From Patescibacteria group bacterium (lineage in GTDB: Bacteria > Patescibacteriota > Minisyncoccia > HO2-45-28), in contig JADFMT010000005.1 in assembly GCA_022563755.1 (NCBI GenBank), positions 1-37,788 of the forward strand: a stretch of 37,788 nucleotides of DNA, read 5' to 3'. Below the pieces are notes generated by a model that was given only the letters and a program-made list of their open reading frames with translations, made no database searches and was not told the DNA's origin. Every line of letters starts with the position of its first letter. The stretch's first letter is position 1. This document shows positions 1 to 37,788 of the stretch, one piece after another. The position numbers were made by a program, and so were the translations under genes.

Positions 1-2
1 TG

Positions 3-89
3 GAGTCTGGGGTATATGAGTACTTAGTAAAAAGTGATTGGAAAATTGAGGATGTGGTACTAAGAGTTAAAGAAAAATTAGGATTATAA
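3..89 (+). CDS. C-terminal fragment of a probable response regulator (CheY-like receiver), truncated by window edge
   Basis: Open frame from the edge reads ESGVYEYLVKSDWKIEDVVLRVKEKLGL*, resembling the end of receiver domains (GA.EYLVKSDW....VV..VKE.L). Confidence 0.55.
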   Translation, partial: ESGVYEYLVKSDWKIEDVVLRVKEKLGL

Positions 90-142
90 TTCCTCTTCAT
101 TGAATATCTTTTATCCATCCAAGGGTTTCCCGCCGACGCTTC

Positions 143-188
143 CTCCTCCGCTAAAGCTATGGAGAACAAGAAAGCTTTGGCGAAGGAG
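143..188. repeat. Imperfect palindromic repeat with CGCYAAAGCT/AGCTTTRGCG core
   Basis: CTCCTCCGCTAAAGCT (143-158) is complementary, with G-T wobble positions, to AGCTTTGGCGAAGGAG (173-188); the same core recurs inside a CDS at 18011-18045. Confidence 0.7.
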
Positions 189-211
189 ACCCAGCGGGGG
201 AGTAAATAGTG

Positions 212-217
212 TATAAT
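212..217 (+). promoter_or_regulatory. TATAAT -10 box 7 nt upstream of ATG (apparently leaderless)
   Basis: gTATAATtatatttATG; shared GGGGAG[TC]AAATAGTGTATAATTATA with the copy at 9260-9284. Confidence 0.6.
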
Positions 218-224
218 TATATTT

Positions 225-344
225 ATGGCAAAACGAAGTACAGGAGTAGGAAAGAGAAAGAAGTCGCGTTCAAAAAAGACCAAAAAACGGCTTGCGATAA
301 AGCATGAAATGTTGGCAAAGCGGGCCAGCAAAAGACGCAAATAA
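225..344 (+). CDS. 39-aa Lys/Arg-rich mini-protein, copy 1
   Basis: MAKRSTGVGKRKKSRSKKTKKRLAIKHEMLAKRASKRRK*; near-identical copies at 3012 and 9355. Confidence 0.75.
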   Translation: MAKRSTGVGKRKKSRSKKTKKRLAIKHEMLAKRASKRRK

Positions 345-396
345 AACAGCATCCACCTCTCGGAGCATCTAAATATTATTCGTTAAATCAATTTTT

Positions 397-951
397 ATGA
401 CTACATGGACATTTGAGTCGGGACATACGGCGGCAGGATTCAAGGTAAAGCATATGATGGTTACATGGATTCGCGGCAGCTTCAATGATGTTCATGGCAC
501 GATTAAAGGCGATTTTGATGATCCTGCAAATATTTCCGTTGAAGCAGAAATCGATGCAGGTACGGTATGGAGCGGACATTCTATGCGCGATGAACATTTA
601 AAAGGAGAGGGCTTTCTTGATGTGAAAAATCATCCCAAAATTACGTTTAAGAGCACGAAAGTTGAAAAGGCCGGTGAGAATAATTACAAAGTTACGGGTG
701 ACTTAACTATTCGTGGCGTTACCAAAGAAGTTGTACTTGATGCAGAATATTTAGGAAGTTGGGAGACGCCGTTCTGGGAAGAAGGAGTTGATAAAGGACC
801 AAAGACCCGTGCCGGATTTGTTGCAATAACTAAAATCAACCGTCATGATTTCGGTGTAAGCTGGCAGAGTCCTATGGATAAAGGCGGTGTTGTGGTGGGC
901 GACGAAGTGTTCATCACGATTGATGTAGAGGCAATCCGGGATACTAGCTAA
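397..951 (+). CDS. YceI family protein
   Basis: WTFESGHTAAGFKVKHMMVTWIRGSFNDVHGTI...HPKITFKST...VTGDLTIRGVTKEV is typical YceI. Confidence 0.93.
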   Translation: MTTWTFESGHTAAGFKVKHMMVTWIRGSFNDVHGTIKGDFDDPANISVEAEIDAGTVWSGHSMRDEHLKGEGFLDVKNHPKITFKSTKVEKAGENNYKVTGDLTIRGVTKEVVLDAEYLGSWETPFWEEGVDKGPKTRAGFVAITKINRHDFGVSWQSPMDKGGVVVGDEVFITIDVEAIRDTS

Positions 952-980
952 CATTCGAAAATCGTCCCATCCTAGGAGCA

Positions 981-1022
981 AAAAAGAAAAACAGATGGGT
1001 TATTTCATCTGTTTTTCTTTTT
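981..1022. terminator. Bidirectional intrinsic terminator after yceI-like gene
   Basis: AAAAAGAAAAACAGATG-ggttattt-CATCTGTTTTTCTTTTT, perfect 17-bp inverted repeat with flanking A/T tracts. Confidence 0.85.
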
Positions 1023-1176
1023 TACCGGGTTCTGTTTCTAACGAGCAGGGCGGCGGGGCTTCGCTTCGGCTCGGGTGAGGCAGAAAAGGAGGCATAGATG
1101 CTTTGACAGATGGATATAAATATGTTATTGTTAAAAACGTTGTCAGGAGATTTTTTGTTAGGCTAAATTTGTCAAC

Positions 1177-2970
1177 ATGGAAATTCGAAATATAGCTATT
1201 ATTGCCCACGTAGATCACGGAAAAACCTCGCTTACCGACGCTATTTTGCGCCAAACCGGTGCTGCAGATAGTGAAGTGAGCATGGATTCAAATGCGCTCG
1301 AAAAAGAGCGTGGAATTACGATTTACTCAAAGAATGCTGCCGTACTGTATAAAGGTACCAAGATTAACATTGTAGATACGCCAGGGCATGCAGATTTTGG
1401 TTCTGAAGTAGAGAGAGTATTGCGCTCCATCGATTCAGTATTGTTGGTGGTAGATGCCGGGGAAGGTCCAATGCCGCAAACTCGTTTTGTATTAAAAAAA
1501 TCTTTGGAACTTGGGTTGCGACCCATACTAGTAATTAATAAAATTGATAAGCCAGCAGTAAATCTAGATCACGTGTACAACGAAGTATTTGAGTTGTTTG
1601 TAGAGCTTGGGGCAACAGACGAGCAGCTCGATTTTCCAGTGGTATACGCTATTGCAAAAGACGGCGTTGCGAAACGCAATATTGCGGATACAGCACATGA
1701 TATTATTCCGGTATTGGACGTGATTTTAGAGTATGTGCCGGTAGCTTCAAAAGATAGTGACAAGCCGTTTCGCGCCCAGCCTTTTAGTTTGGCATACGAT
1801 AATTTTCTGGGGCGATTTGCAATTGTCCGTGTGTATAGCGGAAGTGTCAGTGTTGGAGATATAGTATATGTAAAAAAGCATTCCGGGCAAACTACAAGTC
1901 ATAGAGTAACAAAACTATTTACCTTTGAAGGAGTTGTCAGAAAGGACGCGCAAATCGTTGAAGCGGGCGATATTGGCATCATTGCCGGACTTCCAGATGT
2001 ATATATTGGAGATACGTTGGTAAAATCTGCAGATGAAGCGTTGCTCGAAAGTATTACGGTAGACGAACCCACCATTGAACTTATATTTTTAATAAACGAC
2101 TCTCCGTTCGCTGGACGCGAAGGAAAGTTTGTAACAAGCCGACAAATTCGAGAACGCTTAGAAAAAGAGCTTGAGGTAAACGTAGGATTAAAAATAGATT
2201 TTGACACGCAGTCAGCGGATCGATTTGTCGTATATGGAAGAGGAGAATTGCATGTAGCTATTCTTCTTGAAAACATGCGTAGAGAAGGGTATGAGCTCCA
2301 GGTTTCTCAGCCCCAGGTTATTATAAAAGAAATTGACGCCAGTATGCACGAACCTTTTGAGGAAATTATAGCAGATGTACCCGAGGAATTTCGGGGAACG
2401 GTTATTGAAAAGTTAAGTTCTCGCAGAGCGCGGCTGGTGCATATGGAACAAAAAGAAGGCCGTTCTTTTATGCGGTTCGAAGGCCCAAGCCGCGGTTTAT
2501 TTGGATACAGAAACCAATTTGTTATAGATACGAAAGGAAACGGAATTTTAGCAAGTCGGGTTATTGGATACCGCCCACACACGGGAGAAATTGTACATAG
2601 AAAAGTGGGATCGATGATCTCGGGAGCAACCGGCAAAACATTGGCCTATGCGCTCGATAACTTGCAAACCAGAGGCACCTTGTACATTAGAGAAAACACC
2701 GAAGTGTACGAGGGTATGGTAATTGGAAATACCGCAAAGGGCGAGCAAATGACAGTAAATCCAATTAAAGGAAAGCATCTTACGAATATGCGGGCCGCTG
2801 CCGCTGACGACGCCATTAATCTTACACCTCCCCAAATTATAACTATTGAAACAGGACTCGAGATAATGAACAAAGACGAATATTTAGAAGTAACGCCTAA
2901 GAGCGTAAGGCTGCGAAAGAAATATCTTAAGGAAACAGATCGCATAAAAGCAAAACGAGAAAATAAATAA
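1177..2970 (+). CDS. typA: GTP-binding protein TypA/BipA
   Basis: [53 protein letters not shown]-terminal TypA-type domain, 597 aa. Confidence 0.96.
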
Positions 2971-3011
2971 TTGGATTAATTCAGTAGAAAATTATGTTAA
3001 GATAGTTGTAT

Positions 3012-3131
3012 ATGGCAAAAAGAAAAACAGGAGTGGGGAAGATGAAGAAGTCGCGTTCAAAAAAGACCAAAAAACGGCTTGCGATAAAGCGTGAGATGTT
3101 GGCAAGAAAGGCCAGCAAACGGCGCAAGTAG
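3012..3131 (+). CDS. 39-aa Lys/Arg-rich mini-protein, copy 2
   Basis: MAKRKTGVGKMKKSRSKKTKKRLAIKREMLARKASKRRK*; nucleotide near-identity to the other two copies; TAAGAT 8 nt before ATG. Confidence 0.75.
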   Translation: MAKRKTGVGKMKKSRSKKTKKRLAIKREMLARKASKRRK

Positions 3132-3220
3132 ATCTATTTGATATCAAGTATTAAATACATTGTTATTGCAGGGGAAAGTGTTGTTGCTATACTGCTAGCC
3201 AGTATTCTCTTTTCAAAAAA

Positions 3221-4435
3221 ATGATCAAATTCGGTAAAATTCTGATCTTCGGAATTATTGTCGTCGTTGCAATAATTGGCGTTGCTTTTTATTTTGGTTT
3301 CGACTTTTATAAAGGCATTAAACCGGCTTTACTTTCATCCTCGGAAGATATTACGAAGTTTGAAAGTGCAAAAAATAACTTAGGACTCCAACTGCCGGAA
3401 GGATTTAGTATCAATATTTTTGCAGAAGATTTAGGCGCTCCACGAGTTATTACTTTTGATCCAAACGGAATACCATATGCAAGCATTACGAAGCAAGGCT
3501 TGATCGTTGCTCTTAGAGATAAAAACAACGACGGATTTGCGGAAGATAATCTCAAAGTTCTCGCAGGATTAAGAAATCCTCATGGATTAGCGTTTTGGGA
3601 AGATTATCTTTATGTTGCCGAAGAGGACAAAATAAAACGCTATAAGTACGATATCGCAAATTCAAAAATCCTCGATACTACTGGAGAGAAAATAATCGAC
3701 CTGCCTCTTGGAGACAGGCATGTGACGAGGACCATCGTTTTCAGTAAACGAGACGGTAAGCCGGTACTTTATGTTTCCATCGGATCAACCTGCGATGTGT
3801 GTTTTGAAAAAGACGAGAGAAATGGAACCGTTATGGTTATGGACCCGGACGGTACAAATGCCAGAATTTTTGCTACAGGACTTCGCAATGCCGTTTTTAT
3901 TATTCTCTCTCCGTGGACAGGAGGAATTTTAGCAACCGAGATGGGGCGAGATTGGCTTGGGGATGATTTACCACCAGATGAAATAAACATTTTGAGCCAC
4001 GAAGGAGAAGATTTTGGCTGGCCGATTTGCTACGGAGACGGAGTATATGATGAAAAGTTTAACGGTCTTGAGTCAGTAAGAGAAGGCATGCAAGCGTGCG
4101 TGAATGCCGAACCGCCCTTTATTCAGATTCCTGCACATTCCTCACCATTGGGATTTGCTTTTATGGATGATGGCTGGGGTAAAGAATATGAAGGAGATCT
4201 TTTCGTTGCCTATCATGGTTCATGGAATAGAAGTGTTCCCACTGGGTATAAAATCGTCAGATTCAAACAAATCGCAGGTAATACCTCGAAAACAGAGCAA
4301 GATTTTATCACGGGCTGGCTTCAAGGAGACGGAACATCCATCGGTAGGCCGGTTGACATCAAAATCGGTCCCGACGGCGCAATGTATATTTCGGATGATA
4401 AAGCAGGGGTGATTTATAGGGTCACAAAAGATTAA
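3221..4435 (+). CDS. Membrane-anchored PQQ-dependent sugar dehydrogenase-like (sorbosone/glucose dehydrogenase beta-propeller)
   Basis: N-terminal TM helix; LPEGFSINIFAEDLGAPRVITFDPNG, GLRNPHGLAFWEDYLYVAEEDKI, GRPVDIKIGPDGAMYISDDKAGVIYRV. Confidence 0.88.
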   Translation: MIKFGKILIFGIIVVVAIIGVAFYFGFDFYKGIKPALLSSSEDITKFESAKNNLGLQLPEGFSINIFAEDLGAPRVITFDPNGIPYASITKQGLIVALRDKNNDGFAEDNLKVLAGLRNPHGLAFWEDYLYVAEEDKIKRYKYDIANSKILDTTGEKIIDLPLGDRHVTRTIVFSKRDGKPVLYVSIGSTCDVCFEKDERNGTVMVMDPDGTNARIFATGLRNAVFIILSPWTGGILATEMGRDWLGDDLPPDEINILSHEGEDFGWPICYGDGVYDEKFNGLESVREGMQACVNAEPPFIQIPAHSSPLGFAFMDDGWGKEYEGDLFVAYHGSWNRSVPTGYKIVRFKQIAGNTSKTEQDFITGWLQGDGTSIGRPVDIKIGPDGAMYISDDKAGVIYRVTKD

Positions 4436-4488
4436 TTAAAAACTCTTATATAGTATTGCATGATCAAGAAGTAGTGTTATAGTATTGT

Positions 4489-7281
4489 ATGATTAAGAAG
4501 CGTCTTATTTCTTACATTATCTACGGCTCGATATTTCTGGCTGTTTTTATCGTGCCCGGCCTTTTGCGGTTGCTGACTGATTGGTATTGGTTTGGAGAAA
4601 TTGGCTTTAGTAATATTTTTACCACTATACTTTACTCAAAGATTCTCCTTGGATTAGTGGTGGGCGTCCTGACCTTTTTTATTATCTACGGCAATCTTTT
4701 GTTGGCCAGGCGACTTGTTGCGTCAAAGCCGCTGGTTATCCGTCTGCCCGCTTCGATGAATCTTCAGCGAGGCGAGCGCGAAGACGAGCGTGGAGAAACC
4801 GTCAGGATTAAAGAATTAGACGTGGGGAAATACGTCCGCAAATTCATTCTGCCAATTTCGCTGTTATTCGGATTTTTAACAGGTTTGGCTGGGGCGGGCA
4901 GTTGGGAGACGGTGCTTAAGTATTTTAACGCAGTACCATTTAACACACTCGATCCGATATTTGGCCGTGATATTGCTTTCTATTTCTTTGATTTGCCGTT
5001 TATTCAGTTTTTGATAGGAATGGGGTTTTGGATTATCGGCGTGTCTTTGATCAGCATAGTTGTTAGTTACGCCTTGCGGGGCGCTATTACTTTAAGACAG
5101 CCAGTATCAGGCTTGTCTGCCAAGGCAGGTGTGGGAATCTTGAAGTCCTTATTCATAGAAAAGACGGCCAAGACACATATCTCAATTCTCGTTGCCCTTT
5201 TATTTGTTTTAATGAGTTTAAAGATTTACGCTGTCAAAATCCCGTCTTTGCTATATGGTTCTACCGGACAGTTTACCGGCGTAAGCTTTACTGATATTCA
5301 TGCGGTTTTGCCATTTTTGAAAATACTCATTTTTGTAGTTATGGCCGTAGCCGTGCTGACGGTGATAAATATTTTTAGGCCAAGTAATCGTCTTATTGTT
5401 TTCGCTGTCGGCATCTATGTCGTGGTTTCTATTTTTGGCGGTTGGATATATCCTGCTATTTTGCAGAGATTCGTGGTTTTGCCAAATGAGTTGGTTAAGG
5501 AAACTCCCTACATAGAGCACAATATTGCAGCCACGCAAAAAGCATATGCCTTGGACATGGTGATGGAACGCGATCTAACGGGCGAGGCCACGCTTACCAT
5601 GGCTGATATTAACAACAATCGTTCCACGATTAAAAACGTGAGACTCTGGGACCGTGAGCCCTTGCTTGACACGTTTGGTCAACTTCAGGAAATCCGCACC
5701 TACTATAGTTTTATCTCTATTGATAACGATCGTTACCAGCTAAACGGCGACTACCGTCAGGTTTTGCTTTCTCCCAGGGAGCTTGATTCCGCGAGCCTGC
5801 CTCAACGCACCTTTATCAATGAGCGTTTAACCTTTACTCATGGCTTCGGGCTTACATTAAGCCCGGTTAACGAAGTAACGCCCGAAGGTTTACCGGTGTT
5901 GTTTGTGAAAGATCTGCCTCCTTCCTCTGATATAGAATCGCTTAGGGTGAACCGGCCTGAAATATACTACGGAGAGCTGGTCAATGATTGGGTTGTGGTC
6001 AACACCAAGACCAAAGAGTTTAATTATCCCTCGGGCGAGGAAAACGTCTTTGAAAGCTATAAAGGAAATGGAGGCGTAAAAATTAAATCGATTTTCCGCA
6101 AAACGCTGTTTGCGTTGAGGTTTGGGTCATTGAAAATTCTTTTGTCCAATGATATCACCAATGATTCAAGAATAATGTATTACCGCAATATCGAGGAGAG
6201 AGTCAGGCGGGTTCTGCCTTTCTTGAGCCTGGATCACGACCCTTATATAGTCGTTACCAAAGAAGGAAAGCTGAAGTGGATTTATGATGCCTATACCATT
6301 TCAGACAGTTATCCGTATTCAGAGCCGATGGTAGATGCATTTAGTTCTTCGCCGGGCAAGCGCCTCAATTATATTAGAAATTCGGTTAAGATTGTGATTG
6401 ACGCTTATGACGGCAAAATGACATTTTATATTGCCGATAAAAATGATCCGGTTATTCAAACCTACGCTAAGATTTTTAAGGATTCGTTTTTGCCGCTTGA
6501 CGAGATGAGCGATGATCTCAGAGCTCACATCAGATATCCGGAAGATTTATTCGCCTATCAAACAAGGCTTTACACGGTTTATCACATGGATGAAGCGCAG
6601 ATTTTCTACAATAAAGAAGACCAGTGGCAGATTCCAGTCATTACCAGTGGGGGACAGGCCGATCCAATGATGCGGCATATGATTATGAAGCTGCCGGGCG
6701 AAGAGCGGGAAGAGTTTATCCTGATGATCCCGTTTACGCCTCGCGGTAAAGACAATCTCTCGGCTTGGATGGTGGCGCGCAATGACGGAGAGTTTTATGG
6801 CCAGCTGGTGGTTTATCGTTTCCCTAAGCAAAAATTGGTTTTTGGCCCAAAGCAGATTACCAACCGTATTAGTCAAGATGCAGATATCTCCCGCCAAATT
6901 TCCCTTTGGGACCAGAGGGGTTCTAGAGTTGTCAGGGGGAGCCTCTTGGTGATCCCCATTGAAGAATCGCTCATTTATGTCCAGCCGATCTATCTGCAGG
7001 CTGAAGGCGGCAAAATTCCGGAGTTAAAAAGAGTGATTGTGGCGCATGAAAATCGCATTGCCATGGAAAAAACTCTGGATTTAGCATTGGCCAGCGTGTT
7101 TAGCGGCAGAATTTCCACAGACCAGAAAGCAGTTACACCTACTTCAACAAAGTCTGCTTTAGACTCGGATTTAATCCGGCGAATCAAAGATCATTTCAAC
7201 CGCGCAATGCAGGCGCAGCGACGCGGTGATTGGACTTTGTATGGTGAAGAAATCAGAAAACTCGGCGAGATTATTAACTAA
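4489..7281 (+). CDS. UPF0182 family large membrane protein
   Basis: 930 aa, N-terminal TM helices, DWYWFGEIGFSNIFTTILYSK, NIAATQKAYAL, YTISDSYPYSEP, GQADPMMRHMIMKLPGE are UPF0182-like. Confidence 0.92.
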   Translation: MIKKRLISYIIYGSIFLAVFIVPGLLRLLTDWYWFGEIGFSNIFTTILYSKILLGLVVGVLTFFIIYGNLLLARRLVASKPLVIRLPASMNLQRGEREDERGETVRIKELDVGKYVRKFILPISLLFGFLTGLAGAGSWETVLKYFNAVPFNTLDPIFGRDIAFYFFDLPFIQFLIGMGFWIIGVSLISIVVSYALRGAITLRQPVSGLSAKAGVGILKSLFIEKTAKTHISILVALLFVLMSLKIYAVKIPSLLYGSTGQFTGVSFTDIHAVLPFLKILIFVVMAVAVLTVINIFRPSNRLIVFAVGIYVVVSIFGGWIYPAILQRFVVLPNELVKETPYIEHNIAATQKAYALDMVMERDLTGEATLTMADINNNRSTIKNVRLWDREPLLDTFGQLQEIRTYYSFISIDNDRYQLNGDYRQVLLSPRELDSASLPQRTFINERLTFTHGFGLTLSPVNEVTPEGLPVLFVKDLPPSSDIESLRVNRPEIYYGELVNDWVVVNTKTKEFNYPSGEENVFESYKGNGGVKIKSIFRKTLFALRFGSLKILLSNDITNDSRIMYYRNIEERVRRVLPFLSLDHDPYIVVTKEGKLKWIYDAYTISDSYPYSEPMVDAFSSSPGKRLNYIRNSVKIVIDAYDGKMTFYIADKNDPVIQTYAKIFKDSFLPLDEMSDDLRAHIRYPEDLFAYQTRLYTVYHMDEAQIFYNKEDQWQIPVITSGGQADPMMRHMIMKLPGEEREEFILMIPFTPRGKDNLSAWMVARNDGEFYGQLVVYRFPKQKLVFGPKQITNRISQDADISRQISLWDQRGSRVVRGSLLVIPIEESLIYVQPIYLQAEGGKIPELKRVIVAHENRIAMEKTLDLALASVFSGRISTDQKAVTPTSTKSALDSDLIRRIKDHFNRAMQAQRRGDWTLYGEEIRKLGEIIN

Positions 7282-7418
7282 GATTTGATAAGGAAATGAA
7301 ATGGAAGAATCTCTAATGTAAAAAGCCGCTAATATACAAAAGTTGAGGCGGTTTTTTTATTTTCCAAACTAGATGATTTTACTATTTGCATGTTAAAATA
7401 CAGACAAGGGGGTAGTAT

Positions 7419-7994
7419 ATGCTAAACTTTTTTAAAAAGACATGGAAGCCGCTTGCTAAACTGTCGTGGGTATTGGCCATATTTGTTGTTGCATATTGGT
7501 TGACCAGTCTTGTACAAGAGAACGGTGCTGTGCGTGACATAGTGTTTGATCTCGGTTATCTTGGCGTGCTACTTTTATCACTTGTGAGCGGGTTTAATTT
7601 GCTTGTTCCTATCCCCGCCGTGTCATTTGTACCTGTTTTTGTTGAAGCGGGACTTAGTATTTGGATTATTATCTTTTTTATTATTGTAGGAACTAGTATT
7701 GCTGATAGCGTTTCATATGTAATTGGTATACTGGGTCGAGGATTTGCTAAATCGTGGGAGCATAAGAAATTGTTCCGAAAACTTGACGAGCTGCGAAGTA
7801 AGCATTATTGGGCACCTATTGTTGTTTTGTTTTTCTTTGCAACATTAGTGCCGTTGCCAAACGAGCTTATTCTTGTACCGCTTGGTTTCATGGGATATAA
7901 AATTCGCCATGTGCTTATTTCATATATTGCAGGTAATATCATTTTTGCCACGCTTACCTCGCTCGGTATCATCAGGATTTTTAATATTATATAA
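7419..7994 (+). CDS. DedA/VTT-like small membrane protein
   Basis: Multiple TM helices; PIPAVSF...GTSIADSVSYVIG...PLPNELILVPLGFMGYK. Confidence 0.65.
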   Translation: MLNFFKKTWKPLAKLSWVLAIFVVAYWLTSLVQENGAVRDIVFDLGYLGVLLLSLVSGFNLLVPIPAVSFVPVFVEAGLSIWIIIFFIIVGTSIADSVSYVIGILGRGFAKSWEHKKLFRKLDELRSKHYWAPIVVLFFFATLVPLPNELILVPLGFMGYKIRHVLISYIAGNIIFATLTSLGIIRIFNII

Positions 7995-8126
7995 TCTGGG
8001 CACTCTTGACATGTATTCGATTGCCCGTTTTCCTCGATAGTAGGCGGATTCGAACAGGTAAGTACCCCGGAGGAGATTACAATTGTTGGACAAAATTCGA
8101 AGTAACATGACACTATTTGGTAAACA

Positions 8127-9173
8127 TTATCTTTGGTTTAACTTCAAAAAATAAATCAGCTCATCCAAAATCTTTTTTAGTTTTATTGTCGCCACACAGC
8201 ATTTTTTGTCCGCGGCTCCGTAATACACAAAAAGAGTATTATTTTTTACTATGGTGCCTGCGGGGAAGACGACATTATCAACATCTCCTTTTAATTCGTA
8301 TTTTTTCTCGGGGCTCAAGATGCTATAAGGTATTTTCGAGATGATTTTTGAGGGGTTTTTCAGGTCCAGGAGCGCTGCTTTTGCCGTGTATATAATGCCG
8401 CCTTTTTTATTTTTTTTCACATGATGATAAATCAAAATCCAGCCTTTATCCGTTTTAATTGGTGGTGCTCCGGCGCCGGTCTTTTCGTCTTCTTCATGAG
8501 TTGATCGTATAAGCAGTTTATGGTTCTCCCATTTTTTGAGGTCATCTGAAAATGATATCCATGTAGCCGGTCTTTTCGGCAAATCTTTTCGCGGAACCGG
8601 CATTTTTATTTTAATTTTTTTGGATAAAGGATTTTTGAACCAGTTTTTGCACCATCTGTGGGGTCTATGGATTATGGCAAACTTTCCGTTGATTTTTTCT
8701 GGAAAAATTACCACGTCGCGATTGTCTGAATTTTTTGGCGTGATGATTCCATGACGCTTAAAACTAATAAAATCTTTTGTTGAAAGAAGCGCTGTTTGAG
8801 AATTAAGCAGGTGGATGATTTCGTATGTCGGCTTGCCGCCTTTTTTTATCCTTTGGGACAACGCTACATAGGTAATGTAGTAATTGTCTCCGATCCGCGT
8901 TATGCGCGGGTCTTCGCATGCCCATTTGTCATATTTTTTTTCTGGCTCGATTATCGGCTTTTTGTTTGTTCTTTTAAAATTAAATCCGTCTTTGCTTATA
9001 GCGAGTCCTAAACGGGATATGTATGAGTCGTATTCTCCTATCGCGCGATAAAGCATATAAACCTTTCCGTCGTGCATGGTAACTCCCGGATTAAAAACCG
9101 CTTTTGATTCCCACGCGTTTTTTTTGTTTGGATTAAGAACTGGATTATTTTTGTAGCGAGTAAGTTTTATCAT
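8127..9173 (-). CDS. GH130 family glycosidase/phosphorylase-like protein
   Basis: NPVLNPNKKNAWESKAVFNPGVTMHDGKVYMLYRAIGE...SRLGLAISKDGFNF...CEDPRITRIGDNYYITYVA. Confidence 0.88.
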   Translation of the reverse strand: MIKLTRYKNNPVLNPNKKNAWESKAVFNPGVTMHDGKVYMLYRAIGEYDSYISRLGLAISKDGFNFKRTNKKPIIEPEKKYDKWACEDPRITRIGDNYYITYVALSQRIKKGGKPTYEIIHLLNSQTALLSTKDFISFKRHGIITPKNSDNRDVVIFPEKINGKFAIIHRPHRWCKNWFKNPLSKKIKIKMPVPRKDLPKRPATWISFSDDLKKWENHKLLIRSTHEEDEKTGAGAPPIKTDKGWILIYHHVKKNKKGGIIYTAKAALLDLKNPSKIISKIPYSILSPEKKYELKGDVDNVVFPAGTIVKNNTLFVYYGAADKKCCVATIKLKKILDELIYFLKLNQR

Positions 9174-9280
9174 ATTACATAAATAATAGCAGTTATAAGA
9201 TTTCTCTTACAGTTTTCGAAGTTGTATTTGGCGTTTTCTGTTCTGAACTTGTCCAGTTTGGGGAGCAAATAGTGTATAAT

Positions 9281-9342
9281 TATAATTGGCAACGAGGACG
9301 ATTGAAAATTTATTTTCAGTTCGTCCGAGCGAACCAATTATA
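9281..9342. repeat. Palindromic element between promoter-like sequence and ATG of mini-protein copy 3
   Basis: TATAATTGG (9281-9289) / CCAATTATA (9334-9342), inner GGACGA (9296-9301)/TCGTCC (9321-9326) and TGAAAA/TTTTCA. Confidence 0.7.
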
Positions 9343-9354
9343 CGAAGTATATCT

Positions 9355-9471
9355 ATGGCAAAACGAAGTACAGGAGTAGGGAAGAAGAAGTCGCGTTCAA
9401 GAAAGACCAAAAAACGGCTTGCGATAAAGCGTGAAATGTTGGCAAGAAAGGCCAGCAAACGGCGCAAGTAG
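9355..9471 (+). CDS. 38-aa Lys/Arg-rich mini-protein, copy 3
   Basis: MAKRSTGVGKKKSRSRKTKKRLAIKREMLARKASKRRK*. Confidence 0.75.
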   Translation: MAKRSTGVGKKKSRSRKTKKRLAIKREMLARKASKRRK

Positions 9472-9675
9472 ATCTATTTTTTTATGTAGCCAGAACGTGT
9501 TTTGGAAGTAAGTTCCGTTCACGACGCGGAGCAAGCAATTTTCTTTATTGAGCCAGTATTCCAATTTAGACTTTACATTTTTACAGTTTTATGGTTATAT
9601 AAACCAGAACTGTAACTGGCTGAGTTAATACTATAAATTGGGAGAATTTCAGGAGAGGATTATAAAAAACACTTT

Positions 9676-10602
9676 ATGGCAAAAATACTAATTTGCTGTC
9701 CTTACGATGGCCTTGCAGGTTTAAAAAAGTCCCTGGAAAAATTTTCTAAAAGAAACGATTTTATATTTTCAGATAGAGATATTGTTGCCATTGATGATAA
9801 TGCTATCTATGTCGGAGAAAAAGCAGAAAAACATGATTTAAAAAGCTTTAGCAATGCATTTATTAGATATCCCTACGACCTCATTGAACCCCATACACGA
9901 AATTATACAAAAAGAGAAGATACGGAGTTTTTAAAAACACTCGCACTCTTATTCTCTGATATAGGTTTAAACAACATAAAAAGTGCACACTTTGCTAGAA
10001 ATAGATTTTTCTCTCTCAGCAAGGCAAAAGAGTGTGGTCTAAAAATACCACGATCATTCCTCTTAAGAAAAAACGATGTTGATATAGCGTTACCAGATGA
10101 ACTGATTTCAAAAAGTCTCGGTAATTGTTATTTTTCTGAGCTATTACCCCAAAATACAGATTCTTATATAAGAAAAATTCTATCTCGTGAAGACGATGCG
10201 GGAGATACGGCTTATATTTACTCGCCACACATTATTTTATCAAAAAGCGAGATACAGAAGCACATAGAAAGTTTCGGTTCTTGTTTTCTGCAGAGTAAAA
10301 TAGAGGGGGAAGAATATCGTGTCTTTATTGTGGAAAAAGAAATATTTACCTATAGAAGAAAAGCCGTGGAGTCCTTGGATAAGAGCTCGGCTGGACTAAT
10401 TTTTACAGAAACAAGGTTGCTGAATAAATATAAGGGCAGATTTCAGAAATTACGCAAAAAACTAAATTTAACCTACTTATGCCTCGATGTGATTTTTGAA
10501 AAAGATTTATTTGTCATAGATATTAATCCTTTCGGTTCTTTTCCAGCATATAACAAATATCCAAGGGTTACCGATGCTTTATCAAAATTACTTCTTAGTT
10601 AA
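9676..10602 (+). CDS. ATP-grasp ligase-like protein (MvdC/MvdD/RimK-like)
   Basis: FIRYPYDLIEPHTRNYTKREDTEFLKTLALLFSD...NRFFSLSKAKECGLKIPRSFLL...FLQSKIEGEEYRVFIVEKEIF...YLCLDVIFEKDLFVIDINPFGSFPAYN. Confidence 0.75.
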   Translation: MAKILICCPYDGLAGLKKSLEKFSKRNDFIFSDRDIVAIDDNAIYVGEKAEKHDLKSFSNAFIRYPYDLIEPHTRNYTKREDTEFLKTLALLFSDIGLNNIKSAHFARNRFFSLSKAKECGLKIPRSFLLRKNDVDIALPDELISKSLGNCYFSELLPQNTDSYIRKILSREDDAGDTAYIYSPHIILSKSEIQKHIESFGSCFLQSKIEGEEYRVFIVEKEIFTYRRKAVESLDKSSAGLIFTETRLLNKYKGRFQKLRKKLNLTYLCLDVIFEKDLFVIDINPFGSFPAYNKYPRVTDALSKLLLS

Positions 10603-11176
10603 TGTGCGTAAAGAGATAGAAAATAAAATACAATCTTTTTGCACGGCAGTTGTAGATAAAAGAGTCGCCTCAGTGTTGCACCTAAGAGGTTTATTTAACG
10701 AGAGTGTTATTAAGGAAACAAGAGAATATTTAACTTCACTAAAATATGAGCCGTTTAAGAACGAGAATAAAATTAATCGATACGAATCTTTTATAAATGA
10801 GGTAGAAATATCAGCCGCTCAATTTCAGAAAGAAGCCATTTTATTAATAGAGAAATATTTATCTATAAAACCCTTATTCAAATTTGAATACTACGCCTTC
10901 AAACAGAAAAAAGGTCACAGTATTCCAAAACACAAAGATAAAGATAGACATCAAATTGTTTCCATGTTTTATGCAGGTTCCTTTACCGGCGGTGAATATG
11001 TTTACTGGTTTAAAGGGCGAAAAAAGGTCCTATCTTTAAGGGAAGGGAGTATGCTTCTTGGCATTAATCAATTACACAAAAAGTTTATCGGCGTAGAGCA
11101 TGAGGTCAATAAAATAACCTCTGGGGAACGCTTAGTATTAGCAATAAGTTTGTGTAAACCGAAGCCCGCATCATAA
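10574..11176 (+). CDS. 2OG-Fe(II) oxygenase-like protein (possible alternative GTG start at 10604)
   Basis: PKHKDKDRHQIVSMFYAGSFTGGEYVYWF...GSMLLGIN...VEHEVNKITSGERLVLAISL: HxD...H...R double-stranded beta-helix pattern. Confidence 0.78.
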   Translation: MLYQNYFLVNVRKEIENKIQSFCTAVVDKRVASVLHLRGLFNESVIKETREYLTSLKYEPFKNENKINRYESFINEVEISAAQFQKEAILLIEKYLSIKPLFKFEYYAFKQKKGHSIPKHKDKDRHQIVSMFYAGSFTGGEYVYWFKGRKKVLSLREGSMLLGINQLHKKFIGVEHEVNKITSGERLVLAISLCKPKPAS

Positions 11177-11364
11177 ATATAGATTTTATAGAAAAACCAA
11201 CGGGAGCGATAAAATGCTCCCGTAAGCTTAGTCTTTCCAGATAGCCATATTAAGTTTTTATAATTAATAATACTTCTTAATGCTAACACCTTTGTATAGA
11301 TTGTGCAAAACTTAAAGAATCTAGCTTTCTCTCAGTGACTCCCCAGTTAACAGTTTGTCGGATG

Positions 11365-11393
11365 TTGACACCGTATTCTGCTTGTGATATCCT
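11365..11393 (+). promoter_or_regulatory. Sigma70-type promoter for cold-shock gene
   Basis: TTGACA (11365-11370), 17-nt spacer, TGa-TATCCT (extended -10, 11388-11393). Confidence 0.6.
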
Positions 11394-11491
11394 TAATCTA
11401 ATCAAATCAGAGCTGTAAGAGAAACGAGTCGGGTTTTGTTCTTCAGTATTCTGTGTTTGAGCGTTTATTTAAATTATTTCTCTTACAGTAC

Positions 11492-11692
11492 ATGCAAGAA
11501 GGAACTATTGCTCGACTGACTGACCGAGGATTTGGGTTCATTTCTCGTGAAGGTGAGGAAAAGGATCTCTTTTTCCACTCAAATGAACTCCAGAACGTAC
11601 AGTTCAATGATCTTCGCGAAGGTGACAAAGTAACCTTTGAAGTAGTAGAAGGTCCAAAAGGACTAAACGCTACGAAAATCAATCGAGTGTAA
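11492..11692 (+). CDS. Cold-shock domain protein (CspA family)
   Basis: MQEGTIARLTDRGFGFISREGEEKDLFFHSNELQNVQFNDLREGDKVTFEVVEGPKGLNATKI. Confidence 0.95.
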   Translation: MQEGTIARLTDRGFGFISREGEEKDLFFHSNELQNVQFNDLREGDKVTFEVVEGPKGLNATKINRV

Positions 11693-11698
11693 CTTAAC

Positions 11699-11729
11699 AA
11701 AAGCACCCCGCTTTCAGCGGGGTGCTTTT
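11699..11729 (+). terminator. Intrinsic terminator after csp
   Basis: AAAAGCACCCCGCTttcAGCGGGGTGCTTTT. Confidence 0.9.
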
Positions 11730-11854
11730 GCGTTTAAGTCCACGGCAGTTTATGGGCGGCTTCTTCTTTGCCTGAAATGTCAGGCATTGCATTTTCTTAG
11801 TTTTTGATATCCTTGTGGCGGAAGTGTAACCTCAACTAGAGAAGGAGGTGCCAA

Positions 11855-12352
11855 ATGGAAGTCCAAGTTCATCCACAGAATGGCGCCCCATTCGCCGGCA
11901 TGAAACTGGCGAAGGGAGCGATACTACAGCAAGACGATGTCTACAATTCGACGGCTGGTGTATGGGAACAGTGTCCATGTCCGGGACTAAAGCTCGGTGC
12001 GACCTCGACAATCTGGGTGCGGCCGAGGACAGAGCTTTCCGAGAACGCCCGGTTGTTGTTGGGTTATCTCAATCTACGCGGTGGTGATCTTTACGGATGC
12101 ATCGCAGAGCGGAATGGCACCTACTACGTCATACCGAGCCCGAGCTTCAACTGGGACAGTCGGCTCGAGCTGTTGCGGGTGCGGTATCCAGAGTGCATCC
12201 GAGAACTCGTCGACTACGGCTACCTGACCTATGGGGAGCATCCGACGGCCGAATGGCACCCGGATTACTCGCCGGCGGGCATCTGCGTCAGCAACAGCGT
12301 CTACACGCTCACGGAAGAAGGTAAGCATGAAGGTGCGAATATACTGGCTTAA
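11855..12352 (+). CDS. Hypothetical protein, 165 aa, GC-rich with strong Shine-Dalgarno
   Basis: GAGAAGGAGGTG 4 nt upstream of ATG; long open frame; followed by GGCGGG-TTTTTTT. Confidence 0.7.
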   Translation: MEVQVHPQNGAPFAGMKLAKGAILQQDDVYNSTAGVWEQCPCPGLKLGATSTIWVRPRTELSENARLLLGYLNLRGGDLYGCIAERNGTYYVIPSPSFNWDSRLELLRVRYPECIRELVDYGYLTYGEHPTAEWHPDYSPAGICVSNSVYTLTEEGKHEGANILA

Positions 12353-12404
12353 TGAGCCGGTCTTCACGAGTCGCCTCTAGCGAAAGCGAACGGCGGGTTT
12401 TTTT

Positions 12405-12434
12405 ACCCCCACACCTATGCATAGGTGTGGGGGT
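12405..12434. terminator. Perfect 30-bp palindrome, probable terminator or repeat
   Basis: ACCCCCACACCTATGCATAGGTGTGGGGGT flanked by TTTTTTT and TTTATTT. Confidence 0.65.
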
Positions 12435-12539
12435 TTATTTCTCAAAACGGCCTCGACGTTATGTGGGCCGCTTGGTTTCCATTCCTTTTGTGGTAGTATC
12501 GAGCCTAGATGGTTGTTCTAAAAAAATTTTGAAAGGAGT

Positions 12540-12935
12540 ATGAATATGTTTATCCTAATTCTTCTTTTTTTCCTGTTTGCGTGGTTATTGATTTCCAATC
12601 TTCGTCTTCTTCGCCTTCGTTATCTCAGCAAGAAAGCTTCGGAGGCAGCTCGAAAAGAATACGAGGCCTACTCGGCCCTTTCAGACTGGCGGTTTGCAAA
12701 TCCAAATATACCAATTGGCCTTTCGTCAGAAGGACGGAGACTGATTTTGGAATACACTGCAGCGTGGCAAGAATTCCTTAAAACGCATTCCTACATTAAA
12801 GATAATGGCTGCATTGAGCTTTTATATTTTCTTTTAAATGACAAAGATCCGTCGCCTCCGGGTAAAGGAAAACGGCCTCCTAAAAAGCCTCAAAATACTG
12901 AGGCTAATTTTTTTCTAAAGAAAAATGTGATATAG
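12540..12935 (+). CDS. Hypothetical protein with N-terminal TM helix
   Basis: MNMFILILLFFLFAWLLISNLRLLRLRYL...; 131 aa; GAAAGGAG SD at about 12531-12538. Confidence 0.65.
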   Translation: MNMFILILLFFLFAWLLISNLRLLRLRYLSKKASEAARKEYEAYSALSDWRFANPNIPIGLSSEGRRLILEYTAAWQEFLKTHSYIKDNGCIELLYFLLNDKDPSPPGKGKRPPKKPQNTEANFFLKKNVI

Positions 12936-12942
12936 TGGGCAT

Positions 12943-13479
12943 ATGGTACATATTCATCAAGAAAGTTCTGTGGAGGACGCGGTGCAAAAATTCTCTAGTC
13001 GTCTAAAAGATTTTATACCCCTTATCGTTATTTTTTCTATTATTTTTCTCTTTACAGCCTTTATGCTTGTCCGTTTGGGCCGGTGGGATTTGGTGTTTGC
13101 CATGAGAAGCTTTATGGGCGCATTTTTTGTGATCTTCGGCGGCTTTAAAATTATCAATTGGAAAGGATTTGTAGACGCCTATAGCATCTATGATATTTTA
13201 GCAAAGCGAAGCCGCGTCTATGGGTATCTTTATCCTTTAATTGAGCTGGGATTGGGATTTAGCTATCTTTTTGCGCTGAATTTGTTTGCCACAAACGCGA
13301 TCACCCTTTTTGTAATGGGAATAAGTAGTATTGGAGTATTCAATGAACTTGGAAAGGGAAAGCAAATACCCTGCGCCTGTTTAGGGACGGTATTTAAAAT
13401 TCCGATGACCAAAGTTACGCTTTTGGAAGATATTCTTATGGCGGGAATGGCGCTCTGGATGCTTTTGTTGCTTCTTTAA
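12943..13479 (+). CDS. MauE/DoxX-like membrane protein
   Basis: GAFFVIFGGFKIINWKGFVDAYSIYDILAKRSRVYGYLYPLIELGLG...PCACLGTVFKIPMTKVTLLED. Confidence 0.82.
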   Translation: MVHIHQESSVEDAVQKFSSRLKDFIPLIVIFSIIFLFTAFMLVRLGRWDLVFAMRSFMGAFFVIFGGFKIINWKGFVDAYSIYDILAKRSRVYGYLYPLIELGLGFSYLFALNLFATNAITLFVMGISSIGVFNELGKGKQIPCACLGTVFKIPMTKVTLLEDILMAGMALWMLLLLL

Positions 13480-13484
13480 GATAG

Positions 13485-14741
13485 CTAAACTTTAACCTCT
13501 TTGGGTATCCTCCAGAGAATAATAAGACCGAGAACAAAGAAAATAAGAATCATCCAGAGCGCATTTTGATAGCCTACGATCTCGTTTCCTTTCCCGGCGA
13601 GTATTACAACCAAACCAAAAAGAACCGGTCCAACCCCACCGGAAAATTTTTGGGTTAAACCTTCAATGCCAAAGATCTCTGCAATTTTTCGCCGAGGTGC
13701 GAGCCGGGTTACCATATGGCGATTTCCAACCCAAACAGACCCTAATGCCGCTCCACCAACCATACCTCCTATAATAAAAGCCACTATTAACGAATGGGGC
13801 GTGTTTATTAAGCTTGCGACCCACGAAATATTCAAAAAATAGAGAACCACTAAAATCCAGAGCGCAAGTACTACGCTTAGCGATCGCTTTGGACCAAATC
13901 GATCAGAGAACCTTCCAAAGATAAGAGAACCGAAAAATGAACCAATCGCCAATGCTCCAAACACAAAGAAAAAAGCCTGAATCGAAAGCCCGATGATCTG
14001 GGTCGCATAGAGCGAAAGAAAAATAATCACCGTATTCATGCCATTGTTATAGATAAAGGAAGCGAGAAGAAAACTTCCGAGTCCCTTCATCTCGGGCATT
14101 TTGGTAAGCGTATATTTAAGTTCTGAGAATGCCGTACGAATACTTCTTTTAAAAGAAATCGTTGGCCGAGGGCGGTCGCGTAAATAGATAAAAAGCGGCA
14201 AAGAGAAGATAAAATAAAAGGCTGCGGTTGCCGGAAAAATGGCTTGCACCGCTTGTTTCGTATCCCACCCGATTTGATTCATAATGAGATAAGCCACTAT
14301 CAGGGATGCAATGGTGCCCAGATATCCAATCGCAATCCCGAAACCAGAGATTCGACCTCGCTGGGAGTAAGGAGCAATGTCATTTAGCTGCGAATCATAG
14401 AGGTCAACATCAATACTATGAAAGAGATTTGCGAAAAACCCGAGTGCGAGTGCGAAAAAAAGCCCAACGTATCCGGTTAGCGCAGCAAGCCCAACCGTAA
14501 TAACTGTAGAGACAAATAGGATGGGAATTTTACGGCCCGTTGCATCGGACAGGGCCCCGATCACGGGGACCAGAAGAGCTGCTGCCAGAAGCGACAACCC
14601 CATAGTAAGTCCGATTTGAAGTTCGTTTCCACCCAAATACACTTTAATTAAAATAGGAAAGAAAAAAGTAATAAAAAGGGCAGAAAATGCGGTGTCTGCA
14701 AAGTCATAGAGCGCCCAAGAAAAAACTTTTTTATTTAACAT
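13485..14741 (-). CDS. MFS transporter, UMF1/Atg22-like
   Basis: FSWALYDFADTAFSALFITFFFPIL...VPVIGALSDATGRKIP...; 12-TM-like, 418 aa. Confidence 0.88.
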   Translation of the reverse strand: MLNKKVFSWALYDFADTAFSALFITFFFPILIKVYLGGNELQIGLTMGLSLLAAALLVPVIGALSDATGRKIPILFVSTVITVGLAALTGYVGLFFALALGFFANLFHSIDVDLYDSQLNDIAPYSQRGRISGFGIAIGYLGTIASLIVAYLIMNQIGWDTKQAVQAIFPATAAFYFIFSLPLFIYLRDRPRPTISFKRSIRTAFSELKYTLTKMPEMKGLGSFLLASFIYNNGMNTVIIFLSLYATQIIGLSIQAFFFVFGALAIGSFFGSLIFGRFSDRFGPKRSLSVVLALWILVVLYFLNISWVASLINTPHSLIVAFIIGGMVGGAALGSVWVGNRHMVTRLAPRRKIAEIFGIEGLTQKFSGGVGPVLFGLVVILAGKGNEIVGYQNALWMILIFFVLGLIILWRIPKEVKV

Positions 14742-14777
14742 ATACTATATAATAATAGATATACCTGGGATAAAGAA

Positions 14778-15683
14778 ATGAAGGTTATTATAACAGGCGG
14801 ATCAGGATTTATTGGCAGCGAGCTTACTGCAGCTTTACTGCGAAAAGGATATGAAGTCGCGGTTTTTGATCTACGTGCGCCAAAACAAAAGGATGCATCT
14901 GCTATCACCTTTTTAAAAATCGACCTGAGCCTTGAGCCGCCGCCGCCAGAATGGATTAAAGGCGCAGATGCAGTGATTCATTTAGCAGGAAGGAATATCT
15001 TTGGCCGTTGGAATAAAGCGGTAAAACATTCAATCTACCAAAGCCGCATCGCCGGGACAAAGAATATGGTTCTTGCTCTAAAAGCAGTCGAGCCCAAACC
15101 CAGGGTTCTTGTTTCGGCCTCAGCAGTAGGCATTTATGGTGATCGGGACGATGAGGAACTTTACGAGTCTTCATTACCCGGTGATGATTTCTTAGCTCGA
15201 CTCTGTATTGATTGGGAAGGCGAAGCTCGTAAAGCCGAGGCGCTTGGTTTACGTACCGTGCAGATCAGGACTGCCCCGGTTTTAGGACATGGCGGGCTCC
15301 TTAATAAATTATTGCCCATTTACAAGTTAGGTCTCGGTGGCCCCATTGGGAGCGGCTTCCAATGGTTTCCCTGGATTCACATTCATGATATTGTAGGTGC
15401 GTATATTTTTGCTGTAGAAAATGAAATAATGCAGGGCCCGGTAAATAGTTGTTCTCCCCAGCAGATTAGAAACAAGGAATTTTCGAAATACTTGGCTAAC
15501 GTGTTGAGAAGACCAGATTTTTTACGAGTTCCGTCTCTGGCATTGAAAATTATCCTTAATGATTTAGCGGATTTTATCACGGCTAGCCAAAAAGTCTATC
15601 CAAAAAAGCTTATGGAAAATGGTTATCATTTTAATTTCCCTGATATCAAGGCTGCATTAGAGGATATTCTTGGGCGACCATGA
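14778..15683 (+). CDS. TIGR01777 family NAD(P)-dependent epimerase (SDR39U1-like)
   Basis: MKVIITGGSGFIGSELTAALLRKGYEV...DAVIHLAGRNIFGRWNKAVKHSIYQSRIAGTKNMV...VSASAVGIYGDRDDEEL. Confidence 0.94.
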   Translation: MKVIITGGSGFIGSELTAALLRKGYEVAVFDLRAPKQKDASAITFLKIDLSLEPPPPEWIKGADAVIHLAGRNIFGRWNKAVKHSIYQSRIAGTKNMVLALKAVEPKPRVLVSASAVGIYGDRDDEELYESSLPGDDFLARLCIDWEGEARKAEALGLRTVQIRTAPVLGHGGLLNKLLPIYKLGLGGPIGSGFQWFPWIHIHDIVGAYIFAVENEIMQGPVNSCSPQQIRNKEFSKYLANVLRRPDFLRVPSLALKIILNDLADFITASQKVYPKKLMENGYHFNFPDIKAALEDILGRP

Positions 15684-15756
15684 TCCTTTTACAGGATCAG
15701 AGTCATGAGATTTCGGGTGAGTCTCAGTCGAAGTCTGAGCGAGATCGAATCATGAT
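15679..15756. repeat. Palindrome-containing insertion-like segment flanked by direct repeat CATGAT
   Basis: CATGAT at 15679-15684 and 15751-15756; interior CTCAGtcgaagtCTGAG hairpin. Confidence 0.5.
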
Positions 15757-16099
15757 GGTAAAAGTTGGTTGTGATATCGTAAATATAAAAAGATTTGAAA
15801 AATCGGTAGAAAATGGAGGTGAAAAATTTTTAGACAGAATATTTTCTTCTTATGAACTAGATCGCAGTTCGAAAGCAGAGACGCTTGCAGGCATATTTGC
15901 AGCAAAAGAGGCGGTGATAAAAGCTCTGGGGATCAATGCCGGGAAGTGGCACGAGATTGAAGTTCGCCATCAAAAAAATGGAAAACCAACACTTAATCTT
16001 AAAAGGTTCGCGAAAGAGAAAGACTACATCCACGATCTTTCCATTGCGCATGACGGAGGTTATGCTATGGCCTTAGTATGTTTTATAAAAAAAGATTAA
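15752..16099 (+). CDS. acpS: Holo-[acyl-carrier-protein] synthase AcpS (ORF can be extended in frame to 15680)
   Basis: MVKVGCDIVNIKRFEKSV...FLDRIFSSYEL...AGIFAAKEAVIKALG...LSIAHDGGYAMALV. Confidence 0.93.
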   Translation: MMVKVGCDIVNIKRFEKSVENGGEKFLDRIFSSYELDRSSKAETLAGIFAAKEAVIKALGINAGKWHEIEVRHQKNGKPTLNLKRFAKEKDYIHDLSIAHDGGYAMALVCFIKKD

Positions 16100-16422
16100 T
16101 CATTTTTGGAAGCTCGTTTTTTGCGGTCGTCATCCTGGACGGTCTTAAATTTATTGCGGTTGGTGGACCGAATATTATTAATTGGCAATCTTTTATCCAT
16201 CCTGGCTGGGTGTTTGCCACGCTTGCCCTATTTTTTCTTGGCGTGTGGCTTAATACCCGTATCGTATGGGAAGTCCTTTTCGGAATCTACTTAGTGGTGT
16301 TTTTGTTCGCGCTTGCCAATCAATATATGTTTTTTTCTTCTGTTTTAACCTATAATTGCATGCTTTTTAATCTCATCTTTGTCTCGCTTTATTTTTTTCT
16401 GAGCGCTCCGAAAGTTTCATAA
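16078..16422 (+). CDS. Small membrane protein
   Basis: 114 aa, several hydrophobic segments; overlaps the acpS 3' end by 22 nt. Confidence 0.65.
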   Translation: MFYKKRLIIFGSSFFAVVILDGLKFIAVGGPNIINWQSFIHPGWVFATLALFFLGVWLNTRIVWEVLFGIYLVVFLFALANQYMFFSSVLTYNCMLFNLIFVSLYFFLSAPKVS

Positions 16423-16441
16423 CCTGGAGAAATTCCCCCGT

Positions 16442-18934
16442 ATGATTCTTACCGAAATTTTAGAAAAAAACGCTAAAGCATTTCCTCATAAAACTGCACT
16501 TACCATGCGGATGGGGTATCGGACGGTCTCGTTTACCTATCAAGAGGTATATGATTTTTCTTTAAGCGTTGCGTGTTTGTTGGAGAAAAATGGAGTGGCA
16601 AAGGGGGATAGAGTTTTATTGCTTGCACCCAACTCTCCTTATTGGATTTGTGTCTTTTGGGGCACCCTTCTTCGTGGTGCGATCATTGTACCGCTCAACA
16701 TCCAAAGCACAGCCCGGATGCTAAAGAAAATTGCCGAACAAACAGAAGCAAAAATTCTTTTCAAGCATGTACGCTTCCGGCAAGAAATTCCTACAGGGCT
16801 CAAAACCCACGATATTGAACTCCTGAAAGAAGATTTGTACGGCACGGACTCATCGAGTTTTAAAGAAACAGAAATACTGGAAAATGACCTGGCCCAAATT
16901 CTCTATACATCCGGTACTACCGGTGATCCCAAAGGAGTGATGCTTACACACAAAAATATATTCTCAAACGTTAAGACCCTAAGTCGACTTATCCCCATAT
17001 CAAAAGACGATAAATTTTTATCAATTTTGCCGTTAAGCCATATTTTTGAGCAGGTGGTAGGATTTGTGCTGCCTTTTGAGAAAGCCGCCCAAATTATCTA
17101 TGTCTCGTCTCCCGTCTTGATTCCAGATCTCTTAAAAGAGCACCGGATTACCAAAATGGTAGTGGTTCCAGAATTTTTACATATTATAATGACACGAATT
17201 TACGCGCGGGCTCGAGAGAAAGGAAAGAAGAAAATTTTTGATACCTTGATGCAGCTCGCGAACAACATGAATCTAAAAGTCCTACGGCGCCTTTTGTTTT
17301 ATCCGGTGCATGTGCGCTTGGGCGGAAAACTTCGGACGATTGCATCAGGAGGCGCCGCACTTGATCCTGAACTTGAGAGAAAATGGAATGCTTTAGGAAT
17401 CGATCTTCTTCAGGGCTACGGCCTTACCGAGACCTCGCCAATCATCTCAGCCAATACCTACCGTGATCATAGACTTGGATCCGTGGGCAAAGTTTTGCCT
17501 GATGTGCAAGTCAAAATCGCACCGGACGGAGAAATTTTGGTAAAGGGGCCGAATGTTTTTCAGGGCTATTTTAAGGACCAAGAAAAAACCAGCCAGGCAT
17601 TTAACGAGGAAGGATGGTTTAGGACTGGGGATGACGGAGGGCTCGACGCGGACGGTTTTCTCTATATCAAGGGGAGGAAAAAGTACATGATTAAGGGTTC
17701 TGGTGCGCAAAATGTCTATCCTGAAGATATCGAATTTGAGCTCAATAATATTGCGGGTGTAAAAGATAGTTGTGTTGTGGGTCTGGAAAAACCTGCTGGC
17801 AGGGTAGAGATCCACGCGGTTTTATTGGGAGATATAGAAAATCCCGAGCACATTATTGAGGAAGCAAACACCCGTCTTGCTTCGTACCAACAAATTACGG
17901 GTTGGTCTCTTTGGCCTGAGGAAGATTTTCCTAGATCTGCTACGCGTAAAGTCAAAAAAGAAGAGGTGATCCGGTGGCTGAAGAAAAAAGAAAGTTTATC
18001 CCCCGATCTGTCCGCCAAAGCTTTAGCGAAAGAGGGCGAAGAGGACAAGACACTATTGATGCATCTTTTAGCTGAGGTAACGGATGTCGACGTTGCTCGT
18101 ATATCGGGTGATACAAAAATCGTTCCCGACCTCAATTTAGACTCACTTTTACGAATTGAGTTGACAGCTCGCATTGAAGAAAAATTTGGAGCTGTCGTTG
18201 ACGAATCAAAAATCAACCCGCAAACATTAGTTTCGGATTTAGAGGAGATGATAAAAAAGAAAGAGGCACCAAAAGAAAAACTAAAATTTAAGACATGGCC
18301 GCTATCATGGTGGGTCATTCTCGACAGAATGCTTGATCAGTCTCTATTTATTTTTCCATTTGTTAAAATCTTTGTGAGATTAAAAGTAGAAGGAAAAGAA
18401 AATTTAAAAAATCTTTCTCTGCCCGCTATTTTTATGCCCAATCATATTAGCCATTTGGATTCTTTAATTATATTAATGGCTTTACCCCTTACGACGAGAA
18501 AGCGAATTGCGTATGCTGCAGCAAAGGATGTTCTCTATGGGACGTATAAAAGATGGTCGCTACTTGCAGAGTGGTTATTTAATGCGTTTCCATTTCCGCG
18601 CCGCGAAGGAGAGAATATAAAATTCGGACTCGATTATATGGGGCGGTTGTTGGATAAAAAATGGTCAATTGTTATCTATCCGGAAGGGGAGGTATCAAGA
18701 AACGGTGAGCTTCTGGCGCTCAAACGGGGCACGGGCCTTGTTACAATAGAGATGGACGTCCCGATCGTACCCGTAAAAATTACCGGTACGAATCACATTG
18801 TGCCATACGCAAAATTGATACCTAAGCGTAGAGGCGAGGTGAGTATACGATTTGGCAAACCTCTTACCTTTAGTAAAAGAGATTCGTACGAGGAGGCTCG
18901 AGAGAAAATACAAAATGCTTTGGAGCGCTTATGA
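16442..18934 (+). CDS. Long-chain acyl-CoA/ACP synthetase - acyl carrier domain - PlsC acyltransferase fusion
   Basis: AMP-binding motif ILYTSGTTGDPKGVMLTH, GYGLTETSP; carrier motif VPDLNLDSLLRIEL; PlsC motifs NHISHLDSL and YPEGEVSRNGEL. Confidence 0.95.
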   Translation: MILTEILEKNAKAFPHKTALTMRMGYRTVSFTYQEVYDFSLSVACLLEKNGVAKGDRVLLLAPNSPYWICVFWGTLLRGAIIVPLNIQSTARMLKKIAEQTEAKILFKHVRFRQEIPTGLKTHDIELLKEDLYGTDSSSFKETEILENDLAQILYTSGTTGDPKGVMLTHKNIFSNVKTLSRLIPISKDDKFLSILPLSHIFEQVVGFVLPFEKAAQIIYVSSPVLIPDLLKEHRITKMVVVPEFLHIIMTRIYARAREKGKKKIFDTLMQLANNMNLKVLRRLLFYPVHVRLGGKLRTIASGGAALDPELERKWNALGIDLLQGYGLTETSPIISANTYRDHRLGSVGKVLPDVQVKIAPDGEILVKGPNVFQGYFKDQEKTSQAFNEEGWFRTGDDGGLDADGFLYIKGRKKYMIKGSGAQNVYPEDIEFELNNIAGVKDSCVVGLEKPAGRVEIHAVLLGDIENPEHIIEEANTRLASYQQITGWSLWPEEDFPRSATRKVKKEEVIRWLKKKESLSPDLSAKALAKEGEEDKTLLMHLLAEVTDVDVARISGDTKIVPDLNLDSLLRIELTARIEEKFGAVVDESKINPQTLVSDLEEMIKKKEAPKEKLKFKTWPLSWWVILDRMLDQSLFIFPFVKIFVRLKVEGKENLKNLSLPAIFMPNHISHLDSLIILMALPLTTRKRIAYAAAKDVLYGTYKRWSLLAEWLFNAFPFPRREGENIKFGLDYMGRLLDKKWSIVIYPEGEVSRNGELLALKRGTGLVTIEMDVPIVPVKITGTNHIVPYAKLIPKRRGEVSIRFGKPLTFSKRDSYEEAREKIQNALERL
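18011..18045. repeat. Intragenic palindromic repeat (CGCCAAAGCTTTAGCG core)
   Basis: TCCGCCAAAGCTTTAGCGAAAGAGGGCGAAGAGGA within the linker of the synthetase-ACP fusion; shares core with 143-188. Confidence 0.7.
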
Positions 18935-19026
18935 GCCGATTTGACCCCGTTAGACAAAATCGCATTGCGGCTATGAACCCCGTTAAGCAAAATATCATTT
19001 TGCTTAACGGGATTGACAAATTTTAG
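18931..19026 (+). other. 31-codon ORF made of CCCGTTA-family repeat units
   Basis: MSRFDPVRQNRIAAMNPVKQNIILLNGIDKF*; ATGA overlap with preceding stop; hairpin CCCGTTAAGCAAAATatcATTTTGCTTAACGGG. Confidence 0.45.
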
Positions 19027-19040
19027 GACGCGTTTATACT
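19013..19040 (+). promoter_or_regulatory. Sigma70-type promoter upstream of zinc-ribbon gene
   Basis: TTGACA (19013-19018), 16-nt spacer, TATACT (19035-19040). Confidence 0.6.
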
Positions 19041-19156
19041 AGCGTGGTGTAGAGTATTTGAGCCAAAGTAGGCTATTTTATATAGAACATCACGTTTTAT
19101 GGAAGCGCCATTTTGCTTAAGTCTCGAAAGGTCCATTAGTAGTATTAAAAAACAAA

Positions 19157-19342
19157 ATGGCGTATCAGCAAAATGGCGATGGCTTTCAGCGAAAGATGTA
19201 TCAGGGAAACTGGAAATGCTCAAAATGCAGTAAAGATATAACCGAGCTTCCATTCGACCCCGATCCTGCCCGGCTTGACCAGCTGCAGTGTCGCGATTGT
19301 CACCGCGAGCGGCGAACCTTTTCCAGAGGAAGTCGTTACTAA
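19157..19342 (+). CDS. Small CxxC...CxxC zinc-ribbon protein
   Basis: WKCSKCSKDITELPFDPDPARLDQLQCRDCHRERR; 61 aa. Confidence 0.85.
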   Translation: MAYQQNGDGFQRKMYQGNWKCSKCSKDITELPFDPDPARLDQLQCRDCHRERRTFSRGSRY

Positions 19343-19358
19343 ACAAAAAATCAAACCC

Positions 19359-19397
19359 AACCCCCCGACGTCACGTCGGGGGGTTTAGGTTTTTTGG
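19359..19397 (+). terminator. Intrinsic terminator
   Basis: AACCCCCCGACGTcACGTCGGGGGGTTTaggTTTTTT. Confidence 0.85.
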
Positions 19398-19416
19398 AGT
19401 AGGGTATAATAGCGGG

Positions 19417-20226
19417 ATGACTACGAAAATCAAGCATTTTCAAAAGAAAGTTTATGCATATTATTACAAACACGGGCGTAATTTGCCGTGGCGAAAGACC
19501 CGAAATCCTTACCATATTTTTATCTCTGAGGTCATGCTTCAGCAAACACAGGTCGAGACTGTACTTAAAAAATACCATCCTTTTCTGAAGGCATTTCCGA
19601 GCTTTCGTGCGCTCTCTTATGCCCCGCTTCGAGAGATACTTGCACTTTGGAAGGGTTTAGGCTATAATCGCCGTGCACTCTTTCTAAAAAAAAGTGCCAA
19701 AAAAGTGACCCATGAATTTAGCGCCAGGTTTCCACCCGAGGCAGAAATACTTGCAACCCTGCCCGGAATTGGGCAGGCAACCGCAAAGGCCACTGTGGTT
19801 TTTGCTTTTAACAAACCCGAGGTTTTTCTTGAGACCAATATCCGCAGAGTCTTTATCCACCATTTTTTCAGCGTCAAAAAAAGGGTATCCGACAGCGAAA
19901 TTTTACCGCTGGTTGAGCGCACCTTGGATGTTTCAAATCCCCGAATATGGTATTGGGCGTTGATGGATTACGGGAGCGCGCTTAAAAAAACGCATCCGAA
20001 TCCGAATCGAAAAAGCGCACACTACACAAAGCAAGCGCGCTTTAAGGGTTCAGATCGGCAAATTCGAGGGAAAATTCTTGAGGTCCTGATTGTTCATCCT
20101 TATCTTTCAAGACCTATGATTTTCAGTAAAATTAATGCCAGTCAAAATCAAATAATGAGGTGTCTTTTAAGTCTTCAAAAAGAAGGATTTATTACATACA
20201 CAAAAAATCGATTTCATATTATTTAG
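19417..20226 (+). CDS. mutY: A/G-specific adenine glycosylase-like (MutY), short form without FeS cysteines
   Basis: GRNLPWRKTRNPYHIFISEVMLQQTQVETVL, LPGIGQATAKATVVFAF, FLETNIRRVFIHHFF; in-frame ATG at 19417 is 6 nt after TATAAT. Confidence 0.85.
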   Translation: MTTKIKHFQKKVYAYYYKHGRNLPWRKTRNPYHIFISEVMLQQTQVETVLKKYHPFLKAFPSFRALSYAPLREILALWKGLGYNRRALFLKKSAKKVTHEFSARFPPEAEILATLPGIGQATAKATVVFAFNKPEVFLETNIRRVFIHHFFSVKKRVSDSEILPLVERTLDVSNPRIWYWALMDYGSALKKTHPNPNRKSAHYTKQARFKGSDRQIRGKILEVLIVHPYLSRPMIFSKINASQNQIMRCLLSLQKEGFITYTKNRFHII

Positions 20227-20234
20227 CCAAAATC

Positions 20235-21623
20235 ATGATAAAGTTTACACTTACCACGCAACTTCCTAGACAAAAAGACATCGCGCTCGTCTCTTTTTCT
20301 GACGAGAAAGAAAGCGTGGTTATAATGCTACCGGGCGGCCAAAAATCTATTCGGCTGGGTATCCTCGAAAAGGAGAAAATTAATCGAAGAAAGCTTGTCT
20401 TACTGATTCGTCAGACTGTTGCTCTTGCAAAATCACATCAAATCAAGCGCCTTGCATTTTTGCTGGATGACTTTGTATTTCCATCTTTTGAGACTACGTC
20501 GCGAGCGCTGGCTGAGCTTTTGGCCGTAAATTGCGAGATGGCCAATTTTGAATTTATAAAATACAAGACGCGCCCCAAAGAGGGATGGAATTTTTTAGAG
20601 GAGGTGATTGTGGTCTCTAAAAAAGCCACCGCAAACATTAAACAGGGATTAAAAATCGGAGCTTTGATTGGAGGGGAAGTTAACGCATGTCGCGTGCTTG
20701 TAAATACTCCTGCGGGCGAGATGACGCCTCAGATTTTAGCATATGCTGCTGGGAAAGCGGTTCGGGGAACATCTGTAAAAACAACCGTTCTCGGACAAAC
20801 CGAGATCGAGCGACTCCGAATGGGCGGAGTTTTAGGAGTGTCAAGGGGATCAGCCGAGGAGCCCTGTTTTATTATTTTGGAATACTGGGGAGGAGAGGCA
20901 AAGGAGAAGCCAATAGTTTTAGTGGGTAAGGGAGTTACTTTTGATACCGGCGGCCTGAATCTGAAGCCGACCGAGGGTATTTACGAGATGCATATGGATA
21001 TGTCCGGCGCTGCAGCAGTAATTCATGCGATTGCGGCTTCAGCAAAGCTGAAATTAAACAAAAATATTGTGGGTCTGATCCCGGCGGTTGAAAATATGCC
21101 GTCCGGCTCCAGTTATCACCCGGGCGATGTATTAAGAACTATGTCCGGCAAGACGATTGAGGTATTAAATACCGATGCCGAGGGAAGAATTATTTTGGCC
21201 GACGCACTCTTATACGCGAAGCGCTATCGGCCCGGTCTGTTGGTAGATGTTGCGACCTTAACCAGCGCTGCAATAATGGCATTAGGTCAGCGAGCTTCAG
21301 CCATTTTTAGCACAGAGGAGGATCTGCAAAAACTGATTTGTGAGCTTGGAGAGGAAAGCGGGGATTATGTTTGGCCCATGCCTTTGTGGGAGGAATATGA
21401 GGAGGATATAAAAGGAACGTTTGGGGATGTTGCAAATACCGGCAAGACACGATACGGCGGCGCGATCACGGCTGCGATGTTTTTAAAACAATTCATTGGA
21501 AGCTTTCCGTGGGTTCATATTGATATTGCGCCTCGAATGACCAGCATTGAAGGCGAGCACCTTGCAAAAGGGGCCGCTGGTGCACCGGTGCGTCTTTTAG
21601 TGAAGCTTTTAGAGCGAATTTAA
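20235..21623 (+). CDS. pepA: M17 leucyl aminopeptidase
   Basis: VGKGVTFDTGGLNLKPTEGIYEMHMDMSGAAAVIHA, NTDAEGRIILADALLYA; start at 20235 preferred over 20160. Confidence 0.94.
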   Translation: MIKFTLTTQLPRQKDIALVSFSDEKESVVIMLPGGQKSIRLGILEKEKINRRKLVLLIRQTVALAKSHQIKRLAFLLDDFVFPSFETTSRALAELLAVNCEMANFEFIKYKTRPKEGWNFLEEVIVVSKKATANIKQGLKIGALIGGEVNACRVLVNTPAGEMTPQILAYAAGKAVRGTSVKTTVLGQTEIERLRMGGVLGVSRGSAEEPCFIILEYWGGEAKEKPIVLVGKGVTFDTGGLNLKPTEGIYEMHMDMSGAAAVIHAIAASAKLKLNKNIVGLIPAVENMPSGSSYHPGDVLRTMSGKTIEVLNTDAEGRIILADALLYAKRYRPGLLVDVATLTSAAIMALGQRASAIFSTEEDLQKLICELGEESGDYVWPMPLWEEYEEDIKGTFGDVANTGKTRYGGAITAAMFLKQFIGSFPWVHIDIAPRMTSIEGEHLAKGAAGAPVRLLVKLLERI

Positions 21624-21670
21624 TTAAAAAATAAGACCTTAAGAGATTCCACTTTTTAATAGTTTTACTG

Positions 21671-21708
21671 CCCCAAACAGCCCTGACGTTACGTCGGGGC
21701 TGTTTGGT
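21671..21708 (+). terminator. Intrinsic-terminator-like hairpin
   Basis: CCAAACAGCCCTGACGTtACGTCGGGGCTGTTTGG. Confidence 0.75.
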
Positions 21709-21722
21709 ATTATAATAACGGT

Positions 21723-22907
21723 ATGTCGTTTCCAAGAGAGCATTTCCATTTTTTTGGAAATCGCGAGATGAACTCTCTCTATATGACGATCGGGCTTTTG
21801 TATTTTGCAGAGGGCCTGATGGGCATTTTTATTCCGATTTATTTTTGGAAGCTCGGATTTCCCCTTTGGAAAATCCTCTTTTTTTATTTTTTGATATCGT
21901 TTTCTTTTGTTCTTATCCTATTTGCGGCCCTGCCCGCTATTCGGAAACTTTCCGATAAAATGATGATGTTTTTAAGTATTCCGTTTTTGGTCGCATATTT
22001 TTTTGGGCTTACCTATTTAGCCGATATTCCTTTTCTTTTTTATATTCTTCCTATAATGGCTGCGGCAGGGTCTCTGCTTTTTAATGTGGGTTATCATATT
22101 GATTTTTCCGGCACTGCCGATGATGGCTACATCGGTCGGGAAGTAGGTATGCGTTACATGGTAGGCTCACTTGCACAATTTGCAGCTCCGCTTGCAGGAG
22201 GATTTTTAATTGCATTTTTAGGATTTGGAAACAATTTTTTTATTGGGTCTGCCATTTTGCTGCTTGCAGTTTTGCCGCTTTTTTTCTTCCCCAAGCGTAA
22301 TTTTTCTAGACGCCTAAATTACCGTTCTGTTTTGCGTTTTTTGAAGGATAAAGCATTGATGCCTTTTACGATTTCGGGATTTGGTTATGCGACCGAGACA
22401 ACCGTTGGCCAGGTTATTTGGCCTTTGTTTATTTTTTTGAGCGTGGGCAGTATTGAGAATTATGGCGCAGTGATATCGGGCGGTCTCTTGGTTGGTGCGG
22501 TTGTCACTTATCTCGTCGGATTTTTATCTGATCACGGACGGCGGCGAAAAACCCTGGCATGGAGCGCAAGTGCGCTAGCAGCTATCTGGGCCTTAAGACC
22601 TTTTTTCCTTAACCCATTTATAGTTTCTGCTAGTCAAGCAGGAGGAGCGGGAGTTAAGGGCGCGCTTATGGTTTCCTGGTCAAGTCAATACTATAAGATT
22701 GCGCGCGCAATTCCCAATCACGAAACATTTATCTTAAGCCGTGAAATGCTTTACCACCTTGCTCGTATGCTTTTTCTTCCTTTTCTCATGCTTGCCTCTT
22801 ATCTTTTCTCGTCGAGCCAATTTTTTACCTTCAGTTTTATTATCGCCGCCCTCCTTTCTCTTCTTTTTCTGTTTGCCAACCGTTTTCATCTTCAGCCAAA
22901 ATCATAA
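21723..22907 (+). CDS. MFS-like membrane transporter
   Basis: 394 aa hydrophobic; LVGFLSDHGRRRKTLAWSASAL loop; GREVGMRYMVGSLAQFAAPLAGGFLIAFLG. Confidence 0.82.
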   Translation: MSFPREHFHFFGNREMNSLYMTIGLLYFAEGLMGIFIPIYFWKLGFPLWKILFFYFLISFSFVLILFAALPAIRKLSDKMMMFLSIPFLVAYFFGLTYLADIPFLFYILPIMAAAGSLLFNVGYHIDFSGTADDGYIGREVGMRYMVGSLAQFAAPLAGGFLIAFLGFGNNFFIGSAILLLAVLPLFFFPKRNFSRRLNYRSVLRFLKDKALMPFTISGFGYATETTVGQVIWPLFIFLSVGSIENYGAVISGGLLVGAVVTYLVGFLSDHGRRRKTLAWSASALAAIWALRPFFLNPFIVSASQAGGAGVKGALMVSWSSQYYKIARAIPNHETFILSREMLYHLARMLFLPFLMLASYLFSSSQFFTFSFIIAALLSLLFLFANRFHLQPKS

Positions 22908-23803
22908 TGGATAAAACGGTTATTTTAGTAACTGGGTCGGATCGGCGAGAGATGGTTCGCGAAGCATTGACTAAACTTGGCGAGGCGTTTACGAACGCAG
23001 TCAAAGACGCAAAAAAGATTTTCATTCATCCTAATTTGGTTTCTCCCTACAATAAAGCTGCATCAACCGACGTGGAGGTTGTCCGTGGCATCGTGGACCA
23101 TATCTCGCTTATCCGGTCAGATGAGATCTTGATTGGCGACGCAAGCTATTATGATACGAAAAAAGCATTTGAAATTTTTAGCTATCCATCACTCAAACGC
23201 TCAGGAAACATTAAACTCGTTGATTTAAATGCGGAGGCAACCACTCAAAGCTACACCTATGCGTCCGATTTGAAAAAAAAGCCGATTGGATTTTCAAGAA
23301 TCGTTTCCGATTCCGATCTCAATATTGTCGTGGTGCCGGCCAAAATGCATAGCTATTATATTGTGACTCTCTCGATTAAGACGCATACCGTGGGTTCATG
23401 TGTGGTGAAAAAATCTCCCTTTGGAATTCACGCCCGGTGGCCGTGGTTTCATACGGGCTTTAAGTCCGCGCATCTGTCGGTTGCTGATATGTATGGCGTC
23501 CGTCCTGCCCAACTTGCCGTTATTGACGCAACGCGAGCCATGGAGGGCGAAGGGCCTACTTCTGGTGACGAAATGGATCTTGGCTGGCTGATCGCCTCAT
23601 TTAATCCTGTTGCGGCTGATGCGCTTGGGGCATACTTGATGGGACTTGATCCATCTGATATCGGATATCTTTATCATTTGGATAAAAAAGGTTTAGGTCC
23701 CATTGATCCTGAAGCAATGAGCATCATGGGAGCGGATCCGAAAATACTCAGGCGAGAACTTAAACGACCTTCTAGTTATCCAGAGATTCTTGCATGGAGA
23801 TGA
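22907..23803 (+). CDS. DUF362 domain-containing protein
   Basis: KKIFIHPNLVSPYNKAASTDVEVVRGIVDHI...ILIGDASYYDTKKAFE...VIDATRAMEGEGPTSG...NPVAADALGA. Confidence 0.9.
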   Translation: MDKTVILVTGSDRREMVREALTKLGEAFTNAVKDAKKIFIHPNLVSPYNKAASTDVEVVRGIVDHISLIRSDEILIGDASYYDTKKAFEIFSYPSLKRSGNIKLVDLNAEATTQSYTYASDLKKKPIGFSRIVSDSDLNIVVVPAKMHSYYIVTLSIKTHTVGSCVVKKSPFGIHARWPWFHTGFKSAHLSVADMYGVRPAQLAVIDATRAMEGEGPTSGDEMDLGWLIASFNPVAADALGAYLMGLDPSDIGYLYHLDKKGLGPIDPEAMSIMGADPKILRRELKRPSSYPEILAWR

Positions 23804-23827
23804 AGAAGAGATAGTATACTATAAGTA

Positions 23828-23962
23828 ATGAATCCCGTTAGAGATCAAAACCTTGTGTTTTATACGTATATCATTAAAAGTCAGAAGAGTAATAAATGGC
23901 GCATAGGTATTATCAATAATTTACGGAAATGCTCAAAGCATTTCCTATCTCTAACGGGATGA
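23828..23962 (+). CDS. 44-aa GIY-YIG-like micro-ORF inside a terminal-inverted-repeat element (possibly decayed)
   Basis: MNPVRDQNLVFYTYIIKSQKSNKWRIGIINNLRKCSKHFLSLTG*; resembles GIY-YIG N-terminus; ends ATGA-overlapping the downstream gene; ends are perfect 14-bp inverted repeats 23832-23845/23947-23960. Confidence 0.55.
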   Translation: MNPVRDQNLVFYTYIIKSQKSNKWRIGIINNLRKCSKHFLSLTG

Positions 23963-24834
23963 AAGTTTTTGATGTTGGCATCGGGTGGGCAAATCCGGTT
24001 GATCGCGTATTTATTGAAACGCTCAAACTTTTTTTAAAAAAAGAAAAACTCTCCTTTCATGAAATTACATTTGTAAATCTCACGCGCGCGTATGAGGAGA
24101 TAAGGAATGGCAAGATTCATTATAAAACGTTTATTGATCGCGCCTCCGAAGACCATCCCGCGTATTTGTTAATTGCTGAGAAGCTAAAAGAGCGGGGTAC
24201 TTGCGTAATCAACGATCCGCATCACGTTATCCGTTTTGCATCTAAATCGTTCTTGCATAGGCTTTTTGAGGCCGAACGTCTTCCTGTCCCCCGGACATTT
24301 GTTATCTCGCCTACTGCATCAAAAAAACTTTCAAAGAGTGTGGCAAAAACTCTGGGCATCCCGTTTGTTCTTAAGCCTTCTTATAGCGGTTTGCAGGATG
24401 TCACCTTGACCGCGCGTACGGCAGGGGACATCATGAATTTTCTCAAGGAAAACTTAACGGATGAGTGCTTGGCCCAAGAATATGTTGCGCCATCTCTTAT
24501 AAACGGTCGGACCGCATGGTTTCGGCCGATCTTTGTCTGCGGCCGCACCATTGTGCACTGGTGGGATCCGAAAAATCAGTTTTATCATTCATTTGGGAGG
24601 TCGCGAGAGGAACAAAAAATCGGAAGAGTATTGGATAACTTCATGCAAAAAATTTTTCAAATCACAGGTTTTAAGCTTTTCTCAAGCGAGGTAGCAATGG
24701 ACAAAAAAGGAAAATTTTTGATTATTGATTACGCAAACCATCCGATTGATTTAAATAGTCAAGAGATTACTCCGGACGGTCTCCCTTTAGAGACCATTCG
24801 TATGATTGCGTCAAGTATTGTAAAATCCATATAA
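23959..24834 (+). CDS. ATP-grasp superfamily protein (in-frame upstream ATG at 23929)
   Basis: HVIRFASKSFLHRLFEAERLPVPRTFVI...GIPFVLKPSYSGLQDVTL...CLAQEYV...GKFLIIDYANHPIDL. Confidence 0.75.
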   Translation: MKVFDVGIGWANPVDRVFIETLKLFLKKEKLSFHEITFVNLTRAYEEIRNGKIHYKTFIDRASEDHPAYLLIAEKLKERGTCVINDPHHVIRFASKSFLHRLFEAERLPVPRTFVISPTASKKLSKSVAKTLGIPFVLKPSYSGLQDVTLTARTAGDIMNFLKENLTDECLAQEYVAPSLINGRTAWFRPIFVCGRTIVHWWDPKNQFYHSFGRSREEQKIGRVLDNFMQKIFQITGFKLFSSEVAMDKKGKFLIIDYANHPIDLNSQEITPDGLPLETIRMIASSIVKSI

Positions 24835-24876
24835 AGAGTAAAATAAAATATCATTACCTATTAAAAAGTTTATATC

Positions 24877-25656
24877 ATGAATGAAAAGATAAAAAATTAT
24901 TTAGCAATCGCAATCGTGGTAGCACTTTTCCTTTTTTCTCTCTCGGCAGTCGGTTTCGTCAGGTCTTATTCCAAATCGATTGAACCCTCGGCATTTCGCA
25001 GCTTTTCTGTAAGAGGGGAGGGGAAAGCTATTGCGATTCCGGATGTAGCCCAATTTACCTTCAGCGTAATTACTGAAGGAGGATTGGATATTGCAGGTCT
25101 TCAAAAAGAAAATACCCAGAAAGCAAATAGCGCAATTGATTTTATAAAGTTAGAAGGCGTGAAGACAAAAGATATTAAAACCCAGAACTATACTATAGAG
25201 CCGCGTTACCAGCGATTCAGCTGTCCTCGTCCGTTACCTGGTGGTGTTGTCAAGCCGTGTCCGCCCCCGAAGATTATCGGATATACCGTACGCCAAAGCG
25301 TGTTAGTAAAAATACGGAATTTTGATACGACCGGCGACATACTTGCGGGTGTAGTTAAAAGCGGCGTAAATTCAGTCTCGCAACTTTCTTTTACGATTGA
25401 TGATCCTGCCGAACTTGAGAATGAGGCGCGCACAAAAGCCATTAAACAAGCGAAAGAAAAAGCAAAATCTATTTCGAAAGCGGGTGGTTTTCGTTTAGGC
25501 CGACTCCTCTCGATTGAGGAAGGAGGGTTTTTCCCTCAGCCTGTCTTTCGGACTTTAGAAGCACGCGTTGCAGGCGCGTCCGCTCCCGTCCCAACCATCG
25601 AGCCTGGCTCCCAAGAGATACGCATAAATGTAACCCTAAGATACGAGATAAAGTAA
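24877..25656 (+). CDS. SIMPL (DUF541) domain protein
   Basis: FSVRGEGKAIAIPDVAQFTFSVITEG...QKANSAIDFIKLEGVKTKDIKTQNYTIEPRY. Confidence 0.93.
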   Translation: MNEKIKNYLAIAIVVALFLFSLSAVGFVRSYSKSIEPSAFRSFSVRGEGKAIAIPDVAQFTFSVITEGGLDIAGLQKENTQKANSAIDFIKLEGVKTKDIKTQNYTIEPRYQRFSCPRPLPGGVVKPCPPPKIIGYTVRQSVLVKIRNFDTTGDILAGVVKSGVNSVSQLSFTIDDPAELENEARTKAIKQAKEKAKSISKAGGFRLGRLLSIEEGGFFPQPVFRTLEARVAGASAPVPTIEPGSQEIRINVTLRYEIK

Positions 25657-25686
25657 TAATCCCAAGAAATATGTTATCATAAATCT

Positions 25687-25968
25687 ATGAAAGCTATTTG
25701 GAAAAATACGGTGCTGGCCGAAAGTGATAAGACAATTGTGGTGGAGAACAACCACTACTTTCCGCCGGAGTCGGTTAAAATGGAATACCTCAAGAAAAGC
25801 GGCAATCAGTATCAATGCAAGTGGAAAGGAACAGCGGATTATTATGATGTGGCGGTGGGCGACGAGGTGAATAAGGATGCGGCATGGATGTATCTTGAAC
25901 CCACCGAACCCGCAAAGGAGATCAAAGACCACTTTGCCTTCTGGCACGGCGTTGAGGTAGGGGAATAA
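25687..25968 (+). CDS. DUF427 domain-containing protein
   Basis: KAIWKNTVLAESDKTIVVENNHYFPPESVKMEYLKKS...TCKWKGTADYYDV-like region, AWMYLEP. Confidence 0.9.
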   Translation: MKAIWKNTVLAESDKTIVVENNHYFPPESVKMEYLKKSGNQYQCKWKGTADYYDVAVGDEVNKDAAWMYLEPTEPAKEIKDHFAFWHGVEVGE

Positions 25969-26054
25969 AGTTCATTTTCCATAAAAAATACCCACCTCGA
26001 GATGCAAGGCGGGCTTATTATTTATTATTATTGTAAAGGATTACTTCTTGGTGG

Positions 26055-27059
26055 TTACCTTGCAAACGGCCTACACACCTCTGCCTTAAAAGCTTGTAAG
26101 CGGAGATAGATTGTCCTGCGTTTTTCCGGAAGGGCGCGGACATCTGCTTTCAAAGGAACGCCTTCGCAAACAAGTTCTCGGAGCTCTTCGTTATAGAACT
26201 CATCCAAAGCTCGCCGTCTTTGTTGTTCTTCTCTTTGTCTACGTTCCTCTCGTCTTTCTATGCGCGCTTTTTGTCTTTGTCTGCGTTTCTCAAGCCGCGC
26301 ATTAGATGACCATCTTGTTATCTTTATCGCTAGTTCGGCAATCCGGTCAAGGGGACCCGAAAAGATATCAGCATACACCGATCCCTCGCTGTACGCCCAG
26401 ATTTCCTTGGTTCTGAACTTGAATGGGCGAAAAATTGCCCGAAAGCCGATACCCTTTCTACCCAGAAGAAGAAACCAGAACATAGCAGATAGGCGTGCTA
26501 TCACGAGAATGAATACGAACGCCAATAGAACAGGCGGTTGGATCGAATATGCCACGAACCTTCGCCTGCGATACTGACATTGATCGCGAGGCGCAGTTTC
26601 GTACCAGAAATTAACCCATCCTTGCTCCCATTGAGGCGGATTTTCCGCAAAGAATCGCTCATCAACAGAGATTTTTAAGCGACCAAATTCATTTAAACCT
26701 CTCATTTCAAGGTTGCAATTGAGCAGAAATGGGTTATCGGAATCGATATCACAGAGCTTCGTGTAGTGGTGAAAAACGTTTTTTTGCAGCTCGAAGCGAT
26801 CACCTGAATTATCCCACACGATAGACCCACAGAGATCATGGGTGCCGGGGTGATTAAAGAACACGTAGTGCATCATTTGCTCAAGCGGGATGAGCAGCCG
26901 TTGTTGTTCTTTTCCGTCTTTGAAGACGAACAAAAGAAGATGAGGGTTTTTCGCTTCTCGCTTCTTCAATTCTTGTAAAGCCTCGCGTCCCACGCACCAC
27001 CGGAGTGCCACTGCAGCATCATTCTGTCTGGCCTCACCAACAAAAAATTCTATCATCAC
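26055..27059 (-). CDS. Hypothetical membrane-associated protein with basic coiled-coil-like segment
   Basis: 334 aa; one strong hydrophobic segment (PPVLLAFVFILVIARLSAMFWFLLL) and RLEKRRQRQKARIERREERRQREEQQRRRALDEF. Confidence 0.75.
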   Translation of the reverse strand: MMIEFFVGEARQNDAAVALRWCVGREALQELKKREAKNPHLLLFVFKDGKEQQRLLIPLEQMMHYVFFNHPGTHDLCGSIVWDNSGDRFELQKNVFHHYTKLCDIDSDNPFLLNCNLEMRGLNEFGRLKISVDERFFAENPPQWEQGWVNFWYETAPRDQCQYRRRRFVAYSIQPPVLLAFVFILVIARLSAMFWFLLLGRKGIGFRAIFRPFKFRTKEIWAYSEGSVYADIFSGPLDRIAELAIKITRWSSNARLEKRRQRQKARIERREERRQREEQQRRRALDEFYNEELRELVCEGVPLKADVRALPEKRRTIYLRLQAFKAEVCRPFAR

Positions 27060-27166
27060 GCTTCTCCTATACAGGGTTGGATTTCAGAATATATTATCTG
27101 TTTCAAAGGACTCTATCAGAGTACAGATCGCGAGAGAAAAGTCAAGGATATGATATAATTAAAGTT

Positions 27167-27313
27167 ATGCCCTTGCCGCGTCCCAGAAAAAAAGAAAAAG
27201 AACGTGATTTTCTGTCTCTGTGCATGAAGGCAAAAGTTACGAAAGAGTACAAAAACATCAAACAGCGTGTTGTGGTCTGTTATTCCCAGTGGCGTAGAGT
27301 AAAAAAGAAGTAG
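27167..27313 (+). CDS. 48-aa basic protein, apparently leaderless
   Basis: MPLPRPRKKEKERDFLSLCMKAKVTKEYKNIKQRVVVCYSQWRRVKKK*; TATAAT (27154-27159) 7 nt before ATG. Confidence 0.7.
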   Translation: MPLPRPRKKEKERDFLSLCMKAKVTKEYKNIKQRVVVCYSQWRRVKKK

Positions 27314-27410
27314 GCCGAGACATAGGAATGTGGATAAGTCAATGGCGCTACGGACTGAACTTGTATAAAATAAAAGGAGGTCGAATGATTATTCGCTAAG
27401 TGTTCACATT

Positions 27411-27674
27411 ATGCTTAAACAAATTCCATTTGCAAATGCGGCAGCAACTTTGTCCGGAGTTTTCTACATTGTTTTTGCAGGGATTTGGGCGATCGCACCG
27501 GATTTCTTCGCGCTGATTTATAATGCGCAGTTTCTGGGAGCCGATGTCGCCCGTTTTTTTCCTCAAGAACTTACCGTGGCAAATTTTATCTGGACGCTCG
27601 TTATCCTCGTGGTTACAGGCTGGATTATAGGATACGCGTTTGTCTGGTTCTATAACTGGTTTTTAAAGCGCTAA
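27411..27674 (+). CDS. Small membrane protein, DUF5676-like
   Basis: FANAAATLSGVFYIVFAGIWAIAPDFFALIYNAQFLGADV...VTGWIIGYAFVWFYNWFLKR. Confidence 0.75.
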   Translation: MLKQIPFANAAATLSGVFYIVFAGIWAIAPDFFALIYNAQFLGADVARFFPQELTVANFIWTLVILVVTGWIIGYAFVWFYNWFLKR

Positions 27675-27748
27675 ATCATTTACATAAAAATAGGGGAAAA
27701 CAAAGAACTGCTCTTCTCGAGTAAGGAGATGTAGTGTATCATATTTTT

Positions 27749-27985
27749 ATGATAGAGATATTTTTAGAACAAAATTTTTGGCTGCTTCTTTTGTTAGCGC
27801 TCTGGATATTGCCCTGGAAAGGGGTGGCGCTCTGGAAGGCTGCGCGCAAGACCGATAAATGGTGGTTTATCGCGATTTTGATTGTAAATACCCTTGCTAT
27901 TTTAGAGATTCTTTATATTTTTATTTTCAGCAAAAGAAAAAGCAAAAAACCACCGGAGGAAAACCGCTATATTACGTCCCTTTAA
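27749..27985 (+). CDS. Small membrane protein, DUF5652-like
   Basis: MIEIFLEQNFWLLLLLALWILPWKGVALWKAARKTDKWWFIAILIVNTLAILEILYIFIFSKRK. Confidence 0.8.
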   Translation: MIEIFLEQNFWLLLLLALWILPWKGVALWKAARKTDKWWFIAILIVNTLAILEILYIFIFSKRKSKKPPEENRYITSL

Positions 27986-27991
27986 TGGGGA

Positions 27992-29485
27992 TTAACGGCT
28001 GTGACGGTTATGTGCGTGTTGCGCTCGAAGCGAACAGTCCCGTAGTTTTTCATGAAGTTCTGCAATATTCCGAGCACCCGCGCGCTCGAAGATTCTTTGC
28101 AATTTTGCATGGAATCCTTTAAGAAACTCTTCGAGGGATCCGGTAACGGTTACGCTTAATGTTGTACCTTCGGCCACAAAACCAGAGAGATTATAGCGCT
28201 TCGAGGCAGAGGCATGGGTACGTGCAATTTCAGGCGATCCCATGGCTCGAAACATTTTCTTTCCTGGCTCAGTCTCTTTTGCGGGAGAGTCTTTGCATTG
28301 GGCAACCAGTTTCCCCACCATAATGGTTTGGGCGCCTGCCGCCAATGCTTTGAAAGCATCATATGCGGTTTGGATTCCGCCATCCGCATTGCATGGAATC
28401 GGTTCTTTATCAGATTCTTTGGCAATCATAAAGGCAGTTTCTGCACAGTCATAAATAGCAGAAAGCTGTGGTCTCCAGATTCCGACCACATCTTCCTCAC
28501 CGGTTAAACAAGCTGATCCCGGACCTTGTCCTATCTTGATACCATCGGCTCCATTTGTCCTATGAAATCGAACGGCTTCGCGAACACTATCATTGCCAAC
28601 CACCATATCTATATGCGGGTAGGTTTTTTTTAGATACCGGGTCATCCTGCCGGTATCTTCATTCCATGCATGGGCCTGTTCAATAACCAGCACATCAATC
28701 TCGGCATCTACAAGCTTTTGGATGCGTGAAAGATTATCGTCGGTCATATATTCAAACACAGCTGCTCCTACAACGAGGCGATTTTTGCGATCTCGGGTGG
28801 CTTTCTGGTGGTGTGTTTCATTTGAGGCTACGTCCTTCATCGTAACGAGAGCGAGAAGTTGCTCGGCTGTATTCATAACCGCAAGAACGGGGATCATGCG
28901 TTCTTGCATTAAGGCTTGTGCGCGTTTGAAGTTAAGGATTCCTTCTGCGGTTACATGGTTACGCTCAACGGCTATTCGCGCGAGATCTTTTTCCATAACC
29001 GTATCCAGTGACTTTTCCAAGCGGCTTGCGTAATAATACTCTCCATATTTTTGACGAACAAACATACCGACCAGCTTACCGGAATCAATAATGGGAATGT
29101 TTGAGAAGGGCGCACAAAGCGCACGTTTCAATGTATCGCGGGGGCTGAGCGTAAACGGATGCTCGATGAATCCGCCTTCGACTGCCTTTACCCGGCGAAT
29201 GATTTCTGCTTGTTCATCGGCTTCATAGGTCATCGGAATGATGCCCAATGCGCCGTTTCGGGCCGCAATAATGGCAATGTGTTCGTCTGTGACGTCTGGC
29301 ATCGGTGCGGTTACAAGCGGTATGTGAAGCTTAATATTTTTTGAAAAGTATCCGGAAGTATCGACTACCGTATCGTTTCTAGAAAACGCCCGTACCCCTT
29401 CGAGAATATCGATATCGCGAAGATTATAGCTTCGCAATGAGTCGCCAAGCAAGTCTTTAAGCGCGATTCCGGATTGCTTTTCCAT
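27992..29485 (-). CDS. IMP dehydrogenase/GMP reductase family protein with CBS-like region
   Basis: DTSGYFSKNIKLHIPLVTAPMPDVTDEHIAIIAARNGALGII, VVGNDSVREAVRFHRTNGADGIKIGQGPGSACLTGEE, CNADGGIQTAYDAFKALAAGAQTIMVG. Confidence 0.88.
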   Translation of the reverse strand: MEKQSGIALKDLLGDSLRSYNLRDIDILEGVRAFSRNDTVVDTSGYFSKNIKLHIPLVTAPMPDVTDEHIAIIAARNGALGIIPMTYEADEQAEIIRRVKAVEGGFIEHPFTLSPRDTLKRALCAPFSNIPIIDSGKLVGMFVRQKYGEYYYASRLEKSLDTVMEKDLARIAVERNHVTAEGILNFKRAQALMQERMIPVLAVMNTAEQLLALVTMKDVASNETHHQKATRDRKNRLVVGAAVFEYMTDDNLSRIQKLVDAEIDVLVIEQAHAWNEDTGRMTRYLKKTYPHIDMVVGNDSVREAVRFHRTNGADGIKIGQGPGSACLTGEEDVVGIWRPQLSAIYDCAETAFMIAKESDKEPIPCNADGGIQTAYDAFKALAAGAQTIMVGKLVAQCKDSPAKETEPGKKMFRAMGSPEIARTHASASKRYNLSGFVAEGTTLSVTVTGSLEEFLKGFHAKLQRIFERAGARNIAELHEKLRDCSLRAQHAHNRHSR

Positions 29486-29552
29486 ATAAGGATTTATAGC
29501 ATACTACAAATACTCGAACAAGAAAATATTTCATGTTATGTTGATACTATTG

Positions 29553-29819
29553 ATGAAACACTTATCGATTCGGATTTATGGAAGCGTGCAAGGGGTATTT
29601 TTTCGATATTCAGCAAAAAGCCAAGCCGAAAAATTAGGGATTAAGGGGCTTGTTCGAAATGAGTCGGATGGATCGGTATATATAGAAGCCGAGGGGGACG
29701 GGGCGGCACTGGAGAAGTTTTTGGAGTGGTGTCGCGCCGGCCCGACATTTGCGGACATCCAGAACGTAAAAATCGAAGAAGCCCCGCTAAAAAATTTCAC
29801 TGAATTTGTTATTCTTTAA
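29553..29819 (+). CDS. acyP: Acylphosphatase
   Basis: MKHLSIRIYGSVQGVFFRYSAKSQAEKLGIKGLVRNESDGSVYIEAEGDGAALEKFLEWCRAGP. Confidence 0.96.
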   Translation: MKHLSIRIYGSVQGVFFRYSAKSQAEKLGIKGLVRNESDGSVYIEAEGDGAALEKFLEWCRAGPTFADIQNVKIEEAPLKNFTEFVIL

Positions 29820-29893
29820 TGATGTATAGAATCTCTTTCATTTTCGTTCTAATTGGAGAAGGTAGAGCTCATCGGACTTTATAGCCGGCAATA

Positions 29894-31741
29894 ATGAAAC
29901 AAAGCACCAAGGTTCCTTTACTCGTTTATGACGGCGAATGCAGTTTTTGTCGTCTGTGGGTTGAGCGATGGAAGGGGTTAACGGGAGGACGCGTTCGGTA
30001 CGCGCCTTTCCAAGAAGTTGCAAACGATTTTCCAAAAATCCCGCTTGAAAAATTTGAGCAGTCCGTACAGCTCATAGTGTCTTCAGGTGATGTATTCAGT
30101 GGTGCGCATGCTGCATTTCAGGCTCTTGCGTATGCTCCAGGCAAGGGATGGATGCTTTGGATATACAAATATATTCCAGGGTTTTCTACTGCTTCAGAAT
30201 GGTTCTATCGTCTTATAGCAGCACATCGCCCTTTTTTCTATAAGCTCACTCGACTTTTGTGGGGAAAGCACGTTGGGCGTTCTTCCTACGTTCTTGCGCG
30301 ATGGATATTCTTAAGACTTCTGGGCATTATTTATTTTATTGCCTTTATATCACTTTGGATACAGATTACGGGATTGGTCGGGGGCAGCGGAATCTTGCCT
30401 GAAAATAATTTTTTAAACGCAGTCAAAGATAACATTGGTGCCAAGGGCTTTTGGTATGTCCCAACGCTTGCATGGTTAAGCGCTTCTAATGGTTTTTTAG
30501 AGTTTTTAACCTTAAGCGGAGCGCTTTTGTCTCTTTTCGTTGTTGCCGGAGTTCTCGTAGCCCCGGTTTTGGCCGTACTCTGGGTTTTTTATCTTTCGCT
30601 TTTTAGCGTTGGTCAAGTTTTTTTATCATTTCAGTGGGATATTTTACTTTTAGAGGTTGGGTTCTTGGCTGTTTTCTTGGCACCTCTCCAAGTTTTACCT
30701 AGGCTTTCTCGGGTATCACCCCCATCGTCACTCGTTGCGTGGCTTTTTCATTTTCTTTTATTCCGGCTGATTTTTGGATCAGGCGTCGTTAAACTCGCGA
30801 GCGGCGATCCTACGTGGAGGAATTTTACTGCACTCAATTTTCACTATTTTACCCAGCCACTGCCCAATCCCATTGCATGGTATGTGCATCAATTGCCGGT
30901 TTGGTTTCAAAAAGTTTCCGTAGCAGGTACATTTGCTGTCGAACTTTTTGTGCCTTTTTTAATTTTTGCGCCGCGCCGTCTCAGATTTTTTGCTGCTTTC
31001 TCAATAATCTCTTTAGAAACCTTCATTCTTTTAACCGGCAATTATACCTTTTTTACTTTTTTAACGATCGCGCTATGTATTTTGTTGCTTGATGATGCGT
31101 TTTTGCAGCGGTTTTTACCAAAGAAGCTCCGAAAGTCCTTTTCGGAAACGCTTGCTCGGCTGCAAAGGTCCTCGAAAAAGACTTTTGGAGCTTTTATTAT
31201 TCTTCTTGCCATCGTTATTATAGTTGCAGGCAGCATTCGGATTATAGGATTGTTTTCACCCTTGCCAAAACCGGTTATTCAATTTCAGAGCGTGCTTGCA
31301 CCCTTACGGATCGTAAATAGTTACGGCCTTTTTGCGGTTATGACAACGTCACGATCCGAAATTATTGTAGAAGGTAGTAGGGACGGCGAGACATGGTTGG
31401 AATACGAGTTTAAATATAAGCCCGGAGATGTTAAGCGAGCGCCACCTTGGGTAGCACCCCACCAACCTCGTCTGGATTGGCAAATGTGGTTTGCCGCACT
31501 CGGTGATTATCAGCAAAATCCCTGGTTTACGAATTTTATGATCCGACTGCTTCAAGGTTCTCCGGAAGTTACCCGACTGCTTGAGAAAAATCCATTTCCG
31601 GTTATACCCCCTCGCTACATTCGCGCATCTCTCTACGATTACACATTCACTGACTTTGAAACCAAGCGCGCTACGGGCGCCTGGTGGCAGCGCGAACTAA
31701 AAGGACTCTATTTCCCGGTTGCTTCGTTAGAAGGGGTGTGA
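29894..31741 (+). CDS. DCC/DUF393 thiol-oxidoreductase domain fused to lipase maturation factor-like membrane protein
   Basis: N-terminal VPLLVYDGECSFCRLWVERW (DCC motif) and C-terminal LMF1-like region (GSGVVKLASGDPTWRNFTALNFHYFTQPLPNPIAWYVHQLP). Confidence 0.93.
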   Translation: MKQSTKVPLLVYDGECSFCRLWVERWKGLTGGRVRYAPFQEVANDFPKIPLEKFEQSVQLIVSSGDVFSGAHAAFQALAYAPGKGWMLWIYKYIPGFSTASEWFYRLIAAHRPFFYKLTRLLWGKHVGRSSYVLARWIFLRLLGIIYFIAFISLWIQITGLVGGSGILPENNFLNAVKDNIGAKGFWYVPTLAWLSASNGFLEFLTLSGALLSLFVVAGVLVAPVLAVLWVFYLSLFSVGQVFLSFQWDILLLEVGFLAVFLAPLQVLPRLSRVSPPSSLVAWLFHFLLFRLIFGSGVVKLASGDPTWRNFTALNFHYFTQPLPNPIAWYVHQLPVWFQKVSVAGTFAVELFVPFLIFAPRRLRFFAAFSIISLETFILLTGNYTFFTFLTIALCILLLDDAFLQRFLPKKLRKSFSETLARLQRSSKKTFGAFIILLAIVIIVAGSIRIIGLFSPLPKPVIQFQSVLAPLRIVNSYGLFAVMTTSRSEIIVEGSRDGETWLEYEFKYKPGDVKRAPPWVAPHQPRLDWQMWFAALGDYQQNPWFTNFMIRLLQGSPEVTRLLEKNPFPVIPPRYIRASLYDYTFTDFETKRATGAWWQRELKGLYFPVASLEGV

Positions 31742-31791
31742 TAATTTAGCATTATATGCCAACCGTTGTTTATAAAGATAAGAAAAAATAG

Positions 31792-32001
31792 ATGGAATTT
31801 TTTGGCTTTACCTTGGGCATGATTGGAAAAGTGATGGTGGCCTATACGGCGATTCGGGTTCACTATCGTTTTCGGAAAGAACACCGAATTGACGAGAGGG
31901 TGTTTGTTACGATGCGTCGCGAGCAGACAATCGGCATTGCAGGCATCGTCTTAATCGTGATTGGTTATACCCTAGAAGCCTCTATACGATTCTGGATATG
32001 A
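31792..32001 (+). CDS. Small membrane protein
   Basis: 69 aa with two hydrophobic segments. Confidence 0.6.
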   Translation: MEFFGFTLGMIGKVMVAYTAIRVHYRFRKEHRIDERVFVTMRREQTIGIAGIVLIVIGYTLEASIRFWI

Positions 32002-32002
32002 T

Positions 32003-32140
32003 CCCGTAAGGCAATATCGAAAGCTAAATTTAGTTTCTTGCGAGGTATAATTATGTATTATTACAAGCTTATATTAATAACAGCAGATTCGAATGGTTAT
32101 TTTGGAATTTAGCAAGAAACATTCGATTTTGCTTTACGGG
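32003..32140. repeat. CCCGTTA-family inverted-repeat element filling the intergenic gap
   Basis: CCCGTAAGGCAATATCGAA (32003-32021) vs reverse complement of TTCGATTTTGCTTTACGGG (32122-32140), 2 mismatches; nested GTTTCTTGC (32033-32041)/GCAAGAAAC (32112-32120). Confidence 0.75.
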
Positions 32141-32142
32141 GT

Positions 32143-33138
32143 ATGATGGATCAAGCAATTAGGGATTTTCCTAAGCAATTTGAATATGAGCCGGTTATTG
32201 AAAATGAGGATAATTTAAAACGGAAAAAACGATTTATTGTCTGCGGTATGGGGGGGTCAAACCTGTCGGCCGGTTTGCTGAAGATCGTAAACCCAAAGCT
32301 CGATATCATTTCTCATCGAAACTACGGATTACCTACCATCCAAGGACCGTCCTTGGATGCTCCAAGGACGGTCCTTGGATTTGAAGAACACCTTGTTATC
32401 GCAGGTTCCTATTCCGGCAACACAGAGGAGACTATTGATGCGTTTAACGCCGCTTTAGAAAAAGGACTTGCGCTTGCGGCAATCACAACGAACGGCAAGC
32501 TGCTCGAGCTTGCCAAAAAAAATACTGCGCCCTATATTCAAATGCCTAAAACTGGCATTCAGCCGCGTTTGGCATTAGGATTTACTATACGGGCCTTACT
32601 AAAGTTAATGGGTGACGAAGAAGGTCTGCGTCAAACTCGGACGCTTGCAGACTCTTTGGATGTTGACGGGTGCGAGTACAAAGGCAAGGCGCTTGCCGAA
32701 GTTCTTCGCGCAAAACTTCCCGTTGTGTACTCTTCTCAGCGCAATGAGCCGATTGCATATAACTGGAAAGTGAAGTTTAACGAGACCGGAAAAATCCCTG
32801 TTTTTTACAATGTATTTCCCGAGCTCAACCACAATGAAATGACTGGCTTTGATGTCTCGTCTTCTGCAAAGCCACTTTCTGAGAAAATACATTTTATATT
32901 TTTACGTGATGATCAAGATGATTCAAGGATCTTAAAACGAATGGACGCGACCAAAAAAATCTATACGGACCGGGGTTTTGGGGTTGAGGTTTTGGAACTG
33001 ACCGATGGTGATCCGTGGCAGAAAATTTTTACCTCGTTACTGATTGCGGATTGGGCCGCTTTTTATCTTGCCCGCTACTACGGCGCTGATCCCGAGCAAG
33101 TTCCTATGGTCGAGGAGTTCAAGAAACTTATAGCATAA
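32143..33138 (+). CDS. SIS-domain bifunctional phosphoglucose/phosphomannose isomerase-like protein
   Basis: VCGMGGSNLSAGLLK, IAGSYSGNTEETIDAFNAALEKG, FNETGKIPVFYNVFPELNHNEMTGF. Confidence 0.92.
   Translation: MMDQAIRDFPKQFEYEPVIENEDNLKRKKRFIVCGMGGSNLSAGLLKIVNPKLDIISHRNYGLPTIQGPSLDAPRTVLGFEEHLVIAGSYSGNTEETIDAFNAALEKGLALAAITTNGKLLELAKKNTAPYIQMPKTGIQPRLALGFTIRALLKLMGDEEGLRQTRTLADSLDVDGCEYKGKALAEVLRAKLPVVYSSQRNEPIAYNWKVKFNETGKIPVFYNVFPELNHNEMTGFDVSSSAKPLSEKIHFIFLRDDQDDSRILKRMDATKKIYTDRGFGVEVLELTDGDPWQKIFTSLLIADWAAFYLARYYGADPEQVPMVEEFKKLIA
32338..32380. repeat. Intragenic perfect 19-bp inverted repeat (5-nt loop)
   Basis: ATCCAAGGACCGTCCTTGG-atgct-CCAAGGACGGTCCTTGGAT; each arm itself near-palindromic. 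Confidence 0.9.
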
Positions 33139-33974
33139 TGGCCGGTCTATTTTTTGACATCGGAGGAACCAGTATACGCGCTGCATTTTGCCAGGACGGT
33201 AAGTCTTTGGGGGAGCCAAAAATTCTTGAAACCCCTAAGGATTTTAATGAGGGGATTTTGCTTTTAAAAAAAACCGCAGAAGAATTGTCCGGCGGAAAAA
33301 AGATTCAAAGTATAGTCGTGGGAATCGCCGGCGCATTTGATCGAGAAAAAACTCAGCTGCTTGCTTCCCCCAACCTTCCGGGCTGGGTAGGTAAACCACT
33401 CAAAGTCAGACTTTACCAGGAGTTTGGCTCATTAGTATTTATTGAAAATGATGCAGCGCTGGCAGGATTAGGAGAGGCAGTGTACGGGGCAGGCAAAGGT
33501 AAGGAGATTGTAGCCTACATGACGATCAGCACGGGTGTGGGAGGGGCTCGTATTATAAAAGGCAAGATTGATGTAAGTGCGAAAGGATTTGAGCCGGGCC
33601 ATCAGATCATTGATGCCGGAGCGGTCTGGCAAGGCGAATACGATGTGTTAACGCTTGAGAATGCAATTTCAGGGACCGCGTTTGAGAAACGATTTGGCAA
33701 AAAGCCCTACGAGATTACCGATGAAAAAATTTGGGATGAGGCTGCACGGATTTTGGCAATCGGGCTCAATAATTCCATGGTCTATTGGTCGCCCGATATT
33801 GTGGTTTTGGGCGGATCTATGATGAAGGAAGTAGGAATTCCCATAGAACGAATACGATTTCATCTGAAAAATATTTTAAAGATTTTTCGTGAACCATCGC
33901 CGATTGAAAAAGCCGCTTTAGGTGACGCGGCGGGTTTATACGGCGGTCTTGCGTTTTTGAATCCCAGTGGATAA
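33138..33974 (+). CDS. ROK family sugar kinase/regulator-like protein
   Basis: FFDIGGTSIRAAFCQDGK, VVGIAGAFD, IENDAALAGLGEAVYGAGKG, ISTGVGGARIIKGKI, EPGHQIID. Confidence 0.95.
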   Translation: MAGLFFDIGGTSIRAAFCQDGKSLGEPKILETPKDFNEGILLLKKTAEELSGGKKIQSIVVGIAGAFDREKTQLLASPNLPGWVGKPLKVRLYQEFGSLVFIENDAALAGLGEAVYGAGKGKEIVAYMTISTGVGGARIIKGKIDVSAKGFEPGHQIIDAGAVWQGEYDVLTLENAISGTAFEKRFGKKPYEITDEKIWDEAARILAIGLNNSMVYWSPDIVVLGGSMMKEVGIPIERIRFHLKNILKIFREPSPIEKAALGDAAGLYGGLAFLNPSG

Positions 33975-34057
33975 CTTTGGTATTCAACGATTCGTCATTT
34001 TGTTATTCTAAAGAGTAGGTAAGGTCGAATTATAAACTTAAATTTTATTATAAATCT

Positions 34058-34348
34058 ATGTTAACCGCAGCATTAAGTATAGATATTATTGGGATAACGA
34101 TTGGGCTTATCTCAATATACATTATTCTAAAGATTAAAAAAAGTTTAGGAGGTCGAGTCGGCGGAGCGCTCATCATGTTTGTCTGGGGAGTTACCTTCCA
34201 GATTTTTGCCTTTAGCTGGACAATCGTTTTTTCTCGATTGGCGCTTCTTCCCAAGCCCGCGATTGATGTGCATCACTTATTGATGGCTACCGGAATGATT
34301 CTTTTTGTGGCCGCGGCCTGGAAATTTTCCAAGCTTATCCAGGTATAA
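34058..34348 (+). CDS. Small membrane protein
   Basis: 96 aa with three hydrophobic segments; TATTAT 6 nt before ATG. Confidence 0.65.
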   Translation: MLTAALSIDIIGITIGLISIYIILKIKKSLGGRVGGALIMFVWGVTFQIFAFSWTIVFSRLALLPKPAIDVHHLLMATGMILFVAAAWKFSKLIQV

Positions 34349-34392
34349 TCACGAGCCTGTTTTTCATTAAGAAAGATTAAAGCTTTGCCGTA

Positions 34393-34475
34393 TACCCCGT
34401 TAGAAATATTTGATTACGGGGTAGTTAATACGTGTTATTATTTACTGACATAATAGCGTAATTTCTAACGGGGTA
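34393..34475. repeat. CCCGTTA-family inverted-repeat element overlapping a start codon
   Basis: TACCCCGTTAGAAAT (34393-34407) / ATTTCTAACGGGGTA (34461-34475), perfect 15 bp. Confidence 0.9.
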
Positions 34476-35686
34476 TGGCAAAAGAAACTTTGGATATTGT
34501 AAAAGAATATGGGACGGTCTTTATTCAGATGGTCATCAGCCTGATTGGAGTCGGGGCGGTACAGGCGAGTCTGAAGAATGAGTTTCCTCAAGGAGAAATT
34601 TCTGTTAATGAAGCTGGAGATATTGAAATTCGCTCTGACGGCGCAAAAAAAAATATTAAAAAAACGATTTCCTATTTTGCTGAACGCATGGTAAAAAATT
34701 TCGGTTATGATTTTTCAGAAAACGCTCTTCGAAGGATATACGGGAACTTGAAAAATAAATATCGGGATGAGATATATATTCGCGAGATTTTGGACATTAT
34801 TCCAGAGGGGTTTTTAGAGAAAGAAAAAGTCGGATATCTTTCTAAGGGGGAATTAGAAAAGCGGGTGCTCGAGAGAACTAAGGAACTTCGAGAGCTCAAT
34901 ATTGGTCTGGAGAAGACCGTGCTTGAACGAACGAAGGAGCTGATTGCGGCAAACGATCAACTTGAGAAAAAGAATAAAGAGCTTGAACATCTGAGTCAGG
35001 CTAAAACAGAATTCCTTTCATTGGTATCGCATCAGATGCTGACCCCGCTTTCGGCTATCCGATGGTCGTTAACCACCCTTCAGGAATCCATTGGTATTGC
35101 TCGTCTTCGCAAAGAAGACAAAAGGCTTTTTGATAATCTTTTAATAAGTAATGAGCGAATGAGCAGGCTCATTATTAATCTTCTTAATATTGCACGAATT
35201 GAAGAAGGGAGGTTTCTTTACCGGTTTGTCAAAATCCCCATCATAGACGTTGTATCTGAGGTTATCGAGGCACTCTCTCCGCTTTCAAGAAAGAAATCGA
35301 TCACCGTTAAGTTTAAAAAACCATCCTTAAATGCCTTGGTTATGGCTGATAAAGAAAAGCTGTCGTTGGCGGTTGAAAATATTTTGGATAATGCGATTAA
35401 ATATACGCCCGTAAAGAAAAATATAGAGGCCGGCATTACATTCAAAGATACCCGCGCAGTGATTTATATTAAGGACGAAGGGGCCGGAATTCCAAAAGAA
35501 GATCAAGGCAAGATATTTACTAGATTTTTTCGAGCAAAAAATGTTCAAGGGGGCGAGGCGTCGGGTTCGGGCCTCGGTTTGTTTTTGGCAAAGAAAATCA
35601 TTGTCGATCACGGAGGCGAGGTTCGGTTTGAAAGCAAGGTGGGAAAGGGCACGACATTCTTTGTCGAGCTGCCCGTGGTGAAATGA
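34475..35686 (+). CDS. Sensor histidine kinase
   Basis: HisKA EFLSLVSHQMLTPLSAIRWSL; HATPase DNAIKYTP, IKDEGAGIPKEDQGKIFTRFFRA, GSGLGLFLAKKIIVDHGGEV. Confidence 0.96.
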   Translation: MAKETLDIVKEYGTVFIQMVISLIGVGAVQASLKNEFPQGEISVNEAGDIEIRSDGAKKNIKKTISYFAERMVKNFGYDFSENALRRIYGNLKNKYRDEIYIREILDIIPEGFLEKEKVGYLSKGELEKRVLERTKELRELNIGLEKTVLERTKELIAANDQLEKKNKELEHLSQAKTEFLSLVSHQMLTPLSAIRWSLTTLQESIGIARLRKEDKRLFDNLLISNERMSRLIINLLNIARIEEGRFLYRFVKIPIIDVVSEVIEALSPLSRKKSITVKFKKPSLNALVMADKEKLSLAVENILDNAIKYTPVKKNIEAGITFKDTRAVIYIKDEGAGIPKEDQGKIFTRFFRAKNVQGGEASGSGLGLFLAKKIIVDHGGEVRFESKVGKGTTFFVELPVVK

Positions 35687-36990
35687 GATTTTTATCAGAT
35701 ACAATGTTATTTTTATCGAAGGTATCTATTGCAAAAAGGAGCTTTGCTCCGTATCGCAAGTTCAATAAAAGGCATTTTGTCTCGGTAACTTCGCGTGCTC
35801 GCAAGCTGCGAGGCAAGCGTATTTTACATATTTCAGCAACTCGTTCGGGCGGAGGAGTGGCAGAAATTTTACAAAGCCAGGTGGCGCTTGAGCAGGGATT
35901 GGGGCTTGATTCAAAGTGGTTTGTGATTCAAGGCTCCCCCGGATTTTTCAAAATCACAAAAAAAATTCATAACCTACTACAGGGAAAATCCGGCATTTTG
36001 ACCCCGCAGGAAAAAAATCTCTATATTTCTGAAAGTAGCCGAATGTCCAGTGGTCTGCCTGAGTTTTTTGAAAATTTGAGGCCAGATCTTCTGATTATGC
36101 ACGACCCTCAACCCGCCGCGTTTGTTAACTCTTTTCCTGCATCTACCCCCTCGATTTTGCGTCTCCACATTGATCTTTCGATTCCCAACGTAAGCGCGCT
36201 TGAATTTTTGCGGCCCTTTATTGAAAAATACTCGCGAGTCATTATCTCTCGGAAAGATTACCGGCCTCTTTGGCTGCCTCTTAAAAAAACGCTGGTAATT
36301 ACGCCTACGATTGACCCGCTTACTCCGAAAAACCAAAAAATGCCTACGCGCAAAGCCCGGAAGGTTTTAATGAATTACGGACTCAATCCGGATTGCCCGA
36401 TCATCTCCCAAGTATCGCGTTTTGATGCATGGAAAGACCCCCTGGGGGTTATTGAGGCATTTTACCGGGCGAAAAATGAACTTCCGCATTTGCAGTTGAT
36501 TTTAGCTGGATTTTTTCAAGCAGCGGACGACCCTGAATCGGTTGAAATTTTTAAACGTGTCCAGCGATACGCAAAAGGGGATCCAGACATCTTTCTTTTT
36601 GAGAATCCTCGGCTGCTTAAAGATATTTCGATCGATCTCTTTGTGAATGCTATACAGTCGGCAAGCGACGTCGTGCTGCAAAAATCGCTTCGCGAGGGCT
36701 TTGGGCTTACGGTAACCGAGGCGATGTGGAAGGGGAAACCCGTGATTGGCGGAATGTCGGCCGGAATTGCGCTCCAGATTAAAAATGGGAAGAACGGTTT
36801 TTTGGTGCGTAGTCCTTCTGAGGCAGCGAATCGCATTGTCGCCCTCATTAAAGACAGAAAACTTCACAGCAAAATCGGCAAAGAAGCTGCAAAAAGCGTT
36901 GCCAAAAACTTTTTAATTCCCCGCTCTCTAAAAGAACATTTTGAGATTTATTCCCGTCTACTTGGCGGTCGGGCCGCCAAGTCAGTTTAG
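35683..36990 (+). CDS. GT4-type glycosyltransferase (trehalose synthase TreT-like)
   Basis: ILHISATRSGGGVAEILQSQVALEQGLGLDSKWFVI, ISQVSRFDAWKDPLGVIEAF, LQKSLREGFGLTVTEAMWKGKPVIGG. Confidence 0.92.
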   Translation: MRFLSDTMLFLSKVSIAKRSFAPYRKFNKRHFVSVTSRARKLRGKRILHISATRSGGGVAEILQSQVALEQGLGLDSKWFVIQGSPGFFKITKKIHNLLQGKSGILTPQEKNLYISESSRMSSGLPEFFENLRPDLLIMHDPQPAAFVNSFPASTPSILRLHIDLSIPNVSALEFLRPFIEKYSRVIISRKDYRPLWLPLKKTLVITPTIDPLTPKNQKMPTRKARKVLMNYGLNPDCPIISQVSRFDAWKDPLGVIEAFYRAKNELPHLQLILAGFFQAADDPESVEIFKRVQRYAKGDPDIFLFENPRLLKDISIDLFVNAIQSASDVVLQKSLREGFGLTVTEAMWKGKPVIGGMSAGIALQIKNGKNGFLVRSPSEAANRIVALIKDRKLHSKIGKEAAKSVAKNFLIPRSLKEHFEIYSRLLGGRAAKSV

Positions 36991-37012
36991 AGTTATTGAG
37001 GCGGTTCTAATC

Positions 37013-37788
37013 CTATTTTGAAACAGAAACCGCGCCGGTACCGTCAGTTTTGTTGATGAATGCTATAGCCTCTCTAAGGTTTTCATCGGTTAACGGTACG
37101 GGTTTGTCTAGATTCCAATTTTTAAAACCGTGTCCGTCTACCGCGACCGTACCATTCTTATTGATGAGCAAATCAACATCTACGGCATTATTTTTAACAT
37201 CAAAGCTGACCTCTAAGTTGCCGTCTTCAATTTTCCATTCTACCGCATTAAACAAGCCGCTCTTTGTCCAATCTTCGCCAATTAAACGTGCCAGTGGCAT
37301 TTTACCTTCCGGGTGTTCAAAGATTTTAATAAGATCTACCAATTTGTCATCGCTTAGTCCTTTAAAATTCTCAGTAAATCCACTTTCGTAATATTTTTGT
37401 ATAATGTCAGGACTTAATACATTTCCGGATTTGCTGTTAAGATTAAAAATCGTTCCTAATTCTTTTTTATCTAAACTTGGATGCTCTGTCCAAAACTTTA
37501 ATTGATCTTCTTTACCCCATCCTTCTGAGGTAATATTCCACTCTTTTAGTTGTTCTTCTACATTTTCAATTGGAGGTGATACTTCTGCCGTTCCCTTAAC
37601 AAGTTTTCCAATAAGCGCTTCTTTAGTTTTATTGAACGCGTCTACTTTTTTGTCCATTATTTTTCCAGCTATTTCAGGCATACTTTTTGCCCCGTCAGCC
37701 ATTTCGGTTTTAATATTTTCTTCCGTAAGTATATGCACCGGTCCATTCTTGCTATAGATAACCGGCGTCACTTCTCTTGGCCCTCCCG
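37013..37788 (-). CDS. Hypothetical protein, open to the right window edge (5' end probably outside)
   Basis: Frame stays open upstream of the GTG at 37771 (GGPREVTPVIYSKNGPVHILTEENIK...). Confidence 0.6.
   Translation of the reverse strand, partial: GGPREVTPVIYSKNGPVHILTEENIKTEMADGAKSMPEIAGKIMDKKVDAFNKTKEALIGKLVKGTAEVSPPIENVEEQLKEWNITSEGWGKEDQLKFWTEHPSLDKKELGTIFNLNSKSGNVLSPDIIQKYYESGFTENFKGLSDDKLVDLIKIFEHPEGKMPLARLIGEDWTKSGLFNAVEWKIEDGNLEVSFDVKNNAVDVDLLINKNGTVAVDGHGFKNWNLDKPVPLTDENLREAIAFINKTDGTGAVSVSK

Follow-up and report, generated by a model that had tools for sequence, protein, structure and literature searches.

Palindromic mobile elements with a small GIY-YIG nuclease at the start codons of Patescibacteria genes

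Insertions with GIY-YIG proteins have been described in the rRNA genes of CPR bacteria (PMC11270868); they belong to neither of the intron groups I and II, occupy poorly conserved sites and are regarded as not spreading by homing, and many further insertions lack an ORF and measure under 200 bp. A term search of that paper's text found no mention of inverted repeats or palindromes. The elements analyzed here occur in the same host group and are likewise insertions coding for a GIY-YIG protein, but they lie at the start codons of protein genes and carry a target duplication, whereas the earlier insertions concern rRNA genes only. It may be that the rRNA insertions belong to the same family.

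Other known systems share further traits with these elements. Free-standing homing endonucleases of the I-TevI or phage Seg kind also have a GIY-YIG catalytic domain and spread as selfish genes; they use long gene-specific sites and a DNA-binding domain, whereas the present elements combine inverted ends with a duplication at a short shared target, occur in many host genes and have no added DNA-binding domain. UPF0213 (1zg2) and SLX1, the nearest solved relatives, likewise consist of a single small GIY-YIG domain, and SLX1 works with SLX4, which is absent from the element. To our knowledge, neither protein is part of a mobile element with inverted ends. Dispersed palindromes of ~100-150 bp, some with an open frame throughout, are familiar as Rickettsia palindromic elements, REP/BIME and Correia sequences, but the sites of those sequences are intergenic or within coding frames, whereas here start codons are replaced and, unlike in MITE-like palindromes, autonomous nuclease-bearing versions of full length exist. 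Insertion sequences offer inverted ends, target preference and trans-mobilised short derivatives, with target duplication in the DDE kinds and subterminal hairpins in the HUH kinds (IS200/IS605); unlike them, the element has no DDE or HUH transposase, and its ~280 bp are well below the usual size of autonomous insertion sequences. We know of no bacterial mobile element recognised as targeting start codons, and the open-access papers that we searched held no description of the element family or of start-codon insertion. This family, spread over Patescibacteria and a few other phyla, appears to be previously unnoticed, and the segment from which our analysis set out is, with a probability of roughly 0.8, a non-autonomous, internally deleted copy of it.

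The window copy and its full-length relatives

The window is a stretch of 37,788 nucleotides from a Patescibacteria genome (GCA_022563755.1, contig JADFMT010000005.1). An earlier note on its sequence had pointed to perfect 14-bp inverted ends, a 9-bp hairpin before the right end, a TATACT box 7 nt before an ATG, and an ORF opened by that ATG whose stop overlaps the start of a downstream gene, and all of these are present (Table 1). The overlap joins the ORF stop TGA (23960-23962) to the host-gene ATG (23959-23961) as ATGA. The limits of the element needed correction, however: although the 14-bp arms pair perfectly, each takes in one base of a target duplication, of which the left copy, TGAA, forms with A23828 the captured start codon context ATGAA. 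The RNA fold of the segment reaches -41.4 kcal/mol, whereas shuffled versions average -22.1 (z -6.0), and none of 200 folded as well.

Table 1. Features of the window copy and its surroundings, in window positions.
Feature	Position	Strand	Basis or remark
Upstream neighbour, DUF362 protein	22907..23803	+	
TATACT, -10-like box	23815..23820	+	7 nt 5' of captured ATG; consensus match only; leaderless-type start
44-codon ORF MNPVRDQ...FLSLTG*	23828..23962	+	From captured start codon through the element
Target duplication TGAA, left copy	23829..23832	+	Direct sequence; left/right base correlation in the family; frr empty sites
Outer stem, left arm ATCCCGTTAGAGAT	23832..23845	+	
Mobile element T-CCCGTTAGAGAT...ATCTCTAACGGG-A	23833..23959	+	Ends common to full-length and short copies in other genomes
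Probable non-autonomous 125-bp core	23834-23958	+	Probable deletion derivative of a ~278-bp GIY-YIG element
Inner hairpin GGAAATGCT-CAA-AGCATTTCC	23925..23945	+	Arms 23925-23933 and 23937-23945; conserved covarying stem; core end 13 nt further on
Outer stem, right arm ATCTCTAACGGGAT	23947..23960	+	Codes for the last ORF residues, SLTG
Host gene, 291 aa, remote LysX/RimK-like ATP-grasp	23959..24834	+	Start codon rebuilt by the element
Target duplication TGAA, right copy	23960..23963	+	Direct sequence; family pattern

A DNA search with positions 23780-24000 of the window gave matches in 21 of 60 relatives, many of them split into left and right parts ~290-330 bp apart and others of the size of the window copy. 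The matched loci hold elements of ~280 bp in which the ends seen in the window copy flank a GIY-YIG ORF, together with copies of 114-126 bp that lack this ORF. The window copy and the full-length elements are 74-84% identical over the left 70-110 nt (E as low as 1e-15), and their right ends match as well; the window copy is 153 bp (51 codons) shorter than the 278-bp form, an in-frame loss. The proposed GIY-YIG likeness of the 44-aa ORF thus stands on this DNA homology and on protein alignment, because the ORF itself gave zero matches to Pfam, even at E up to 1, and is not recognisable as a GIY-YIG domain (PF01541). By alignment it is a truncated remnant of the GIY-YIG ORF, with the C-terminal half and most catalytic residues gone.

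The full-length element measures ~275-280 bp from CCCG to CGGG, has the ends YCCCGTTAGAGAY...RTCTCTAACGGGR with 12-14 bp inverted and an inner pair of inverted arms, and codes for one short ORF, a GIY-YIG nuclease of 85-95 aa that is UPF0213/SLX1-like. A pattern search found perfect-ended full-length copies in 26 of the 392 genomes of the class and palindromes of 97-126 bp with CCCGTTAGARA ends in 103 of 392, a count that takes in palindromes with unrelated interiors. Since a reversed-pattern control for paired ends returned zero among the 392 genomes, the paired ends of the window copy are not due to chance. A protein scan, at one genome per species, yielded 434 relatives, of which 80 were kept. 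Most belong to Patescibacteria, across many orders; the few remaining ones come from Omnitrophota, Planctomycetes, Desulfobacterota, a Woesearchaeote and further groups, where single cases may be MAG contamination. No relatives of the element were found in viral contigs (one scan), phages or plasmids, and there is thus no evidence of carriage by phages or plasmids.

The window's own genome contains short palindromes, and no full-length copy was found in it; its other GIY-YIG genes lack these element ends. Three of them lie on other contigs at tRNA 5' ends (L010:1393-1768, L013:1456-1759 and L008:1436-1822, at Tyr, Asn and Gln), and beyond each gene part of the tRNA 5' end is repeated (53 nt at 79% identity, an exact 16 nt and ~11 nt). 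They have no CCCGTTAG ends and resemble a parallel type of element by which a tRNA 5' end is rebuilt. Another short palindrome family in this genome is represented by two near-identical 77-bp palindromes, ACCCCGTTAGAAACTCC...GTTTCTAACRGGGT, ~1.75 kb apart (L001:806-880 and 2556-2633). Elsewhere, short CCCGTTAGAAA...TTTCTAACGGG palindromes surround exactly one tRNA gene (L056, L063, L072 and L079, ~1501-1610; Gly, Val, Ala and Thr), and in genomes of family f7 (G010, G188, G210, G218, G234, G327 and G337) short palindromes that combine these ends with other interiors are numerous (e.g., L058-L062), with inner palindromes of the CCACCGTNTTGAGGTGGTGG type or GGTTGCGAC hairpins and up to 21 copies per genome.

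Start codons as insertion targets

Among 86 unique oriented full-length copies, 55 have the start of a host ORF (at least 50 codons) exactly at the element end, and in 49 of those 55 an ATG stands at the left edge too. When ATG is found at both edges, a host ORF of 50 or more codons begins at the element in 49 of 52 full-length copies, compared with 31% of ATGR sites elsewhere (p 4e-22, the background being the other ATGR sites of the same loci). Every one of the 17 short copies that have the conserved hairpin likewise lies at a start codon, with the ATG duplicated in 14, ATGG starts included. The commonest form is ATGA[A/G]-T CCCG...CGGG ATGA[A/G] (spaces mark the junctions), and the base after ATGA is the same on the left and right in 41 of 43 cases (AA 36, GG 4, TT 1). 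The terminal bases pair as T/A in 57 copies and as C/G in 26 (Y..R pairing in 83/86), so that the element is best written Y-CCCG...CGGG-R; with a C/G pair, the rebuilt host start is GTG. The duplication is ~4 bp, TGRN of a start ATGRN, with the last base of the element completing ATG or GTG, and the exact stagger is not fixed, a few copies without the Y (e.g., L098) suiting a 5-bp duplication equally.

The insertions fall, in a single orientation, within the start codons of many unrelated genes, including pyrG, dnaJ, ruvX, frr, topA, greA, grpE, murG and fmt. Pfam searches on ten host proteins identified CTP synthase, DnaJ, RuvX, transaldolase, RRF, topoisomerase I, GreA, GrpE, a glycosyltransferase-28 of the MurG kind and a formyltransferase; the first domain begins within the first few residues in eight of the ten, and at residues 17 and 26 in RRF and GrpE. 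The left TGRN copy starts the frame of the element (M-N/S/D-PVRD...), and the right copy together with the terminal A/G makes the new host start. An MNPVRD leader is found in 31 of the 49 start-codon copies. The frame from the captured ATG to the rebuilt start is unbroken in only 27 of 49, so coupling by read-through is not universal. In 63 of 87 full-length copies, the nuclease stop is a TGA directly after GGR, within the rebuilt RTGA.

A preference for Shine-Dalgarno sequences at the targets was considered and rejected (6/79 versus 33/211 background genes). A -10-like box 5-10 nt 5' of the captured ATG is enriched (34/79 versus 44/211, p 3e-4, the background starts being crude first-ATG calls), a hint that leaderless starts may be common among the targets; starts of this kind would fall within the melted bubble of transcription.

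Mobility is documented at frr, where occupied and empty sites occur along with duplicated target bases. In G150 the element lies between TTTAAATTTAATCACATGAT and ATGATAGATTTCGG at the frr start, and same-family relatives have the empty site, reading TTTAAATTTAATTTCATGATTGATTTTTC (G203), TTTAAATTTAATATCATGATAGATTTTTC (G192), TTTAAATTTAATTTAATGATTGATTTTCC (G049), and others. A second, looser case pairs an occupied gene in G237 (TGCGGTATCATTTCGGGATGAA..) with an empty one in G394 (TGCGGTATTCTTACTGAATGAGG). For the window copy, the host-gene ortholog was absent from the 20 relatives searched, and it is for this reason without an empty-site comparison of its own. Short copies keep the ends and left flank of the full-length copies with the interior deleted, as MITEs do, and several are found in one genome: G024 has three, 90-96% identical, at three unrelated start codons with unrelated flanks. 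In G039, L039 and L040 share a 33-bp palindrome inside the nuclease ORF, yet lie at the start codons of different genes, and intact element copies are also present. The spread of nuclease-less copies over unrelated start codons implies, as far as sequence comparison goes, that they can be mobilised in trans. The shared insertion in L039 and L040 is a perfect palindrome, GCCACGTTAGAAAATAATATTTTCTAACGTGGT, at core position 170, and L040 resembles a recombinant of two element types.

The remaining 31 of the 86 full-length copies lie outside start codons (e.g., L123, L127, L132, L138, L139, L163 and L190). Many of them read TTYAC CCCG...CGGG GTRAA, with complementary flanks and no duplication, and about five have duplications (TTGAC, TTTAC, GAAAC, TTAAC and CAGA); copies outside start codons are also located between genes, and several at gene 3' ends. 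No rRNA gene was found next to them in 19 loci, only two tRNAs. Site class clusters on the protein tree (14 changes versus 23.9 when shuffled, 0/500 as low), which suggests that lineages may differ in their target habits.

The nuclease and the inner stem

The proteins of the full-length elements match PF01541 at 56-67 bits (cut-off 22.6), and the catalytic positions (Y..Y, YTG, LRxR, H and E) are at least 95% conserved across the 80 element proteins. By sequence, the closest solved structures are UPF0213 1zg2 (E 1.5e-10) and SLX1 (E 0.005), and the closest curated model outside Pfam is a group I intron endonuclease subfamily, as a weak match. The GIY-YIG ORF is the sole ORF of the full-length elements, in which no DDE, HUH, serine or tyrosine transposase was found. 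No Rfam intron reached the gathering threshold in a scan of 19 class-2 loci, and a 280-bp element has little room for an intron RNA beside the ORF.

In orthologous or near pairs, dS/dN values were 0.325/0.034, 0.441/0.046 and 0.280/0.014, pointing to purifying selection on the nuclease with a dN/dS of about 0.05-0.1 in these three pairs. Element sequences have diverged less than the host genes in the ruvX insertions (dS 0.017 versus 0.233) and in L111/L112 (0.325 versus 1.41), which fits repeated horizontal arrival, base-pairing constraint partly lowering the dS of the element.

A second inverted pair lies inside the coding sequence, formed by GGAAACGCTTT (coding for LRKRF) and AAAGCGTTTCC (LKRF), the latter arm stopping 13 nt short of the right end of the element. 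At fixed codon positions, this inner stem is 94% Watson-Crick in 83 full-length copies, compared with at most 41% when slid by one base, and its last pair varies on both sides (T-A 39, C-G 25, G-C 12). Pairing was 0.955 as observed versus 0.850 +/- 0.006 with re-dealt partners, a comparison inflated by relatedness, which affects the slid control less. These statistics come from unselected full-length copies; short hairpins were left out because they had been selected for perfect pairing. In the short copies, both arms are closed into a hairpin whose sequence varies and whose distance from the end is constant, and the GGAAATGCT-CAA-AGCATTTCC hairpin of the window copy is this inner stem.

Mechanism, alternatives and implications

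We propose that the nuclease, whether encoded by the element itself or provided from a different copy, would recognise the folded double palindrome, as a cruciform or hairpin, and cut at its base. The target would also be cut by it, at A^TGRN and with a stagger of 4 nt, and repair would leave the duplication; we know of no 4-nt staggers among known GIY-YIG enzymes such as I-TevI. Ribosomes from the captured start codon might read through or terminate in the element, and host expression would be kept via re-initiation at the overlapping (ATGA) or unmasked start codon; alternatively, the leader ribosome may open the outer stem and so keep the host gene expressed. Short copies, that of the window included, retain only the outer ends together with the left flank and the inner hairpin; they lack a working nuclease and would be moved in trans.

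Another enzyme, such as a host Y1/HUH REP-type transposase, might move the palindromes with the GIY-YIG protein as passenger or stabilising cargo, an idea suggested by nuclease-free palindromes with similar CCCGTTAGAAA ends and other interiors, some of them around a tRNA gene, and by the window's genome, with its short palindromes and no full-length copy. We consider it unlikely, since nearly all full-length copies contain no gene other than GIY-YIG, whose frame reaches across both ends, whose catalytic residues are conserved and which is under purifying selection, and since the covarying inner stem is formed by the coding sequence itself; moreover, single-strand transposition by HUH enzymes is not expected to give target duplications. 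Equally, one may picture a classical homing endonuclease gene, spreading mainly through repair of double-strand breaks at the orthologous start codon of strains free of the element, and reaching different genes by occasional ectopic jumps. The greater likeness of element than host gene in orthologous insertions (ruvX, L111/L112) and the weak match to the group I intron endonuclease subfamily speak for this reading. It is nonetheless doubtful: the dozens of unrelated host genes have nothing but ATGRN in common, not one long cognate site for each endonuclease family, more than 40 different host genes with a short shared target and a duplication suit transposition better, and short copies have multiplied at unrelated genes of a single genome.

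The start-codon pattern itself could be one of survivorship, insertion being lax or random, with insertions inside genes lost and those rebuilding a start kept. An element at a start codon is tolerated, with its ORF translated, and copies at gene 3' ends and between genes do exist, but intergenic insertions should be tolerated too, and yet 17 of 17 nuclease-less hairpin copies are at start codons, in one orientation and one register; we therefore give this explanation little weight. As for an ordinary conserved regulatory leader that merely resembles a mobile palindrome, the stable structure directly 5' of a start codon would suit it, but the same sequence stands at unrelated genes in many genomes, and these dispersed copies and the empty sites refute it, leaving it a negligible probability. 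The earlier note would have given up its mobile palindrome had there been no GIY-YIG similarity and only an ordinary conserved leader, which is not what was found. Its view of a miniature or decaying GIY-YIG mobile palindrome is borne out by full-length copies with the same ends and an intact ORF in many Patescibacteria, and by empty sites for one insertion; searches for both, which it had proposed, were successful, the empty sites being those at frr. Its suggestion that the palindrome had been adopted as the leader of a host gene fared less well. The element does lie at the head of a gene, for which an ATP-grasp identity receives remote LysX/RimK-like similarity that stays below curated cut-offs, but there is no sign of host benefit, and adoption is not supported because the position follows from the target choice of the element, most copies being at start codons.

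The reading we prefer therefore remains that of an internally deleted copy of a mobile element that inserts at start codons, duplicates its target and rebuilds the host start, whose family keeps a conserved nuclease and double stem and includes nuclease-less derivatives, the nuclease probably making the cuts and driving movement. Whether the family stands for a new class of transposable element, with GIY-YIG as sole mobility protein, acting on a structure of its own coding sequence and having start codons as specific target, is a question on which we are evenly divided. The chances are similarly balanced that such a class would be among the smallest autonomous mobile elements, taking the translation start of the host and returning a rebuilt one. 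Because we infer the role of the nuclease, we class the family as palindromic mobile elements and not as a new class.

Gene starts beside these elements are probably often mis-annotated. At the window copy, an in-frame ATG at 23929, within the hairpin, would lengthen the host protein by MLKAFPISNG, and the ORF listing places the host-gene start there, upstream of the rebuilt ATG. Taken together, the empty sites, the duplications, the many essential host genes and a built-in route to host expression make this a clear case of start-codon targeting. It raises the questions of whether a ~90-aa GIY-YIG protein can serve as a transposase, whether start codons are recognised through the bubble of leaderless promoters or through structure, and whether translation is rewired by these elements in Patescibacteria, whose mobile DNA is poorly known. 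The element family also accounts for possibly mis-set gene starts and for the commonness of small GIY-YIG genes in these genomes.
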